Positions 1 to 64,000 of a stretch of DNA of 64,000 bases are shown one piece after another (position 1 is the stretch's first letter; each line of letters starts with the position of its first letter). The stretch is taken from assembly GCA_902789795.1 (NCBI GenBank), contig CADAPM010000004.1, positions 124,001 to 188,000 on the forward strand. The letters are read 5' to 3'. The position numbers and the translations under genes are program-made. The DNA is from an uncultured Eubacteriales bacterium. Lineage in GTDB: Bacteria > Bacillota > Clostridia > Christensenellales > Aristaeellaceae. The notes below the pieces were generated by a model, which was given only the letters and a program-made list of their open reading frames with translations, had not been told where the DNA came from and made no database searches.

Positions 1-1
1 A

Positions 2-295
2 GCAATCCGTCCATCAGCCGCAGGACTGACAATACGATTTCACAAGAGTAAACACTATGCCAGTGACTCGGTTCTGTACTTGCGGAACATTAGGAGAAAG
101 CGGAGCGGGTACCGTCCTGTGAGGCTTGATGAACTTTTCAGACTTACGGCTCATAAGGATTTGGAATACCTCTATCATTATGTTGGCTATCAGGGTTTGA
201 TTATCAAACTCTGGTCCTGGTCCTGTCGAAACGATATTCAACTCGAACTCAGCACAGATTACGTGGAATTCGAATGGGAAGATGAGCGGCGCTGA
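2..295 (+). CDS. Hypothetical protein, 3' end only
   Basis: An open frame runs from the left edge of the window to a TGA at 293-295, so only a C-terminal part of about 97 residues is visible and the true start lies outside. The peptide is rich in Arg, Tyr, Leu and acidic residues and ends in a charged EWEDERR tail; I do not recognise a family. Base composition is clearly more AT-rich and codon use less GC3-biased than in the neighbours, which suggests either a foreign gene or a chance open frame. It ends 59 bases before recA. Confidence 0.35.
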   Translation, partial: AIRPSAAGLTIRFHKSKHYASDSVLYLRNIRRKRSGYRPVRLDELFRLTAHKDLEYLYHYVGYQGLIIKLWSWSCRNDIQLELSTDYVEFEWEDERR

Positions 296-354
296 GAACT
301 GTATCGGACAATGTTTCATTTGACTGGAATTAATAAAGAAGAAAGGATGATAAT

Positions 355-1463
355 ATGGCCAAGAAACCGACTGAAGAAAAAGTCCTGATGACAAATGACA
401 GGACGAAGGAAGAGAAGGCGAAGGCGCTGGAAGTGGCGCTGAGCGCGCTGGACAAGCAGTTCGGCAAGGGTACCGTCATGAAGCTGGGCGACCGCGCCAC
501 CTTGAAGGTGGACGTGGTATCCACCGGCTGTCTGGACCTGGACTTTGCCCTGGGCGTGGGCGGCGTGCCCCGAGGCCGCATCATCGAGGTCTACGGCCCG
601 GAATCCTCCGGTAAGACCACCATGGCCCTGCAGCTGGTGGCCCAGGTGCAGAAGGGCGGCGGCGTGGCCGCGTACATCGACGTGGAGCACGCGCTGGACC
701 CGATCTACGCCAAGAACCTGGGCGTGGACATCGACAACCTGTACATCAGCCAGCCCAGCACCGGCGAGGACGCCCTGGAGATCGCGGAAGCGCTGGTGCG
801 CTCCGGCGCGGTGGAGATCATCGTGGTGGACTCCGTGGCCGCGCTGGTGCCGCGCGCCGAGATCGACGGCGAAATGGGCGACAGCTTTGTGGGCCTGCAG
901 GCCCGCATGATGAGCCAGGCCATGCGCAAGCTGGCGGGCGTGGTCAACAAGACCAACTCCATCGCCCTGTTCATCAACCAGCTGCGTGAGAAGGTGGGCG
1001 TCATGTACGGCAACCCGGAGACGACCCCCGGCGGCCGCGCCCTCAAGTTCTACGCCTCCGTCCGCCTGGACATCCGCAAGGGTGAGCCCATCAAGAACGG
1101 CTCCGAGATCATCGGCAACCGCATGAAGATCAAGGTGGTCAAGAACAAGGTGGCTCCGCCCTTCCGCACCTGCGAGGTGGACCTGCTCTACGGCCAGGGC
1201 ATCAGCACGGGTCGCTCCTGGATATGGCGGTCCAGAAAGACATCATCCAGAAGTCCGGCGCGTGGTTCTCCTACAAGGATCAGCGCATCGGCCAGGGCCG
1301 CGACAATACCCGCATCTTCCTCAAAGAGCATCCGGAGATCACCGCTGAGATCGAAAGCGCCCTGCGCCAGGAGTTCGAGCAGAGCATGACGGTCAACGAG
1401 GACGCCGCCAGCACCGATATCCCCGAGATGCCCGAGCGCCTGCTGACGGGTGATGAAGACTGA
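355..1463 (+). CDS. recA: Recombinase A with a reading-frame break
   Basis: This is the RecA recombinase, which forms filaments on single-stranded DNA, drives strand exchange and triggers LexA-type self-cleavage. The first frame carries the Walker A motif GPESSGKT (residues 81-88), [14 protein letters not shown] and the L2-type segment [11 protein letters not shown]. Homology leaves this frame after the GQGIS codons ending at 1206 and resumes in the -1 frame at [11 protein letters not shown] from 1209, continuing to a TGA at 1461-1463. Canonical RecA has two more residues there (GIS-x-x-G), so four bases, or one base plus a codon, appear to be missing near 1207-1208. Without the break the protein would be about 369 aa, a normal length. 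AGAAAGGATG precedes the ATG. The break may be a true mutation or a sequence error. Confidence 0.93.
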
Positions 1464-2233
1464 TGAACGTCAGTGAGATCCTGCACCGCAACCAGCTGAG
1501 CCAGTGCCGGCTCTGCCGCATCTCCCTGGACGACCTGAGCGTGAGCAAGGAAGGGGATACCCTGCTGAGCCACGTGTCCTTGCACGTGCACTGCGGCCGC
1601 CTGACCGCTCTGGTGGGCCCCAACGGCGCGGGCAAGACCACGCTGATCCGGGCCCTCCTGGGCCAGCTGGGCTACTCGGGCCGGGTAGAGCATCAGGACG
1701 CCCAGGGCCACCGCATCGGCACCATCCGCACGGGCTATGTGCCGCAGCACTTTCCCTTTGACCGGCAGATGCCGGTGACCGTGGAAGACCTGATGGCGAG
1801 CCTGGTGTCCAGGCGCCCGGTGTGGCTGGGGGTCAGCGAGAAGACCCGTAAGCACATCCGGGAGCAGCTGACCCTGGCCCACGGCGAGGGCCTGCTCAAG
1901 CGCCGCCTGGGCGCTTTGAGCGGCGGTGAGATGCAGCGCGTGCTGCTGGCGCTGGCCCTGGACCCGCTGCCCGACCTGCTGATCCTGGACGAGCCGGTCT
2001 CCGGCGTGGACCAGAACGGCCAGGGCATGTTCCTGGAGCTGGTGGAGGAGCTGGTGCACCACTACCACCTGGCGGTGCTGCTGGTGACCCATGACTGGGC
2101 GCTGGTGCGCAAATACGCCGACGACGTGATCCTGCTGGATAAGACCGTCCGGATGGAGGGCACCCCGGAAGAGGTCTTTGAGAGCGCAGCCTTCGCGGAA
2201 CTGTTCCCCGCCGCGAACGCGGGCGTGGCGTAA
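1463..2233 (+). CDS. Metal ABC transporter ATP-binding protein (ZnuC/AdcC-like)
   Basis: The 256-aa ATPase subunit probably powers zinc or manganese import at the cytoplasmic membrane. Walker A GPNGAGKTT (52-60), signature LSGGEMQR (152-159), Walker B LLILDEP (172-178) and an H-loop VTHDW are all present. The start codon overlaps the recA stop by one base (TGATG), so the gene is probably translationally coupled to recA. The permease follows after 11 bases. No solute-binding protein is encoded nearby, so it must lie elsewhere or another system's binding protein is used. The metal specificity is inferred from the pairing with an ABC-3 family permease. Confidence 0.85.
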   Translation: MNVSEILHRNQLSQCRLCRISLDDLSVSKEGDTLLSHVSLHVHCGRLTALVGPNGAGKTTLIRALLGQLGYSGRVEHQDAQGHRIGTIRTGYVPQHFPFDRQMPVTVEDLMASLVSRRPVWLGVSEKTRKHIREQLTLAHGEGLLKRRLGALSGGEMQRVLLALALDPLPDLLILDEPVSGVDQNGQGMFLELVEELVHHYHLAVLLVTHDWALVRKYADDVILLDKTVRMEGTPEEVFESAAFAELFPAANAGVA

Positions 2234-2244
2234 GGGAGGCGGCT

Positions 2245-3087
2245 ATGGAACTGATCTACAGGCTTATGGACGCCGTCCTGCCCTTTGAGTTTCTCCGTTA
2301 CTCGTTCATGAAGAACGCGCTCATCGCGATGCTGCTCCTGACGCCGCTGCTCTCCCTGCTGGGGACGATGGCGGTCAACCAGCGCATGGCCTTTTTTTCC
2401 GACGCCCTGGGGCACAGCGCTCTGGCGGGCGTGGGCATCGGCATGCTGCTGGGGGTGGAGAACATCACCCTGAGCCTGGTGGTCTTCGGCGTGCTGTTCG
2501 CGCTCCTGGTCAGCACGGTCAACCGCTCCGGCGCGGCGACCAAGGATACCACCATCAGCGTGTTTTCTTCCATGGGCATCGCCCTGGGGCTGCTGCTCCT
2601 GTCCAGGGGCGGCAAGTTCTCCAGCTATTCCTCCCTGCTGACGGGGGATATCCTGTCCATCGGCCAAAGTGACCTGCTCTGGTTGCTGGTCGGCCTGATC
2701 GCGGGCGTCGCCATCTGGGTCGTATTGTACAACCTGCTCCTGGTCAGCGCCGTCAGCCCGGAACTGGCGGAAAGCCGGGGCATCCGCACACGCTGGCTGG
2801 AGTACGCTTTCGCGGTCGTGGTGGCGGTGGCGGTCATGCTGTCCATCCGTTGGGTGGGCGTGCTGCTGATCAACGCGCTCCTGATCCTGCCGGCGGCGGC
2901 GGCCCGGAACATCTCCCGCAGCGCCGCCCAGCACGCGCTGTGGTCCGTGCTGTTCGGCCTTGTGAGCGGTATCGCCGGGCTCGTCATCAGCTACGCCATG
3001 AACACCGGCGTGGGCGCCGCGGTGGTGCTCTGTGCGGGGCTCATCTATTTTATCACCCTTTTGATCCGCCGTTTTACGGCAAACTGA
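2245..3087 (+). CDS. Metal ABC transporter permease, ABC-3 family
   Basis: This 280-aa integral membrane protein has about eight hydrophobic segments and belongs to the ZnuB/AdcB/MntB (ABC-3) family of zinc or manganese permeases. Family traits include the early FFSDALGHSALAGVGIG segment, the FSSMGIALGLLL region and RWVGVLLINALLILPAAAA in the second half. GGAGGCGGCT precedes the ATG. It pairs with the ATPase 11 bases upstream. The substrate is inferred from the family; the sequence does not separate Zn from Mn. Confidence 0.87.
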   Translation: MELIYRLMDAVLPFEFLRYSFMKNALIAMLLLTPLLSLLGTMAVNQRMAFFSDALGHSALAGVGIGMLLGVENITLSLVVFGVLFALLVSTVNRSGAATKDTTISVFSSMGIALGLLLLSRGGKFSSYSSLLTGDILSIGQSDLLWLLVGLIAGVAIWVVLYNLLLVSAVSPELAESRGIRTRWLEYAFAVVVAVAVMLSIRWVGVLLINALLILPAAAARNISRSAAQHALWSVLFGLVSGIAGLVISYAMNTGVGAAVVLCAGLIYFITLLIRRFTAN

Positions 3088-3105
3088 GAAAAGAGATTAC
3101 TGTCA

Positions 3106-4863
3106 ATGCTATATCATGATTCCCATGCGGCGGAATGCCGCGCTCCGCTGGGCCCGGTGCCCTGCCGGCGGCCTGTCAGACTCAGACTTCATGGGACTGA
3201 AGAAATGTCACAAGTTAGCCTGGTCCTGACGGTCAACGGGGAACGGCACGTACTGGATATGATCCGCGGAGACGACGGGAGTCATGAGATCCGCCTGATG
3301 ATGCCGGAGAAGCCGGCCATCGTTCAGTACTTCTTTTATGTCCAGAACCAGGACGGCGCAGGCGAGTACTACGGCAACGCCTGGGACGGCCTGGGCGGCG
3401 TGGGCGTGACCTGCGGGCCGGAGCCGGCGCCCTACCAGATCACGGTGTACGACCCGGATTACAAAACTCCGGACTACCTGCGCACGGGCGTCATGTACCA
3501 GATCTTCCCGGACCGTTTCCGCCGCACCGGCGTACCGAAGCCTGAGCGCACCAACTGCGTGGTGCATGAGAAGTGGGAGGATACGCCCCTCAAACGCGTC
3601 ATGCAGATCCCGGACAAGGATAACTATGCCCTGGATTTCTTCGGCGGCACGCTGAAGGGCATCGCGGAAAAGCTGGACTATCTCAAGGACCTGGGCGTCA
3701 CGGTGCTGTACCTGAACCCCATCTTCGAGGCGCGCACCAACCACCGCTATGATACGGGCGATTATACGAAGATCGACCCCATCCTGGGCACGCAGCAGGA
3801 TTTTGAGCGCCTGTGCGAGCAGGCCCGGGCCAAGGGCATCCGCGTCATCCTGGACGGCGTGTTCAACCATACCGGTTTTGACAGCCGCTATTTCAACGCC
3901 CTCGGCCATTACGGAGCAGGCGGCGCGTACCAGGACCGCAAGAGCCCTTACCGCCACTGGTACATGTTCCGCCGCTGGCCCAAGGACTATCACTGCTGGT
4001 GGGGCATCAAGTCCCTGCCGGATCTGAACAAGGACAACCCGGAAGTGCGGGAGTTTTTTCTCGGGGAGAAGGGCATCGTCCGCAAGTGGCTCTCCGAGGG
4101 CGCCAGCGGCTGGCGGCTGGACGTGGCCGACGAGCTGCCGATGGACTACCTGCGCCAGCTGCGGACAGCGGCCCGCGCGGAGAAGCCCGACGCGGCCATT
4201 ATCGGCGAGGTCTGGGAGGACGCCAGCCATAAGGTGACCTACGGCCAGATGCGCTCCTATTGCCTGGGCGACACGGTGGACAGCGTCATGAACTACCCGA
4301 TCCGCACCGCGGCGCTGGATTTCATGAACCGCAGGATCGCCGCCTGGGACGTGGCGCGCCTGATCATGAGCCAGCAGGAGAATTATGCCCCGCCCTTCTA
4401 TTACAGCGTTATGAACCTGCTGGGCAGCCATGACCGCCCCCGTGCCCTGAGCCTGCTCACGGGCGAGGTGGACGGCGACGAGGACCACGAGCCCCTGCAC
4501 CACCCGGTGACGGATGCCCAGCTGGCCCGGGGCAAGGCGCGCCTGAAGGAGGCCTATCGCCTGATCGCGGCCCTGCCGGGCATCCCCTGTGTATATTACG
4601 GCGACGAAGCCGGCCTGCGCGGCTCGGCGGACCCCTACTGCCGCGGCACCTATCCCTGGGGCAGGGAGGATGCGGAGCTGCAGGCGGAGGTCCGGAAGAT
4701 CCTGACCTGCCGCAAGCGCCGCGTCTTCCAGACCGGTGCCCTCCGCGTCTATGCCGAAAACGCCGACACCCTGGTCATCATCCGTGAGATCACCGGCGGC
4801 CACGACGTCTTCGGCCAGCCCGCAGAGAATGATAAGGTGGAAGTCAGGGTTGTGAGACCCTGA
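3106..4863 (+). CDS. Glycoside hydrolase family 13 (neopullulanase/alpha-amylase type)
   Basis: This 585-aa alpha-glucan-active enzyme has an N-terminal beta-sandwich (about 1-120) and a TIM barrel. The four GH13 motifs are visible: DGVFNH, GWRLDVADE (nucleophile Asp339), GEVWE (acid/base Glu368) and LLGSHD (Asp443). There is no signal peptide, so it probably acts in the cytoplasm on imported maltodextrin- or pullulan-type oligosaccharides. The N-terminus, including HDSH and a phrase like PLGPVPC, resembles the opening of neopullulanase-type enzymes and supports the chosen start, although the Shine-Dalgarno is weak. The gene starts 18 bases after the metal permease and may be cotranscribed. 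Subfamily and exact substrate are not certain. Confidence 0.9.
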   Translation: MLYHDSHAAECRAPLGPVPCRRPVRLRLHGTEEMSQVSLVLTVNGERHVLDMIRGDDGSHEIRLMMPEKPAIVQYFFYVQNQDGAGEYYGNAWDGLGGVGVTCGPEPAPYQITVYDPDYKTPDYLRTGVMYQIFPDRFRRTGVPKPERTNCVVHEKWEDTPLKRVMQIPDKDNYALDFFGGTLKGIAEKLDYLKDLGVTVLYLNPIFEARTNHRYDTGDYTKIDPILGTQQDFERLCEQARAKGIRVILDGVFNHTGFDSRYFNALGHYGAGGAYQDRKSPYRHWYMFRRWPKDYHCWWGIKSLPDLNKDNPEVREFFLGEKGIVRKWLSEGASGWRLDVADELPMDYLRQLRTAARAEKPDAAIIGEVWEDASHKVTYGQMRSYCLGDTVDSVMNYPIRTAALDFMNRRIAAWDVARLIMSQQENYAPPFYYSVMNLLGSHDRPRALSLLTGEVDGDEDHEPLHHPVTDAQLARGKARLKEAYRLIAALPGIPCVYYGDEAGLRGSADPYCRGTYPWGREDAELQAEVRKILTCRKRRVFQTGALRVYAENADTLVIIREITGGHDVFGQPAENDKVEVRVVRP

Positions 4864-4868
4864 GAATA

Positions 4869-5029
4869 AGTGTGGAGAGTGGAGAGTGAAGTGTGGAGTT
4901 GCGGTAGAAATGCCGCAGAGCGGCATTTCGGTTCTAACTCATGAAGCACTAATATTATCAAAAAAACTCTGAGCCGACGGCGAAGAGTTTTATCCTGAAC
5001 TCCACTCTCCACACTTCACTCTTCACACT
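4869..5029. repeat. Heptamer-armed palindromic element, copy 1
   Basis: A 161-bp intergenic element has 32-base arms (4869-4900 and 4998-5029) built of heptamers of the type GTGGAGA/GTGAAGT. The two arms are 27/32 identical as inverted repeats and about 29/32 pairable if G-U pairs are allowed. Inside are a hairpin TGCCGCAGAGCGGCA (4911-4925), a degenerate middle part, and a nested hairpin ACTCT-GCC-GAC-GGC-AGAGT (about 4966-4989). Related elements lie at 8442-8614 and 41087-41249. No open frame, transposase or poly-T terminator is associated. Confidence 0.85.
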
Positions 5030-5080
5030 CGTCATATTGTCAGATACATTGAATCGTATTTGGAAAGGATTATTGAATAA

Positions 5081-7174
5081 ATGGACATCGTCAACCATAC
5101 CGTCCTGGCGTGGCTGGAAGAGGATAACCAGAAGCTGGGACATTTTCGGGTCCGTCCGCTGCTGCGCGAGACGGGGCCCTTTACGCCTGCTGAGATCGGC
5201 GAATGGCGCGACGAAGGTTATATCCGCGTAGTGCCGGACAAGTCGGAGCAGCGCAGCAGCAAGGAGCGCATGCGCGGGCTGGGAAATTTCTGCCTGCTCA
5301 CGCTGAAAGGCTCCCATGCGGACAAGTTCAAGCCCAACAAGAGCTATGCCCCTGCCAAGGGAGAGAAAAACCGCTATATCGTTTACTCCAACACCGTGAA
5401 AGCGGTGCCGGAGCAGCTGTTTTACGAGGTGATCCCCGAAAGCCTGATGGCGAAAGCCGTGACCGCCCGCGTCTACGCGCGCCAGGGCGGCAAGATCCAC
5501 GGCCCGGTGGACCGCCAGACAGGCCGGGACCTGAAGGACGCCTGCCCCCTGCCGCCGGATGATCCGCGTATCTTTTCCGTGACGCTGCCGGACGGCTCCG
5601 TGCGCCTGTTCTACTGGCCCGCGGCGGCTGAGCCGAAGGCGGAGCCTGCGCCGGAAGCGGCAGCCCCGGCCCCGACGGCCGAAGAGCAGCCCGAGGACGC
5701 GGAGGCCATGACGGCCCTGGACCAGATCAAGGCCCTGGACCGGCAGATGATGCGTCTGGTCAAGGAGACCGACGATCCTGCATCCGCGGAGAAGCCCCAG
5801 GACGTGGTGATCGCGGACGACGCGGGCACCCCGCTGTATTACGCCCAGGTGGAAACGGAAGCCCCGGCAAAGCGCCGCAACAGCCTGGCCCAGGCGGTGG
5901 AGAACAACCGCCGCGCGGCCAAGCCTGAGCGGACGGAACCGGAAAAGAAGCCTGAAAAAAAGAAGAAGCCCCGCGGACAGGAGCAGGCCGCTGCCGCGCC
6001 TGTAGCTGCCGCCGCCCGACCGCAGCCCTTTGCGGAAGCGCTGAAGGCGGAGTGGACGGAGGCGGACCGGAAGAATCTGGTTTCGGAGATCCTCGCTTTG
6101 CCCGGAGCGCGGGAGCAGTTCGCCCTGGCGCTGGGCGGCACGGCGGATCCGGTGCTGGCGGCGCTGAAGGCGCAGCTGCAGGACACCGAAGCGGAGCGCC
6201 TGATGACCGTGATGAACCTGAACCAGGCCAAGGCGCAGGAAGCGGAATACCGCGATGCCCTGGCGGCGGGCCTGGTCAAGAGCGAGCGCCAGGCGCTGGA
6301 TCAGCTGAAGGCCGAAACGGAAAAGGCCGTTGCTGACCTCGAAGAATTGAAGAAGCAGCGCGACGAGCTGGCGCGGGAGCAGGAAGCTGCCATGAAGGAT
6401 GTTTTCCCGACGGCCAGCGTTGCTCCCGGCGCGGCGGAAGAGGACGCCCCGGTCGTGACGGCAGCGCACCGCGTGATGGAAAGCCTGCGCACCGCCGGTT
6501 TCGCCTGCGGGCAGAACGACGCTGTGGCCCTGCTCCTTTTGTACGCGCAGAGCCGCGGCGAGGACGGCTGGCGTCTGCGCGCCGAGAGCGCGGCGGACAG
6601 TCGGGATGCCGCTGAGACCCTGGCCAGAGCGCTGGGCGGAAAGACTGCTGACTGCCGTGTGCATCACCGTGTCCTGCAGGGCGGTACAGCGGCGCTGCTG
6701 ATGCTCTGCCGTGATCAGTGGCCCCTCGTTCCGGTGCCGGATGAATGCGCCTGCGTATATATGCCGGCTGACAGCGAAAACGCTGAGCGCCTCATGCCGG
6801 AGATCCGGCTGCACCAGAGCGGAGCGATGCCCGGGATGCCGGCTGCGTGCCCGGCGCTGGACAGCGTCGCGCTCAAGAATAAGGTCAGGGAGCTGCGCAC
6901 GCCGCTGAATCCGGCGGCCCAGGAGGTCGTGTCGGCGCTGAGAACGCTGTGCTCCGAGCGCGGCATCATCCTGCCGCTGCACATGATCCGCGGCCTGACG
7001 GCCTTTGCGGAAGCGGCGCAGAACCTGATGGAAGGCGGCGTCTCCGCGGCACTGGATCAGGCGTTCCTGATCTATGCCGCGCCGATGATCATGAAGGAAG
7101 CGGACGACACCGGCTTCCTGGACGAGCTGACGAAGGCGCTGCCCTTGACCCGCGCGGCGCTGGGGCTGAAATGA
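5081..7174 (+). CDS. Uncharacterised 697-aa protein with charged linker and coiled coil
   Basis: I do not recognise this protein. Residues about 1-190 form a folded basic N-terminal region; about 190-330 is an Ala/Pro/Glu/Lys-rich low-complexity linker; about 350-460 is a charged helical, coiled-coil-like stretch (LDQLKAETEKAVADLEELK); and about 470-697 is a second globular region with several Cys residues. It lacks a signal peptide or membrane segments and is probably cytoplasmic. AAAGGA lies about 11 bases before the ATG. Its stop overlaps the start of the rRNA methyltransferase (ATGA), implying coupled expression. GC-rich codon use matches the neighbours, so it is likely a resident lineage-specific gene. 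Confidence 0.8.
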   Translation: MDIVNHTVLAWLEEDNQKLGHFRVRPLLRETGPFTPAEIGEWRDEGYIRVVPDKSEQRSSKERMRGLGNFCLLTLKGSHADKFKPNKSYAPAKGEKNRYIVYSNTVKAVPEQLFYEVIPESLMAKAVTARVYARQGGKIHGPVDRQTGRDLKDACPLPPDDPRIFSVTLPDGSVRLFYWPAAAEPKAEPAPEAAAPAPTAEEQPEDAEAMTALDQIKALDRQMMRLVKETDDPASAEKPQDVVIADDAGTPLYYAQVETEAPAKRRNSLAQAVENNRRAAKPERTEPEKKPEKKKKPRGQEQAAAAPVAAAARPQPFAEALKAEWTEADRKNLVSEILALPGAREQFALALGGTADPVLAALKAQLQDTEAERLMTVMNLNQAKAQEAEYRDALAAGLVKSERQALDQLKAETEKAVADLEELKKQRDELAREQEAAMKDVFPTASVAPGAAEEDAPVVTAAHRVMESLRTAGFACGQNDAVALLLLYAQSRGEDGWRLRAESAADSRDAAETLARALGGKTADCRVHHRVLQGGTAALLMLCRDQWPLVPVPDECACVYMPADSENAERLMPEIRLHQSGAMPGMPAACPALDSVALKNKVRELRTPLNPAAQEVVSALRTLCSERGIILPLHMIRGLTAFAEAAQNLMEGGVSAALDQAFLIYAAPMIMKEADDTGFLDELTKALPLTRAALGLK

Positions 7175-7971
7175 GCGCGCCGGTCGTGATCTCCAGCCCG
7201 CACAATCCTCTGGCCCAGGGCTGGAAAGCGCTCACCCGCTCGCGGAAAGCGCGCATGGAGGCTCGAATGTTCCTGGCGGAAGGCGAGCACATGGCCGAGG
7301 AGGCCCTGCGGTCGGGGTTGGTTACCGCCCTGCTCTGCGCGGAGGACGCGCAGGAGCGCTATCAGGCGCTCATCGCGAGCGCTAAAGAACGGGAACTGCC
7401 GGTGTATTTGCTCGGCGCGCGCGTGCTGGAGGCGGTCACGGACACGAAGACGCCCCAGGGGATCCTGGCCCTGTGCCGGATGCCGGATACGGGAAGCCTG
7501 CCGGACCTGCCGCTGATCGCCGCGCTGGAGAACGTACAGGACCCCGGCAACGTGGGCACGGTGCTGAGGACCATGGACGCCATCGGGAACGCGGGCGTGC
7601 TGCTGAGCCGCGAGTGCGCGGATGTGTTCACGCCGAAAACGCTCCGGGCCACTATGGGCGCGGTGTTCCGCGTGCCGGTGTGGATCGCGGAGGATCTCCG
7701 CGCCGCGCTGGAAGCGCTGAAGGCCCGGGACTATCGCCTGATGGCCGGAGCGCTGGACGGCACGCCCTTCTATGAGCGTCCGGCGGACGCGGAGCATACC
7801 TGCCTGCTGATCGGCAACGAGGGCCAGGGCCTGACCCCGGAAACGGCGGCGCTGGCGCAGCAGAAGGTGCGCCTGCCCATGCCTGGCCAGGCGGAATCCC
7901 TGAACGCGGCGGTGGCCTGTGCGGTCATGGCCTACGATGTCCTCCGCAGGAGGCTTAAGCATGAGGGTTGA
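7171..7971 (+). CDS. TrmH/SpoU-family RNA 2'-O-methyltransferase
   Basis: This 266-aa SPOUT methyltransferase probably adds a 2'-O-methyl group to 23S rRNA, as RlmB-type enzymes do. A substrate-binding N-terminal domain (about 1-95, beginning SSPHNPLAQ) precedes the SpoU domain with motif 1 ENVQDPGNVGTVLRT, motif 2 LLIGNEGQGL and motif 3 LPMPGQAESLNAAVA, which form the trefoil knot that binds S-adenosylmethionine. I chose the ATG that overlaps the previous stop (ATGA). The exact target nucleotide cannot be read from sequence. Confidence 0.9.
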   Translation: MSAPVVISSPHNPLAQGWKALTRSRKARMEARMFLAEGEHMAEEALRSGLVTALLCAEDAQERYQALIASAKERELPVYLLGARVLEAVTDTKTPQGILALCRMPDTGSLPDLPLIAALENVQDPGNVGTVLRTMDAIGNAGVLLSRECADVFTPKTLRATMGAVFRVPVWIAEDLRAALEALKARDYRLMAGALDGTPFYERPADAEHTCLLIGNEGQGLTPETAALAQQKVRLPMPGQAESLNAAVACAVMAYDVLRRRLKHEG

Positions 7972-8440
7972 GCACCCCTTCGCTCCGGTGTTCGACAGCC
8001 GGTCGCGCATCCTGATCCTGGGCTCGTTCCCGTCCGTCCGCAGCCGGGAGGAGGGCTTTTACTACGGCCACCCCCAGAACCGCTTCTGGCGGGTGCTGGC
8101 GGCGGTGTACGGTGAGAGCGTCCCTGTGGACATCCCGTCCAAGAAACGGCTCCTGACGGACCACTGCCTGGCGCTGTGGGACGCGGCGGCGCGCTGCGAT
8201 ATCGAGGGCTCCAAGGATTCGAGCATCACGAACGCCGTGCCCACCGACCTGCGGGTGATCCTTGACCATGCGCCTATTGAGCGCGTGCTCTGCAACGGCC
8301 AGACCGCAGCCAGACTCTACCACTGCCTGCAGGAGCCCCTGACCCATCTTCCCGCCCTCATCCTCCCCTCCACCAGCCCCCTCAACGCGGCGTGGAGGAC
8401 GGAAAGGCTGGCGGGGGAGTGGGGGAAAGCGTTGATTTGA
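7961..8440 (+). CDS. DNA-deoxyinosine glycosylase (UDG superfamily)
   Basis: This 159-aa base-excision repair glycosylase most resembles the hypoxanthine-DNA glycosylase branch of the uracil-DNA glycosylase superfamily. It shows the GSFPSVRSREEGFYYGHPQN opening with the HPQNRFW phrase, a VLCNGQTAA strand and the terminal PSTSPLNAAW motif. It would remove deaminated adenine, and possibly uracil, from DNA. AGGAGG (7948-7953) sits 7 bases before the chosen ATG, which overlaps the end of the methyltransferase gene by 11 bases. The length fits the family. Confidence 0.87.
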   Translation: MRVEHPFAPVFDSRSRILILGSFPSVRSREEGFYYGHPQNRFWRVLAAVYGESVPVDIPSKKRLLTDHCLALWDAAARCDIEGSKDSSITNAVPTDLRVILDHAPIERVLCNGQTAARLYHCLQEPLTHLPALILPSTSPLNAAWRTERLAGEWGKALI

Positions 8441-8441
8441 T

Positions 8442-8614
8442 AGTGAGGAGTGAGGAGGTAGGAGTGAGGAGTTCAGGAAGAAACTCCTCCACTGCGTTAC
8501 GGAGTATTCTTCAACTGTTGCGGCGCTACGCGCGATATACAATCGAACAAATGCCAGAGCGAAGCGGCGGCATTTGCACCTGAACTCCTCACTCCTCATT
8601 CCTCATTTCTCATT
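8442..8614. repeat. Heptamer-armed palindromic element, copy 2 (inverted orientation)
   Basis: A 173-bp intergenic element has 36-base arms (8442-8477 and 8579-8614) built of GTGAGGA-type heptamers. The innermost 18 bases of the arms are perfectly complementary; overall 34/36 positions can pair with G-U allowed. Compared with copies 1 and 3 the interior is in reverse orientation. Read on the minus strand it has the same succession of features: a hairpin ending in GGCAT, a GCGCGTAGCGC hairpin, then TTGAAGAATACTCC and an ACTCC/GGAGT hairpin, then CTTCC and the second arm. No coding potential is seen. Confidence 0.83.
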
Positions 8615-8637
8615 AAATAAACATTCGAGGTGTAACT

Positions 8638-9546
<909 letters not shown>

Positions 9547-9549
9547 GCG

Positions 9550-10122
9550 ATGAGGGCGTATCAGACCTTGCCGGAGGGATACCGGCAGATTCTGCAGATC
9601 GACCTGCAGAAGGACAAAAAAACCGCCCTCCAGGTGAATGTGGGCGGCAGCATCGCCATGATCGCGGTGTTCCTGATCGGCCATTTCATCGTGCCGTTCC
9701 AGCGGGTTCTGGACGCGGGACTGTCGGATTATTTCCTGCGCCTCGGCGTCGTCCTGCTGGGCTATGTGGCTTATATCGTCCTGCATGAGCTGACCCACGC
9801 CGTCGTCATGAAGGCGGTGGGCGGGGGCAAGGTGCGCTTCGGGTTCACCGGGCTCTATGCCTTTGCCGGGAGCGAGACCGATTATTTCGACAAAATTTCC
9901 TACCGCTGTATCGCGCTGGCGCCGCTGGTCGTGTGGGGCGTTATCTTCGGCGTCCTGGCCTTCCTGGTGCCTGAGGATTGGTTCTGGGTGGTCTGGTTCC
10001 TGCAGGCGGGCAATATCGGCGGCGCGGCGGGCGACGTGTACGTCACCGCCCGGCTGTGGAAGCTGCCCGAGACCCTGCTGGTCCGGGACACGGGCGTGGA
10101 CATGACCGTCTACGACCGGTGA
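9550..10122 (+). CDS. DUF3267 membrane protein, putative zincin
   Basis: This 190-aa membrane protein has about four hydrophobic segments and a HELTH motif (HExxH type) at the end of the second one, characteristic of DUF3267 putative metalloproteases. The FTGLYAFAGSETDYF segment and the late GGAAGDVYV segment fit that family, where the last Asp or Asn can act as a further metal ligand. Substrate and role are unknown. It starts 3 bases after psuG and is probably cotranscribed with it. Confidence 0.78.
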   Translation: MRAYQTLPEGYRQILQIDLQKDKKTALQVNVGGSIAMIAVFLIGHFIVPFQRVLDAGLSDYFLRLGVVLLGYVAYIVLHELTHAVVMKAVGGGKVRFGFTGLYAFAGSETDYFDKISYRCIALAPLVVWGVIFGVLAFLVPEDWFWVVWFLQAGNIGGAAGDVYVTARLWKLPETLLVRDTGVDMTVYDR

Positions 10123-10129
10123 TCCGGGA

Positions 10130-10855
10130 TCACGAATATACCTGAAGCTCCAGATATAGCTTGCCCTTTTTGCTGACGCCCACCTCGCCCTCGTACCGGG
10201 AGCGGCCATGGCCGCGGACGGAGAGGACCTGGCCGGGCTTCAGCAGCTGGTCGGGCTTGGTGACCGGCGCGTCGTCCACCTGGACCCTGCCCTGGCGGAT
10301 GAGCTCCAGCATATCCCCGCGGGAAAGCTTGTACAGGTGGGCCGCCACCGCGTCCACGCGCGGGGAAGCCGCTTGGATCCTGACCGGGGTCAGCTTTCTC
10401 AAAGCGGCGGCGGGCGGCTCGCTGATCTCACAGTCGGTGTCCGTCCGGCCCACCCGGGTCAGGGCCGCGCACAGCATGTCTGCCATGCTGCGGACGCAGA
10501 AGACATAGGCGTCGCCGTCCAGCAGCACGATATCGCCCACCAGCTCGCGCTCGATGCCGGTGCCCATCACGGTGCCCAGGATCGCGCGGTGCTCCAGCGC
10601 TTCGCCGTAGTGGGCGCTGCGCCTAGTGACCTTCAGGCAGGCGATGGGGAAATCCCCGGGCTCGGGCGCTTCCTGACCGACGCCCAGCATCCGGCGTTCG
10701 CAGTCCTCTGCGCCGCCGAACAGTAAATATTCCGCCTGCGCCCTGCGCGCGGCGATCTCCGCTTCCTTCTGCTCGCTCAGGTTCAGGAAACGGCTGAAAA
10801 GCGGCTGGCGGCGTCCTGCCGCCCTTTCGCATAATTCGTCCAAATGCTGCTGCAT
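10130..10855 (-). CDS. ylmH: YlmH-family RNA-binding protein with S4 domain
   Basis: The protein of about 241 aa has the YlmH N-terminal region, an RRM-like central part and a C-terminal S4 RNA-binding domain (about residues 175-235, with SRGDMLELIRQGRVQVDD). In Bacillus, YlmH binds the ribosome and has been linked to ribosome-associated quality control. I chose the ATG at 10855 because GGAG lies 6 bases upstream; an ATG four codons earlier (10867) has no good ribosome-binding site. It is transcribed divergently from the GTPase-nuclease fusion gene with only about 29 bases between starts, so the promoters must overlap. It converges with the DUF3267 gene. Confidence 0.85.
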   Translation of the reverse strand: MQQHLDELCERAAGRRQPLFSRFLNLSEQKEAEIAARRAQAEYLLFGGAEDCERRMLGVGQEAPEPGDFPIACLKVTRRSAHYGEALEHRAILGTVMGTGIERELVGDIVLLDGDAYVFCVRSMADMLCAALTRVGRTDTDCEISEPPAAALRKLTPVRIQAASPRVDAVAAHLYKLSRGDMLELIRQGRVQVDDAPVTKPDQLLKPGQVLSVRGHGRSRYEGEVGVSKKGKLYLELQVYS

Positions 10856-10884
10856 AACGTACTCCATGAAAGGATCGGTGGCCC

Positions 10885-13527
10885 ATGCCTGAACGTATAC
10901 CGCCCGTGGTGATCGGGCTGGTCGCCCACGTGGATGCGGGCAAGACGACGCTCTCGGAAGAGCTGATGTTCCGTTCTGGCGCGATCCGGCGCAAGGGGCG
11001 CGTGGATCACGGCGACGCGTTCCTGGACACCGACGTCCAGGAGAAGGAACGGGGCATTACCATATTCTCCAAGCAGGCCCGGATCTCCTTCCGGGGCCGG
11101 CCCATGATCCTATTGGACACGCCGGGGCACGTGGACTTTTCCGGCGAGACGGAGCGCGCCATCAGCGTGATGGACGCGGCGGTCATGGTCATCAGCGGCA
11201 CCGACGGCGTGCAGAGCCATACCCGGACGCTGTGGAAGCTGCTCCGCCGCGCGGGCGTGCCGGTGTTCCTGTTCGTGAACAAGATGGACCAGCCCGGCGC
11301 GGACAGGGCGCGGCTGATCGCGGAACTCAAGGACCAGCTGAGCGCGGGCTGCGTGGACCTGGACAGCGCGAACGCCCAGGAGGAGATCGCCCTGACCGAC
11401 GAGCGAGCCCTGGACGAGCTGCTCACAGGCGGCGGAATCAGTGAAAAGACCTTGAGCCGCCTGGTCGGGGAGCGGAAGCTGTACCCCGTCTATTTCGGCG
11501 CGGCCCTGCGCGGCGAGGGCGTGGAGACCTTGCTGGACGGGCTGTGCCGTCTGCTGCCTGAAAAAAGCTGGCCGGAACCGTTTGCCGGGCGCGTGTACAA
11601 GATCGCCCGGGATCCGTCGGGCGCGCGGCTCACCTTTGTGCGCGTGACGGGCGGATGCCTGCGCGTGCGGGATAATCTGCCCGGCCGGGACGGGGAAGCG
11701 GGGGAGAAGATCAGCCAGATCCGCCTGTACAGCGGCGCGAAGTTCGAGCCCGCGGAGGAGGCGGCTGCCGGCGAGCTGGCGGCGCTGCTGGGCCCCGCGC
11801 ACACGGAAGCGGGCCAGACCTGGGGCGAAAACGGCGCGCCCGCAGCCCCGGCCATGGTGCCCGTGCTGCGCTACCGCGTACGTCTGGCGCCCGGCACGGA
11901 CGAGCAGCGCGCTCTGCGCTGCTTTAGGGAGCTGGAGGAGGAGGATCCGGAGCTGCAGGTCACCTGGATCGCCCAGCTCAGGCGCATCCAGGTGGGCATC
12001 ATGGGCGAGGTGCAGCTGGAGATCCTGGCGCGGCAGCTCCATGACCGGTACCAGCTGGATGTGGAATTCGTGGAGGGCGGCGTGCTCTACCGCGAGACCA
12101 TCGCTGCGCCGGTGGACGGCGCGGGCCACTATGAGCCCCTGCGCCATTATGCCGAGGTGCACCTGCGGCTGGAGCCGGGGCCCCGCGGCAGCGGCGTCAC
12201 GGCAGCCAGCGAGTGCCCGCTGGACGACCTGGCCCTCAACTGGCAGCGTCTGATCCTGACCCACGTGCTGGAGCGGGTGCATACGGGCGTCCTGGTGGGC
12301 GCGCCGCTGACGGACGTGCATATCGTTTTGACCGCGGGCCGCGCGCATCTCAAGCATACCGAGGGCGGCGACTTCCGCCAGGCCACCTACCGCGCGATCC
12401 GTCAGGGGCTGATGCAGGCGGAAAACGTGCTGCTGGAGCCCTGGTACCACCTCCGGCTGGAGGTGCCCAACGACTGCGTGGGCCGGGCCATGAACGATTT
12501 AAGCCAGATGGGCGGCACGGCGGAGATCCTGGACAGCGACAGCAGGCTCACGGTGCTGGATGGCCGCGCGCCGGTGGCCAGGGCCCGGCATTACGCGCGC
12601 CAGGTGGCCATGTACACCCATGGCGAAGGCCGGGTGGCCCTGGAAAACGCGGGCTATGAGCCCTGCGCGGATCAGGCGGCGCTGGTGGCGGCTTCGGGCT
12701 ACGATCCCGAGCGGGATACGGACAATCCTGCCGATTCCGTTTTCTGTAGCCATGGCGCGGGCTTCGTGGTCTCCTGGCGGGAGGCGGCGCAGTACATGCA
12801 TCTGCAGAACGGCGCGGAGCGCGGTCCCGAGACGGACGGGCCGGAGGCGGAGGAAGCGCCGCGCCCGGCAGCGCCCCGGGACAGCCTGGAGGAGGACAAG
12901 GAGCTTTTGCGCATCTTTGAGCGCACCTACGGTCCCATCAAGCCCCGGGCGATCCTGCCCCGGAAGCCGGCCTCCGCGCTTCCCGAAAAGGTGGCGGTCC
13001 AGGAGCCGATGGAAGAATACCTGCTGGTGGACGGCTACAACATCATCTTCGCCTGGGACGAGCTGAAGGCCCTGGCCTCCTTCAATCTGGACGCCGCCCG
13101 GGACCAGCTGATCGCGCTGATGTGCGATTTCAACGGCATGCGGAACCTGCGGCTCATCCTGGTTTTTGACGCTTACCGTGTGGCGGGCGGCCGCGGCTCG
13201 GTGGAAAAGCGGGGAAATGTGGACATCGTATACACCAAAGAGGCGGAGACGGCGGACGCGTACATCGAGAAGGCCGCTTACGAGCTCAGGAACAAGCGGC
13301 GCGTGCGGGTGGCGACCTCGGACGGCATGGAGCAGCTGATCATCCTGGCCAGCGGCGCGCTGCGCATCTCGGCCCGGGAGTTCCGCCAGGAGGTGGAGCA
13401 GACCGAAGGCGAGCTGAAGGCTTTCCTGGAGCGCAACGCGGCGCTCTCGAACGGGAACCCGGTGTCCGAGGCCATGCGCGAGGCTATGCGCCGCCTGAAA
13501 GAAAAGACAGACAGGGGAGAAAACTGA
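10885..13527 (+). CDS. EF-G/TetM-like ribosomal GTPase fused to a YacP/Rae1-like NYN domain
   Basis: This is an 880-aa fusion. Residues 1 to about 660 form a translational GTPase of the tetracycline-resistance/EF-G class with G1 AHVDAGKTT (14-22), RGIT (56-59), DTPGH (78-82) and NKMD (132-135), followed by domain II and EF-G-like domains III-V. A Pro/Glu-rich linker (about 645-710) leads to an NYN nuclease domain beginning LLVDGYNIIFAW with the predicted metal Asp716, then VFDAYRV, ETADAYIEK and VATSDGMEQ, all typical of YacP/Rae1, an endonuclease that cuts mRNA in the ribosomal A site. Roles are inferred: A-site binding by the GTPase coupled to cleavage. The TRIC gene follows at once. It may be named as a tetracycline-resistance protein by homology, but that function is unproven. 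Confidence 0.9.
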   Translation: MPERIPPVVIGLVAHVDAGKTTLSEELMFRSGAIRRKGRVDHGDAFLDTDVQEKERGITIFSKQARISFRGRPMILLDTPGHVDFSGETERAISVMDAAVMVISGTDGVQSHTRTLWKLLRRAGVPVFLFVNKMDQPGADRARLIAELKDQLSAGCVDLDSANAQEEIALTDERALDELLTGGGISEKTLSRLVGERKLYPVYFGAALRGEGVETLLDGLCRLLPEKSWPEPFAGRVYKIARDPSGARLTFVRVTGGCLRVRDNLPGRDGEAGEKISQIRLYSGAKFEPAEEAAAGELAALLGPAHTEAGQTWGENGAPAAPAMVPVLRYRVRLAPGTDEQRALRCFRELEEEDPELQVTWIAQLRRIQVGIMGEVQLEILARQLHDRYQLDVEFVEGGVLYRETIAAPVDGAGHYEPLRHYAEVHLRLEPGPRGSGVTAASECPLDDLALNWQRLILTHVLERVHTGVLVGAPLTDVHIVLTAGRAHLKHTEGGDFRQATYRAIRQGLMQAENVLLEPWYHLRLEVPNDCVGRAMNDLSQMGGTAEILDSDSRLTVLDGRAPVARARHYARQVAMYTHGEGRVALENAGYEPCADQAALVAASGYDPERDTDNPADSVFCSHGAGFVVSWREAAQYMHLQNGAERGPETDGPEAEEAPRPAAPRDSLEEDKELLRIFERTYGPIKPRAILPRKPASALPEKVAVQEPMEEYLLVDGYNIIFAWDELKALASFNLDAARDQLIALMCDFNGMRNLRLILVFDAYRVAGGRGSVEKRGNVDIVYTKEAETADAYIEKAAYELRNKRRVRVATSDGMEQLIILASGALRISAREFRQEVEQTEGELKAFLERNAALSNGNPVSEAMREAMRRLKEKTDRGEN

Positions 13528-13528
13528 T

Positions 13529-14182
13529 ATGCCGAGCCTGATCCTGGCGCTGGAGCTGATCGGAACCATCGCGTTCGCGGTCTCCGGCGCGGTCATTGCC
13601 ATCCGCAAGGGGATGGATGTGTTCGGGGTGACCATCCTCGGCCTCACGACGGCGGTCGGGGGCGGGATCATCCGCGACCTGGTGCTGGGCAATACGCCGC
13701 CCGTCACCTTCCGGGAGCCGGTCTACGCCCTGACGGCCATCGGCGTCTCCCTGGTCGTGTTTTTGAAGCCGGTGCGCCACTACCTGACGGGCAACCACCG
13801 CCACGCAGCCATGCTGCTGCAGTTCTCGGACTCCCTGGGGCTGGCCCTGTTCACGGTCAGCGGCGTGCAGGTGGCCTATCAGCTGGGGCATGCCGAATCC
13901 CTGTTCCTGCTCACGTTCGTGGGCGTCATCACCGGCGTGGGCGGCGGCGTGCTCCGGGATATCATGGCGGGCAAGACGCCCAACATCTTCGTCAAGCATG
14001 TCTATGCCAGCGCTGCGCTGGCCGGTGCGCTGCTCTGCGCCTCCCTGTGGCACCTGATCGGCCAGACGGCGGCCATGCTGACCGGCTTTGCGGTGATCCT
14101 GCTGATCCACCTGCTGAGCGCCCATTACCGCTGGAGCTTGCCCCACGCCGAAGGGGAGCAGGAGGAAGAACTGAAAAAGTGA
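13529..14182 (+). CDS. TRIC cation channel family protein (UPF0126)
   Basis: This 217-aa polytopic membrane protein has about seven hydrophobic helices arranged as two repeats, each with the family motif GGGxxRD (GGGIIRDL and GGGVLRDI). This is the YadS/YicG (TRIC-like) family of trimeric monovalent cation channels. It starts two bases after the upstream stop and appears coupled to the GTPase-nuclease gene. A terminator follows the gene. Confidence 0.9.
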   Translation: MPSLILALELIGTIAFAVSGAVIAIRKGMDVFGVTILGLTTAVGGGIIRDLVLGNTPPVTFREPVYALTAIGVSLVVFLKPVRHYLTGNHRHAAMLLQFSDSLGLALFTVSGVQVAYQLGHAESLFLLTFVGVITGVGGGVLRDIMAGKTPNIFVKHVYASAALAGALLCASLWHLIGQTAAMLTGFAVILLIHLLSAHYRWSLPHAEGEQEEELKK

Positions 14183-14202
14183 CGGTTTTTGTCGATCCCG
14201 AG

Positions 14203-14236
14203 TGCCGATCCCGATGAGGGGTCGGCATTTTTATTT
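14203..14236 (+). terminator. Rho-independent terminator after the TRIC gene
   Basis: A 10-bp stem, TGCCGATCCC paired with GGGGTCGGCA (one G-U), with a short loop is followed by TTTTTATTT. It separates the ylmH/GTPase region from the LacI operon. Confidence 0.85.
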
Positions 14237-14262
14237 GCCGAAAAAATATTTTCACAGGGGTA

Positions 14263-14308
14263 TTGCATGTCGAAAAATAGTATGTTATACTCCACTAAAG
14301 CGCTTTAG
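14263..14308 (+). promoter_or_regulatory. Sigma-A promoter with LacI-type operator
   Basis: TTGCAT (14263-14268) and TATACT (14286-14291) are separated by 17 bases. Four bases downstream lies the perfect palindrome CTAAAGCGCTTTAG (14295-14308), whose centre matches LacI/GalR-family operators and which would cover the transcription start. It probably mediates autorepression of the LacI gene, whose ATG is at 14323, and perhaps of the transporter operon. Confidence 0.8.
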
Positions 14309-14322
14309 GAGAAGAAACGCAG

Positions 14323-15339
14323 ATGCAGAAACCGGTCACGATGCGGATGTTGGCCAAGGAGCTCGGGCTCTCGCTTTCCGCAGTATCCAAGGCCTTGAAC
14401 GATTACCCGGATATCGGTCCGGAAACGAAGGCCCTGGTGCTCAACAAAGCGGCCGAACTCGGGTATTCGCCCAACATCCTGGCGCGCAACCTCGCCAGGA
14501 AGACCTCGGACTTCGTGGGGGTCGTCATCCGGGACATCACTTCGATCTACGGAGAGATGTTCAAGTCCCTGAACGCGGCGGCGCGGCAGTACGGCCTGCA
14601 CCTGATCCTGTATGATACGGATAACGACCGCGCGGTGGAAAAGCAGTGCATCCAGAACCTGATCGACTCCATGGCCATGGGCATCGTAATCACCCCGGTG
14701 AGCGAGGACGTTTCCGAGATCGTGGAAATGACCCGCGGCCGCGTGCCGGTGGTGTTTTTAGGCGGCAAGGCCACGGAGGATTCCGTCAACTATGTCAGCT
14801 CGGACACTGCGGCGGGCACGGAGATGGCCCTTAGGTACCTGATCGAAAACGGGCACCGGCGCATCGCCATGGTCTGCGACCATAAGCAGTCCAGTTCGCG
14901 CAGCAGGAAGCTCAGCGTCTACCGGAAGCTGATGGCAGAGATCGGCGAGCCGGAGCGTGTCTTCAACAGCGGGGAGGCGGACCAGGACATCCTGCGGGCT
15001 GGCTACCGCCAGGGCTGCCGCCTGCTCGAGGCCGGCGGCGACATCACGGCGGTCTTTGCGGTCAAGGACATGATGGCCTTAGGCGTGATCCAGGCGCTCA
15101 CGGAGGCGGGAAAGTGCGTGCCCGGGCAGGTCTCGGTGATCGGGTACGACGGGATCGACGAGTCGGGCCTCCCGATGGTCGGCCTGACCACCGTCGCGCA
15201 GCCGCGGATGGAAATGGCGGAAAAGATCATCGGCATCCTGCGCCGCCATGCGGAAAACATGGACTTGGGCCCGGAGCATTACCTGGCTGTGCCGGAACTG
15301 GTGCGGCGCAAAAGCACCGCCCGGGCCGCGCAGACCTGA
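14323..15339 (+). CDS. LacI-family transcriptional regulator
   Basis: This 338-aa repressor has an N-terminal helix-turn-helix (TMRMLAKELGLSLSAVSKAL, about 6-25), the hinge SPNILARNLA and a periplasmic-binding-protein-like effector domain with GVVIRDI, RGRVPVVFLGG, VSSDTAAGTEMALRYL and VSVIGYDGID. The palindrome at 14295-14308 directly upstream is its likely operator. The genes behind it encode an ABC importer and a sugar-phosphate-isomerase-like protein, so the effector is probably the imported sugar derivative. Confidence 0.92.
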   Translation: MQKPVTMRMLAKELGLSLSAVSKALNDYPDIGPETKALVLNKAAELGYSPNILARNLARKTSDFVGVVIRDITSIYGEMFKSLNAAARQYGLHLILYDTDNDRAVEKQCIQNLIDSMAMGIVITPVSEDVSEIVEMTRGRVPVVFLGGKATEDSVNYVSSDTAAGTEMALRYLIENGHRRIAMVCDHKQSSSRSRKLSVYRKLMAEIGEPERVFNSGEADQDILRAGYRQGCRLLEAGGDITAVFAVKDMMALGVIQALTEAGKCVPGQVSVIGYDGIDESGLPMVGLTTVAQPRMEMAEKIIGILRRHAENMDLGPEHYLAVPELVRRKSTARAAQT

Positions 15340-15346
15340 AAGAGGA

Positions 15347-15372
15347 TTTAGACAGGGGAAGACCTGTTTAAA
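15347..15372 (+). promoter_or_regulatory. Inverted repeat between regulator and binding-protein gene
   Basis: TTTAGACAGG and CCTGTTTAAA form a 10-bp inverted repeat (one G-U) around a 6-base spacer, 36 bases before the binding-protein start. There is no T-run, so it is not an obvious terminator. It may be an operator, an mRNA processing site or a stabilising hairpin. Confidence 0.4.
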
Positions 15373-15407
15373 CGTTATCAACCACATGATCGAAGGAGGA
15401 AAAAACC

Positions 15408-16574
15408 ATGAAAAAGGCAGCAGCGTTACTTCTCGCACTGGTGATGTGCATGTCCATCCTGCTCCCGGTGTCCGCGCTGGCGGAGACCGATGTGCAGAAA
15501 GCTATCGCCGAAGCAGCGAAAATGAGCTGGGACGAGCTCCTCGCGAAGGCGAAGGAGGAGATCGGGGACAACAAGTTCATGATCTACAGCAATACGTCCC
15601 AGATCGAGGAAAACACCTTTACCGAAAAGACCGGCATCGCGTTTGAAGACCGTCTCCCGACGGACAGCGAGGTGTACGAAGTGCTGACACAGGAAGTCGG
15701 CAACGGCGTTTACGGCGCTGACGTCTACCTGCTGCAGGACTGCTTCATGCTGACGAATCTCGCGATCGCGTCCGGCTGGCTGGAGAATTACATGCCCGAG
15801 GAGTACAAGGACGTCATCAACGAAGAAGACCAGAACCCCCTGGCGGCCATCTACCTGAACCGCGTGTTCATCTACAATGACGGCGGCGACAAGGAAGCCA
15901 AGCCCTACAAGAACGTCTGGCAGTTCACGGAGCCTGAGTTCAAGGGCACCGAATTCAAGAACCCGATGACCGAAAAGTCCAGCCTGAACTTCCTGATCAG
16001 CATGACCAGCGAAAAGTGGCAGGCCAAGCTGGCGGAGGCCTATAAGAACTACTACGGCAAAGAGTGGGTCAGCACCGGCGAATTCCAGAACATCTCCTAT
16101 GAGTGGATCTACAAGTTCCTGATGAACTGCTCCTTTGTGGCCAAGGACTCCACCATCGCCAAGGATATCGCGGAAGGCGCGAAGGGCTCTGTCGGCCTGT
16201 TCGTCTTCTCCAAGCTCCGCTCCGTGGACGCCACCAACCTGACCGTCTGCGCCAATGACGGCATCGAGGGCTTTGCGGGCCTCATGTATCCGATCTACGC
16301 CCAGGTCGCGGCCAACGCCAAGTATCCCTACACCGCCTGCCTGTACATCAACTATCTGCTCTCCGAGGAAGGCTATGGCAAAATCTGGGGCAGCAAGATG
16401 GGCACCTATTCCGTCAACAATAATGTCACTGTCAGCGAAAACGCCAAGACCTACGGCGATCAGCCGCTGAGCTTCTGGAAGGACTGCCTGGTCTTTGAAG
16501 ATCCGGCCCATGTGCAGAACGTGTACTTTGAAGCGCTGGATCTGATCAACGAGTGGTGCGCCAGCAAGAAATAA
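15408..16574 (+). CDS. ABC transporter substrate-binding protein (Afu/Fbp-like)
   Basis: This 388-aa exported binding protein has a signal peptide (MKKAAALLLALVMCMSILLP, with ALA-E as likely cleavage site near residue 25). There is no lipobox cysteine at the cleavage point, which is unusual for a Gram-positive binding protein. The fold resembles the iron(III)/polyamine/sugar-phosphate binding-protein cluster (IYSNTSQIEENTFTEKTGI, then PYTACLYINYLLSEEGYGKI). Partner permease and ATPase follow. AfuA of Actinobacillus, once annotated as iron-binding, carries sugar phosphates. The LacI regulator and isomerase here favour a sugar-type ligand over iron, but that is inference. GGAGG precedes the ATG. 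Confidence 0.85.
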   Translation: MKKAAALLLALVMCMSILLPVSALAETDVQKAIAEAAKMSWDELLAKAKEEIGDNKFMIYSNTSQIEENTFTEKTGIAFEDRLPTDSEVYEVLTQEVGNGVYGADVYLLQDCFMLTNLAIASGWLENYMPEEYKDVINEEDQNPLAAIYLNRVFIYNDGGDKEAKPYKNVWQFTEPEFKGTEFKNPMTEKSSLNFLISMTSEKWQAKLAEAYKNYYGKEWVSTGEFQNISYEWIYKFLMNCSFVAKDSTIAKDIAEGAKGSVGLFVFSKLRSVDATNLTVCANDGIEGFAGLMYPIYAQVAANAKYPYTACLYINYLLSEEGYGKIWGSKMGTYSVNNNVTVSENAKTYGDQPLSFWKDCLVFEDPAHVQNVYFEALDLINEWCASKK

Positions 16575-16590
16575 GCCATTGAGAATGAAT

Positions 16591-16632
16591 GCGGAGGGGC
16601 GGCTGCTTCTGCGGCTCCCTCCGCGTTTCTTT
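16591..16632 (+). terminator. Intercistronic attenuator-like hairpin
   Basis: GCGGAGGG (16591-16598) pairs with CCCTCCGC (16617-16624), with further GC pairs inside, and is followed by GTTTCTTTC. It lies between the binding-protein and permease genes, a common place for partial termination that gives excess binding protein. Confidence 0.6.
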
Positions 16633-16661
16633 CGGACGGACGAAAGATGATGGTGTAAACG

Positions 16662-18488
16662 ATGAAAAAGAGCGAAGAAACGGGACAGAAACGGCTTGGC
16701 AATCTCCTGTACGCTGTGAAAAGCTATTTCTCGGTGCAGGCGAATGTGCTGATCGTCGTTTTTGCGGTCCTCCTGCTGATCCTGACGGTATATCCGATGT
16801 TTTCCGTCCTCCGTTCTTCCATGACGGTCGGAAAGATGGAGGCCATGCGCTATAATACCCTCTTCCATACAAAACTGAGCGAGGGAGACTTTACGTTGCT
16901 GAATTTCCAGTCGCTGCTCAGCAACCAGGTCACCTTCTGGAAACCGCTGTGGAACAGCCTGCGCATGTCGGCCTATGCCTCGATCATCGCGATCCTGGTG
17001 GGTGGCACGTTCGCGTTCCTGATCACGCGCACGGATATCAGCTTCAAAAAGTTCTTTTCCTCGGTGTTCATTTTTCCCTATATCATGCCCTCCTGGACCC
17101 TGGCGCTGGTATGGAAAAACGTGTTTGCCAACTCCCAGGTCGGCAGCGGCGTGGTGGGCATGCTGGAGAGCCTGACGGGCCTCTGTGTGCCTGGCTGGGT
17201 CGTCTACGGTATCTTCCCGTGCTCCCTGGTCATGGGCATCCATTACGCGCCGTTCGCTTATATCCTGATCGGCGGCACCCTGCGCAACATGGACGCCAAC
17301 CTGGAGGAGGCAGCCACGATCCTGCAGTCCAGCCGCTGGCGCATCCTGCGCAAGATCACGATCCCCATCGTCATGCCGGCCTTGTTCTCCACCGTCCTCT
17401 TGGTGTTCTCCAGCACCATGGCTTCCTACGCCGTGCCGGTTTTCGTGGGCTCCCCGGGCAATTTCTTCGTCCTGTCCACTCAGCTGTCTGCGCTGTATAA
17501 CAACATGACCACCAAGGGGCAGGCCTTCGTGATGACCATCGTCCTGATCCTGTTCGGTGTCATGCTGCTGGGCATCAACACCTGGTTCACCGGCAAGCGC
17601 AAGTCCTTCACCACCGTCACCGGCAAGTCCGGCCAGGTCTCCTATATCAAGCTGGGCAAAGCGAATGCTGTGATCTCTGTGGTGCTGGCGGTCGTGCTCT
17701 TCCTGATCGCCATCTTCCCGATCATCTCCTTCGCGCTGGAATCCATGATCGATTCCCATGGCAATTACTCCACCCTGACGCTCAAGTACTGGCTGAGCCG
17801 CGAGGACATCGGCGGGTTCGCGGTCAACGCGGGCCCGGGCATCCTGTTCAACGGCAGGATCTGGACGGCCCTGTGGGGCAGCATCCGGCTGTCGCTGATC
17901 GTGTCCCTGATCGTGGGCACCTGCGGCATCCTGATCGGCTACGCGGTGGCCCGCAAGCGCGGCACCAAGCTGGCCGGCCTGGTCTCCGGCCTGGCCTTCT
18001 TCCCCTACCTGGTGCCCTCCATGGCCTTCGGCGCCATCTTCCTGGCGGTATCCACCAGGCTCACCTTCCTGCGGGGCACCCTGCTCTTGCTGATCATCGT
18101 CGGCGCCATCAAGTATCTGCCCTTCGCCTCCCGCAGCGGCACCAACTCCATGATGCAGCTCTCGGGCGAGATCGAGGAGGCCGCGGTCATCGTCGGCGCG
18201 TCCTGGCCCAAGCGGATGCTCAGGGTGCTGTTCCCGATCCAGAAATCATCCTTCATCAGCGGCTACCTGCTGCCCTTCGTCTCCTGCATGAGGGAACTGT
18301 CCCTGTTCGTGCTTTTGACCAACAGCGGCACGCTGATCACCACCCTGCTTTCCTACTTTGATGAGAAGGCGGTCGCCCAGATGTCCAACGGCATCAACCT
18401 GCTCATCGTCATCATCGTTCTCATCGTCAACTTTACCGTCAATAAGCTCACCGGAGCATCCATCGACAAGGGTGTAGGAGGAAACTGA
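16662..18488 (+). CDS. ABC transporter permease, fused two-domain FbpB type
   Basis: This 608-aa inner-membrane protein has about twelve transmembrane segments and two complete permease modules, as in FbpB/AfuB. Each half carries an EAA loop that docks the ATPase: EEAATILQSSRWRILRKI near residue 215 and EEAAVIVGASWPKRMLRVL near residue 510. The signature is that of binding-protein-dependent importers. The ATPase gene follows with a 2-base gap. It works with the proteins encoded at 15408 and 18491. Confidence 0.9.
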   Translation: MKKSEETGQKRLGNLLYAVKSYFSVQANVLIVVFAVLLLILTVYPMFSVLRSSMTVGKMEAMRYNTLFHTKLSEGDFTLLNFQSLLSNQVTFWKPLWNSLRMSAYASIIAILVGGTFAFLITRTDISFKKFFSSVFIFPYIMPSWTLALVWKNVFANSQVGSGVVGMLESLTGLCVPGWVVYGIFPCSLVMGIHYAPFAYILIGGTLRNMDANLEEAATILQSSRWRILRKITIPIVMPALFSTVLLVFSSTMASYAVPVFVGSPGNFFVLSTQLSALYNNMTTKGQAFVMTIVLILFGVMLLGINTWFTGKRKSFTTVTGKSGQVSYIKLGKANAVISVVLAVVLFLIAIFPIISFALESMIDSHGNYSTLTLKYWLSREDIGGFAVNAGPGILFNGRIWTALWGSIRLSLIVSLIVGTCGILIGYAVARKRGTKLAGLVSGLAFFPYLVPSMAFGAIFLAVSTRLTFLRGTLLLLIIVGAIKYLPFASRSGTNSMMQLSGEIEEAAVIVGASWPKRMLRVLFPIQKSSFISGYLLPFVSCMRELSLFVLLTNSGTLITTLLSYFDEKAVAQMSNGINLLIVIIVLIVNFTVNKLTGASIDKGVGGN

Positions 18489-18490
18489 CC

Positions 18491-19603
<1,113 letters not shown>

Positions 19604-19622
19604 CGGAAAGGGAAAGACAGAC

Positions 19623-20408
19623 ATGACCTATGGCATCCCGACCCTGATGGAGTTTTCCGATATCGAGGTCCTGACCCGCTTCTGCGCGGAACGCGGCTTC
19701 GGCTTCGTGGAAATGAACATGACCTTTCCCTGGTTCCAGCTGGGCAATGTGAATGCGGAAAAGCTCAACGCGCTGAAAAAGGAATACGGCGTGGGCTTCA
19801 CCATCCACCTGCACGACCAGGTCAATCCCTTTGAATTTTCGCCGGAAATGCGGCGGGGCTGCCTGGAAAACGCCCTCTGCGCGATCCAATGGGCCCGGGA
19901 AATCAAGGCGCCGCGCCTCAATATGCACCTGATGCCCGGCACCTATTCCACGATCAACGGCGTCAAGACCTACCTCTATGCCCAGTACCCGGATCTCTAT
20001 CTGGGCTATGTGCGCGAGTTCAGGCAGCTGGTGGAAAAAGAGCTGGAGGGTACGGAGACGGTGTTCTGCATCGAGAACACATCCGGCTTTCAGAGCTTCC
20101 ATAAGCGCGCCATCGAGCAGCTGCTGGAGTCTGAGCGCTTCGGCCTGACCCTGGATGTCGGACACAGCTACAAGGCCGGCGGCGCGGATGAGCGCTTTAT
20201 CCTGGAGCACAGGGACAGGCTCTGCCATTTCCATATCCATGACTGCAGCATGAAGGCCAATCACTTGGGCTTCGGCGAGGGTGGGCTGGATCTGGTGCGT
20301 TTCCTGAAGATGGCAAAGGAACTGGATGCCACAGTGGTTGCGGAGGTCAAGGAATCCGGGGCGCTGCTTCGGTCCAAGGAGTATATGATCCAGCACGGCC
20401 TGTGGTGA
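19623..20408 (+). CDS. Sugar phosphate isomerase/epimerase family protein
   Basis: This 261-aa TIM-barrel protein is of the xylose-isomerase-like (AP endonuclease 2) superfamily. Candidate metal ligands are spread along the barrel: HLHDQ, the Glu in FCIENTSG, the LDVGHSYKAGG Asp/His pair, FHIHDC and the late AEVKESG Glu. I chose the ATG at 19623, preceded by GGAAAGGGAAAG, over an upstream TTG. It is the last gene of the LacI-importer operon and probably isomerises or epimerises the imported compound. The substrate is unknown. Confidence 0.8.
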   Translation: MTYGIPTLMEFSDIEVLTRFCAERGFGFVEMNMTFPWFQLGNVNAEKLNALKKEYGVGFTIHLHDQVNPFEFSPEMRRGCLENALCAIQWAREIKAPRLNMHLMPGTYSTINGVKTYLYAQYPDLYLGYVREFRQLVEKELEGTETVFCIENTSGFQSFHKRAIEQLLESERFGLTLDVGHSYKAGGADERFILEHRDRLCHFHIHDCSMKANHLGFGEGGLDLVRFLKMAKELDATVVAEVKESGALLRSKEYMIQHGLW

Positions 20409-20429
20409 AACGGGAAATCGTCAAATGCA

Positions 20430-20462
20430 AAAGCGGCGCGGCTTCGGCTGCGCCGCTTTTTG
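20430..20462 (+). terminator. Rho-independent terminator ending the importer operon
   Basis: AAAGCGGCGC and GCGCCGCTTT flank a short GC-rich loop (gGCTTCGGCt) and run into a T tract. A strong hairpin, symmetric enough to act on both strands. Confidence 0.9.
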
Positions 20463-20528
20463 TGTATCAGATAAGACACAAAAACACCGGAAATACTGTT
20501 TCTTCTGTGTTTTTTCCCGGGACGGCCC

Positions 20529-20590
20529 TTGAAAAAAGCGGAATGGAACCTATAATGGTCTTTGACTGAGAATTGTATAACAATCTCAGT
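20529..20590 (+). promoter_or_regulatory. Promoter and 5'-leader inverted repeat of the LysA-like gene
   Basis: TTGAAA (20529-20534) and TATAAT (20551-20556) are separated by 16 bases. From 20565 to 20590 lies an 11-bp inverted repeat, ACTGAGA-TTGT against ACAATCTCAGT with one bulged A and a 3-base loop. It covers the predicted start of the transcript, so it may be an operator or a 5'-leader hairpin. Confidence 0.7.
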
Positions 20591-20615
20591 ATTCTTATGT
20601 TGAAGAGGGCCGCGT

Positions 20616-21869
20616 ATGCCGAATGATTCTCTGCCATCCAGCGTCTTTTTGAAGGCGGCTGAGCTTTTTCCAACCCCTTTCCATCTGTACGACGAGGCCG
20701 GGATCCGCAATACGGCCCGCGCGGTGCGGGAGGCCTTTGCTTGGAACCCGGATTTCAGGGAGTATTTTGCCGTGAAGGCGCTGCCCAACCCGGTGATCCT
20801 GGGCATCCTCAAGGAGGAGGGGCTGGGCCTCGACTGCTCGAGCCTGACGGAGCTCATGATGGCGGAACGGCTCGGCTTTTCCGGTGAGGAGATCATGTTC
20901 AGCGCCAACGCCATGCCGCCGGAGGAGTTCGACCTGGCGCGGAAGCTGGGCGCCTACGTCAACCTGGATGACATCAGCGATATCGACACCCTGGCCGTTC
21001 ACGGCGGCATCCCTAAGACCGTCTGCGTCCGCGTGAATACGGGCGGCACCTTCACCTTCGGCGGCAACCAGATCATGGGCAAGCCCGGCGAAGCGAAGTA
21101 CGGCTGGATGCCCTCCCAGCTCAAAGAGGGGCTGGAGCGGCTCAAATCCATGGGCGTCAAGCGCTTCGGCCTGCACGCCTTCCTGGCCAGCAATATGACC
21201 GACCCTGGATACTATCCCGCCCTGGCGCGCATCCTGTTTGACCTGATCCAGACCACGGCGGCGGAGACGGGCCTGGAGCCCGCGTTTGTGAACCTTTCAG
21301 GCGGCATCGGCATCCCCTATACCCGGGACGTGCCGCCGGTGGATATCCGCGCGGTGGGCGAAGCGGTGCGGCAGGAGTACGTGGCCGTCTTCGGCGAGCC
21401 CGGTCCGGGCAAGCCGGGCATCAAGACGGAGCTGGGCCGGTATATCACGGGCCCCTACGGCTTTGTGGTGACCCATGCGGTGCATGAGAAGAAGACCTTC
21501 AAGCACTATATCGGCCTGGACGCCTGCGCGGTGCAGCTGATCCGCCCCGCCATGTACGGCGCTTATCACGAGATCTCCATCGTGGGCCGGGAGCATGACG
21601 CGCCGGAGGAGATCTATGATATCACCGGCTCCCTGTGCGAGAACAACGACAAGTTTGCCATCGACCGCCCCATGCCGAAGATCCACCTGGGCGACCTGCT
21701 GATCATCCACGACGCCGGCGCCCACGCCTTCGCCATGGGCTACCAGTACAACGGCCGCCTGCGGACCGCGGAGATCCTGTATACGAAGGACGGCGGCTAC
21801 CGGCAGATCCGCCGCGCGGAAACGCCGGAGGACTATTTCGCGACCATGGTCTGGCCGGAATCGGAATAA
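20616..21869 (+). CDS. lysA: PLP-dependent decarboxylase, diaminopimelate decarboxylase-like
   Basis: This 417-aa fold-III (alanine racemase-like) decarboxylase has the PLP lysine in YFAVKALPNP (about residue 54), the glycine-rich LSGGIGIPY loop, TELGRYITGPYG, GSLCENNDKF with the cross-subunit cysteine, and a C-terminal HDAGAHAFAMGYQYNGRLR. This fits DAP decarboxylase, the last step of lysine synthesis. The usual HxGS loop is replaced by HAFLASN, a variation that could change substrate. A related decarboxylase is therefore possible. It has its own promoter upstream and terminator downstream. Confidence 0.8.
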   Translation: MPNDSLPSSVFLKAAELFPTPFHLYDEAGIRNTARAVREAFAWNPDFREYFAVKALPNPVILGILKEEGLGLDCSSLTELMMAERLGFSGEEIMFSANAMPPEEFDLARKLGAYVNLDDISDIDTLAVHGGIPKTVCVRVNTGGTFTFGGNQIMGKPGEAKYGWMPSQLKEGLERLKSMGVKRFGLHAFLASNMTDPGYYPALARILFDLIQTTAAETGLEPAFVNLSGGIGIPYTRDVPPVDIRAVGEAVRQEYVAVFGEPGPGKPGIKTELGRYITGPYGFVVTHAVHEKKTFKHYIGLDACAVQLIRPAMYGAYHEISIVGREHDAPEEIYDITGSLCENNDKFAIDRPMPKIHLGDLLIIHDAGAHAFAMGYQYNGRLRTAEILYTKDGGYRQIRRAETPEDYFATMVWPESE

Positions 21870-21885
21870 AGGATTCTGATCCACG

Positions 21886-21912
21886 AGCCTGCTGCACGGC
21901 GGCAGGCTTTTT
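21886..21912 (+). terminator. Rho-independent terminator after the LysA-like gene
   Basis: AGCCTGC and GCAGGCT form a 7-bp stem with a 9-base loop followed by TTTTT. Confidence 0.85.
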
Positions 21913-21997
21913 GCTTGGCGGCAGGTCCGTTTGGAAGGAATACGACGGTCCGTGTCGAAATAAATCTGGAATCATGAAGGATCGGAGGACAGCAACC

Positions 21998-22456
21998 ATG
22001 AAACTGGCAGAAGCGCTGCAGGAGCGCGCAGACCTGAATAAAAAGATCGATGAACTGAAGGAGCGCATGAGGAACTGCATCCTGGTGCAGGAGGGGGAGG
22101 AGCCGGTCGAGGATCCCGCCGAGCTGTTGAAGGAGCTGGACGGCGCGGTGGAGCGCCTGGGCAAACTGATGGCGGCCATCAACCTGACCAACAGCCGCAC
22201 GAAGGCGGAGGGCATGAGCCTGACCCATCTGATTGCCCGCAAGGACGCCCTGACGGTGCAGCACGCCGCATACAGGGACCTGGTCTACACAGCGGGCCAG
22301 AATACCAGCCGCGCCCGGGGCACGGAGATCAAAGTCAAGGCCCTGCTGAAGGCGTCTGAGCTGCAGAAGAAGGCGGATCTGATGGCCAAGGAGATCCGCC
22401 AGCTGGATAATCTGCTGCAGGAGACGAACTGGAAAACCAAGCTGATCGAGCTGTAA
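21998..22456 (+). CDS. DIP1984 family protein
   Basis: This 152-aa all-helical protein opens with MKLAEALQERADLNKKIDEL and contains the LMAAINLTNSRT and LTHLIARKDAL phrases of the DIP1984 (septicolysin-like) family. Its biochemical role is not established. It has two long amphipathic, coiled-coil-prone helices and no signal peptide or membrane segment. GGAGG precedes the ATG. A candidate tRNA-like RNA starts 20 bases after its stop, which may be functionally connected. Confidence 0.85.
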   Translation: MKLAEALQERADLNKKIDELKERMRNCILVQEGEEPVEDPAELLKELDGAVERLGKLMAAINLTNSRTKAEGMSLTHLIARKDALTVQHAAYRDLVYTAGQNTSRARGTEIKVKALLKASELQKKADLMAKEIRQLDNLLQETNWKTKLIEL

Positions 22457-22476
22457 GGATTCTGCTGGTAGTTCCG

Positions 22477-22573
22477 CGGGGCGCATGTCAGGCGGCAGCG
22501 GCCTTAAGCTGCATTGACGGTGGTGCGTGGGCAGCACCGGGGTTCGAATTCCCCATCGCATCGTTATGCCCCG
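22477..22573 (+). ncRNA. Candidate tRNA-like non-coding RNA
   Basis: The 97-base stretch can fold like a tRNA. A 7-bp outer stem pairs CGGGGCG (22477-22483) with TGCCCCG (22567-22573). A D-side arm has GTCA/TGAC enclosing CAGC/GCTG (22487-22518). A hairpin with a 5-bp stem and 7-base loop (GGTGC, loop, GCACC; 22522-22538) sits in the anticodon-arm position. A T-arm-like hairpin GGGGTTCGAATTCCCC spans 22539-22554. About 12 extra bases separate the T arm from the outer stem and there is no CCA end, so it is not a normal tRNA. It resembles the tRNA-mimic module of bacterial Y RNAs in style only. No promoter was identified. Confidence 0.5.
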
Positions 22574-22743
22574 ACCGCGCATACTTGCACGGACATCGCG
22601 TATTGTCATTACCGGATATGGACCGCGAAGCGAGGGTGGGAACGGGGAAGCAGGATCGAAGGAGAGACAAAAGATAGATGGACGCAAATAGGCCCTGGCT
22701 CCGGCTGCGTGAACTATCGAATCAACTGTATGGAGGTGGTTCC

Positions 22744-24135
22744 ATGTCTGCCTTGGTGGACCTGAAATACCTGAGCGTGCCCCTGCCGGAGGATATCCTG
22801 CACGCGCGCGAGCACGGGAATTTTGACCTGGCGCTCACTCTGATCGACCGGCGCATCGCGGGCGGTACGCTGCCGGAGGCGCTCAAAAAGCGGTTGCTGC
22901 TGGAACGGGAGATCGTGCTGCAGCTGCCTCACGAGTACACGATCCCGGAAGAGGAAGCCTTTGAGGAGCTGAAGGACGGCCTTGGCGAATTCACACGGGA
23001 GGAGTTCGACCGTCTGATCCTGGACCACGACCTGGACTGGGCTTATGTGAACGGCCGGCGCCATATCCATGAGGATTCCATCGCGAACCTGTACAAGGTC
23101 CGTGACGACCTTTCGCGCCGCGCCTACGAGCGGGGCAAGCGGGATGATCCCGGCGGGCCCTCGCCGCTGCTGGACGCGGCCATCGCCGAGATGAAGGAGA
23201 AGGGCCAGGTGTGCGCCCGGTTCAGGATGCGCACGGAGATGACGCTGAAACCGGACGGGGAACCGCGAAAGGTGCGCGTATGGCTGCCCATCCCCTGCGA
23301 ATATGCCCAGGTCAGGAACGTGAAGATCCTGTCCTGCAGCCATCGGGACGCCCATATCGGCGCGCCCGAAGCCGCGCAGCGCACGGTGTGCATGGAGGGC
23401 ACGGACGATCAGCCCTTCTGGGTCGAGTACGAGTATGAGACCCATATGCGCTACATGCAGCCGGAGCCCAGCCGGGTCGCGGCGGCTCAGCCCACCTTCT
23501 ATACCGAGGAGCTGGCCCCACACATCCACTTTACGCCGTACTTGAAGGAATTGTGCAAGGAGATCGTCGGGCGGGAGGAGAACCCGCTGATCAAGGCGAA
23601 GCTGATCTATGAATATGTGACCCACTTCGTCAAATACTCCTACATGCGCGCCTATTTCACCATGCCGATGATCCCGGAGCACGCGGCGATCAACCAGCGC
23701 GGCGACTGCGGGGTGCAGGCGCTGCTGTTCATCACGCTGTGCCGCATCGCAGGCGTGCCGGCCCGCTGGCAGTCGGGCCTGTACACAGAACCTGGCGACG
23801 TGGGTTGCCATGACTGGGCGCAGTTCTACGTGGCGCCCTACGGCTGGATGTTCTGCGACTGCTCCTTTGGCGGCAGCGCGGTCCGGCGCGGGCTCAAGGA
23901 GCGGGAGGCGTTCTACTTCTGCAATATCGACCCCTTCCGCATGCCCGCCGCCGCAGAATTCCAGCACGAGCTGGAGATCCCGCCGCGCTTTATGCGCTAT
24001 GACCCCTATGACAACCAGCTGGGCGAAGCTGAGTACGAGGATGGGCCCGTGCGCCGCGGCCGGCGCAGCACCCACCACACTCTGCTCGCCGTCAGCGGAT
24101 TGGATTCTTGCAAAGAAAGGCCGGAATACGTATGA
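22744..24135 (+). CDS. Transglutaminase-like domain protein
   Basis: This 463-aa protein has a helical N-terminal part (about 1-140), a middle beta-rich part, and a transglutaminase-like core with the catalytic triad in GDCGVQALLF (Cys), CHDWAQFYV (His) and WMFCDCSFG (Asp). Such proteins may cleave or cross-link peptides; the substrate is unknown. No signal peptide is seen, so it probably acts inside the cell. I chose the ATG at 22744 because GGAGGTGG lies 5 bases upstream; an in-frame ATG at 22678 is also preceded by AGGAG. Its stop overlaps the ACT-domain gene start (ATGA). Confidence 0.82.
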   Translation: MSALVDLKYLSVPLPEDILHAREHGNFDLALTLIDRRIAGGTLPEALKKRLLLEREIVLQLPHEYTIPEEEAFEELKDGLGEFTREEFDRLILDHDLDWAYVNGRRHIHEDSIANLYKVRDDLSRRAYERGKRDDPGGPSPLLDAAIAEMKEKGQVCARFRMRTEMTLKPDGEPRKVRVWLPIPCEYAQVRNVKILSCSHRDAHIGAPEAAQRTVCMEGTDDQPFWVEYEYETHMRYMQPEPSRVAAAQPTFYTEELAPHIHFTPYLKELCKEIVGREENPLIKAKLIYEYVTHFVKYSYMRAYFTMPMIPEHAAINQRGDCGVQALLFITLCRIAGVPARWQSGLYTEPGDVGCHDWAQFYVAPYGWMFCDCSFGGSAVRRGLKEREAFYFCNIDPFRMPAAAEFQHELEIPPRFMRYDPYDNQLGEAEYEDGPVRRGRRSTHHTLLAVSGLDSCKERPEYV

Positions 24136-24404
24136 CGAAAGCGCTCATCTCCGTCTCAGGCGCGGACACCACGGGCATCATCGCCCGCATCGCCACCAAG
24201 CTGTATGAAATGAACATCAACATCCTGGACATTTCCCAGACCATCCTGAGCGGTTGCTTCACCATGATGATGGTGGTGGACCTGACAGCCTGCGGCCTGA
24301 CCTTTACCGAGGTGCAGGAAGCCCTGCAGCCGGTGGGCCAGAGCCTGGGCATGGAGATCCACATGCAGCGCATGGACATCTTCGATGCGATGCATAGAAT
24401 CTGA
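24132..24404 (+). CDS. ACT domain protein (UPF0237)
   Basis: This 90-aa protein consists of a single ACT domain (ISVSGADTTGIIARIATKLYEMNINILDISQ), a ligand-binding regulatory fold. It is the UPF0237 partner normally encoded directly before a UPF0210/PFL protein; that partner is here at 24783, after a 378-base hairpin-rich gap. The start overlaps the preceding stop (ATGA). The ligand is unknown, probably an amino acid or related small molecule. Confidence 0.88.
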   Translation: MTKALISVSGADTTGIIARIATKLYEMNINILDISQTILSGCFTMMMVVDLTACGLTFTEVQEALQPVGQSLGMEIHMQRMDIFDAMHRI

Positions 24405-24740
24405 GTATCCGTAAGGGGGACACGTCCCCCTTGCGTAACCCCCCTCGGATTCGCCTGTCGTACCTTCGGTACTCCCGGGCGGCGAATCCGCAAGGTAGAT
24501 TCCGCTGACGCGGAATCGTCCTCGCACCGTACATGCTGCAAGGAGTCGCGCGCGCACCGCGGTCGCAAGCTCCACGCGCACCGCGCACGATATGCTGCGG
24601 ATTAAACAGAGGGTGTTCCCCCTCTGTACCCCCCTCTGCGCGTCCTTATCGGCACTCCATCCCATCGCCCTTCGGGTGGCGGTGCCATCCGGCGAATAAA
24701 TCGCCGGACTCCGGGATTCCATGCCTCTAAGGACATCACA
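24405..24740. repeat. Hairpin-dense intergenic island
   Basis: This non-coding stretch is almost entirely made of perfect or near-perfect hairpins: AAGGGGGAC/GTCCCCCTT (24418-24437); CGGATTCGCC/GGCGAATCCG with inner GTACC-TTC-GGTAC; GATTCCGC/GCGGAATC; CAGAGGG/CCCTCTG; GGCAC/GTGCC with inner CGCCC/GGGTG; and TCCGGCGA/TCGCCGGA. Two of them are each followed by a C-rich ACCCCCCTC-type tail, which suggests two related REP-like units. No clear promoter, T-run terminator or ORF is seen. Confidence 0.65.
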
Positions 24741-24782
24741 TTCTCTTCTTTTGTTTCACAACTGAACCGCTAAGAGGAAAAT

Positions 24783-26129
24783 ATGCTGAACATACAGGAT
24801 ATATCCGAAACCATCCAGATGATCCGGGATGATCATTTCGACATCCGGACCATCACCCTGGGGATCAATCTGCTGGGGTGCATTGCGGAAAAGCCCGAGC
24901 GCACTGCGCAGCGGGTGTATGACAAGGTCACCCGGACGGCCCAGTACCTGGTCAGCACTGGCGAGGACATCGAGCGGGAGCTGGGCATCCCCATCGTCAA
25001 TAAGCGCATCGCCGTGACGCCGGTGAGCATGCTCACCCAGCAGGATCCCGTGCCCATCGCGCGGGCGCTGGACGAGGCGGCCCGGGAGACGGGCGTCAAT
25101 TTCCTGGGCGGATATACGGCGCTCATGCAGAAGGGGGCCACGGACGCGGATGAAAAGCTGATCCGCTCCATCCCCCAGGTGCTGAATGAGACCTCCTACC
25201 TCTGCTCCAGCGTGAATGTGGCTTCCACCAAGACGGGCATCAACATGAACGCTGTCCGGGAGATGGGGGAGATCATCAAGATGACCGCCGCCCTGACGGC
25301 GGACCGGGACAGCCTGGGCTGTGCCAAGCTGGTGGTGTTTGCCAACGCCGTGGAGGATAACCCCTTCATGGCCGGCGCTTTCGTGGGCCCGGGCGAGCCT
25401 GAGGCTGTCATCAACGTGGGCGTTTCCGGCCCCGGCGTGGTCCGCGCCGCCCTGCAGAAGATCCCGGGCGAGCCCTTCGACGTGGTGGCGGAGACCATCA
25501 AACGCACCGCCTTCAAGATCACCCGCGTGGGTCAGCTGGTGGCGCGGGAGGCGTCCAGCCGCCTGGGCATCCCCTTCGGCATCGTCGATCTGTCCCTGGC
25601 GCCGACTCCGGCCCGGGGCGACAGCGTGGCGCATATCCTGGAGGAGATGGGCCTGGAGACGGTCGGCGGCCCCGGCACCACGGCAGCGCTGGCCCTGCTC
25701 AATGACGCGGTCAAAAAGGGCGGCGTCATGGCGTCCAACCATGTGGGCGGGCTCTCCGGTGCGTTCATCCCCGTCAGCGAGGACGCGGGCATGATCGCTG
25801 CGGCGGAAAAGGGCAACCTGACCCTGGAAAAGCTGGAGGCCATGACCAGCGTGTGCTCCGTGGGCCTGGATATGATTGCCATCCCCGGCGATACCTCCGC
25901 GGAGACCATCTCCGGCATCATCGCCGATGAAATGGCCATCGGCATGATCAATCAGAAGACCACCGCCGTGCGCGTGATCCCGGCCGTGGGCAAGCAGGCG
26001 GGGGATACGGTGCATTTCGGCGGCCTCTTGGGAGAAGCGCCGGTCATGCCGGTCAACCCCACAGACTGCTCCGCCTTCATCGCCCGCGGCGGGCGCATCC
26101 CCGCGCCGATCCACAGCCTGAGGAACTGA
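24783..26129 (+). CDS. UPF0210/PFL family protein
   Basis: This 448-aa protein of the UPF0210 (DUF711) family, structurally related to pyruvate-formate-lyase-type folds, has no demonstrated reaction. Characteristic stretches are [46 protein letters not shown] and [24 protein letters not shown] precedes the ATG. It normally works with the UPF0237 ACT protein encoded upstream. The glycyl-radical hallmark (RVxG at the C-terminus) is not evident, so radical chemistry is not implied. Confidence 0.9.
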
Positions 26130-26139
26130 CAGAAAAGCA

Positions 26140-26167
26140 TTGACATTCTGAGTTTTTCCATTAAAAT
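26140..26167 (+). promoter_or_regulatory. Sigma-A promoter of the NifU-like/GGGtGRT operon
   Basis: TTGACA (26140-26145) and TAAAAT (26162-26167) are separated by 16 bases. AGGAGG lies just before the ATG at 26215. Confidence 0.8.
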
Positions 26168-26214
26168 AGTATCAGGATCGGTAGATTCCAAAACGAACAG
26201 GAGGAAAGAGTCGC

Positions 26215-26916
26215 ATGCAATACACCAAAGAAGTAGAAGACATGGTCTGTGTGGCAAAAGGGCCAAACCACGGCCCCGCGCCCATCCCTGAAGAGGGAAA
26301 ATGGGTTCAGGCCAAGGAGATCAAGGACATCTCCGGCTATACCCACGGCATCGGCTGGTGCGCGCCTCAGCAGGGCACCTGCAAGCTGAGCCTGAACGTG
26401 AAGAACGGCGTCATCGAGGAAGCCCTGGTGGAGACCATCGGCTGCTCCGGTATGACCCACTCCGCCGCTATGGCCAGCGAGATCCTGCCGGGCAAGACCA
26501 TCCTGGAAGCCCTGAACACGGACCTCGTCTGCGACGCCATCAACACCGCCATGCGCGAGCTGTTCCTGCAGATCGTGTACGGCCGCACCCAGTCCGCGTT
26601 CTCTGACGACGGCCTGCGCATCGGCGCTGGTCTGGAGGACCTGGGCAAGGGCCTGCGCTCCATGGTCGGCACCATGTACGGCACCAAGGAGAAGGGCACC
26701 CGCTACCTGGAAATGACCGAAGGCTATGTGGTCAAGATGGCCCTGGACAAGGACGACCAGGTCTGCGGCTATCAGTTCCTGAGCATCGGCAAGATGATGG
26801 ACGCCATCAAGAAGGGCGTTCCCGCTCAGGAAGCGTATGAGAAGAACCTCGGCACCTATGGCCGCTTCAAGGCGGAAGACGGCGCGGTCAAGTGGATCGA
26901 CCCGCGTAAAGAGTAA
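26215..26916 (+). CDS. Iron-sulfur cluster scaffold-like protein (NifU/IscU-related)
   Basis: This 233-aa protein contains an IscU-like core with cysteines in GWCAPQQGTC and ETIGCSGM and a later Cys in LVCDAINTAM, placed as cluster ligands usually are. A family-specific C-terminal extension (about 140-233, including GTMYGTKEKGTRYLEM) is not found in housekeeping IscU. The next gene, 14 bases on, encodes a GGGtGRT protein; this pair is recurrent in anaerobes. The probable role is building or carrying an Fe-S centre for the partner; this is inference. Confidence 0.82.
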   Translation: MQYTKEVEDMVCVAKGPNHGPAPIPEEGKWVQAKEIKDISGYTHGIGWCAPQQGTCKLSLNVKNGVIEEALVETIGCSGMTHSAAMASEILPGKTILEALNTDLVCDAINTAMRELFLQIVYGRTQSAFSDDGLRIGAGLEDLGKGLRSMVGTMYGTKEKGTRYLEMTEGYVVKMALDKDDQVCGYQFLSIGKMMDAIKKGVPAQEAYEKNLGTYGRFKAEDGAVKWIDPRKE

Positions 26917-26930
26917 AGGAGGCGCTGCAA

Positions 26931-27950
26931 ATGGCTTTGTTTGAGAATTATGAAGGACGTATGCCGCAGCTGCAGCCCGTCCTGGACAAATACGGCTTCA
27001 AGAGCTTTGAAGATGTCAAGGCGTTCACCAATGGCAAGGGCGTGGACGCGTACACGATCGTGGAAAGCACGCAGCCCATCTGCTTCGAGAACGTGAAGTG
27101 GGCCTATGAGCTGGGCGCTGCCATCGCGATGAAGGAAAACGCGAAGACCGCCGCTGAGGCCGCCAAGTGGATCGGCGTCGGCCTGCAGGCCTTCTGCATC
27201 CCCGGCTCTGTGGCGGACCAGCGCCAGGTCGGCATCGGCCACGGCAACCTGGGCGCCATGCTGCTGGATGAGGAGACCGAGTGCTTCGCTTTCCTGGCCG
27301 GCCACGAATCCTTCGCCGCCGCCGAGGGCGCTATCAAGATCGCCCTGAACGCCAACAAGGTGCGCAAAAAGCCCCTGCGCGTCATCCTGAACGGCCTGGG
27401 CAAGGACGCCGCCATGATTATCAGCCGCATCAACGGCTTCACCTATGTGCAGACCAAGTATGACTACCTGTCTGCCGACGTGAAGGAAGACCATGCTCTG
27501 ACCATCGTCAGCAAAACCGCCTATTCCGACGGCCCGCGGGCCAAGGTCAACTGCTACGGCGCGGACGATGTGCGCGAGGGCGTGGCCATCATGTGGCATG
27601 AGGGCGCGGATGTTTCCATCACCGGCAACTCCACCAACCCCACCCGTTTCCAGCATCCCGTGGCGGGCACCTATAAGAAGGAACGCTGGGAAGCCGGCAA
27701 GAAGTACTTCTCCGTCGCTTCCGGCGGCGGCACCGGCCGTACCCTGCACCCCGACAACATGGCGGCGGGCCCTGCCTCTTACGGCATGACCGACACCATG
27801 GGCCGCATGCATTCCGACGCGCAGTTCGCGGGCTCCTCTTCCGTGCCTGCCCACGTCGAAATGATGGGCTTCCTGGGCGCCGGCAACAACCCCATGGTCG
27901 GCATGACCGTGGCTGTGGCTGTGGCCGTGCAGCAGGCGATGAACAAGTAA
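26931..27950 (+). CDS. GGGtGRT protein
   Basis: This 339-aa protein is named for the motif GGGTGRTLHPDN (about residues 264-275). Other conserved-looking blocks are QRQVGIGHGNLGAMLLDEETE, FLAGHESFAAAEGA, SITGNSTNPTRFQHPVAGTYK and GMTDTMGRMHSDAQFAGSSS. It is soluble, with few cysteines. Its reaction is unknown; association with the NifU-like scaffold suggests an Fe-S-dependent or metal-dependent function. GGAGG precedes the ATG and a terminator follows. Confidence 0.9.
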   Translation: MALFENYEGRMPQLQPVLDKYGFKSFEDVKAFTNGKGVDAYTIVESTQPICFENVKWAYELGAAIAMKENAKTAAEAAKWIGVGLQAFCIPGSVADQRQVGIGHGNLGAMLLDEETECFAFLAGHESFAAAEGAIKIALNANKVRKKPLRVILNGLGKDAAMIISRINGFTYVQTKYDYLSADVKEDHALTIVSKTAYSDGPRAKVNCYGADDVREGVAIMWHEGADVSITGNSTNPTRFQHPVAGTYKKERWEAGKKYFSVASGGGTGRTLHPDNMAAGPASYGMTDTMGRMHSDAQFAGSSSVPAHVEMMGFLGAGNNPMVGMTVAVAVAVQQAMNK

Positions 27951-27966
27951 TTTCGCAATCATATCA

Positions 27967-27996
27967 AGCTCCCGAGGGCAACTTCGGGAGCTTTTT
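27967..27996 (+). terminator. Rho-independent terminator after the GGGtGRT gene
   Basis: AGCTCCCGA and TCGGGAGCT form a 9-bp stem followed by TTTTT. Confidence 0.9.
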
Positions 27997-28012
27997 CAAA
28001 GGAGAGATATAA

Positions 28013-28471
28013 TTGGATCACGCGGAGGAAGCCAGAAGGCTGTTCCTGGACGGGTACAACTGCGCTCAGGCGGTGTTCTGCGCTTTTTGCGACTGGACCG
28101 GCCTCGATATTGATGCCGCGGCACGGATGTCCTCTTCCTTCGGGGGCGGTATGGGCCGCCTGCGGGAGGTTTGCGGCACAGTCAGCGGCGCGCTGCTGGC
28201 CCTGGGGATCCTCCAGGGCTATGCCGACCCCCATGATCCCGAAGCCAAGGCGGCCCATTACCAGCGCGTGCAGGAATTCGCCCGGCGTTTTAGGGAGAAG
28301 AACGGGACGATCGTCTGCCGTGAGCTGCTGAAGGATGTACCGACGACACCCGGAGGCATCCCCGAACCGCGGACACCGGAATACTATCAGCGCCGCCCCT
28401 GCCTGCGCCTGGTCGGCGAAGCCTCGGCGATCCTGGAGGCGATGATCGAAGACAAGGAGGAAAAGTCATGA
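28013..28471 (+). CDS. C-GCAxxG-C-C family protein
   Basis: This 152-aa protein of the C_GCAxxG_C_C family has YNCAQAVFCAF, a glycine-rich SSFGGGMGRLREVCGTVSGALLALG and later cysteines in VCRELL and RPCLRL. The spaced cysteines suggest a redox or metal-binding role, but the function is not established. Translation most likely starts at TTG (28013), which has AAAGGAG upstream; no ATG is placed better. It overlaps the Dabb gene by 4 bases. Confidence 0.85.
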   Translation: MDHAEEARRLFLDGYNCAQAVFCAFCDWTGLDIDAAARMSSSFGGGMGRLREVCGTVSGALLALGILQGYADPHDPEAKAAHYQRVQEFARRFREKNGTIVCRELLKDVPTTPGGIPEPRTPEYYQRRPCLRLVGEASAILEAMIEDKEEKS

Positions 28472-28755
28472 TCCGCCATATCGTACTGTTCAAGATCAAA
28501 GATGAGTATAAAGAAGAAATCCCGCAGCTGGTGCGGAATTTCTATGGCATGAAAGGCAAAATCGAAGGCATGCTCGATCTGGAGGCGGGCCAGGACGTCC
28601 TGCACAGCGACCGCTCCTATGACCTGGCGCTGATCACCGTGTTTGACAATATGGAATCCTTCCAGGCGTACCAGACCCATCCCGTGCATCTGCCCGTCAA
28701 AAAGCGGATGCACGAGGTGCGCAGCGCGTCTGTCGCGTGTGATTTTGAGATCTGA
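28468..28755 (+). CDS. Dabb family (stress-responsive alpha-beta barrel) protein
   Basis: This 95-aa protein is a single dimeric alpha-beta barrel domain, starting MIRHIVLFKIKD and containing SYDLALITVFDNMESFQAYQTHPVH, as in Dabb proteins. Members bind or transform small hydrophobic molecules or respond to stress; the role here is unknown. It is translationally coupled to the preceding gene (ATGA overlap) and preceded by GGAGG. A strong terminator follows. Confidence 0.88.
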   Translation: MIRHIVLFKIKDEYKEEIPQLVRNFYGMKGKIEGMLDLEAGQDVLHSDRSYDLALITVFDNMESFQAYQTHPVHLPVKKRMHEVRSASVACDFEI

Positions 28756-28768
28756 TTTACTAAAATAC

Positions 28769-28808
28769 AAATGCGCCGGGGAAGTTGTCGCTTCCCCGGC
28801 GCATTTTT
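28769..28808. terminator. Bidirectional terminator between Dabb and apbE
   Basis: AATGCGCCGGGGAAG pairs perfectly with CTTCCCCGGCGCATT around a 5-base loop, with T runs on both strands (TTTTT on plus; TTTGTATTTT on minus). It serves the convergent genes on either side. Confidence 0.92.
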
Positions 28809-28816
28809 GATGCCGG

Positions 28817-29905
28817 TCATTTGCTGATCGCGCCGGTGCTTCTCAGGTAGGCGGTCATTCCGTCCGTATACCGTACGGACCGGTCGGGGAAGATCCACAG
28901 GGCTTCCACCCCGGGCAGGCTGTCCACCAGTGTCCGCCCAGTCTCATAATCCGCGATGAACAGGTAAGTGGAGAGGAAGTCGCAGAGGCCGGAGTCGTCG
29001 GCCATCACGGTCACTCCCCGGAACTGTTCGGCGGGCATCAGGGTGTCGGGGGAGATCAGGTGCGCGTAGCGCTTCCCATCCACCATGTAATAGCGCTGGT
29101 AGTCGCCGGAGGTCACCACGGCCTTGTCCGCGGCGTATATGGTGTCGAACAGGTCGCCGCCGGTGATGGTGTCGGGGTCCTGGATGCCGATGCCCCAGAG
29201 GGTGCCGGTATCCGCTTTCCGGTGTCCGGCGCAGACGTTGCCGCCCGCGTTCAGGATGAAGGAGGGCATATCGGAGGCGGCCAGAAAGTCGGCGGCCTTC
29301 TGCGCGGTATAGCCCTTGGCCACCGCGCCGAAATCCAGCTGGAGCAGAGGATCGCTGAAATACACGGTCATGGCTTCGGCATCCAGCACGAGGTCGTTCA
29401 CATCCATGTGCCGGGCGGCTTCCTGAAGCTCCTCCATGGGGGGCAGCTGGGCGGTAAATGGATCGTTGATGCCCGCTTCCCGGTACTCATGCCACAATTG
29501 GAGAACGGAGCCCATGGCGATGTTCACCTGGTCCGAGCCGAACTCCTCTTCGCGCTCCAGGCACCAGCGGAGGAAGTCGAAGAGTTTCTGGTCCACCTTG
29601 ACCGGCGCTGTGCCGGCCTTCTGGTTGACGGAGCAGAGGTTCTCGATGCCCTCATAGGTGTGGTAGCCGTCGAACAGCTGGTGATATTCCGTAAACAGCT
29701 GCTGGACCTCCGCGAAGGTCTCTGCGAAGGCGCTCTCCTCCGGCGCGTAACCGATCAGGGTGATGATCGTGTCGAAGGTGCCGTTGAAAGAGGCGGTGAA
29801 GCGCTGATACGCTGCATCCGCAGAGGCGGGCGCGGGGCTGAGAACAGGGATGATCGCTAAGATCAGCGCAGCCAGCACTGATAGGGCAGCCAGGTTTCTG
29901 CGCAT
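28817..29905 (-). CDS. apbE: FAD:protein FMN transferase
   Basis: This 362-aa ApbE-family enzyme attaches FMN from FAD to a Ser/Thr of target flavoproteins outside the membrane. A signal peptide (about 1-30, ending in SADA) and the family blocks FNGTFDTIITLIGY, LDFGAVAKGYTAQ, FILNAGGNVCAG, TSGDYQRYY and YAHLISPDT are visible. There is no lipobox. No FMN-binding target protein or Rnf/Nqr gene is in the window. It lies 12 bases downstream of galE and is probably cotranscribed with it. Confidence 0.92.
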   Translation of the reverse strand: MRRNLAALSVLAALILAIIPVLSPAPASADAAYQRFTASFNGTFDTIITLIGYAPEESAFAETFAEVQQLFTEYHQLFDGYHTYEGIENLCSVNQKAGTAPVKVDQKLFDFLRWCLEREEEFGSDQVNIAMGSVLQLWHEYREAGINDPFTAQLPPMEELQEAARHMDVNDLVLDAEAMTVYFSDPLLQLDFGAVAKGYTAQKAADFLAASDMPSFILNAGGNVCAGHRKADTGTLWGIGIQDPDTITGGDLFDTIYAADKAVVTSGDYQRYYMVDGKRYAHLISPDTLMPAEQFRGVTVMADDSGLCDFLSTYLFIADYETGRTLVDSLPGVEALWIFPDRSVRYTDGMTAYLRSTGAISK

Positions 29906-29917
29906 GTTATGTCCCCC

Positions 29918-30934
29918 TTACGCGTTGCGGTAGCCCATAGGATTGTTGTTCTGCCAGTTCCAGGCGTCGCGACACATGTCCGTCAGGGTGCGGTGGGTCT
30001 GCCAGTGGAGCAGGTCGTGGGCCTTGGTCGGGTCCGCATAGCAGGTGGCGATGTCGCCCGGGCGGCGGGGCGCGATGCGGTAGGGGACCTGGATGTGGTT
30101 GACCTCTTCAAAGGCGTGCACCATATCCAGCACGCTGTAGCCCACGCCGGTGCCGAGGTTGAAGACCTCCACGCCGCGATGCTCGCGGGCATATTTCAGG
30201 GCCGCCAGGTGGCCTTCGGCTAGGTCCATGACGTGGATGTAATCGCGCACGCCGGTGCCGTCCTTGGTGGGGTAGTCGTTGCCGAAGATGCTCAGCCGCT
30301 CGAGGCGTCCCTTGGCGACCTGGCAGATGAAGGGCATCAGGTTGTTGGGGATGCCGTTGGGGTCCTCGCCGATGCGGCCGCTCTCATGGGCGCCGACGGG
30401 GTTGAAATAGCGCAGGAGCACGATGGACAGGCCGAGATCGGCTTTGCCCACGTCCCGGAAGATCTGCTCGGACATGAGCTTGGTCCAGCCGTAGGGGTTG
30501 GTGCAGCCCAGGGGGAAATTTTCCTTCAGGGGCATTTCCTGGATGGTGCCGTACACCGTGGCGGAGGAGGAGAAGACCAGCTGGTTGCAGCCGTGGGCAG
30601 CCATGACTTCCAGCAGGGTCAGGGACGCGTCCAGGTTATTGCGGTAGTACATGAGGGGCTTGGCGACGGACTCGCCGACGGCCTTGAGGCCGGCAAAATG
30701 GACCACCTGGTCGATGGGATAGGCGGAGAAGGCCTTTTCCAGATCATCCTTGTTGGTGCAGTCGCCTATGATTAGCGGGATCTCCTTGCCGGTCAGCTCG
30801 CTGACGCGGCGGATCGCCTCGGGGCTCGAATTGCTCAGATTGTCCAGGACGACCACGTCCAGACCAGCATTCGCGATGCACAGAGCGGTATGTGAGCCGA
30901 TATATCCCGCGCCGCCCGTCAAAAGTACAGCCAT
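29918..30934 (-). CDS. galE: UDP-glucose 4-epimerase
   Basis: GalE interconverts UDP-galactose and UDP-glucose in the Leloir pathway and for surface polysaccharide precursors. The 338-aa protein shows the NAD-binding GGAGYIGSH, the catalytic SSSATVYG serine and the YxxxK pair in NPYGWTK, plus RYFNPVGAH and GTGVRDYIHV. Length and motifs match the family. GGAGGAAC precedes the ATG; a promoter lies at 30986-31014. Confidence 0.96.
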   Translation of the reverse strand: MAVLLTGGAGYIGSHTALCIANAGLDVVVLDNLSNSSPEAIRRVSELTGKEIPLIIGDCTNKDDLEKAFSAYPIDQVVHFAGLKAVGESVAKPLMYYRNNLDASLTLLEVMAAHGCNQLVFSSSATVYGTIQEMPLKENFPLGCTNPYGWTKLMSEQIFRDVGKADLGLSIVLLRYFNPVGAHESGRIGEDPNGIPNNLMPFICQVAKGRLERLSIFGNDYPTKDGTGVRDYIHVMDLAEGHLAALKYAREHRGVEVFNLGTGVGYSVLDMVHAFEEVNHIQVPYRIAPRRPGDIATCYADPTKAHDLLHWQTHRTLTDMCRDAWNWQNNNPMGYRNA

Positions 30935-30985
30935 GTTGTTGTTCCTCCTGCGTGAGTCATTACAGCCGTTTCGGCCGTTCCCCTA

Positions 30986-31014
30986 ATGATAATACAACCG
31001 GGCCGTTTCGTCAA
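30986..31014 (-). promoter_or_regulatory. Sigma-A promoter of galE-apbE
   Basis: On the minus strand TTGACG (31014-31009) and TATCAT (30991-30986) are separated by 17 bases, about 50 bases upstream of the galE ATG. It lies just beyond the terminator of the preceding transcript. Confidence 0.7.
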
Positions 31015-31047
31015 TCGCCGCACAGCAAAACACTGCTTTATGCGTAC

Positions 31048-31074
31048 AAAAACCCTCCCGGTTTTCCGGGAGGG
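31048..31074 (-). terminator. Rho-independent terminator upstream of galE
   Basis: Read on the minus strand, a perfect 9-bp stem CCCTCCCGG/CCGGGAGGG with a 4-base loop is followed by TTTTT. No protein gene ends here; it closes the ORF-poor transcript that starts near 31533. Confidence 0.88.
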
Positions 31075-31533
31075 GGGTCATGTCTTATTCAGTTGTCCGA
31101 CGAAACTTCTCAGGCGCAGGGCACTTTCCTCTGAAATGGTTCTCCTGAACAGATTCTTTCTTATTATTTATTGAGGAAATCCAGGTCTGCAGCAATTCTT
31201 GGGTTTCTGGGTCCTTTGCTGTTCCTTGCCGTGTGGCTTCTGTTCGTCGCGGATCTGGACGTCAACTAAGCCTGTCCATGATCCTTTTCATGTGCCGGTA
31301 TGTCCTTGCCTCGGCACATCTGCCTGTCCTGCTGCTTGTATGTCGGCCCTGATCTAATGGATGTTCATGTGCCCTGTTGTGCGATTCGTTCTCGATCGTC
31401 GGGTCAGTCTCCTGGGCGCATACGTTTTACTCTGCAGCCAGCACAGGCGATACCTGGTGCGTTTCTTCGTTGTACATTGGAATCGCCCCCTCTGCTCCAT
31501 CTGGAGCTTTGTTGAACCTCTTTCTCTTGGTTC
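31048..31533 (-). ncRNA. Candidate stand-alone structured RNA (~485 nt)
   Basis: A consensus promoter and a strong terminator bracket this region, and only short, poorly biased open frames lie between them. The composition is more AT-rich than coding DNA here. Several stable hairpins are seen: GCTCCA/TGGAGC (31494-31507), GGCGAT/ATCGCC (31446-31487), ATGTGCCG/CGGCACAT (31290-31319) and GGATCTGGAC against GTCCA-GATCC with one bulge (31251-31284). A further ATGTGCC block (31367-31373) could compete for the CGGCACAT arm, giving alternative folds. It does not match RNase P, tmRNA, SRP or 6S RNA as far as I can see. A 16-codon frame (ATG at 31478, MYNEETHQ...) with a purine-rich upstream stretch could be a small peptide, so a short mRNA is the alternative. 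Confidence 0.5.
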
Positions 31534-31539
31534 GATTGA

Positions 31540-31568
31540 AGTATACCACAGGAGCCGCATCTTGTCAA
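31540..31568 (-). promoter_or_regulatory. Consensus sigma-A promoter of the structured RNA
   Basis: On the minus strand TTGACA (31568-31563) and TATACT (31545-31540) are exactly 17 bases apart, among the best promoters in the window. The MFS gene ends 128 bases upstream. Confidence 0.85.
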
Positions 31569-31695
31569 GGATTTTTTGTCGAAAATGGAAGAAAATTTGC
31601 CAGAAAAGTCTCACACCGGTGAGCCGGTGAAAGCTTTTGATACGACAAAGATATTCGCTCGTGCTGAAATGTGGAAGCCCCTGCGGGGCGGCAAA

Positions 31696-32889
31696 TCACT
31701 GTCTTATCTGGGACTGTTTTGTCCTATTTCTGAGGATGATCAGCACTGCTGCCATCACGAGTGGAAAGACGCTGCCCGCCAGGATGCCGTAGCGCAGGTT
31801 GTCGCCTGCCCATTGGCTGACGGTGCCCACCAGCCCGGGGCCCAGGGCGCCGCCCATATCCCCGGCCATGGCCAGCAGGGCGAACAGGGCTGTGCCGCCC
31901 TCCGGCAGGCGGGGAGAGGTGATGCTGATGGTGCCGGGCCACATGATGCCCACGGAGAACCCGCAGAAAATGCAGCCCAGGAGCCCCAGCACCGGAGCGG
32001 CGGCCAGGGAGGCCAGCAGGTAGCAGGTGAGGCAGAGCAGGGCGGACAGGAGCATGTACCGGGTCAGGTCGACGCGTCCGCCGTTCTTCCCGTAGAACAC
32101 TCGGCTCAGGCCCATGGTGACGGCAAAGAGGCAGGGCCCGGTCAGGTCGCCCGCGGTCTTGCTCAGGCCCAGCGCTGCCTCGGCAAAGGCGGAAGCCCAC
32201 TGGGCCATGGCCAGCTCGCTGGCGCCAGCACAGACCATCAGGATCACGGACAGCCAGAAGATCGGCACTTTGAACAGGCTGCGGACGGACATGCCGCGGC
32301 CTTCTTCCGTCAGGCGCTCGATGGGGCAGGTCGCGAAATTATAGATATTGACGAGCGGGATCAGGGCCCAGAGGCAGGCGAGCCAGCGCCAGCTGCCGAT
32401 GCCGAACAGGGCGAAGAACAGCGTGGACAGCAGGATGGTGCCCACGCAGCCCCAGCAGTAAAAGGAGTGCAGCAGGCTCATGACTGCGTCCTTGTGCTCG
32501 AAGGGGCAGGCCTCCACGATGGGGCTGGCCAGGACCTCGATGAGGCCGCTGCCGATGGCATAGACGATGACGCAGAGCAGGATCCCTGTGAAGGGATCGG
32601 GAGCCCGGTCCGGCAGGAAGGCGAGGCCGATGAGCCCCGCGCCGCAGGCGGCCTCGGAAGCGACGATGCACTTGCGGTAGCCGATCCTGTCCACAAATCG
32701 GGCGCAGAACAGGTCTACGAGCAGCTGGGTGATGAAAAAGGCGGTGGGGATCAGGGCGATCTGCCCGAGTGTGAGCTGGTAATCGGCGCGGAACCTGAGG
32801 AAGAGCAGCGGCGCGAAATTGGCGCAGATGGCCTGGGTGATGAAGCTCAGATAGCAGGCGGTCAGGGTCCTGCGGTAGTTCTTTTTCAT
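31696..32889 (-). CDS. MFS transporter
   Basis: This 397-aa protein has twelve predicted transmembrane helices and the major facilitator layout. The first half includes FITQLLVDLFCARFVDRIGYRK (loop 2-3 motif with DRIGYRK) and the second half VFYGKNGGRVDLTRYMLL. It resembles sugar-type (FucP-like) MFS permeases, but the substrate cannot be read. No adjacent metabolic gene gives a clue. The 128 bases beyond its stop hold only a weak ACCGG/CCGGT hairpin (31615-31629) and the next promoter. Confidence 0.85.
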   Translation of the reverse strand: MKKNYRRTLTACYLSFITQAICANFAPLLFLRFRADYQLTLGQIALIPTAFFITQLLVDLFCARFVDRIGYRKCIVASEAACGAGLIGLAFLPDRAPDPFTGILLCVIVYAIGSGLIEVLASPIVEACPFEHKDAVMSLLHSFYCWGCVGTILLSTLFFALFGIGSWRWLACLWALIPLVNIYNFATCPIERLTEEGRGMSVRSLFKVPIFWLSVILMVCAGASELAMAQWASAFAEAALGLSKTAGDLTGPCLFAVTMGLSRVFYGKNGGRVDLTRYMLLSALLCLTCYLLASLAAAPVLGLLGCIFCGFSVGIMWPGTISITSPRLPEGGTALFALLAMAGDMGGALGPGLVGTVSQWAGDNLRYGILAGSVFPLVMAAVLIILRNRTKQSQIRQ

Positions 32890-32981
32890 GGGGGAGAACA
32901 GCCTTTCGTTAAGTTGATCGGAAACAAAAGGGATTGTAGCACAATTCCGGAGAATAATCCATCTTAAACGGTTTTATCAAA

Positions 32982-33012
32982 TAAAAAGGCGGGAGCTTTT
33001 CAGCTCCCGCCT
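32982..33012 (-). terminator. Rho-independent terminator after the sugar-ABC ATPase gene
   Basis: On the minus strand GGCGGGAGCT and AGCTCCCGCC form a perfect 10-bp stem with a 4-base loop followed by TTTTTATTTG. Confidence 0.92.
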
Positions 33013-33026
33013 CAAGTTTTTGCGGA

Positions 33027-34166
33027 TCAGTCGCGATTGAGGATGGTCTCCTCGTTCTTGGTGTCCTTCTCGAAGAAGTGGAGACGGCTGGTGTCCAGGG
33101 CCACCACGGTGTTGTCGCCGGTGCGGGTCTTGGTGCGCGGGTCAACGCGGGCGATGACGTTCTCTTCCTTGTTCTCCTTGCCGGAGGTGGAGAAGTACAG
33201 GTAGGTCTCGGCGCCCATCAGCTCGGTGACTTCGACATGGACCTTGATGGTGCTGTCGGGATGCGCGGCCACGAACTCGGGATCGTCATCGATATCTTCG
33301 GGACGGATGCCCATGGTGACTTCCTTCTGCAGGTAGCTCTCGTCCTTGAAGCGGCGGAGGATCTCCTTCGGGACCACGATCTTGTTCTCGCCGAACACGG
33401 CGCAGACCTTGTCGCCTTCCTTGGCGAAGTGGACGTCGAAGAAGTTCATCTGCGGGCTGCCGATGAAGCCGGCCACGAACTTGTTGGCGGGATAGTCGTA
33501 GTTGTTCTGCGGGGTATCTGTCTGCTGGATGACGCCGTCCTTCATGATGACGATGCGGGAGCCCATGGTCATGGCCTCGGTCTGGTCATGGGTAACGTAG
33601 ATGAAGGTGGTCTGCAGACGGTTGTGCAGCTTGGTGATCTCAGTACGCATGGCGACGCGCAGCTTGGCGTCCAGGTTGGACAGAGGCTCGTCCATCAGGA
33701 AGACCTTCGGCTCACGGACGATAGCACGGCCCAGGGCGACGCGCTGGCGCTGACCGCCGGACAGAGCCTTCGGCTTACGGTTGAGCAGGTGCTCGATGTC
33801 CAGGATGCGGGCGGCTTCTTCGACGCGCTGCTTGATTTGATCCTTGGGGGTCTTGCGCAGCTTGAGGCCGAACGCCATGTTGTCAAACACGGTCATATGC
33901 GGATACAGGGCGTAGTTCTGGAACACCATGGCGATGTCGCGATCCTTGGGAGCGACGTCGTTGACCAGCTTATCGCCGATGTACAGTTCGCCTTCGGAGA
34001 TCTCTTCTAGACCGGCGACCATGCGCAGGGTGGTGGACTTGCCGCAGCCGGAGGGGCCGACCAGAACGATAAATTCCTTGTCCGCGATCTCGAGGTTGAA
34101 ATCGTCAACGGCCTTTACGCCGCCGGGATAGATCTTGCTGATGTGCTGCAAAGATACGTTTGCCAT
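33027..34166 (-). CDS. ugpC: Shared sugar ABC transporter ATPase (UgpC/MsmK/MsmX type)
   Basis: This 379-aa ATPase has Walker [10 protein letters not shown] (about 38-46), Q-loop [14 protein letters not shown], signature LSGGQRQR, Walker [15 protein letters not shown]-loop [10 protein letters not shown] and a C-terminal TOBE/MalK-type domain (about 240-379). It stands alone with its own -10 box and terminator and no permease nearby. That is typical of the MsmK/MsmX ATPase shared by several sugar importers in Bacillota. I chose the ATG with GAGGAGG upstream (34166) rather than an in-frame start 17 codons earlier. Confidence 0.92.
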
Positions 34167-34241
34167 GAATGTTTCCTCCTCATTTGATGTCATCTTGGGG
34201 CTGGAGCTGCGGGACATGCCCGCTCTTTTTCAACTGTCCGC

Positions 34242-34247
34242 ATTATA
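34242..34247 (-). promoter_or_regulatory. -10 box of the shared sugar-ABC ATPase gene
   Basis: A perfect TATAAT on the minus strand lies about 75 bases before the start codon. The -35 region 17 bases upstream (ATCTTT) is poor, so an activator or extended contacts may be needed. Confidence 0.55.
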
Positions 34248-34342
34248 CCTGAATCCGACCAAAAAAGATATTCGCGGATCTTACAAAAAACAGCGGGGGC
34301 GTTTGTGCACATTATCAATTGGCGATGTTATGGGCCGGGCCG

Positions 34343-34371
34343 TTGTCATTTGACCCGGTTTGTGGTAAGAT
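34343..34371 (+). promoter_or_regulatory. Sigma-A promoter of the DUF1294-GNAT-macro operon
   Basis: TTGTCA (34343-34348) and TAAGAT (34366-34371) are separated by 17 bases, diverging from the ATPase promoter about 100 bases away. The 276 bases between the divergent genes hold only these promoters and leaders. Confidence 0.65.
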
Positions 34372-34441
34372 GCAGAAGACCAAGCGATCACTGAAAGAAA
34401 CGTCTGAGCCGCGAACGAACCCAAATGAGTTGAGGTGTGCT

Positions 34442-34723
34442 GTGAATACGATCCTGACCATCGCTGTCGTGCTCCTGATCCTGAATCTCCTGTCCTTTGG
34501 CCTGATGGCCTCCGACAAGCGCCGCGCCAGGGCGGGACAAAGGCGCGTGCCGGAAAAGACGCTGTTCCTGGCCGCGGCCTGCTTTGGCGGCCTGGGCGGC
34601 GTACTGGGCATGACCCTGTGCCATCACAAGACGAAGCACTGGTACTTCCGGGTCTTTTTCCCGGTGATCCTGGCGGTGCAGGTCGTGTTGCTGATTGCCG
34701 GGTACGTCTTTCTGCTGAGATGA
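34442..34723 (+). CDS. DUF1294 membrane protein
   Basis: This 93-aa protein has an N-terminal membrane helix (TILTIAVVLLILNLLSFGLM), a basic DKRRARAGQRRVPEKTL segment, a glycine-rich FGGLGGVLGMTLCHHKTKH block and a final membrane helix, as in the DUF1294 family. Function unknown. It starts with GTG (34442) after TTGAGGTG; longer in-frame starts upstream lie before or within the promoter. Confidence 0.85.
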   Translation: MNTILTIAVVLLILNLLSFGLMASDKRRARAGQRRVPEKTLFLAAACFGGLGGVLGMTLCHHKTKHWYFRVFFPVILAVQVVLLIAGYVFLLR

Positions 34724-34739
34724 CATAAAGGGGACTTCA

Positions 34740-35381
34740 ATGGAGCTGCATCGATATGACAGTCAGCTGATCCGCCTTCGGACGGCGGACGGGCTGGAGC
34801 TTGAGGGCTTTGGTGAGACGTACCCGCCCGCCTACGGCTTTCACGAGTTCGGGCGGGAGGAGGAGAGCGTCAAGCTCTGCGGCTATCAGCTGTTTGAAAG
34901 CGACATCGCCTCCGTGGAGGCGCTGGGCGTGAAACGGGTCATCAAACAGTTCTGCGAGCTGACCCCTGATGAATTGTATGCCCTCCTCAAGCTGCGGGTG
35001 GACGTGTTCGTGGTGGAGCAGCAGTGCCCCTATGCGGAATTGGACGACCGGGACCAGGAGGCCATCCACCTCTGGCTGGAGGATAAGGATGGCCTGGCGG
35101 CCTATCTGCGGGTGCTGAAGCCCGGGGTCGAGGCGGATTGCTTTGCCATCGGCCGGGTGGTCAGCGCCCGGCGGGGCCGGGGATTGGCCAGGCTGCTCCT
35201 TCAGGAGGGCATCCGCTATATCGAAGAGGAATTTGACGGGGACCGCATCTATCTGGAGGCCCAGACCTATGCCCGGGGGCTGTATGAGAAGGTGGGCTTT
35301 CGTCAGATTTCGGAGGAATTCATGATGGACGGCATCCCGCACGTGCGGATGATCCGGGAATCATCGCTGGAAGAGGAGTGA
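34740..35381 (+). CDS. GNAT acetyltransferase with small N-terminal beta domain
   Basis: This 213-aa protein has two parts. Residues about 1-62 form a small beta-rich domain ([21 protein letters not shown], then [15 protein letters not shown]) that looks like an Sm/SH3-like fold. Residues about 65-213 form an ElaA-like GNAT domain with [21 protein letters not shown], the acetyl-CoA-binding [13 protein letters not shown] and [20 protein letters not shown]. The acyl acceptor is unknown. It lies between DUF1294 and the macro-domain gene, 4 bases before the latter, in an apparent operon. Confidence 0.82.
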
Positions 35382-35385
35382 ATCT

Positions 35386-36504
35386 ATGCCCTTTGAACTG
35401 GTGCGCAACGACATCACTGCCATGAAGGTGGATGCCATCGTCAACGCTGCGAACCGCACGCTGCTGGGCGGCGGAGGCGTGGACGGCGCTATCCACCGGG
35501 CGGCGGGGCTGAGGCTGCTGGAGGAATGCCGGAAGCTGGGCGGCTGCGAACCCGGGGAGGTGAAGATCACCCGGGGATGGGACCTGCCCGCCCGGTACGT
35601 GATACACACCGTGGGCCCCATCTGGCAGGGCGGCGGGGAGGGCGAGGCGGAGCTGCTGCGGGCCTGCTACCGGAACTCCCTGGAGCTGGCGCTGAAGCAC
35701 CGCTGCCGGTCCGTGGCCTTCCCGCTCATCTCCGCCGGGGCTTACGGCTATCCCAGGGAGGAGGCCGTGAGCATCGCCGCGGAGACCATCCGCGCCTTCC
35801 TGGAACGTCACGAGATGCACGTGTACCTGGTGCTGTTCGGGCGCACAGAGTTCCTGACGGGCAAAAAGCTGTTCAGGGACGTTCAGGAATATATCGACGA
35901 CGTCTACGCTGTCGGGCATTATGCGCCTAACATCCAGCATACCCGGAAGGACCTCTGGCGCAGAGATACGCTGGCGGGGCTGGAGCTGGACCAAGAGCTG
36001 GCGGCTGCGCCGACGAGTGGTTTCGATCCGGAGGAGGACATCTTCGCCGCGCCCGCCGCTCCCTGTATCGTAGAGGAAGCCGGATCCGAAAGACCGACCG
36101 CCAGAAAGCGCAAGCTCATGCAGCTGCCCAGCCTGGAGGATCTGCTGAAAAGGACCGACGAGGGCTTTTCCGCCTCCCTGCTGCGGCTGATCGACGAGAA
36201 GGGCATGACCGACGCCCAGTGCTACAAGCGGGCCAATGTGGACCGGAAGCTGTTCAGCAAGATCCGCTCCAACCCCGGCTATAAGCCCAGCAAGCCCACG
36301 GTACTCGCCTTCGCGGTGGCCTTGGAGCTGAGCCTGCCGGAGGCCAGCGACCTGCTGCGGCGGGCCGGCTACGCCCTGACCCACAGCAGCAAGTTCGACA
36401 TCATCTTAGAGTATTTCCTGACCCACGGGAATTACGATATCTACGCCATCAATGAGGTATTGTTCGAGTACGATCTGCCCCTGCTGGGGTCCGCGGCCGG
36501 CTGA
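35386..36504 (+). CDS. Macro domain protein with C-terminal HTH-like region
   Basis: This 372-aa protein starts with a macro domain (about 1-165: [49 protein letters not shown]), a module that binds ADP-ribose and often hydrolyses ADP-ribosyl or O-acetyl-ADP-ribose bonds. After an acidic Ala/Pro linker comes a conserved helical C-terminal region (about 255-372: [44 protein letters not shown]) that resembles an XRE-like helix-turn-helix with an extension. It may act as an ADP-ribose-responsive regulator or adaptor; that is inference. Confidence 0.87.
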
Positions 36505-36537
36505 ACGGCCGCAGAAGATGAAGAAAGGCGGGTGCTC

Positions 36538-38553
36538 ATGCCGAAACTCAGCTCTGTGCCGCTGCCCCTGTCCGCCGTCCGGATCACGGACGCATTCTGG
36601 GAGCGGGAATCTGACCTGATCCGCCGGGTGGTGCTGCCCTACCAGTGGGACGCGCTGAATGACCGCGTCCCCGGCGCGGCCCCCAGCTGGTGGATGCACA
36701 ACATGCGGGCCGCCGCCCGCGCTGTAGCGGCCCGGAAGGCCGGGAAGCCCTATGTGCCGCGGCATAAGGCGGACAGCATCGTGGTGGAGGGCCCCGAGCC
36801 CGCCCGGGCGGATCAGGATGCCTTCTATGGCTGGGTGTTCCAGGACAGCGACGGCTACAAGTGGCTCGAGGCCGTGTCCTATCAGCTGATCCAGCATCCG
36901 GACCCGGAACTGCGGCGCCACGCCCAGGAGGCGGTGGATGCGATCCGGGCCGCCCAGGAAGAAGACGGCTACCTGGACACCTATTACACCCTGACGGGCA
37001 TTGAGCGCGCCTTCACGAACCTCAAGGACCATCATGAGCTGTACTGCTTCGGCCATCTGACGGAGGCGGCGGCCGCCTGGTATGAGGCGACGGGACAGGA
37101 GGACCTGTTGGATGTGGTGCGGCGGTTCGCCGCCTGCATCTCCCGGCGCTTCGGGCCGGGCCGGGAGCGGGGCTGCCCGGGGCATGAGATCGCCGAGATG
37201 GCGCTCCTCCGGCTGTACGAGGCCACCGGGGAGGAGCAGTGGCGGGAGCTGGCGGACTTTTTCCTGGACGTACGGGGGACCGAGCCCAGCACCTTCGCCC
37301 TGGAAGAAAACCGGCGCAGGAAACAGCAGGGCCTGCCTGAGCTGCCCGTTTCCGCGGAGCGCTACGCCTATTACCAGGCCCAGGTGCCGGTACGGGAGAT
37401 GACCGAGGCGGTGGGCCATGCGGTCCGGCAGATGTACCTGTGCAGCGGCATGGCGGACGCCGCCCGGCTGAACGGCGATCAGGCCATGCGGGAAGCCTGC
37501 CTGCGCCTCTGGCGGTCCGCGGTGCGGGAAAAAATGTATGTGACCGGCGGCGTGGGCGGCACCCATGTGGGGGAGGCCTTCTCCCGGCCCTATGACCTGC
37601 CCGCGGATACGGCCTACTCGGAGACCTGCGCCGCGGTGGGGCTGGTCTTCTTCGCCCGGCGGATGCTGCAATTGGAGCCTGTCAGCGAGTACGCGGACGT
37701 GATGGAGCTGGCCCTGTACAATACCGTGCTGGCGGGCATCGCGCTGGACGGGAAGCGCTTCTTCTATGTGAATCCGCTGGAGGTGGATCCCGCCGCCTGC
37801 GAGACGGATGAGCGCCTGAGCCATGTGAAGCCCGAACGGCAGAAGTGGTTCAGCTGCGCCTGCTGTCCGCCCAATATCGCGCGGCTGCTGTCCTCCCTGG
37901 GGGCCTATATGGTGACGCAGAACGCAGACGCGCTGTTCATCCATCTGTACATCAGCAGTGAGCTGGACGTGTGCCTGAACGGCTTCCCGCTGAAGCTCCG
38001 GCTGGAGGCTGACCTGACCCGGGACGGGCGGGTGACGCTGACGGTGCTCTCCGGAAAAGCGGAAGGCACGCTGGCCTTCCGCATTCCGGGCTGGGCGGAC
38101 GGCTTCACAGCGGATACCGGGGACCGCGGGACGCGGCAGGAGGGCGGCTACCTGTATGTGACCGGCTCCTGGGCGGAGGGAGACCGCGTCACCCTGGACT
38201 TCTCCATGCCGGTGCGGGTGCTCGCGGGGCATCCCCTGATCCGGGAGACCGCCGGGCAGGTGTGCTACGCCCGGGGCCCCCTGGTCTACTGCGCCGAGGA
38301 GGCCGACAACGGCCCCGACCTGCACCTGCTCAGGGCGTGCCCCAAAGCAGAGGCGGCGGTGGAGCGACTGGAGATCGACGGCGTCTCCCTGCCGGCGCTG
38401 CGGGTGGCCGCGGGGCGCTTGCCCCGGGACGAGGGTCCCCTCTACCGGCCCTGGAAGGAAGCGGAGCCGGAAGACGTGCGCCTGACCCTGATCCCCTACT
38501 TTGCCTGGGCGAACCGCGGGCGGGGAGAAATGCGGGTGTGGCTGCGCCTCTGA
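36538..38553 (+). CDS. GH127 beta-L-arabinofuranosidase-like enzyme
   Basis: This 671-aa enzyme is related to HypBA1 beta-L-arabinofuranosidase, which releases arabinose from hydroxyproline-linked or plant-polymer side chains. The zinc and catalytic residues of that family are visible as YSETCAAVG (Glu and Cys) and WFSCACCPPN (the Cys cluster). The catalytic alpha/alpha barrel spans about 1-420 and beta-sandwich domains follow. No signal peptide is seen, so it acts on imported oligosaccharides. I chose ATG 36538 over a GTG two codons upstream; GAAAGG lies about 10 bases before. It may be cotranscribed with the macro-domain gene. Confidence 0.9.
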   Translation: MPKLSSVPLPLSAVRITDAFWERESDLIRRVVLPYQWDALNDRVPGAAPSWWMHNMRAAARAVAARKAGKPYVPRHKADSIVVEGPEPARADQDAFYGWVFQDSDGYKWLEAVSYQLIQHPDPELRRHAQEAVDAIRAAQEEDGYLDTYYTLTGIERAFTNLKDHHELYCFGHLTEAAAAWYEATGQEDLLDVVRRFAACISRRFGPGRERGCPGHEIAEMALLRLYEATGEEQWRELADFFLDVRGTEPSTFALEENRRRKQQGLPELPVSAERYAYYQAQVPVREMTEAVGHAVRQMYLCSGMADAARLNGDQAMREACLRLWRSAVREKMYVTGGVGGTHVGEAFSRPYDLPADTAYSETCAAVGLVFFARRMLQLEPVSEYADVMELALYNTVLAGIALDGKRFFYVNPLEVDPAACETDERLSHVKPERQKWFSCACCPPNIARLLSSLGAYMVTQNADALFIHLYISSELDVCLNGFPLKLRLEADLTRDGRVTLTVLSGKAEGTLAFRIPGWADGFTADTGDRGTRQEGGYLYVTGSWAEGDRVTLDFSMPVRVLAGHPLIRETAGQVCYARGPLVYCAEEADNGPDLHLLRACPKAEAAVERLEIDGVSLPALRVAAGRLPRDEGPLYRPWKEAEPEDVRLTLIPYFAWANRGRGEMRVWLRL

Positions 38554-38569
38554 AAACCATTCCCTGGTG

Positions 38570-38598
38570 TTGTGAAACGGTTTCACTTGTGATATGAT
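38570..38598 (+). promoter_or_regulatory. Promoter with embedded LacI-type operator for the GH94 gene
   Basis: TTGTGA (38570-38575) and TATGAT (38593-38598) are 17 bases apart. The perfect 15-base palindrome GTGAAACGGTTTCAC (38572-38586) overlaps the -35 box and spacer, an ideal place for a repressor. It is one base shorter than a CcpA cre site, so a dedicated LacI-family sugar repressor is more likely. Confidence 0.8.
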
Positions 38599-38630
38599 GT
38601 GTGCACTACAAAAATCTGGAGGTCATCCTT

Positions 38631-41027
38631 ATGCGTTACGGCCATTTTGACAGTCAGGCGCGTGAATATGTTATCGACGATCCCCGCACGCCCATGCCCT
38701 GGGCCAATTACCTGGGCTCGCCGGAATACGGCGCTATCATCACCCAGAACGCGGGCGGCTACAGTTTTGTCAAGTCCGGCGCGGCGGGGCGCATCCTGCG
38801 CTACATCTTCAACCAGTTCGACGAGCCGGGCCGCTATATTTACCTGAGGGACGACGCGACCGGCGATTTCTGGTCTGCCAGCTGGCGGCCGGTGGAAAAG
38901 CCGCTGGACGCCTACAAGACCAGCTGCCGCCACGGCACGGCCTATACCGAGATCAGTGCCGAGTATGCGGGCATCGCCTCCGACGCGCTGTACTATGTGC
39001 CCCAGGGCGCGACCCATGAGGTCTGGCGGCTGAGGGTGCGCAATACGGGCAGCGAGCCCCGGCAGATCTCCGTGTTCGGGTACTGCGAGCTGACCACCGA
39101 GAGTTATTATGAGCAGGACCTGGTGAACATGCAGTACACCCAGTTCATCACCAGCACGGAATTCAAGGAAGATCATATCCTGCAGCACATCAACCCCAAC
39201 TGCCACGTGATGCCCAACGGCGAGAACGGCTCCGAGCGTTTCTTCGGCCTGGCGGGCGCGCCGGTCGCGAGCTACACGGGCCGTAGGGAGCGCTTCCTGG
39301 GCGGCAGGCGCTTCAACGCCCCCGGCGGCGTGGCTGCGGGCAGCCTGGATAACAGCGTCAACTACAACGGCAATCCCTGCGGCGCGCTGCATACGCGACT
39401 GACTCTGGCCCCCGGGGAGGAGAAGACCATCGCCTTCATCCTCGCCCAGAAGGGGGAGACCGAGGCCCGGAAGCTGATGGACGCCTACCGTGAACCCGCC
39501 GCGAAGGTGGAAAAGGAAAAGGCCGCGCTGATCGACTACTGGCACGGCAAGCTGAGCCGCCTGAACGTTCAGACGCCGGATCAGGACTTCAACGAGATGG
39601 TCAACACCTGGAACGCCTTCCAGTGCTTCACCACCTTCGTCTGGTCCCGGGCGGCCAGCCTGATCTACTGCGGCCAGCGCAACGGCTACGGCTACCGCGA
39701 CACGGTGCAGGACATCCAGGGCATCATCCATCTGGATCCGGAAATGGCCAAAGACCGCATCCGCTTCATGCTGAGCGCCCAGGTGCACCACGGCGCAGGC
39801 CTGCCCCTGGTCAAGTACAGCCACAACCCGGGCCATGAGGACAAGCCGGAGGACGAATCCTACGTCAAGGCCACCGGCCACCCGCACTACCGCGCGGACG
39901 ACGCGCTGTGGCTGTTCCCCACGGTGTACAAGTACATCGCCGAGACCGGCGATACCGCCTTCTTGGACGAGGTGGTGCCCTTCTCCGACTGGGACGAGGG
40001 TACGGTGCTGGAGCACCTGAAGCGCGCTGTGGATTTCACCCTGCATCACCTGGGTCGCCACGGCATGCCTGCCGGCCTGCACGCGGACTGGAACGACTGC
40101 CTGCAGCTGGGCGCGGAGGGCGAGAGCAGCTTTGTGGCCTTCCAGTTCTATATGGCGCTGGGCATCCTGGACGAGCTGATGCCCGACACCCCCGAAAACG
40201 AGGAGTACCGCGCGTTCCTGCGCAAGACCCGGGACGAGCAGCTGAGCCTGATCAACGCGCACTTCTGGGAGGACGACCGCTTCCGCCGCGGCTATACCCA
40301 GGACGGCGCGATCATCGGCTCCAAGCACGATCCCGAGGCGGCTATGTGGCTGAACCCCCAGAGCTGGTGCGTGATCTCCGGCGCGGCGACCCGGGAGCAG
40401 GCCGAGGCTGCCCTCGAGACCACTTATGAGCAGCTGAACACGCCCAACGGCATCGAGCTGATGGCGCCCTGCTACAAAAAGCACGCCTTCAACGGCGCGA
40501 ATATGCTCCTGTTCAACCCGACCACCAAGGAAAACGGCGGCATCTTCTGTCAGGCCCAGGGCTGGGCGATCCTGGCGGAGAGCCTGATGGGCCACGGCGG
40601 CCGCGCCTTCCAGTACTTCAAGGAGAGCTGCCCCGCCGCCTACAACGACCGCGCCGAGATCCGCGAGGTGGAGCCCTATGTGCACTCCCAGTTCATCGAG
40701 GGCCACGAGACGCCGCAGCCCGGCCGCGCCCACGTGCACTGGCTGACCGGCACCGCCTCCACCGTGATGGTGGGCTGTGTCGAGGGCATCCTGGGCCTGC
40801 GCCCCACGCCGGAAGGCCTGTACATCAGCCCCGCCATCCCCGCGGAGTGGGACGGCTTCACCATGGATAAGCTCTTCCGCGGCAAGCAGCTGCACATCAC
40901 CGTGGAGAACCCCGAGCACCGCGAGGGCGGCGTCCGGCAGCTCTTTGTCAACGGTGAGGAGGTCGCTCCCGCCGTTCTGATGGATGACATGCTGACGGAG
41001 AAGACGGAGATACGGGTTGTGATGTAA
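38631..41027 (+). CDS. GH94 disaccharide phosphorylase (cellobiose/chitobiose type)
   Basis: This 798-aa enzyme uses inorganic phosphate to cleave a beta-linked disaccharide, giving a sugar 1-phosphate plus a free sugar, and so saves ATP after import. The start MRYGHFD, then NYLGSPEYGAIITQNAGGYSF, GYRDTVQDIQG, the catalytic ADWNDCLQLGAEGES (Asp about residue 489) and the phosphate-loop region around HWLTGTAST match GH94. No secretion signal is present. The acceptor (glucose, N-acetylglucosamine or other) cannot be decided. CTGGAGG precedes the ATG. Confidence 0.9.
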   Translation: MRYGHFDSQAREYVIDDPRTPMPWANYLGSPEYGAIITQNAGGYSFVKSGAAGRILRYIFNQFDEPGRYIYLRDDATGDFWSASWRPVEKPLDAYKTSCRHGTAYTEISAEYAGIASDALYYVPQGATHEVWRLRVRNTGSEPRQISVFGYCELTTESYYEQDLVNMQYTQFITSTEFKEDHILQHINPNCHVMPNGENGSERFFGLAGAPVASYTGRRERFLGGRRFNAPGGVAAGSLDNSVNYNGNPCGALHTRLTLAPGEEKTIAFILAQKGETEARKLMDAYREPAAKVEKEKAALIDYWHGKLSRLNVQTPDQDFNEMVNTWNAFQCFTTFVWSRAASLIYCGQRNGYGYRDTVQDIQGIIHLDPEMAKDRIRFMLSAQVHHGAGLPLVKYSHNPGHEDKPEDESYVKATGHPHYRADDALWLFPTVYKYIAETGDTAFLDEVVPFSDWDEGTVLEHLKRAVDFTLHHLGRHGMPAGLHADWNDCLQLGAEGESSFVAFQFYMALGILDELMPDTPENEEYRAFLRKTRDEQLSLINAHFWEDDRFRRGYTQDGAIIGSKHDPEAAMWLNPQSWCVISGAATREQAEAALETTYEQLNTPNGIELMAPCYKKHAFNGANMLLFNPTTKENGGIFCQAQGWAILAESLMGHGGRAFQYFKESCPAAYNDRAEIREVEPYVHSQFIEGHETPQPGRAHVHWLTGTASTVMVGCVEGILGLRPTPEGLYISPAIPAEWDGFTMDKLFRGKQLHITVENPEHREGGVRQLFVNGEEVAPAVLMDDMLTEKTEIRVVM

Positions 41028-41035
41028 TTCAAATT

Positions 41036-41070
41036 GCCCGCTGCAGAGGGTTCTGCGGCGGGCCCTTTTT
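41036..41070 (+). terminator. Rho-independent terminator after the GH94 gene
   Basis: GCCCGC-t-GCAGA and TCTGC-g-GCGGGC form an 11-bp stem with one internal mismatch, followed by CCTTTTT. Confidence 0.9.
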
Positions 41071-41086
41071 GGAGTGAAAACGGAAT

Positions 41087-41249
41087 AGTGATAAGTGATA
41101 AGAGATAAGTGATAAGTTTTGGTGGAAACTGCGCAGAGCGCAGTTTCTTTCATTATCGCACGAAGTGCTTCAATAATTGAAGAATACTCTGAGCCGAAGG
41201 CGAAGAGTTTCTTCCGCAACTTATCACTTATCTCTCATCACTTATCACT
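41087..41249. repeat. Heptamer-armed palindromic element, copy 3
   Basis: This is the most regular copy, 163 bp. Its 32-base arms (41087-41118 and 41218-41249) are tandem GTGATAA heptamers and are complementary at 31 of 32 positions. The interior has CTGCGCAGAGCGCAG (41129-41143), a GCACGAAGTGC hairpin (41158-41168) and ACTCT-GCC-GAA-GGC-AGAGT (41186-41208). The layout equals copies 1 and 2 while the heptamer itself differs. It lies between the GH94 terminator and the end of the SGNH gene. Confidence 0.88.
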
Positions 41250-41255
41250 CTGCTT

Positions 41256-41960
41256 TCATGCCACTGCCTCCTTCTGCACCTCCGGGATCATGTCCCTCTG
41301 CCTGAGTTCGTGCAGGATCGTCTGTGCCATCAGCTGGTGGCCGGATTCGTTGGGGTGGATGCCGTCCAGGCACAGGAGGGACGGGTAATCCCTGGCGTCG
41401 AGGAAGGGAGTGCGCAGGTCGAGCAGGGGGCAGTTCAGGGCTTGGGCGACCTCGCGCACGGCCCAGGCGTAGCGCTCCTGCCAGCGGTAGATGTGATGCA
41501 CGTCCACGAGGTAGCGCAGGATGCGCTCCGGGTCCCGGCCCTGGCAGACCCAGCGGTAATAGCGCTCCGCCTCCAGGGGCGGCGGGATGACGGCCACGGG
41601 CTCCTGCCAGCGGATGCGGGCTTCGGTGATGAACTGGGCAAGTGTGTCGCGGAAGAGAGGGAGGGGCGTCTTCCCGTCGTGGAAGCTGTCCGGATCGTCA
41701 TTCACGTCGTCCCAGTTTGGGTCGCAGTCATTGCCGCCGTACTCGATCACGGCGATGCTGCCGGGGCGGGCCTCCGTCTCCTGATACTGTTGAAATCCTT
41801 CGGTGATGGTCGCGCCCATGCGGGCCCAGCTGTCGATCTCCAGCCCCGCCTGCTTGAGGAGGTTGGTGCAGCGGTTCTTCGCCAGGCAGTAGCGGCCCCG
41901 CTCCTCGCTGTAGATGATGCCCTTGCCGATGGAGTCTCCCCATAAAGCGATCGTTTTCAT
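41256..41960 (-). CDS. SGNH/GDSL hydrolase
   Basis: This 234-aa esterase-like protein has the SGNH signature residues: GDSIGKG (block I Ser10), the glycine of ARMGATI (block II), GGNDCD (block III Asn) and DGIHPNESGH (block V Asp/His). It lacks a signal peptide, suggesting intracellular deacylation, for example of acetylated oligosaccharides from the glycoside hydrolase systems nearby (inference). CGGAGG precedes the ATG. The promoter is TTGACA-17-TAATCT with an inverted repeat at the start. Confidence 0.88.
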   Translation of the reverse strand: MKTIALWGDSIGKGIIYSEERGRYCLAKNRCTNLLKQAGLEIDSWARMGATITEGFQQYQETEARPGSIAVIEYGGNDCDPNWDDVNDDPDSFHDGKTPLPLFRDTLAQFITEARIRWQEPVAVIPPPLEAERYYRWVCQGRDPERILRYLVDVHHIYRWQERYAWAVREVAQALNCPLLDLRTPFLDARDYPSLLCLDGIHPNESGHQLMAQTILHELRQRDMIPEVQKEAVA

Positions 41961-41984
41961 ATCATCTAATACCTCCGTTTTTCA

Positions 41985-42069
41985 AATCTAAAATTCACTT
42001 TTAGATTATCACTAAATAAAATTTATGTCAAGTAAAAATGTTGAACTTTTCTCGCGCATTTGATATAAT
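41985..42069. promoter_or_regulatory. Divergent promoters with shared inverted repeat
   Basis: Toward the SGNH gene (minus) TTGACA and TAATCT are 17 bases apart. Toward the DUF1836 gene (plus) TTGAAC (42041-42046) and TATAAT (42064-42069) are 17 apart. A perfect inverted repeat with arms AATCTAAAA and TTTTAGATT around 5 bases occupies 41985-42007, overlapping the minus -10 box and transcription start. This is a strong operator candidate; the DUF1836 protein is the obvious candidate regulator. Confidence 0.75.
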
Positions 42070-42095
42070 GCTCGCAGGAACTGGAGGGATGGATC

Positions 42096-42536
42096 ATGGA
42101 AGGATGGAGGATCACGCTGCCCGCCTGGGAGGAACTGCCGGGCTTCGGGCTGTATCTGGATCAGGTCATCAGCCTGACCGCGCAGGCGTTTGAGGGAGAA
42201 CCGGTCATCGCGCCGCTGACGGCGGGCATGATCAACAGCTATGTAAAGTCCGGCCTGGTGGACCGGCCGGAGAAAAAGAAATACAGCCGCGCGGCATTGG
42301 CGCAGCTGCTGATGATCTCGTTTATGAAGCAGACCTCCTCCATGGAGAGCCTGCGCTCCCTGCTGCATCCGTCCGAGGAGGCGGATACTGAGGCGATCTA
42401 CCGGGAATTCCTCAGGTCCTACGGCGAGGTGGTGGCCTTCGTGGAGAGCCATCCCAGCCTCTCCCGCCTGGAGTGCGCCTTGGTTGCAGCTGTGTGCCAG
42501 ACGGAGTGCGCCAGGAAAGAGGAGCCGAAAGCCTGA
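42096..42536 (+). CDS. DUF1836 protein, putative MerR-like regulator
   Basis: This 146-aa DUF1836 protein contains a winged-helix-like segment (GMINSYVKSGLVDRPEKKKY, then SRAALAQLLMISFMKQ) similar to the DNA-binding part of MerR proteins. The family is small, mostly in Bacillota, and is presumed to regulate transcription. It is divergently placed to the SGNH gene with a palindrome between them. It ends at a bidirectional terminator. Confidence 0.82.
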   Translation: MEGWRITLPAWEELPGFGLYLDQVISLTAQAFEGEPVIAPLTAGMINSYVKSGLVDRPEKKKYSRAALAQLLMISFMKQTSSMESLRSLLHPSEEADTEAIYREFLRSYGEVVAFVESHPSLSRLECALVAAVCQTECARKEEPKA

Positions 42537-42554
42537 GCCGATGAGACTGTTCAT

Positions 42555-42602
42555 AAAAAACGCGAGGGAGACGCTTGACAACAAGCGCCTCCCTCGGCTT
42601 TT
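42555..42602. terminator. Bidirectional terminator between DUF1836 and MATE genes
   Basis: CGAGGGAG-a-CGCTTG pairs with CAAGCG-c-CTCCCTCG around a 4-base loop; GCTTTT follows on plus and CGTTTTTT on minus. It serves convergent genes. Confidence 0.9.
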
Positions 42603-42622
42603 GATGGGCCTCCCTTTTGCTT

Positions 42623-44029
42623 TCAGTTCTTTTTCTTCTCGATGCGCTTCAGCGCCTTTTTGCTCACCACCGTCCAGCACAACAGGTGGATCAGGAAGGT
42701 GACGCCCCAGGAGATGGGGTAGGAGATATAGAGTACCGTCAGGGTGTGCCACTGGGGCTGGGCGAAGACCGTCAGGATCCAGACGATCCTGAGCAGGCAC
42801 GCGCCGGAGAGGCTCACGATCATGGGCAGGATGGAGCAGCCGATGCCGCGCATCTGGCCCGCCATCGTGTCCATCATGCCGCAGAGGAAGTAGGTGGGCA
42901 GGATGATGCTCATGCGCATCAGGCCGTACTCGATGACCTGGGGATCCTTATTGTAGAAGGAGAGCAGCGTGCTCCCGAACAGGCGGAACAGGAGGCCCAT
43001 GGAAAGGCCGACGGCGATCACGGTGCCCAGGCAGATCCACATGACCCGGCGCACCCGGTCCGGCTTCCCGGCGCCGTAATTCTGGCTGGCAAAGGTCATG
43101 TCCGCCTGGTAGACGGCGTTCATGGAGGTGTAGACGAAGCCCTCCAGGTTGCTGGCCGCCGTGTTGCCGGCCATGGCGATGGAGCCGAAGCCGTTGACGG
43201 AGGTCTGGATCAGCACGTTGGAGATGGAAAAGAGGCTGCCCTGAAGCCCGGCGGGAAGGCCCACGCGGATGATGGCCTTGAGCTCCGCGGGATGGATCCT
43301 GAGACGGCGGTAGTCCAGGTGGATGGCGTTGTGGGAGCGGTGCAGGCACAAAAGCACCAGTACGGCGCTGATGGTCTGGCTGACCACGGTGGCGATGGCC
43401 ACGCCCGCTACGCTCATATGGAAGACGATGACCAGGAGCAGGTTCAGCAGCACGTTGACGACGCCGGAGATGGTCAGGTAATACAGGGGCCGGCGGGTGT
43501 CGCCCACGGCCCTCAGCACCGCCGCGCCGAAGTTGTACAGCAGGTTGGCCGGCATGCCCAGGAAATAGATGCGCATGTACAGAGCCGCCAGATCGATCAC
43601 GTCGTCCGGGTTGCCCATCAGCTTGAGCATCGGCTTGGCAAAGAACACGCCGATGGCTCCGACGACGAGGCTCGAATAGAGGGCGACGGTGATGGCGGTG
43701 TGCACGGCCCGGCCCACCGCGGCCTTGTCGTTGGCGCCCCAGCGCTGGGCCACGACCACGCTGGCACCGATGCTCAATCCCATGAACACGTTCACCAGCA
43801 GGTTGATCAGGGAGGAGGTGGAGCCCACCGCCGCCAGGGCCTGAGGCGCCTGGGCGCCGGAGTACTGGCCCACCACGATCATGTCCGCCGCGTTGAACAG
43901 CAGCTGCAGGATGCCTGTCAGGATCAGGGGCCAGGCGAAGAGCAGCACGTTTTTGAGCATGGGCCCGTTGGTCATATCCATGCTCGGACGGGTGAGGCGG
44001 TTGCGAAGCGCTGTGAGAATGTTCTTCAT
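42623..44029 (-). CDS. MATE family efflux transporter
   Basis: This 468-aa protein has twelve membrane helices and the MATE layout of two six-helix bundles. Typical are LLFAWPLILTGILQLLFNAADMIVVGQYSG near the start and GAGKPDRVRRVMWICLG in the second half. It exports drugs or metabolites in exchange for Na+ or H+; the substrate is unknown. About 300 bases without genes lie upstream, largely a long imperfect palindrome. Confidence 0.92.
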   Translation of the reverse strand: MKNILTALRNRLTRPSMDMTNGPMLKNVLLFAWPLILTGILQLLFNAADMIVVGQYSGAQAPQALAAVGSTSSLINLLVNVFMGLSIGASVVVAQRWGANDKAAVGRAVHTAITVALYSSLVVGAIGVFFAKPMLKLMGNPDDVIDLAALYMRIYFLGMPANLLYNFGAAVLRAVGDTRRPLYYLTISGVVNVLLNLLLVIVFHMSVAGVAIATVVSQTISAVLVLLCLHRSHNAIHLDYRRLRIHPAELKAIIRVGLPAGLQGSLFSISNVLIQTSVNGFGSIAMAGNTAASNLEGFVYTSMNAVYQADMTFASQNYGAGKPDRVRRVMWICLGTVIAVGLSMGLLFRLFGSTLLSFYNKDPQVIEYGLMRMSIILPTYFLCGMMDTMAGQMRGIGCSILPMIVSLSGACLLRIVWILTVFAQPQWHTLTVLYISYPISWGVTFLIHLLCWTVVSKKALKRIEKKKN

Positions 44030-44073
44030 ACTGTTTCCTCTGCCGGCACTGCCGTCCCTCCTCGTGTAATTGA

Positions 44074-44226
44074 TCCCCCAACTAATTCCCGAACTATCTG
44101 TGACGATCTAAGCAGTGGTATCCTGCGTCACGCAACCTTGCCGTACCTTCGGGTACGCCTGCGGTTTCGTTCCTTGTCTCCCACCGCTTATATCGCCGCA
44201 TCTTCGTTCACGAATTAATTGGTGGA
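44074..44226. repeat. Long imperfect palindromic element
   Basis: This 153-bp intergenic sequence pairs along its whole length. The outer stem pairs TCCCCCAACTAATTC with GAATTAATTGGTGGA (two mismatches), then GAAC with GTTC. Further in are CGAT/ATCG, GCAGTGG/CCACCGC, and a central CGTACC/GGTACG hairpin. It has no coding potential. It resembles a miniature inverted-repeat element; the heptamer arms of the other element family are absent. The remaining bases of this 299-base gap (44227-44328) hold nothing recognisable. Confidence 0.65.
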
Positions 44227-44328
44227 CCAATAGTTCAGTGAAGCGCCTTCATTATAAAGGGTTGGGGGAGGTTTGACAAGAAGCAAAAAATATGTTTTGT
44301 CCGGCCCAGGCCCGGCTGCCTGCGATGC

Positions 44329-45564
44329 CTACCGGTACATGAGCTGGGGCATGGGGACGGTTTCGCAGCGGTCGGTGGCCATGCCGGGGGCGCACATCAG
44401 GCAGGCGTTGTAGACGGCGCGCTCGCCGAAGCGGCCGCGGATGGCGTCGATGGCGTCGTCCAGGGCCTGCTGGCGGTCGTGGAGGGCGCAGCTGTTGAAC
44501 ATGTCCAGCTGGAAAGACGCGTCGGCCCCGGAGGGATCGATGGCCCGGATGGTCAGGGCGCGGACGGGCTTTTCCCAGCCGTACCGGGAGCGGAAGAGAT
44601 CGTAGCCCGCGCAGGCCAGGTCGTAGGGGCTCTGGGTGGGATAGGGCAGGGGCATCTGCCACTGCTGCCAGCCCAGGTCTTTGTCCCGCGCGGTGACCTG
44701 CACGCCCCGGGCCTGCAGGTCGTGCACCCGCAGGCGGTGGCCCACGTCCTGGGCCAGCTCCAGGAGCACCAGCCAGACGGAGTAATTATCCTCCAGGTCC
44801 CGCACGCAGGTGACGCCGTGGCCCACGCTCTTGACCGGGGCCACGTACTCGGACGGCATCACCGGGGAGCCGTCTGTGCCGTTGGCGAAGGCGTGGAGCA
44901 TCAGCCCGTTTTTGCCCAGCTTCCGATGGATCAGCTCGGGGTCCGACCGGGCCAGGTCGCCGATGGTCTTGCAACCGAACAGGTTCAGCTTGCGCTTGGT
45001 GGCGGGGCCCACGTACAATAGGTCGGATACGGGCAGGGGCCAGACCTTCTGCCGGTACTGGCTGCGGGAGATCACGGTCACGGCGTTGGGCTTCTTCATG
45101 TCGCTGCCCAGCTTGGCGAAGATCTTGGAAAAGGACACGCCCACGGACACGGTCAGGCCCGTCTCCCGCTCCACCGCCTCGCGGATCTCCTCCGCCGTGC
45201 GGAAACCCACGCCCTCCACGTCGTTGGTGAAGGGCAGCTCGATCCAGCTCTCGTCCATGCCGAAGGGCTCGATGGTCTCGGAGTACCGCCGGTAGATCCG
45301 GCGCACGAGGCGGGAGTATTTGAGGTACAGGTCGTACCTGGGCGGCACGACGATGAGCTCCGGACAGGCCTGCCTGGCCTGCCAGTTGGCCATGCCGGTC
45401 TTGACGCCGCAGCGCTTGGCGGGGTAGCTGGCGGTCAGCACGATGCCGTGCCGGTTTTCCGTGGACCCGCAGACGGCCACGGTCTTGCCCTTGAGGTACG
45501 GCGCCTCGTTCATTTCCACCGAGGCGTAAAAGCAGTTCAGGTCGCTGTGCAGGATGACGCTCAC
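44329..45564 (-). CDS. Y-family DNA polymerase (DinB/UmuC-like)
   Basis: This 411-aa translesion polymerase opens SVILHSDLNCFYASVEM (metal Asp) and contains the second catalytic block PFGMDESWIEL, TVSVGVSFSKIFAKLGSDMKKP and VGPATKRKLNLFG, followed by a little-finger domain. It copies damaged DNA with low fidelity. I chose a GTG start at 45564 because AGGAGG sits just upstream. It diverges from a LexA-like repressor gene; the control region between them carries promoters for both and a palindrome, suggesting damage-inducible expression. Confidence 0.9.
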   Translation of the reverse strand: MSVILHSDLNCFYASVEMNEAPYLKGKTVAVCGSTENRHGIVLTASYPAKRCGVKTGMANWQARQACPELIVVPPRYDLYLKYSRLVRRIYRRYSETIEPFGMDESWIELPFTNDVEGVGFRTAEEIREAVERETGLTVSVGVSFSKIFAKLGSDMKKPNAVTVISRSQYRQKVWPLPVSDLLYVGPATKRKLNLFGCKTIGDLARSDPELIHRKLGKNGLMLHAFANGTDGSPVMPSEYVAPVKSVGHGVTCVRDLEDNYSVWLVLLELAQDVGHRLRVHDLQARGVQVTARDKDLGWQQWQMPLPYPTQSPYDLACAGYDLFRSRYGWEKPVRALTIRAIDPSGADASFQLDMFNSCALHDRQQALDDAIDAIRGRFGERAVYNACLMCAPGMATDRCETVPMPQLMYR

Positions 45565-45602
45565 GTCATGACCTCCTATGGCGGTGCAATACTCTTTAAT
45601 AA

Positions 45603-45703
45603 AGAATAGCATAAAAATAATACGCTTTCAAGCGCAATTTACAGAATATAGATTAAAATTTTTAATCTTTTTTCTTTACATCGGGCCGGGGCTGTGTTAT
45701 GAT
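45603..45703. promoter_or_regulatory. Divergent promoters and palindromic operator of the SOS-like cassette
   Basis: Toward the polymerase gene (minus) TTGAAA (45631-45626) and TATTCT (45608-45603) are 17 bases apart. Toward the repressor gene (plus) TTTACA (45675-45680) and TATGAT (45698-45703) are 17 apart. Between them lies the perfect inverted repeat AGATTAAAA-T-TTTTAATCT (45650-45668), the likely binding site of the divergently encoded repressor. Confidence 0.8.
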
Positions 45704-45734
45704 GAGGAGGAAATGAAACAAAGGAGGAAGGCGG

Positions 45735-46553
45735 ATGGATAGGCAGACACCGGAGGAAAAGGAAGCCCGCACCCTGGCCTTCAATAAAGCGCATTACGGG
45801 GAGCTGATCCGTTTGTCCCGCGTTCGGGCGGGGCTCAGCCAGCGCCAGCTGGCAGATCGCCTCGGGGTGCACAAAAATTATATCACCCATTGGGAGGCGG
45901 GCCGCGCCCGGCCGGACCTGAACCTGGTGCCCGCTTTGTGCGAGGCCCTGGGCATCGGCCTGGGGGACTTTTTCGGCTGCCATGCCGCGGACGCCCTCGA
46001 TCAGGAGGAGCAGGGCCTGGTGCGCGATTACCGCCGCCTCACCTCCCGGGACAGGACGCTGGTGCTGAGCACGGTGGCCAAAATGCTGGAGCTTTCGGCG
46101 GCGGAGCTGCGGGAGCGGTGCCGGAATACCTTCATCCCGATCTTGCACAACTGCCAGACGGCGGCCGCCGGCACCGGCGTCACGCTGGACGCGGGCACGG
46201 AGCAGTACCGGACCTTCATCCGCCGCAGCGCGGCGGCCGAGCGCGCGGACGAGATCGTCACCGTCAACGGCGATTCCATGGAGCCGGTCTTCCGCCACGG
46301 CCAGGACGTGCTGATCGAGTACACCGGGGAGCTCCGCCCGGGGGAATATGGCCTGTTTGTGGTCAACGGCGAGGGCTATATCAAGGAGTGGGCGGCGGAC
46401 CGCCTGCATTCCGTGAACCCGGACTATCCCGACATCCGTCTGCAGGAGAGCGACGACTTCCGCTGCGTGGGCCGCGTGGTGGGGACCGTGGATGAGACGG
46501 ACCGCCCGACGGAGGAGGAAGAAAAGATCCTGGAGGAGCTTTCACGGGCATGA
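45735..46553 (+). CDS. XRE-S24 LexA-like self-cleaving repressor
   Basis: This 272-aa protein has an XRE helix-turn-helix (about 22-75: [31 protein letters not shown]) and a C-terminal S24 peptidase domain. The predicted cleavage bond Ala145-Gly146 (TAAAGTG), Ser181 in NGDSMEP and Lys217 in GYIKEW are spaced 36 and 36 residues apart, close to LexA and UmuD. Self-cleavage stimulated by RecA on single-stranded DNA should therefore relieve repression of the polymerase gene. It is followed by a small gene of the same cassette. Confidence 0.9.
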   Translation: MDRQTPEEKEARTLAFNKAHYGELIRLSRVRAGLSQRQLADRLGVHKNYITHWEAGRARPDLNLVPALCEALGIGLGDFFGCHAADALDQEEQGLVRDYRRLTSRDRTLVLSTVAKMLELSAAELRERCRNTFIPILHNCQTAAAGTGVTLDAGTEQYRTFIRRSAAAERADEIVTVNGDSMEPVFRHGQDVLIEYTGELRPGEYGLFVVNGEGYIKEWAADRLHSVNPDYPDIRLQESDDFRCVGRVVGTVDETDRPTEEEEKILEELSRA

Positions 46554-46581
46554 GCGCCGGGAAAAAGGAGGTGCCGGTTTG

Positions 46582-46863
46582 ATGCAAGCGCCGCAGTATA
46601 TCAGGGAGTATGTGGAGGTCATGGTGGATTTCGCACCGGACGGGGCGATGCTGCCCCGGGCCCTGGTGTGGGAGGACGGCCGCCGCTATGAGATCGACCG
46701 CATCAAGAGCATCCAGGCGGCCCCGGCCCTGAAGGCCGGCGGCCAGGGGGACCGCTATACCGTCATGATCGGCGGACACGAGCGCTACCTGTTTTTTGAG
46801 CATAACGCGGACTACGGCAATGAGAAAATCGGGAAATGGTTCGTGGAAAAGCGGGTGCGCTGA
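46582..46863 (+). CDS. Small conserved protein of the polymerase/repressor cassette
   Basis: This 93-aa protein opens MQAPQYIREYVEVMVDFAPDG, continues with WEDGRRYEIDRIKSIQAAP and ends YLFFEHNADYGNEKIGKWFVEKRVR. From memory, similar short proteins accompany Y-family polymerases and S24 repressors in Bacillota, but I know of no function. It is probably a small beta-rich protein. AAGGAGGTG lies 8 bases before the ATG. It is cotranscribed with the repressor, so it may modulate polymerase or repressor. Confidence 0.72.
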   Translation: MQAPQYIREYVEVMVDFAPDGAMLPRALVWEDGRRYEIDRIKSIQAAPALKAGGQGDRYTVMIGGHERYLFFEHNADYGNEKIGKWFVEKRVR

Positions 46864-46913
46864 CCGCGCCGTCCGGAATGCGGTTCCCGCTTTTCAAAGC
46901 GCCGTATGTATGA

Positions 46914-46919
46914 TATAAT
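46914..46919 (+). promoter_or_regulatory. -10 box upstream of uvrA
   Basis: A perfect TATAAT lies 50 bases before the uvrA ATG. The -35 region (TTTCAA at 17 bases) is moderate. I see no LexA-type box of the usual Bacillota form here. Confidence 0.55.
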
Positions 46920-46969
46920 CCGTCTGCTTTTCCCCGGGGGAAAGCGGATGAAAGCGAAGGAGCTTGTGC

Positions 46970-49792
<2,823 letters not shown>

Positions 49793-49809
49793 GGAGAATC
49801 ATCTGTCAG

Positions 49810-49848
49810 GGGAGCAGCATCGGCCTGCTCCCTTTTCTTCTTTTTTTC
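49810..49848 (+). terminator. Rho-independent terminator after uvrA
   Basis: GGGAGCAG and CTGCTCCC form an 8-bp stem followed by TTTTCTTCTTTTTTT. Confidence 0.9.
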
Positions 49849-49862
49849 ATTAGACAGGTTCA

Positions 49863-49891
49863 TTGACAGATTGCGGAATAACGGGTACAAT
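49863..49891 (+). promoter_or_regulatory. Sigma-A promoter of the capA-hprK-glcK-asnS region
   Basis: TTGACA (49863-49868) and TACAAT (49886-49891) are separated by exactly 17 bases, starting 15 bases after the uvrA terminator. Confidence 0.82.
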
Positions 49892-49938
49892 AACGGCAAT
49901 ATGTCCGAAGGGGGTGGCGCCTTACGCGGAGGCAGCTG

Positions 49939-51063
49939 TTGGGCTGCATCGTCCTGCTGATCCTGCTGATGGCGCTGGCCGCCGAAGCATCGGAACCTGG
50001 GCCGGAACCGGAAGCGCCCTATGCCCATACGGCGGAATACTTTCCCGCCGAGGAAGGGGAGTACCGGAAGGTCCTGTTCTCTTTCCTGGGGGATTGCGCC
50101 CTGGGGTGCAATGAGATCGACCACGGGAAAAGGAAGTCCCTGGACAGCTATGTGAGCCGGTACGGCTTCGGCTACTGCTTTGAGAAGGTCCGGTACATCC
50201 TGGAGCAGGACGACCTGACGGTGGCGAACCTGGAGGGCGTGCTGGCCGACCCCCAGGAGGGGCTGGCTCCCAGGACGAAAAAAGCCTACAACTTCCGCGC
50301 GGATGAGGCCTATGCGGGCATCCTCAAAGAGGGCAGCGTGGAGGCCGTGACCCTGGCCAACAACCACGCCGGGGACTACGGACAGCCGGGCTTCGACAGG
50401 ACGGTCCAGGCCCTCGACGGACAAAGCATCGGTTGGTTCGGCAGCACCGACTGGGGCGGGCAGTACTTTATCTTTGAGCAGGGGAACGTCCGGATCGGCC
50501 TGGTGGGCTCCTGGGTGGATTACTACTGGCGCCACACGGAAGAAATGCAGGCCATGTTCGAGCACATGCGCAAAGTCGAAGGCTGCCAGGTGATCATCGG
50601 CGTCATCCACGCGGGCGTGGAGTACGACAAGCGCCACGACAACAACCAGACCAAGCTCGCCCGCCGCTTCATCCGCTGGGGCGCCGACATCGTGATCGGC
50701 CATCATCCCCACGTGCTGCAGGGCTTCCGCATGCTGGAAGACGCGCCGGTGTACTACTCGCTGGGCAATTTCGTTTTTGCCGGAAATTTCACGCTCAGGA
50801 CCGAGTACACGGTCATCATGCAGCTGGCCCTGTCCTTCGCGGAGGACGGAACATATTTGGGCAGCCGGGCCAACTTTATCCCCTGCAGGCTGTCCGAGCA
50901 CCGGGAGATCAACGATTACCGACCCTACCCCGTCACCGGCCAGGAGGCACAGAAGGCGATCCGCCAGATGCAGTACGATACCAAGGAGCCCTGGCTGATC
51001 CGGGATTATGTGGAGAATGTGGGTGCCATGCAGGATTTCATCCCTGCCCGGCAGGATCCGTAA
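49939..51063 (+). CDS. CapA family protein (calcineurin-like phosphoesterase fold)
   Basis: This 374-aa protein has the CapA/PgsA-type metallophosphoesterase core: FLGDCALGCNE, LTVANLEGVL, LANNHAGDYG, IGVIHAGVEYD, GADIVIGHHPHVLQGF and YSLGNFVF. Such proteins are linked to poly-gamma-glutamate or capsule synthesis, but many have unknown roles. A hydrophobic N-terminus (IVLLILLMALAA) suggests export or membrane anchoring. The best start is a TTG with GGAGG 4-5 bases upstream; this gives a signal sequence without basic residues. An upstream non-ATG start in the frame reading RRGWRLTRRQLL would give a more normal one. It is followed by hprK after 11 bases. Confidence 0.82.
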   Translation: MGCIVLLILLMALAAEASEPGPEPEAPYAHTAEYFPAEEGEYRKVLFSFLGDCALGCNEIDHGKRKSLDSYVSRYGFGYCFEKVRYILEQDDLTVANLEGVLADPQEGLAPRTKKAYNFRADEAYAGILKEGSVEAVTLANNHAGDYGQPGFDRTVQALDGQSIGWFGSTDWGGQYFIFEQGNVRIGLVGSWVDYYWRHTEEMQAMFEHMRKVEGCQVIIGVIHAGVEYDKRHDNNQTKLARRFIRWGADIVIGHHPHVLQGFRMLEDAPVYYSLGNFVFAGNFTLRTEYTVIMQLALSFAEDGTYLGSRANFIPCRLSEHREINDYRPYPVTGQEAQKAIRQMQYDTKEPWLIRDYVENVGAMQDFIPARQDP

Positions 51064-51074
51064 AGGAGCAGTTT

Positions 51075-51998
51075 ATGATCGCGGTCAACGATTTTGTCAA
51101 GTCCCTGTCCCTGAAGGTGCTGTGCCCCTCCACGCGGGAGAGCATCAACATCAAGTCGGCAGAGCTGAACCGCCCCGGCATCCAGTTCACCGGGTATTTT
51201 GAGTACTTCGCCTACGAGCGCCCCCAGGTCATCGGCAAGGTGGAGATGGCGTATCTGGAAAGCCTGGACGACAAAGCCCGGTACGACCAGCTGAAGGAGT
51301 TCTTCTCCTACCCGATCCCCTGCGTGATCGTGTGTCGCGGCATGGAGCCCATCCCGGAAATGATGGCCCTGGCCCAGGAGCACAACGTGCCCATCTACGG
51401 CACGGAGTGGGTCACGACCCGCTTTTTCGTGAACGCCATCAACTACCTGGGCAACGCCCTGGCCCCCCATTCCACGGTGCACGGCGTGCTCCTGGACGTG
51501 TACGGCATCGGCGTGCTGCTGACGGGCGAGAGCGGCGTGGGCAAGAGCGAGGCGGCCCTGGAGCTGGTCAAGCGCGGGCACCAGCTGGTGGCGGACGACG
51601 TGGTGGACATCAAGAAGATCAGCGAGAACCGCCTGATCGGCGAGAGCCCCGAGACCATCCGCCATTTCATGGAGATCCGCGGCATCGGCATCATCGACAT
51701 CCGGCAGATGTACGGCATCGGCGCCGTTTTGATGACCAAGTCCATCGACATGGCCATCCACCTGGAGCTGTGGCAGGAAGGCAAGGCCTACGACCGGCTG
51801 GGGCTCAAGGACAACTACACGACGATCATGGGCGTCAAGATCCCGCAGATCGTTTTGCCGGTGCGCCCGGGGCGCAACCTGGCGGTCGTCATCGAGGTGG
51901 CGGCCCGCAACATGGGCCTCAAGCGCCTGGGCTATTCCGCGGCCAGCGAGTTGGACCGCCGCCTCAAAGAAATGGCGGCGCAGAGCGACAGAGCATAA
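51075..51998 (+). CDS. hprK: HPr kinase/phosphorylase
   Basis: HprK phosphorylates and dephosphorylates Ser46 of HPr and so sets carbon catabolite control in Bacillota. The 307-aa protein has the P-loop GESGVGKSE (about 151-159), a VADDVVDI block and the family signature region MEIRGIGIIDIRQMYG. The start ATG has AAGGAGC upstream. The gene lies directly before a ROK glucokinase, and the two together link sugar phosphorylation with regulation. HPr and CcpA are outside the window. Confidence 0.95.
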   Translation: MIAVNDFVKSLSLKVLCPSTRESINIKSAELNRPGIQFTGYFEYFAYERPQVIGKVEMAYLESLDDKARYDQLKEFFSYPIPCVIVCRGMEPIPEMMALAQEHNVPIYGTEWVTTRFFVNAINYLGNALAPHSTVHGVLLDVYGIGVLLTGESGVGKSEAALELVKRGHQLVADDVVDIKKISENRLIGESPETIRHFMEIRGIGIIDIRQMYGIGAVLMTKSIDMAIHLELWQEGKAYDRLGLKDNYTTIMGVKIPQIVLPVRPGRNLAVVIEVAARNMGLKRLGYSAASELDRRLKEMAAQSDRA

Positions 51999-52036
51999 AT
52001 GATCCTGGATCATATAATATTTAGGGGGAACGTGTT

Positions 52037-53002
52037 ATGTATTACATCGGCATCGATCTGGGCGGCACCAATATCAAAGCCGGCGTGGTGGATGAGACCG
52101 GGCGCATCGTATCTCAGGCCTACGCAAAGACCCAGGCCCAGCGGCCTTACCGCGATATCGTCCGGGATATGGCCGCCTGCGTGACCATGTCCATGAATCA
52201 CATCAATATCACCCAGGCGGATATCGAGGCCATCGGCATCGGCATCCCCGGCCTGGCCCGGCAGAACGACGGCTCCGTCATCTACTGCACGAACCTGGGC
52301 TGGCGGGACATCCCGCTGAGGCAGGAGATGCAGAAGTACCTGAGCAAGCCGGTGTTCATCGATAACGACGCCACGGTGGCCGGCTATGCGGAGAGCATCG
52401 CAGGCGTCTCCAAGGGCTATCCCTGCTCGGTGTTCCTGACCCTGGGCACCGGCACGGGCGGCGGCATCGTCATCAACGGCAAGCCCTGGACGGGCCGCCA
52501 CGGCATCGCCAGCGAGCTGGGCCACATGACCATCGCTCTGGACGGCGTGCCCTGCACCTGCGGCAACGACGGCTGCGCCGAGCGCTACACCAGCGCCACG
52601 GCGATCATCCGCATGGCGCGGCAGGCGTGCATGACCTATACCGACAGCATGATGGTGAAGCTGGCCGGGGGAGATCTGGACCACATCAACGCGAAGACGG
52701 TGTTCGACGCCGCGAAGGCGGGGGACGCCGTGGCGTGCGAGGTCTTTGACCGCTACTGCACCAACCTGGCCATCGTGATCAACAACATCATCTGCACCCT
52801 GGATCCGGACATGGTGGTCCTGGGCGGCGGGGTCAGCCACGCGGGCGAATTCCTGCTGGACAACGTGCGCCGCAGGATCCCGCGCTATCTGCTTTACAAA
52901 GAACTGCCCTATGCCGAGCTGCGGCTCGCGAGCCTGGGCAATGACGCCGGCATCATCGGTGCGGCCATGCTGGGCCGTCTCTATCATCAGGAAGGGGTTT
53001 GA
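52037..53002 (+). CDS. ROK family glucokinase
   Basis: This 321-aa sugar kinase has the ATP-binding [11 protein letters not shown] (7-17), the catalytic [13 protein letters not shown] region, GTGTGGGIV, the ELGHM glutamate and histidine, and the zinc-binding [10 protein letters not shown] of the ROK family. It probably phosphorylates glucose, with related hexoses possible. It follows hprK after 38 bases with AGGGGG before the ATG. Confidence 0.92.
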
Positions 53003-53007
53003 CCGTC

Positions 53008-54399
53008 ATGAACGATTACACGAGCATCAGGAGCCTGTTCCGCGGCGAAGCGCAGGATGGGGCGCAATTGAAGGTCTCCGGCTGGGTGCGCACCATGCGC
53101 GACGGCAAGACCTTTGCCTTCATCGAGCTGAACGACGGCACTTTTTTCAAGAACCTGCAGGTGGTCTGCGATGATACGCTGGAGAACTTCGGCGAGGTCG
53201 TGAAGATCACCACCGGCAGCGCCGTCGAGGTCGAGGGCAAGCTGCTGCTGACCCCCGAGCGCAAGCAGCCCTTCGAACTGCACGCCACCGCGGTCAAAGT
53301 GGTGGGCCTGTGCGACCCGGACTATCCGCTCCAGAAGAAGCGCCACAGCTTTGAGTACCTGCGCACCCAGGCGCACCTGCGCCCGCGCACCAATACCTTC
53401 TACGCGGTGTTCCGCATCCGCTCCCTGGCGGCCCAGGCCATCCACCGCTTCTTCGCTGAAAAGGGCTTCGTGTATGTGCACACCCCCCTCATCACCACCA
53501 GCGACGCCGAGGGCGCGGGCGAAATGTTCCGCGTCACGACCCTGGACGTGGGCAATCCGCCCCGGACCGAGGACGGGCAGGTGGATTTCAGCCAGGACTT
53601 CTTTGGCAAATCCACCAACCTGACCGTTTCCGGCCAGCTGAACGTGGAGGCCTTCTGCATGGCCTTCCGCAACGTCTACACCTTCGGCCCCACCTTCCGC
53701 GCGGAGAAGAGCTACACCCAGCGCCATGCGGCGGAGTTCTGGATGATCGAGCCGGAGATCGCCTTTGCGGACCTGTTCGATGATATGGCCCTGGCCGAGG
53801 AGATGATCCGCTTCATCATCAAGGACGTGATGGAGAAAGCGCCGGAGGAGCTGGAGTTCCTGAACAGCTTCGTGGACAAGGGCCTGCTGGAGCGGCTGAA
53901 CCATGTGGCCAACAGCGACTTTGCCCGGATCACCTATACGGATGCCATCACCATCCTCGAAAACGCGAAGCAGAAGTTCGAATACCCGGTGCACTGGGGC
54001 ATGGACCTGCAGACCGAGCACGAGCGCTATCTGGCGGAGAACCACTTCGGCCGCCCCGTGTGCGTGTACAACTATCCCAAGGACATCAAGGCCTTCTACA
54101 TGAAGCTGAATCCCGACGGAAAGACCGTGGCCGCCGTGGATATCCTGGTGCCCGGCATCGGCGAACTGGTGGGCGGCAGCCAGCGTGAGGAACAGGTGGA
54201 CGTGCTGACCGCGCGCATGAAGGAGCTGGGCATGGACGAGGTCTCCTATGACTGGTATATCGCCCTGCGCCGCTTCGGCACCAACCCCCACGCCGGCTTC
54301 GGCCTGGGCTTTGAGCGCATGGTCATGTATTTGACGGGTATCCAGAATATCCGTGACGTGCTGCCCTATCCGCGCACGACGGGAACTGCGGAGTTCTGA
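53008..54399 (+). CDS. asnS: Asparagine-tRNA ligase
   Basis: This 463-aa class IIb aminoacyl-tRNA synthetase charges tRNA-Asn. An N-terminal OB-fold anticodon-binding domain (about 1-110, [20 protein letters not shown]) precedes the catalytic core with [36 protein letters not shown] and motif 3 [16 protein letters not shown] chose the ATG at 53008 because GGAAGGGG is properly spaced; a TTG at 52999 is too close. No T-box leader is present. The MATE gene start overlaps its stop by one base. Confidence 0.95.
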
Positions 54400-55799
54400 T
54401 GAAGCGCATCACCGTAGAGAGCCGGGCGGCCATGATGCTGGATCAGCCCCTCACCCGGGTGATCCCCCGGCTGGCGGTGCCGACCATCATCTCCATGCTG
54501 GTGACTGCCGTGTACAACATGGCGGACTCCTACTTTGTCGCGCGCATCAGCACGGAGGCGTCAGCCGCCGTGGGCGTGGTCTTCCCCGCCATGGCGATCA
54601 TCCAGGCGGTGGCCTTCACCATCGGCATGGGCAGCGGGGCCAATGTCAGCCAGGCGCTGGGCGCGGGCCGGGAGGAGGACGCGAAGCGCCTGGTGGCGGT
54701 CGGCTTCTTTACGGCGTTCGCGGTGGGCATCGTGCTGGCGCTCGTGGGCAACATCGACCCGGAAGGGCTGGTGGTGCTGATCGGCGCAACGCCGGAATGC
54801 CGGGCGGACGCGGTGGCCTATGCCCGCTATATCTTCATGGCGGCGCCGTTCATGATGTGTTCCTTCGTGATGAACAACCACCTGCGCTTCCAGGGCATGG
54901 CCATGTTCGCCATGATCGGCATCATCTCGGGCGGCATCCTGAATATGGTGCTGGACCCGCTGCTGATCTTCGGTTTCGGCATGGGCACGGCCGGCGCGGC
55001 GCTGGCAACGGCCATCAGCCAGCTGACCTCCTTCGTCATCCTGCTGACCATCGCCAACAGACGGGAAGAGCTTTTGCACTACCGCCTGAGCAACTTCCGT
55101 CCGACGAAGGCCATGTACGGGAAGATCCTGTACACGGGCATGCCTTCCCTGGGCCGTCAGGGCATCGCGGCAGTCGCCACCATCATCCTGAACCTGGTGG
55201 CGCGCGGCATCTCGCCCGATCCCGCGGTCAACAATGCGGCCATCGCGGCCATGTCCATCTCCAACAAATTCGTGCTGTTCATCAACAGCGCGGTCATCGG
55301 CTTCGGCCAGGGCTTCCAGCCGGTGGCGGCCTTCTGCTACGGGGCGAAGCGCTATAAGCGCGTGAAGGAGGCCTACTGGTTCTGCGGCAAGGTGGCGACG
55401 GTCATCCTTCTGTGCCTGGCGGCGGTCTCCCTGGTGTTCAGCGAGCAGATCATCCGGCTCTTCCGCGGGGAGGACCCGATGGTGGTTAGCATCGGCACCG
55501 GCGCGTTGCGCATGCAGCTGATCACGCTGCCGCTGTGGGGCTTTTATGTGATGGCCAATATGTGCACCCAATCCATTGGCTACGGCTTCAGCTCCATGAT
55601 CATCTCCAGCGCGCGCCAGGGGATCTTCCTGATCCCGTCGGTGCTGATCCTGCCGTCCCTGTTCGGCATTACGGGCCTGCAGGCGGCGCAGCCGGCGGCG
55701 GACGTGCTGGCCTTCATCCTCGCGGCGGTGATCATGCGGCGCGTGCTCAGGAAGCTCGATCATTTGGGTGAAATGGAAGCTCAGGAAGAGAGAGGATAA
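54399..55799 (+). CDS. MATE family efflux transporter
   Basis: This 466-aa protein of twelve membrane helices is in the MATE family, with PRLAVPTIISMLVTAVYNMADSYFVARIS at the start, FQGMAMFAMIGIISGGILNMVLDPLLIFGFGMG, and GFGQGFQPVAAFCYGAKRYKRVKEAY. It is related to the NorM/DinF-like cluster and is clearly different in sequence from the MATE protein at 42623. Its start overlaps the asnS stop (TGATG), so it is coupled to a housekeeping gene. Confidence 0.92.
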   Translation: MKRITVESRAAMMLDQPLTRVIPRLAVPTIISMLVTAVYNMADSYFVARISTEASAAVGVVFPAMAIIQAVAFTIGMGSGANVSQALGAGREEDAKRLVAVGFFTAFAVGIVLALVGNIDPEGLVVLIGATPECRADAVAYARYIFMAAPFMMCSFVMNNHLRFQGMAMFAMIGIISGGILNMVLDPLLIFGFGMGTAGAALATAISQLTSFVILLTIANRREELLHYRLSNFRPTKAMYGKILYTGMPSLGRQGIAAVATIILNLVARGISPDPAVNNAAIAAMSISNKFVLFINSAVIGFGQGFQPVAAFCYGAKRYKRVKEAYWFCGKVATVILLCLAAVSLVFSEQIIRLFRGEDPMVVSIGTGALRMQLITLPLWGFYVMANMCTQSIGYGFSSMIISSARQGIFLIPSVLILPSLFGITGLQAAQPAADVLAFILAAVIMRRVLRKLDHLGEMEAQEERG

Positions 55800-55800
55800 A

Positions 55801-56415
55801 ATGTCTGGAGCCACAATGAACAAACCTGCCAACAAGCGTATATGGACCGTGCCGAATGTGCTGACCATGCTGAGGATGGCCCTGATCCCGGTGTACTGGT
55901 GGCTGATGTCCGAGGGAAAGATGATCCCCGCCCTGTACACCTATGTGGCCGCGTCCCTGACGGACCTGGCGGACGGGTACATCGCGCGCAAGTATCACCA
56001 GATCACCGATTTCGGAAAGCTCATGGACCCGCTGGCGGACAAGCTGATGGTGCTGTCGGTGATGCTGTCCATGATCATCCCGATGGGCGGTCGTCCCGCT
56101 ATCCTGCCGCTGTGGCCCTTTATCGTCGTGCTGGCGAAGGAGCTGCTGATGGTCGTGGGTGGGCTCTTCATGCTGAAAAAGGGCATCGTGGTCTACAGCA
56201 AGGTCATCGGCAAGGCCGCCCAGTTCGTGATGGTCTGCTCCCTGATCTGCGCCTTCTTCTATGAGTACTTTGACAGCATCGGCCTGCCGGTATACCTGTG
56301 GCTTCTGTACCTGGCGGTGGCGCTGACCGTGGGCGCCCTCGTCTATTACGGGGCGGACGCACTCAAAAAGTTGCGCCAGAAAAACGAAGGCGCAGCTGAC
56401 GAAAAGGCCGAATAA
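55801..56415 (+). CDS. pgsA: CDP-alcohol phosphatidyltransferase (PgsA-like)
   Basis: This 204-aa membrane enzyme has the CDP-alcohol phosphotransferase signature D-x2-DG-x2-AR-x8-G-x3-D-x3-D, seen as DLADGYIARKYHQITDFGKL followed by MDPLADK. It most likely makes phosphatidylglycerophosphate from CDP-diacylglycerol and glycerol 3-phosphate in phospholipid synthesis; related head groups are possible. About five membrane helices are present and the C-terminus is charged. GAGAGGATAAA precedes the ATG, 1 base after the MATE stop. Confidence 0.88.
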   Translation: MSGATMNKPANKRIWTVPNVLTMLRMALIPVYWWLMSEGKMIPALYTYVAASLTDLADGYIARKYHQITDFGKLMDPLADKLMVLSVMLSMIIPMGGRPAILPLWPFIVVLAKELLMVVGGLFMLKKGIVVYSKVIGKAAQFVMVCSLICAFFYEYFDSIGLPVYLWLLYLAVALTVGALVYYGADALKKLRQKNEGAADEKAE

Positions 56416-56422
56416 CCGGGCT

Positions 56423-56911
56423 TTACGGCCTGCACATCTGGCAGGGCTGGAAGCCCGTAGCCAGCAGCAGATCGCGTGGACCGACAAAGTCCACGCGGTT
56501 TTTGTCTGTCATCTCCTTGATCCCGGTGCAGCCGGGCTGATGGAAACGGTTGGTGCGGATATTGAGCACATAAGGCTTGGCCTCTCCCTCCGGCGTGCCG
56601 GTGGGGATCGCGGCGGACAGGCGCTTGAGCAGGTCGGGCCGGTGCTCCAGGATGTAGCCGAGCAGCCTGAAGGCGTCCATGACCTCGTCCCGGTCTTTAT
56701 TGCCGATTGCGTTCAGCGGAGTGCGGGCGATATTCAGGAAGTCGAGGGACGCCTGCGCTTGCTCGGGGGTCAATTCGGGATCGCCGTTCAGGAACGCCGT
56801 CAGCGTATCACAGCGCCGGGCGAGATCGCCGTCGTCCTCCTCGGCGGCCCATGCAGTGCCCACGGCGGACAGCAGGGTGAACATGAGCAGGATCGCAAGA
56901 CACTTTTTCAT
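56423..56911 (-). CDS. Secreted protein with C-terminal Cys/His metal-site-like motif
   Basis: This 162-aa protein has a signal peptide (MKKCLAILLMFTLLSAVGTA, cleavage near WAA-E) and a helical middle region. The C-terminal domain reads YVLNIRTNRFHQPGCTGI...GFQPCQMCRP. That ending, with F-H-x-P-x-C and C-x2-C, resembles the Ada-like metal-binding repeat found at the ends of many secreted Bacillota proteins. Its role is unknown. I chose the ATG at 56911 with GGGAGG upstream. It converges with pgsA with 7 bases between stops. Confidence 0.75.
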   Translation of the reverse strand: MKKCLAILLMFTLLSAVGTAWAAEEDDGDLARRCDTLTAFLNGDPELTPEQAQASLDFLNIARTPLNAIGNKDRDEVMDAFRLLGYILEHRPDLLKRLSAAIPTGTPEGEAKPYVLNIRTNRFHQPGCTGIKEMTDKNRVDFVGPRDLLLATGFQPCQMCRP

Positions 56912-57059
56912 GAGAGGCACCTCCCGGTCAATATCAGCTTTGATAGGTCCAGTTTACCACGCCCGGCGGGGGATGACAAGAGTTTATTAATATATCGTTA
57001 CTTTAATGTTACTGTTTCATTACAAAGCGCCTGAAAGAGTTACAAAACAGTCATAACTC

Positions 57060-57089
57060 TTGATATATGGGATATTTTTGTGGTAAAAT
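57060..57089 (+). promoter_or_regulatory. Promoter of the SH3b protein gene
   Basis: TTGATA (57060-57065) and TAAAAT (57084-57089) are separated by 18 bases. An inverted repeat GAGTTA...TAACTC (about 57037-57059) abuts the -35 box. Confidence 0.6.
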
Positions 57090-57159
57090 ACGCCCAGCGG
57101 ATTTGTGCGTAGAATACGGGCAAACCCTGCCAATGAACGGGAAAGGACTCGAATTGATT

Positions 57160-58002
57160 ATGCAAAATTCAACCAAGAGAATGGCTGCTCTTCTGCTGAC
57201 ACTCGTCGTGCTGTTGACAGGCTTCACTTGGCCCGCTGAAGCGGCAAGATCTTATGCCGGCACTATGAACAGGAACAACGTGGCCCTGCGTTCCCAGGCC
57301 TCCAATCGCTTCACGACCTTGGCAAAGATCGACAAGGGCGAGAAGGTCACGGTCTATGAGCTCAAGGGCAACTACTACAAGGTCAAATATAATGGCAAGA
57401 CCGGCTATGTGCTGAGCAAGTATGTGAAGGTCTCCACCAGCGCGGCGAACGCCCTCAAGAAGGCGGAGACTGCCGCCAAGAAGGCAGCTGCCCTCAAGAA
57501 AGCGACCCCCACACCGAAAAAGACCGTCAAGAAGGCGACGGCTACGCCGAAAAAGGTGACCACCAAGAAGGCAACGGCCACGCCGAAGCCGGCCACCAAG
57601 ACCTTAAACCTGAAGTGGTACAACACCGGCAAGAACCTCTTCAAGCGCAACAGCACCTTCGTCATCAAGGACGTGAAGACCGGCAAGAAGTGGAACTGCA
57701 AGGTCCTCTACGGCTCCGCCCACCTGGATGCCGAGCCCCTGACCAAGGCCGATACGAACATCATGAAGGCGGCCTACGGCGGCAGGATCACCTATAAGCG
57801 CCGCGCTGTACTTGTTATGTACAAAAACAAGGTATATGCCGGCAGCATGTACGGTGTGCCCCATGGCGAGCAGACCATCACCAACAACGGCTTCAACGGC
57901 CAGTTCTGCATCCACTTTACCGGCAGCAAGACCCACGGCAGCAACAAGGTGGACGCGGATCACCAGGCGGCGATCCAGACGGCTCTGAAAGCGTCCTGGT
58001 AA
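57160..58002 (+). CDS. Secreted SH3b protein with Lys-rich linker and conserved C-terminal domain
   Basis: This 280-aa protein has a signal peptide (about 1-30, ending AEA-A) and a bacterial SH3 domain (about 33-90, NNVALRSQASNRFTTLAKI...YYKVKYNGKTGYVLSKYV) for wall binding. A Lys/Ala/Thr/Pro-rich repeat linker (about 95-150, units like KKATATPKK) follows. The C-terminal domain (about 150-280) contains LYGSAHLDAEPLT, GVPHGEQTITNNGF and FCIHFTGSKTHGS...VDADHQAAI. The repeated His, Asp and Cys suggest a metal-dependent wall enzyme, but no activity is established. I chose the ATG at 57160, just before the signal peptide. A lipoprotein gene follows. Confidence 0.8.
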   Translation: MQNSTKRMAALLLTLVVLLTGFTWPAEAARSYAGTMNRNNVALRSQASNRFTTLAKIDKGEKVTVYELKGNYYKVKYNGKTGYVLSKYVKVSTSAANALKKAETAAKKAAALKKATPTPKKTVKKATATPKKVTTKKATATPKPATKTLNLKWYNTGKNLFKRNSTFVIKDVKTGKKWNCKVLYGSAHLDAEPLTKADTNIMKAAYGGRITYKRRAVLVMYKNKVYAGSMYGVPHGEQTITNNGFNGQFCIHFTGSKTHGSNKVDADHQAAIQTALKASW

Positions 58003-58012
58003 GCCAAAGTTT

Positions 58013-58930
58013 ATGAAACATCAGACACTCACGGAAAAACAGCGGCTCATTGAGCTGCTGCTTTTCTGCGTGTTTACGGCTTTTTTGCTGACCGGCTGCG
58101 CATCCAAACCGGCGGAAGATCCCGCGCCTACAGCCACGCCCGTGCCTGTGCTGACCGCGGATCCCCAGGCGTCGGGAGAGATCCGTGAACTCGAGGAAAG
58201 GCTGCTGGCTGGCGCGGCGAATGCCCTCCGCCTGGAGACCCAGGCCGTCGCGGAAAACAACGCCATCGCTTCGGCGCGGGTGCCCTCCCAGATCCTCCAC
58301 CAGTTCCTGGACGCGCTGGCCGATGAGGGCGAATGGACCCATGAAGCGGGCAAATACACCCGGACCGCCTCCTCCGGCGGTGATTACGTGTATGAGAAGC
58401 CCTATTCCGAGCTCATCACCGGCAGTTCTACGGACGTGTACACCATCGAGGACGATGAGGGCTGGGTGGAGGAGGTCGTGGACAACACGCGCTTCGATCC
58501 CTTTACCTGGGTCATGTCCGGCGAGGGCGGAGGCGAGTTCGTCTACATGAGCGTCTATGAGCTGCAGGAGGACGCGGGCTCCGGACAGATCGAGACCGTG
58601 TCGCGGCTGAACGGCTCGATCTCGGGCTGGTCCCATGACGAGTTCAGGGTCGCGGACGGCCGGTACCGGTTCATCGACCTGCAGCTGAGCCCGGACGAGG
58701 AGGGGCTGATCCAGACGCCCTACCGCTGGATCCTCTGCATCGGCGATATCGGCCAGGACAGCGCGCGGATCGAGGAGATCGGCCTCACGACTCAGGCCCT
58801 GGAGCTGCCCCTGAGCGGGCTGGACCTCATGAGATCGGGCGAGGAGCTCATACCGGAGGCGGAGCGGCTGGGGGACAGGATCTCCCTGCTGACGCTGAAC
58901 AAGGGCAGCATCGCATATTCGGAAAAATAA
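58013..58930 (+). CDS. Putative lipoprotein, unrecognised
   Basis: This 305-aa protein has an N-terminal hydrophobic segment and a lipobox LLTGC (Cys about residue 28), followed by a Pro/Thr/Ala-rich tether and a globular acidic domain rich in beta structure (DVYTIEDDEGWVEEVV, GGEFVYMSVYEL). I do not recognise the domain. It is probably anchored to the outer face of the membrane. It starts 10 bases after the SH3b gene and is probably cotranscribed. Confidence 0.75.
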   Translation: MKHQTLTEKQRLIELLLFCVFTAFLLTGCASKPAEDPAPTATPVPVLTADPQASGEIRELEERLLAGAANALRLETQAVAENNAIASARVPSQILHQFLDALADEGEWTHEAGKYTRTASSGGDYVYEKPYSELITGSSTDVYTIEDDEGWVEEVVDNTRFDPFTWVMSGEGGGEFVYMSVYELQEDAGSGQIETVSRLNGSISGWSHDEFRVADGRYRFIDLQLSPDEEGLIQTPYRWILCIGDIGQDSARIEEIGLTTQALELPLSGLDLMRSGEELIPEAERLGDRISLLTLNKGSIAYSEK

Positions 58931-58952
58931 CGACGAAGGTGGAAAATCATCA

Positions 58953-61316
58953 ATGATCAGCCTCAATTACGACTGGGAATTCGTGACCGAATGGTCTGAG
59001 GAATTCGCCGTGGGCAAGGGCCTGGCGGAGACGGTGCGCCTGCCGCACACGGTGCGCGAGGTGCCGCAGCATTACGCGGACGATATGAGCTACCAGATGG
59101 TCTCGGGCTACCGGCATAAGATCCTGCTGCCGGAGGAAGCGCGGGACCAGCGCGTCTTCGTCCGCTTTGACGGCGCGGCACACATCGCCACCGTGTATCT
59201 GGACGGGCAGGAGCTCCTGACCCATTACAGCGGCTATACCGCCTTCTCGGTGGAGCTGACCGGCCTGGTGGAGCCCGGCAAGGAGGCCTGGCTGGCCGTG
59301 CGCCTGGATTCCACGGAGAACCCGGCGGTGCCGCCCTTTGGCTTCGTCATCGACTACCTGACCTATGGCGGCCTGTACCGGCCCTGCTGGCTGGACATCC
59401 GGCCCCAGACGCTGATCGAAGACGTCTTTGTGGCGACGCCCACCGAGCATACCGCGACCGTGGCCCTGACCCTGAGCGGCGACGGCGCGGAAAACGGGAC
59501 CATCCCGGCCACCCGCATCTGCCTGATCGACGCCGACGGCAACCGGATCCTGGAAGAGAGCGGCGAGCAGTCCGATTATACCATCACCCTGCCCAATTCC
59601 CGTCCCTGGACCCTGGAGGACCCTTACCTGTACACGCTGGAAGCGGCCCTGCTGGACGAGAGCGGCGCCGTGACGGATGTGAAAACCGTGGCCTTCGGCT
59701 TCCGCAAGGCGGAGTTCCGGCCCGACGGCTTCTACCTGAACGGGGTCAAGACCTTCCTGCGCGGCCTGAACCGGCACCAGTGCTATCCCTATATCGGCTA
59801 TGCCGCGCCGGACAGCCTTCAGGTGGAGGACGCGAGGATCCTCAAGCAGGAGCTGGGCCTCACGGCGGTGCGCACCTCCCACTATCCCCAGAGCCAGGCC
59901 TTTATCGACGCCTGCGACCGGCTGGGCCTGCTGGTCTTCACGGAGATCCCGGGCTGGCAGCACATCGGCGATACCAACTGGAAAGCCCAGGCGGTGGAGA
60001 ACGTGCGGGAGATGGTGCGCCAGTACCGCAACCACCCCAGCGTGATCCTGTGGGGCGTCCGCATCAACGAGAGCCAGGACGACGATGAGTTCTACCGCGA
60101 GACCAACGCGGTGGCGCACGCACTGGACAAGAGCCGCCCCACCAGCGGCGTCCGCTATCTGGAAAAGAGCAGCCTGCTGGAGGATGTATACGCCTTCAAC
60201 GACTTTTCCTTCGCCGGTCAGGGCGCGGGAGTGAAGCCCAAGGAAAAGGTGACGCCCGACACCACGAAGCCCTTCTTAGTGTCCGAGCACAACGGCCACA
60301 TGTTCCCCACCAAGACCTATGACACCTGGCAGCGCCGGCAGGAGCACGCCATGCGCCACGCCCGGGTGCAGAACGACGCGGCGGCCAGCGGCGTGCACGC
60401 GGGCTGCTTCGGCTGGTGCATGTTCGACTATCCCACCCACCGGGACTTCGGCTCCGGCGACCGGGTCTGCTATCACGGCGTCATGGACGCCTTCCGCAAC
60501 CCGAAGCTGGCGGCGGCACTCTACGCGAGCCAGCAGGACCAGGTGCCGGTGCTGGAGATCGGCTCCACCATGGATATCGGCGACTATCCCGCCAGCGAGC
60601 TGGGCGACGTGTGGATCTTCACCAACGCGGATGAAGTGAAGCTGTACAAGAATGGCGCTTACGTGACCAGCTTTAAGGGCTCCTCCTATACGGGGCTGCC
60701 CCACGGTCCGCTGCTGATGGACGATATCATCGGCGAGCTGCTGGTGAGCCAGGAGGGCTATCCGGAAAAGGTGGCGGACCTGCTGCGCCCCTGCCTGCTG
60801 GCAGCGGGCCGGTACGGCCTGGATCACCTGCCGCCGGCGGATAAGCTGCGCTACGGCCTGCTGGTCTCCCGCTATGACCTCAAGGAAGCGGACTTCCACC
60901 GCCTGTTCGGCAAGTACGTCCGCAATTGGGGCAGCGCCGCCATCAGCTGGCGCTTTGACGCGGTCAAGGACGGCGAGGTCGTGCTGAGCCGGACCGTGTG
61001 CCCCAGCACCCGCCTGCACCTGGAGGCCCAGGTCTCCTCGGATGTGCTGACGGAGGGCGATACCTACGATATGGCGCTGGTGCGCCTGCGCATCCTGGAC
61101 GAGAACGGCCAGGGCGCGCCTTATGCCCAGCTGCCCCTGCACCTGCACGTTTCCGGCGCTGCTGAGCTGGTGGGCCCCACCGTGGTGACCGCCGAGGGCG
61201 GCATGACGGGCTGCTACCTGCGCACTGCGGGGAAGGCCGGCCCCGCCGTGCTGACCGTGATCGGCGAGCGCATGGCGCCCCTGGAACTGAGATTCGACGT
61301 CCGTCTGAAGAAATGA
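58953..61316 (+). CDS. Glycoside hydrolase family 2 (beta-galactosidase/glucuronidase type)
   Basis: This 787-aa enzyme has a jelly-roll sugar-binding domain (about 1-150), an immunoglobulin-like domain, a TIM barrel and C-terminal beta domains. The GH2 catalytic pair is the acid/base Glu373 in RINES and the nucleophile Glu445 in LVSEHNGH; the barrel also has GLNRHQCYPYIG and VRTSHYPQS. No signal peptide is present, so it acts on imported oligosaccharides. Whether it takes galactosides, glucuronides or others cannot be told. GAAGGTGG precedes the ATG. Confidence 0.9.
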   Translation: MISLNYDWEFVTEWSEEFAVGKGLAETVRLPHTVREVPQHYADDMSYQMVSGYRHKILLPEEARDQRVFVRFDGAAHIATVYLDGQELLTHYSGYTAFSVELTGLVEPGKEAWLAVRLDSTENPAVPPFGFVIDYLTYGGLYRPCWLDIRPQTLIEDVFVATPTEHTATVALTLSGDGAENGTIPATRICLIDADGNRILEESGEQSDYTITLPNSRPWTLEDPYLYTLEAALLDESGAVTDVKTVAFGFRKAEFRPDGFYLNGVKTFLRGLNRHQCYPYIGYAAPDSLQVEDARILKQELGLTAVRTSHYPQSQAFIDACDRLGLLVFTEIPGWQHIGDTNWKAQAVENVREMVRQYRNHPSVILWGVRINESQDDDEFYRETNAVAHALDKSRPTSGVRYLEKSSLLEDVYAFNDFSFAGQGAGVKPKEKVTPDTTKPFLVSEHNGHMFPTKTYDTWQRRQEHAMRHARVQNDAAASGVHAGCFGWCMFDYPTHRDFGSGDRVCYHGVMDAFRNPKLAAALYASQQDQVPVLEIGSTMDIGDYPASELGDVWIFTNADEVKLYKNGAYVTSFKGSSYTGLPHGPLLMDDIIGELLVSQEGYPEKVADLLRPCLLAAGRYGLDHLPPADKLRYGLLVSRYDLKEADFHRLFGKYVRNWGSAAISWRFDAVKDGEVVLSRTVCPSTRLHLEAQVSSDVLTEGDTYDMALVRLRILDENGQGAPYAQLPLHLHVSGAAELVGPTVVTAEGGMTGCYLRTAGKAGPAVLTVIGERMAPLELRFDVRLKK

Positions 61317-61343
61317 CCCTGAGCAGATAAGGAGGATAAGCAT

Positions 61344-62747
61344 ATGGAACGGAAAAATGCCTGGCTGAATTATGACGAAAAGCAGCTGGAGGCCGTAGAG
61401 GCCACCGCGGCTGCCTACCGCGCCTTCTTGGATCACGGCAAGACCGAGCGCGAATGCGTGCGCGAAGCCGTGGCCATGGTCAGGGAAGCGGGCTACAAGA
61501 GCCTGAGGGAGGCCATCCGTCAGGGCGAGCCGCTGAAGCCGGGCGATAAACTGTATGATACCCAGATGCAGAAAGCGCTGCTGCTGTTCCACATCGGCGA
61601 AACGCCGCTGGAGGAGGGCATGAACATCCTGGGCGCGCATATCGACAGCCCCCGCATCGACATCAAGCAGAACCCGCTGTATGAAAACACCGATTTCGCC
61701 TATGCGGACACCCATTACTACGGCGGCATCAAGAAGTATCAGTGGGTCGCGCGGCCCCTGGCGCTCCACGGCGTGGTGGCGAAAAAGGACGGCACCGTCC
61801 TGAACGTGGTCATCGGCGAAGATGAGAACGATCCCGTGGTGGGCATCTCCGACCTGCTTATCCACTTAAGCCAGGAGCAGATGACCAAGAAGGCAAGCGA
61901 GGTCATCACCGGCGAAGGCCTGGATATCATCCTGGCCGGGAAGCCGCTTAAGGGCGAGGAAAAGGACGCCGTCAAGGCGCAGCTGGTCAAGCTGCTCAAG
62001 GAAAAGTACGGGATCGAGGAAGAGGACTTCCTGAGCGCCGAGATCGAGGCGGTGCCCGCGGACAAGGCGCGGGACTTCGGCCTCGACCGCAGCATGATCC
62101 TGGGCTACGGCCACGACGACCGCGTCTGCGCCTACGCCGAGCTGCAGGCGATGCTCTCCCTGCCCGCCGTGCCCAAGTACACCGCCTGCTGCATCCTGAC
62201 CGATAAGGAAGAGATCGGCTCCGTCGGCGCTACGGGCATGGAAGCCAAGTTCTTCGAGAACGCCGTCTACGAGCTAATCGCGCTCTGCGGCGGGAACGCC
62301 GCCCTGGGCGTGCGCCGCGCGCTGGCCAACAGCCGTATGCTGTCCTGCGACGTGAGCGCCGGCTTCGACCCGATGTTCGCGGAAGCCTTCGAGAAGAAGA
62401 ACGCCGCGATGCTCGGCCGGGGAGTGTGCTACAACAAGTTCACCGGCTCCCGCGGCAAGTCCGGCTCCAACGACGCCAACGCCGAGTTCATCGGCCGCGT
62501 GCGCGCCTGCATGGATGACGCACAGGTCGCCTGGCAGACCGCGGAGCTGGGCCGGGTGGACCTTGGCGGCGGCGGAACCATCGCCTATATCTGCGCCCTC
62601 TACGGCATGGAAGTGATCGACTCCGGCGTGGCGGTGCTCAACATGCACGCGCCCCAGGAGATCATCAGCAAGGCGGACCTGTACGAAGCGATTCGCGCCT
62701 ATACGGCCTTCGCCGTGAATATGGGCCCGCGCAGCGACGAGATCTGA
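61344..62747 (+). CDS. M18 family aminopeptidase
   Basis: This 467-aa zinc aminopeptidase removes N-terminal, often acidic, residues from peptides in the cytoplasm. Metal and catalytic residues are in NILGAHIDSPRID (His/Asp), TDKEEIGSVGATG (Glu pair), SCDVSAGFDP (Asp) and a late NMHAPQEI (His). The length matches bacterial M18 (ApeA/aspartyl aminopeptidase-like) proteins. AAGGAGGATAAG precedes the ATG. Confidence 0.92.
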   Translation: MERKNAWLNYDEKQLEAVEATAAAYRAFLDHGKTERECVREAVAMVREAGYKSLREAIRQGEPLKPGDKLYDTQMQKALLLFHIGETPLEEGMNILGAHIDSPRIDIKQNPLYENTDFAYADTHYYGGIKKYQWVARPLALHGVVAKKDGTVLNVVIGEDENDPVVGISDLLIHLSQEQMTKKASEVITGEGLDIILAGKPLKGEEKDAVKAQLVKLLKEKYGIEEEDFLSAEIEAVPADKARDFGLDRSMILGYGHDDRVCAYAELQAMLSLPAVPKYTACCILTDKEEIGSVGATGMEAKFFENAVYELIALCGGNAALGVRRALANSRMLSCDVSAGFDPMFAEAFEKKNAAMLGRGVCYNKFTGSRGKSGSNDANAEFIGRVRACMDDAQVAWQTAELGRVDLGGGGTIAYICALYGMEVIDSGVAVLNMHAPQEIISKADLYEAIRAYTAFAVNMGPRSDEI

Positions 62748-62763
62748 TCTCGCCGCTGCCTCA

Positions 62764-62863
62764 CCCCGCAGCTCGACCGGATACCTTCGGGATCTGAGTG
62801 ATCACACGGCTGCGGGGCGGAGGATACGGCCCCGCGCGAGCATGGACGCGGGCCGGAAACCGG
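62764..62863 (+). promoter_or_regulatory. Structured leader candidate upstream of the ECF S component
   Basis: The 168 bases between genes contain three consecutive hairpins: CCCCGCAGC/GCTGCGGGG (62764-62817, with an inner GAT-CC-TTC-GG-ATC hairpin), GGCC-CGCG/CGCGGGCC (62828-62854) and CCGG-AAA-CCGG (62853-62863). No T-run terminator is seen. It does not match TPP, cobalamin, FMN or THF riboswitch cores by eye. It could be a vitamin-sensing leader or one more hairpin-rich repeat. Confidence 0.4.
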
Positions 62864-62915
62864 AACCATGCGCACTCGTCAGATATCTTTAAGAATTTGA
62901 ACGGAGGACAAGAAC

Positions 62916-63533
62916 ATGAAAAAAACTCGCAGCAACAAGACCCTGATCCTGACTGAATTTGCCCTGCTGGTGGCGGTGGAGATCGTGATGAGCGTGACCC
63001 CGCTGGGCTATCTCGATCTGCCGTTCCTGTCGGCGTCCCTGCTGAGCATCCCTGTGGCGGTGGGCGCGATCATCCTGGGGCCCTGGGCCAGCACGCTCCT
63101 GGGCCTGGTTTTCGGCCTGACCAGCTTTATCAAGGGCTTTTCCACCACGTCGCCCATGACCATCGCCATGTATTCGGCCAGCCTGCCCGCCTCCTTCGTG
63201 GTGGCGGTGATCGGGCGGGTGCTCATGGGCCTGTGCACAGGCCTGATCGTCCAGGGCGTGCGCAAGCTGAAGCCCGGCAAGACCATCCTGGACAACATCG
63301 CCGGTAGTCTGGCCGCGCCGCTGCTGAACACGGCCTTCTTTATGGGTCTGCTGATGCTGTTTTTCTATCATTCCGAGTATGTCCAGAACATCGCCGCGAC
63401 GACGGGCATCAGCAACCCCCTGCTGTTGATCGGTGCCATGGTCGGTACCCAGGCATTGATCGAAGCCGTCGCCTGTGGTATCATATCCACGGCTGTCAGC
63501 AAAGCGCTGCAGGCCGCGCTGCATCTGGAATAA
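62916..63533 (+). CDS. ECF transporter S component, probably for pantothenate
   Basis: This 205-aa protein has six membrane helices. The opening ILTEFALLVAVEIVMS and the LGLVFGLTSFIKG segment are typical of S components that capture a vitamin for energy-coupling-factor importers. Its neighbour is type III pantothenate kinase, 25 bases downstream, which points to pantothenate (a PanT-like role), though other vitamins remain possible. The shared ECF ATPases and T subunit are not in the window. GGAGG precedes the ATG. Confidence 0.82.
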   Translation: MKKTRSNKTLILTEFALLVAVEIVMSVTPLGYLDLPFLSASLLSIPVAVGAIILGPWASTLLGLVFGLTSFIKGFSTTSPMTIAMYSASLPASFVVAVIGRVLMGLCTGLIVQGVRKLKPGKTILDNIAGSLAAPLLNTAFFMGLLMLFFYHSEYVQNIAATTGISNPLLLIGAMVGTQALIEAVACGIISTAVSKALQAALHLE

Positions 63534-63558
63534 TCATGTGACGACAAGGAGTTCTGCT

Positions 63559-64000
63559 ATGATCCTGACCATGGATATCGGCAACACCAATATCAAGATC
63601 GGACTGTTCGACGGCACGAAACTGACCCAGTACTGGCGTTTGGCCTCCAAGCGCACCTACACCTCCGACGAGCTGGGCGTCCTGATGACCACCCTGTTCC
63701 ACAGCCGGAATGTGGATATGGGGCAGGTCAAGGGCATCATGCTGAGCAGCGTGGTGCCGACCATCAACTACACGGTCGAGCATATGTGCCGCGACTATTT
63801 CAACGTGGAGCCGGCATTCGTGGCCCCGGGCATCAAAACAGGCATCGATATCAAGTATGAAAACCCGCGCGAGCTGGGCAGCGACCGTATCTGCAACGCG
63901 GTGGCCACCTATACCGAGTACGGCGGGAACACGATCTTCATCGATTTCGGGACCGCCACCACCTTCGGCGTCCTGGACGCGGGCGGCGCTTTCCTGGGCG
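63559..64000 (+). CDS. coaX: Type III pantothenate kinase, 5' part
   Basis: CoaX phosphorylates pantothenate in the first step of coenzyme A synthesis. The visible 147 residues show MDIGNTNIKIGLFDG (phosphate 1 loop), SSVVPTINY, the substrate-binding ENPRELGSDRICNA and FIDFGTATTFGVLD (phosphate 2 loop). The gene runs off the right edge; about 110 residues are missing. AAGGAG precedes the ATG. The upstream ECF S gene probably supplies its substrate. Confidence 0.95.
   Translation, partial: MILTMDIGNTNIKIGLFDGTKLTQYWRLASKRTYTSDELGVLMTTLFHSRNVDMGQVKGIMLSSVVPTINYTVEHMCRDYFNVEPAFVAPGIKTGIDIKYENPRELGSDRICNAVATYTEYGGNTIFIDFGTATTFGVLDAGGAFLG

Follow-up and report, generated by a model that had tools for sequence, protein, structure and literature searches.

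Hairpin elements with paired heptamer arms, with and without an IVP gene, as a probable mobile family in bacteria

The window analysed here, 64,000 nt of a contig from an uncultured Eubacteriales bacterium, holds three elements (c1, c2 and c3) with complementary arms of tandem heptamers, at the positions given for them in the initial annotation (Table 1). Arms were analysed over 32 nt. Between them lie 97 nt in c1, 109 nt in c2 and 99 nt in c3, with two or three inner hairpins, and c2 is inverted in comparison to the other two. The arms of c1 form the 27 Watson-Crick pairs claimed earlier, but only two of the five remaining positions are G-U pairs, where most had been thought to be. When the same arms were paired across the three copies, 19-23 of the 32 positions matched. 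The RNA fold energies of c1, c2 and c3 were -79.2, -82.3 and -84.5 kcal/mol with z-scores of -9.0, -8.8 and -11.9, and none of 200 shuffles was equally good. Rfam gave no family match in the window. Both c1 and c2 are located between same-strand ORFs, and the distance from the upstream stop codon is 5 nt for c1, 1 nt for c2 and 59 nt for c3. The surroundings of c3 differ in synteny: its neighbours were found on different contigs in the six sister genomes with a match, and its flanks, read onward in five sisters, led elsewhere each time. No heptamer element was found beside either flank of the c3 site in the ten sister flanks examined.

Table 1. Positions in the window of the three elements, their arms and their inner hairpins
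Feature	Position	Strand	Description or basis
c1, whole element	4869..5029		
c1 left arm	4869..4900		GTGGAGA/GTGAAGT-type heptamers; 27/32 Watson-Crick with right arm, 2 G-U
c1 inner hairpin 1	4907..4929		fold, alignment with 13 copies, pair counts
c1 inner hairpin 3, stem with GA/GA internal loop	4963..4991		fold, pair counts
c1 right arm	4998..5029		arm pairing
c2, whole element	8442..8614		
c2 left arm	8442..8473		heptamer GTGAGGA; 26/32 Watson-Crick, 4 G-U
c2 hairpin 3, orientation opposite to c1 and c3	8477..8512		fold, alignment
c2 hairpin 1, longer version	8548..8576		fold, alignment
c2 right arm	8583..8614		arm pairing
c3, whole element	41087..41249		
c3 left arm	41087..41118		heptamer GTGATAA; 31/32 Watson-Crick, 0 G-U
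c3 hairpin 1	41125..41147		fold, pair counts
c3 hairpin 2, GAA triloop	41158..41168		fold, pair counts
c3 hairpin 3	41179..41214		fold, pair counts
c3 right arm	41218..41249		arm pairing

The search for further copies that had been proposed with the annotation was positive. BLAST of c3 against the genome gave 96 matches, and together with the own-genome matches of c1 and c2 and the second IVP locus described below these formed at least 59 clusters at 450 nt. After two split large elements had been joined by eye, at least about 57 places in the genome remained, some of them single arms. The arms fall into the families GTGATAA, GTGAGGA, GTGAAGA/GTGGAGA and GGAATTA, with GTGATAA and GTGAGGA the commonest heptamers (10 each) in a set of 28 strict copies. 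An odd third unit, AGAGATA, was common to 10 of 13 GTGATAA-type left arms, indicating that these copies seem to be mutually descended. Judged by eye the interiors are modular, and either hold between one and four hairpins or extend over several hundred bases. The architecture described at first, arms around about 100 bases, therefore holds for c1-c3 but not for copies that are much larger or carry a gene. At locus L030 three heptamer families are nested within each other on both sides, and the right side of L032 has the same series; it looks as if new elements had landed inside older arms. Larger stretches with one or both arms were seen at L030 (1120-1960), L032, L035 (8156-8561), L041 and L045, where repeats, for example GTAGGGGCGGATCACC..GATCCGCCC and at some of them also CATTCTGAGC..GCGAAGAATC, take the place of a gene. 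The interiors of the 28 strict copies contained 65 hairpins, 51 of them with triloops, of which 22 were GNA (10) or TNC (12). GNA loops form very stable DNA minihairpins.

The IVP gene and its heptamer arms

Both PF05635/TIGR02436 genes of the genome, encoding the 23S rRNA intervening-sequence protein (IVP), were found between complementary heptamer arms. The first (L034/L052, C11:17491-18052) has GTGATAA arms and subterminal hairpins around the ORF, and matches gene-less copies in its arms, in the kind of subterminal hairpin and in the right end CCTGAACTTATC. In this genome arms and subterminal hairpins are thus common to a gene-bearing copy and gene-less ones. The second gene, at C6:21189, lies between GGTTGAA arms. 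The two proteins scored 98.6 and 111.2 bits with TIGR02436 (cut-off 24), all 18 aligned relatives matched PF05635, and 2rld was the only solved relative of the second IVP detected by sequence at E 0.001.

An IVP match was present in 15 of 40 genomes, comprising this genome and its relatives. Among 24 IVP loci from these genomes, inspected by eye, eight had complementary heptamer arms on both sides (L051, L052, L053, L054, L056, L058, L059 and L060), at three a heptamer hairpin was confined to the 5' side (L057, L062 and L064) and one had a single tract (L068). Most of the other loci had arrays of short palindromes before the IVP gene, without heptamer arms. In the 5' flanks of L055, L061, L063, L065, L069, L070, L072 and L073 these palindromes are joined by a fixed word, for example GTGAAAT or ATATCGC, and the arrays are perhaps a second type of element tied to the IVP. 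We also asked if the heptamer of the IVP copy is the commonest one of its genome. This reading was not adopted: GTGATAA ties with GTGAGGA here, the GGTTGAA arms of the second IVP copy were not noticed in any of the gene-less copies inspected, and the samples from sister genomes hold few elements (one paired element in 400 kb of G007, none in G001 and seven in 277 kb of G004, one of the seven having the heptamer of G004's own IVP copy).

Next, the best 80 of at least 587 confirmed loci (at least 592 pattern matches) from a scan of named loci by IVP alignment were analysed. PF05635 genes occur in distant phyla; by record titles the best 80 loci belong to Bacteroidota, Bacillota, Spirochaetota, Pseudomonadota, Verrucomicrobiota, Planctomycetota and Cloacimonadota. 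At the 76 loci with enough flank, a 7-periodic tract was found upstream in 60, downstream in 66 and on both sides in 54. Periods of 5, 6, 8, 9, 10 and 11 gave 0 or 1 locus per side at the same 76 loci and none on both sides. Heptamer tracts were present in 130 of 156 gene-adjacent 300-nt windows, as compared to 4-13 of 135-154 windows farther away (3-9%). The median arm complementarity was 25 within a locus, 10 across loci and 9.5 when the flanks were displaced by 1 kb. An arm score of at least 18 was reached by 57/76 loci, 37/912 cross-locus pairs and 0/65 shifted controls, and at 47/76 loci the own arms scored higher than with any of 30 right flanks from other loci.

A second sample was ranked by PF05635 score and not by likeness to the IVPs of this genome. 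It had a match in 58 of 398 genomes of the phylum, and of 30 loci taken from among the best, 29 were usable. Heptamer tracts were found in 37/58 near windows and 5/58 far ones, and complementary arms at 17/29 loci versus 1/29 in the control, with 12/29 loci below an arm score of 18. IVP matches were also found in 25 plasmid records. Seven of the first eight of these had clear arms (score of at least 20; two are the same Planktothrix element) and one was weaker (17.5), while no arms were found in the two phage records. In plasmids of Planktothrix, Dolichospermum and Chlorohelix (L198, L199, L215, L203 and L207) the IVP gene follows a helicase gene by annotation, with one hypothetical protein in between at L203 and a hypothetical protein as the other neighbour at L198. 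Two of the Planktothrix records have DrmD as the helicase. Nearby, again by annotation, is a gene for a DNA methyltransferase or for restriction-modification.

The heptamers vary between loci yet follow the pattern ARTKNNN. Separate motif fits of the upstream (76) and downstream (81) heptamers gave the same result, A, A/G, T, G/T and three freer bases, with 3.92 and 4.08 bits of information as compared to maxima of 2.85 and 2.72 in 25 shuffles each. Reading inward fitted better than the reverse complement for 64/76 upstream and 57/81 downstream heptamers, and at 59 of 68 loci a heptamer was common to both arms (shuffled mean 6.3, maximum 14). Many units in the phylum sample were AGTCNNN, indicating that the fourth base is not strict. 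This grammar gives a simple means to find and annotate such elements.

In the IVP protein tree L052 and L058, from the same site but with different arms, form a pair (support 97/88), and L060 from this site is unplaced. The IVPs of L120 and L121, listed as Bacteroidota and Clostridiales, grouped together (92/85), which suggests transfer.

Occupied sites, empty sites and gene ends

Seven sites with both flanks aligned were compared between species: c1, c2, b, c, e and the two IVP sites (IVP1 and IVP2). This tally leaves out c3, positions 5879 and 8156 of L035, whose flanks are on different contigs, and two sites of L040 (a and d) for which no match had both flanks. The sister genome G007 had an element at six sites and a one-arm remnant at site e, always with a heptamer other than that of the present genome (G000). 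Occupied and empty sites, a comparison suggested by the initial annotation, could be told apart, as another sister was empty at six of the seven sites, and the empty sites were without arms. At c1, G007 has the GTAGGAA type, G004 the AATGCGT type and G003 a decayed element, and G001, G002, G005 and G006 are empty. At c2, G007 again has the GTAGGAA type, G003 a short GTGAGGA-like element, and G001 and G005 are empty. Sites b, c and e are occupied in G007; G003 is empty at b and e and has a short decayed element at c, and G001 is empty at b and c. The IVP2 site has the IVP element in G000 and a gene-less multi-hairpin element in G007, and is empty in G001, G004 and G006. At IVP1, with flanks 82-88% identical and no empty sister seen, IVP elements are present in G000, G007 and G001 with GTGATAA, GTGAGGA and GTGGAGA arms, respectively. 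Because the proteins of L052 and L058 are sisters, the gene at this site seems to have been retained while the arms changed, although re-entry is also possible. Strict paired elements are sparse in G007, although the BLAST matches listed include dozens elsewhere; by an informal estimate this sparseness makes chance overlap at 7/7 sites unlikely. Either the sites may be hot spots, or one element may replace another.

No event of movement was seen and no target duplication was resolved at the sites compared, all of them between species. On three Nostoc plasmids an IVP element with AATTCGC arms lies within a gene that elsewhere is a DNA cytosine methyltransferase. At L205 the pieces of this gene measure 231 and 279 nt, and the whole gene, on three other Nostoc plasmids, 759-765 nt, so that about 250 nt next to the insertion are absent. 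Close to the left junction, the intact gene has the sequence CAATTCG, similar to the arm unit, a single case that is possibly due to chance. Additionally, L204 and L216 have the same element (88%) between unrelated flanks, and the upstream flank of L217 is that of L216, whereas downstream L217 has the flank of L204.

These comparisons bear on the idea that heptamer tracts are host repeats of the STRR kind, made by replication slippage and by template switching in quasi-palindromes, into which IVP genes insert. Template switching does make paired arms, and 16 heptamer pairs without an IVP were detected, in 13 of the 80 named loci. Heptamer tracts as such have also been published before, as far as the accessible text of the two reports goes (PMC4679880, PMC4692102). 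However, the empty sites have no heptamers, tracts are rare away from IVP genes, and slippage leaves the shared grammar and the dispersed, similar interiors unexplained. We therefore regard this origin as very unlikely.

The position of the elements relative to genes was determined with mechanical ORFs of at least 80 codons at the 57 IVP loci with good arms. A same-strand ORF ended near the left arm at 55/57 loci (median -1 nt), and the stop codon touched or fell inside the arm at 30 loci. In 25/57 the stop codon started 0-15 nt before the left arm, where a uniform position in gaps predicts about 12%. The stop was within 15 nt either way at 37/57 loci, a number that rises to 42/57 when stops inside the arm are included. 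Stops inside the arm may just mean that the arms hold stops in several frames, and the placement may reflect survival instead of targeting. A same-strand start codon followed the right arm at 53/57 loci, with a median distance of 20 nt and quartiles of 8 and 31 nt. Among gene-less copies, an ORF stopped inside an arm or no more than 15 nt from one in 24/28, a number that is inflated by chance ORFs.

Arm complementarity and a possible mechanism

In the initial annotation the arms were read as covarying between copies, either under selection on a folded structure or by the rewriting of both arms together through a replication or mobility mechanism. A structure written from c3 was applied to 14 aligned full copies (12 from this genome and 2 from G007), in which it paired at 88.2% as compared to 77.7% after shuffling. 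Both sides had changed at 19 of the 32 arm pairs, and the covariation score of 0.302 exceeded those obtained after shuffling (0.131) and after sliding (no more than 0.079). Further pair types did not exceed the shuffles (45 versus 41.5; 69/500 shuffles as high). Arms were then swapped between the 28 strict copies, 22 from this genome and 6 from G007, which had themselves been chosen for pairing. Own arms paired at 27.3 of 32 positions, foreign arms with the same innermost heptamer at 28.3 and other foreign arms at 22.1. The arms thus change together, as had been claimed, but between heptamer families and not copy by copy. As foreign arms of the same family pair as well as own arms, the complementarity appears to be set at the origin of a family and not repaired in each copy.

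The mismatches in 57 arm pairs comprised 50 G-U and 47 A-C pairs and 157 transversions. This lack of preference for G-U suggests that RNA pairing is not maintained after insertion, and with no copy-specific compensation either, the arms lend no support to selection on a folded RNA after insertion. RNA elements under selection, in which transcribed hairpins stabilise or cut polycistronic mRNA, the arms compensate and IVP genes are passengers, would be consistent with the strong folds of c1-c3, the covariation over 14 copies, the same-strand ORFs around c1 and c2 and the short distance from the right arm to a start codon. However, the mismatch counts, the equally good pairing of same-family foreign arms and the many empty sister sites make this unlikely. 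An orientation bias with the upstream gene, 70/76 co-directional by a loose method, was rejected as a candidate signal when gene calling gave 55/65 versus 113/155 in controls, a difference that is not significant (p 0.08) and does not help the RNA explanation. Rewriting of both arms together by a mobility mechanism fits better than RNA selection.

We think that these are probably IVP-linked mobile hairpin elements, the IVP being the putative mobilising protein and the window copies gene-less members of the family. In a full member about five tandem heptamers (ARTKNNN, for the most part oriented inward) make up the left arm, which is followed by a subterminal hairpin, a single IVP gene, another subterminal hairpin and the complementary right arm. 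Gene-less members retain arms and hairpins. The IVP, a four-helix-bundle protein, may recognise the hairpin ends and drive spread, acting in cis on the element that encodes it and in trans on those that have no gene. The element would travel as one folded strand in which the first arm sets the second, so that each new family would have complementary arms with no need for selection on individual copies. RNase III may cut the long stem in transcripts, as it does in 23S rRNA intervening sequences. The simplest account would be that the element is set down as a unit, its arms derived from one another, and that the IVP, which is Avd-like, handles the folded strand. To our knowledge, no catalytic site is known for the IVP. 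IVP/S23p proteins are described as having no known function in the accessible part of one report (PMC4990558).

A TnpA/RAYT-like partner had been suggested as well, but none was linked to the elements: the genome has one Y1 transposase match, with no heptamer tract or element word within 3.3 kb around it, and the partner found was the IVP. This also concerns an ordinary MITE of an undetected transposase, with the IVP as cargo and the heptamers as slippage products of its ends. Such an origin would give inverted ends, dispersed copies and empty sites, all of which were observed, but only the grammar of the ends, and not their sequence, is conserved between copies or species, the gene inside is an IVP, and the only match in a transposase search of the Y1 family is not beside an element. 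We consider it quite improbable.

Beyond the probable IVP-linked mobility, we tentatively suggest a wider picture, which may well be wrong. The elements could represent an undescribed class of mobile element, in which an Avd-like four-helix-bundle protein without its own transposase or reverse transcriptase carries hairpins, folded from a single strand, to the stop codons at gene ends. With the second arm copied from the first, the heptamer would be free to change between families and the arms would still pair. The tandem heptamers scattered through bacteria would then be footprints of this class, and the intervening sequences of 23S rRNA would be those of its copies that had inserted there. 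Joining the IVP and the intergenic heptamers gives each of them a testable explanation.

Comparison with known systems

The SDR elements of Nostoc, reported by Elhai in 2008, are said to be small hairpins embedded in tandem heptamers. They combine hairpins and tandem heptamers as here, and differ in their reported size of 21-27 nt and in having no protein gene. Tandem intergenic heptamers (TAACTGA, GGGAATC; STRR) have been described in distant groups, with no evident mechanism according to the accessible text (PMC4679880), and 70 and 75 inverted heptamer pairs are given for two Xanthomonas (PMC4692102, in part). The repeats of Beggiatoaceae, cyanobacteria, Bacteroidetes and Xanthomonas are, as here, tandem 7-nt intergenic units. 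The accessible parts of these two reports contain no link to the IVP and no paired-arm element, and the term S23 is absent from their main text. Cyanobacterial STRR heptamers had been taken as a merely distant analogue. This was too cautious, as paired heptamer arms like those described here also enclose IVP genes of cyanobacterial plasmids.

REP/REPIN sequences with RAYT are hairpin repeats in inverted pairs that are tied to one protein family. Unlike these, no copies flank the sole Y1_Tnp match here, and the linked protein is the IVP. The elements also differ from a MITE of a known transposase in that the ends differ by family and, with Y1 as the transposase family searched, no conserved terminal sequence shared with a transposase-bearing element was found. 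PF05635 resembles Avd of diversity-generating retroelements (PMC10053308, from its accessible part). Unlike Avd, the IVPs here have no neighbouring reverse transcriptase, as RVT_1 gave no match at E 0.001 in the genome, which is 88% complete. No link between an IVP and paired heptamer arms at sites other than rRNA was found in the accessible open-licence PMC literature, a scope that leaves novelty unproven.

The closest known system is the 23S rRNA intervening sequence (IVS) with an S23p/IVP gene, as in Leptospira and Coxiella. Short 23S rRNA IVS may be without an IVP gene. Unlike the IVS, the elements here are located between protein genes, have heptamers in both arms and occur as gene-less copies in many places, and no rRNA match was found in the 20 of the 80 IVP loci that were checked. 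In the Coxiella IVS, according to the accessible text, the gene is preceded by tandem heptamers, the stem is 28 bp long and RNase III cleaves in vitro (PMC4990558). As in 23S rRNA IVS, the terminal inverted repeats of the present elements form one long stem, and as in the long type both IVP-bearing copies have the gene inside, the window copies being gene-less.
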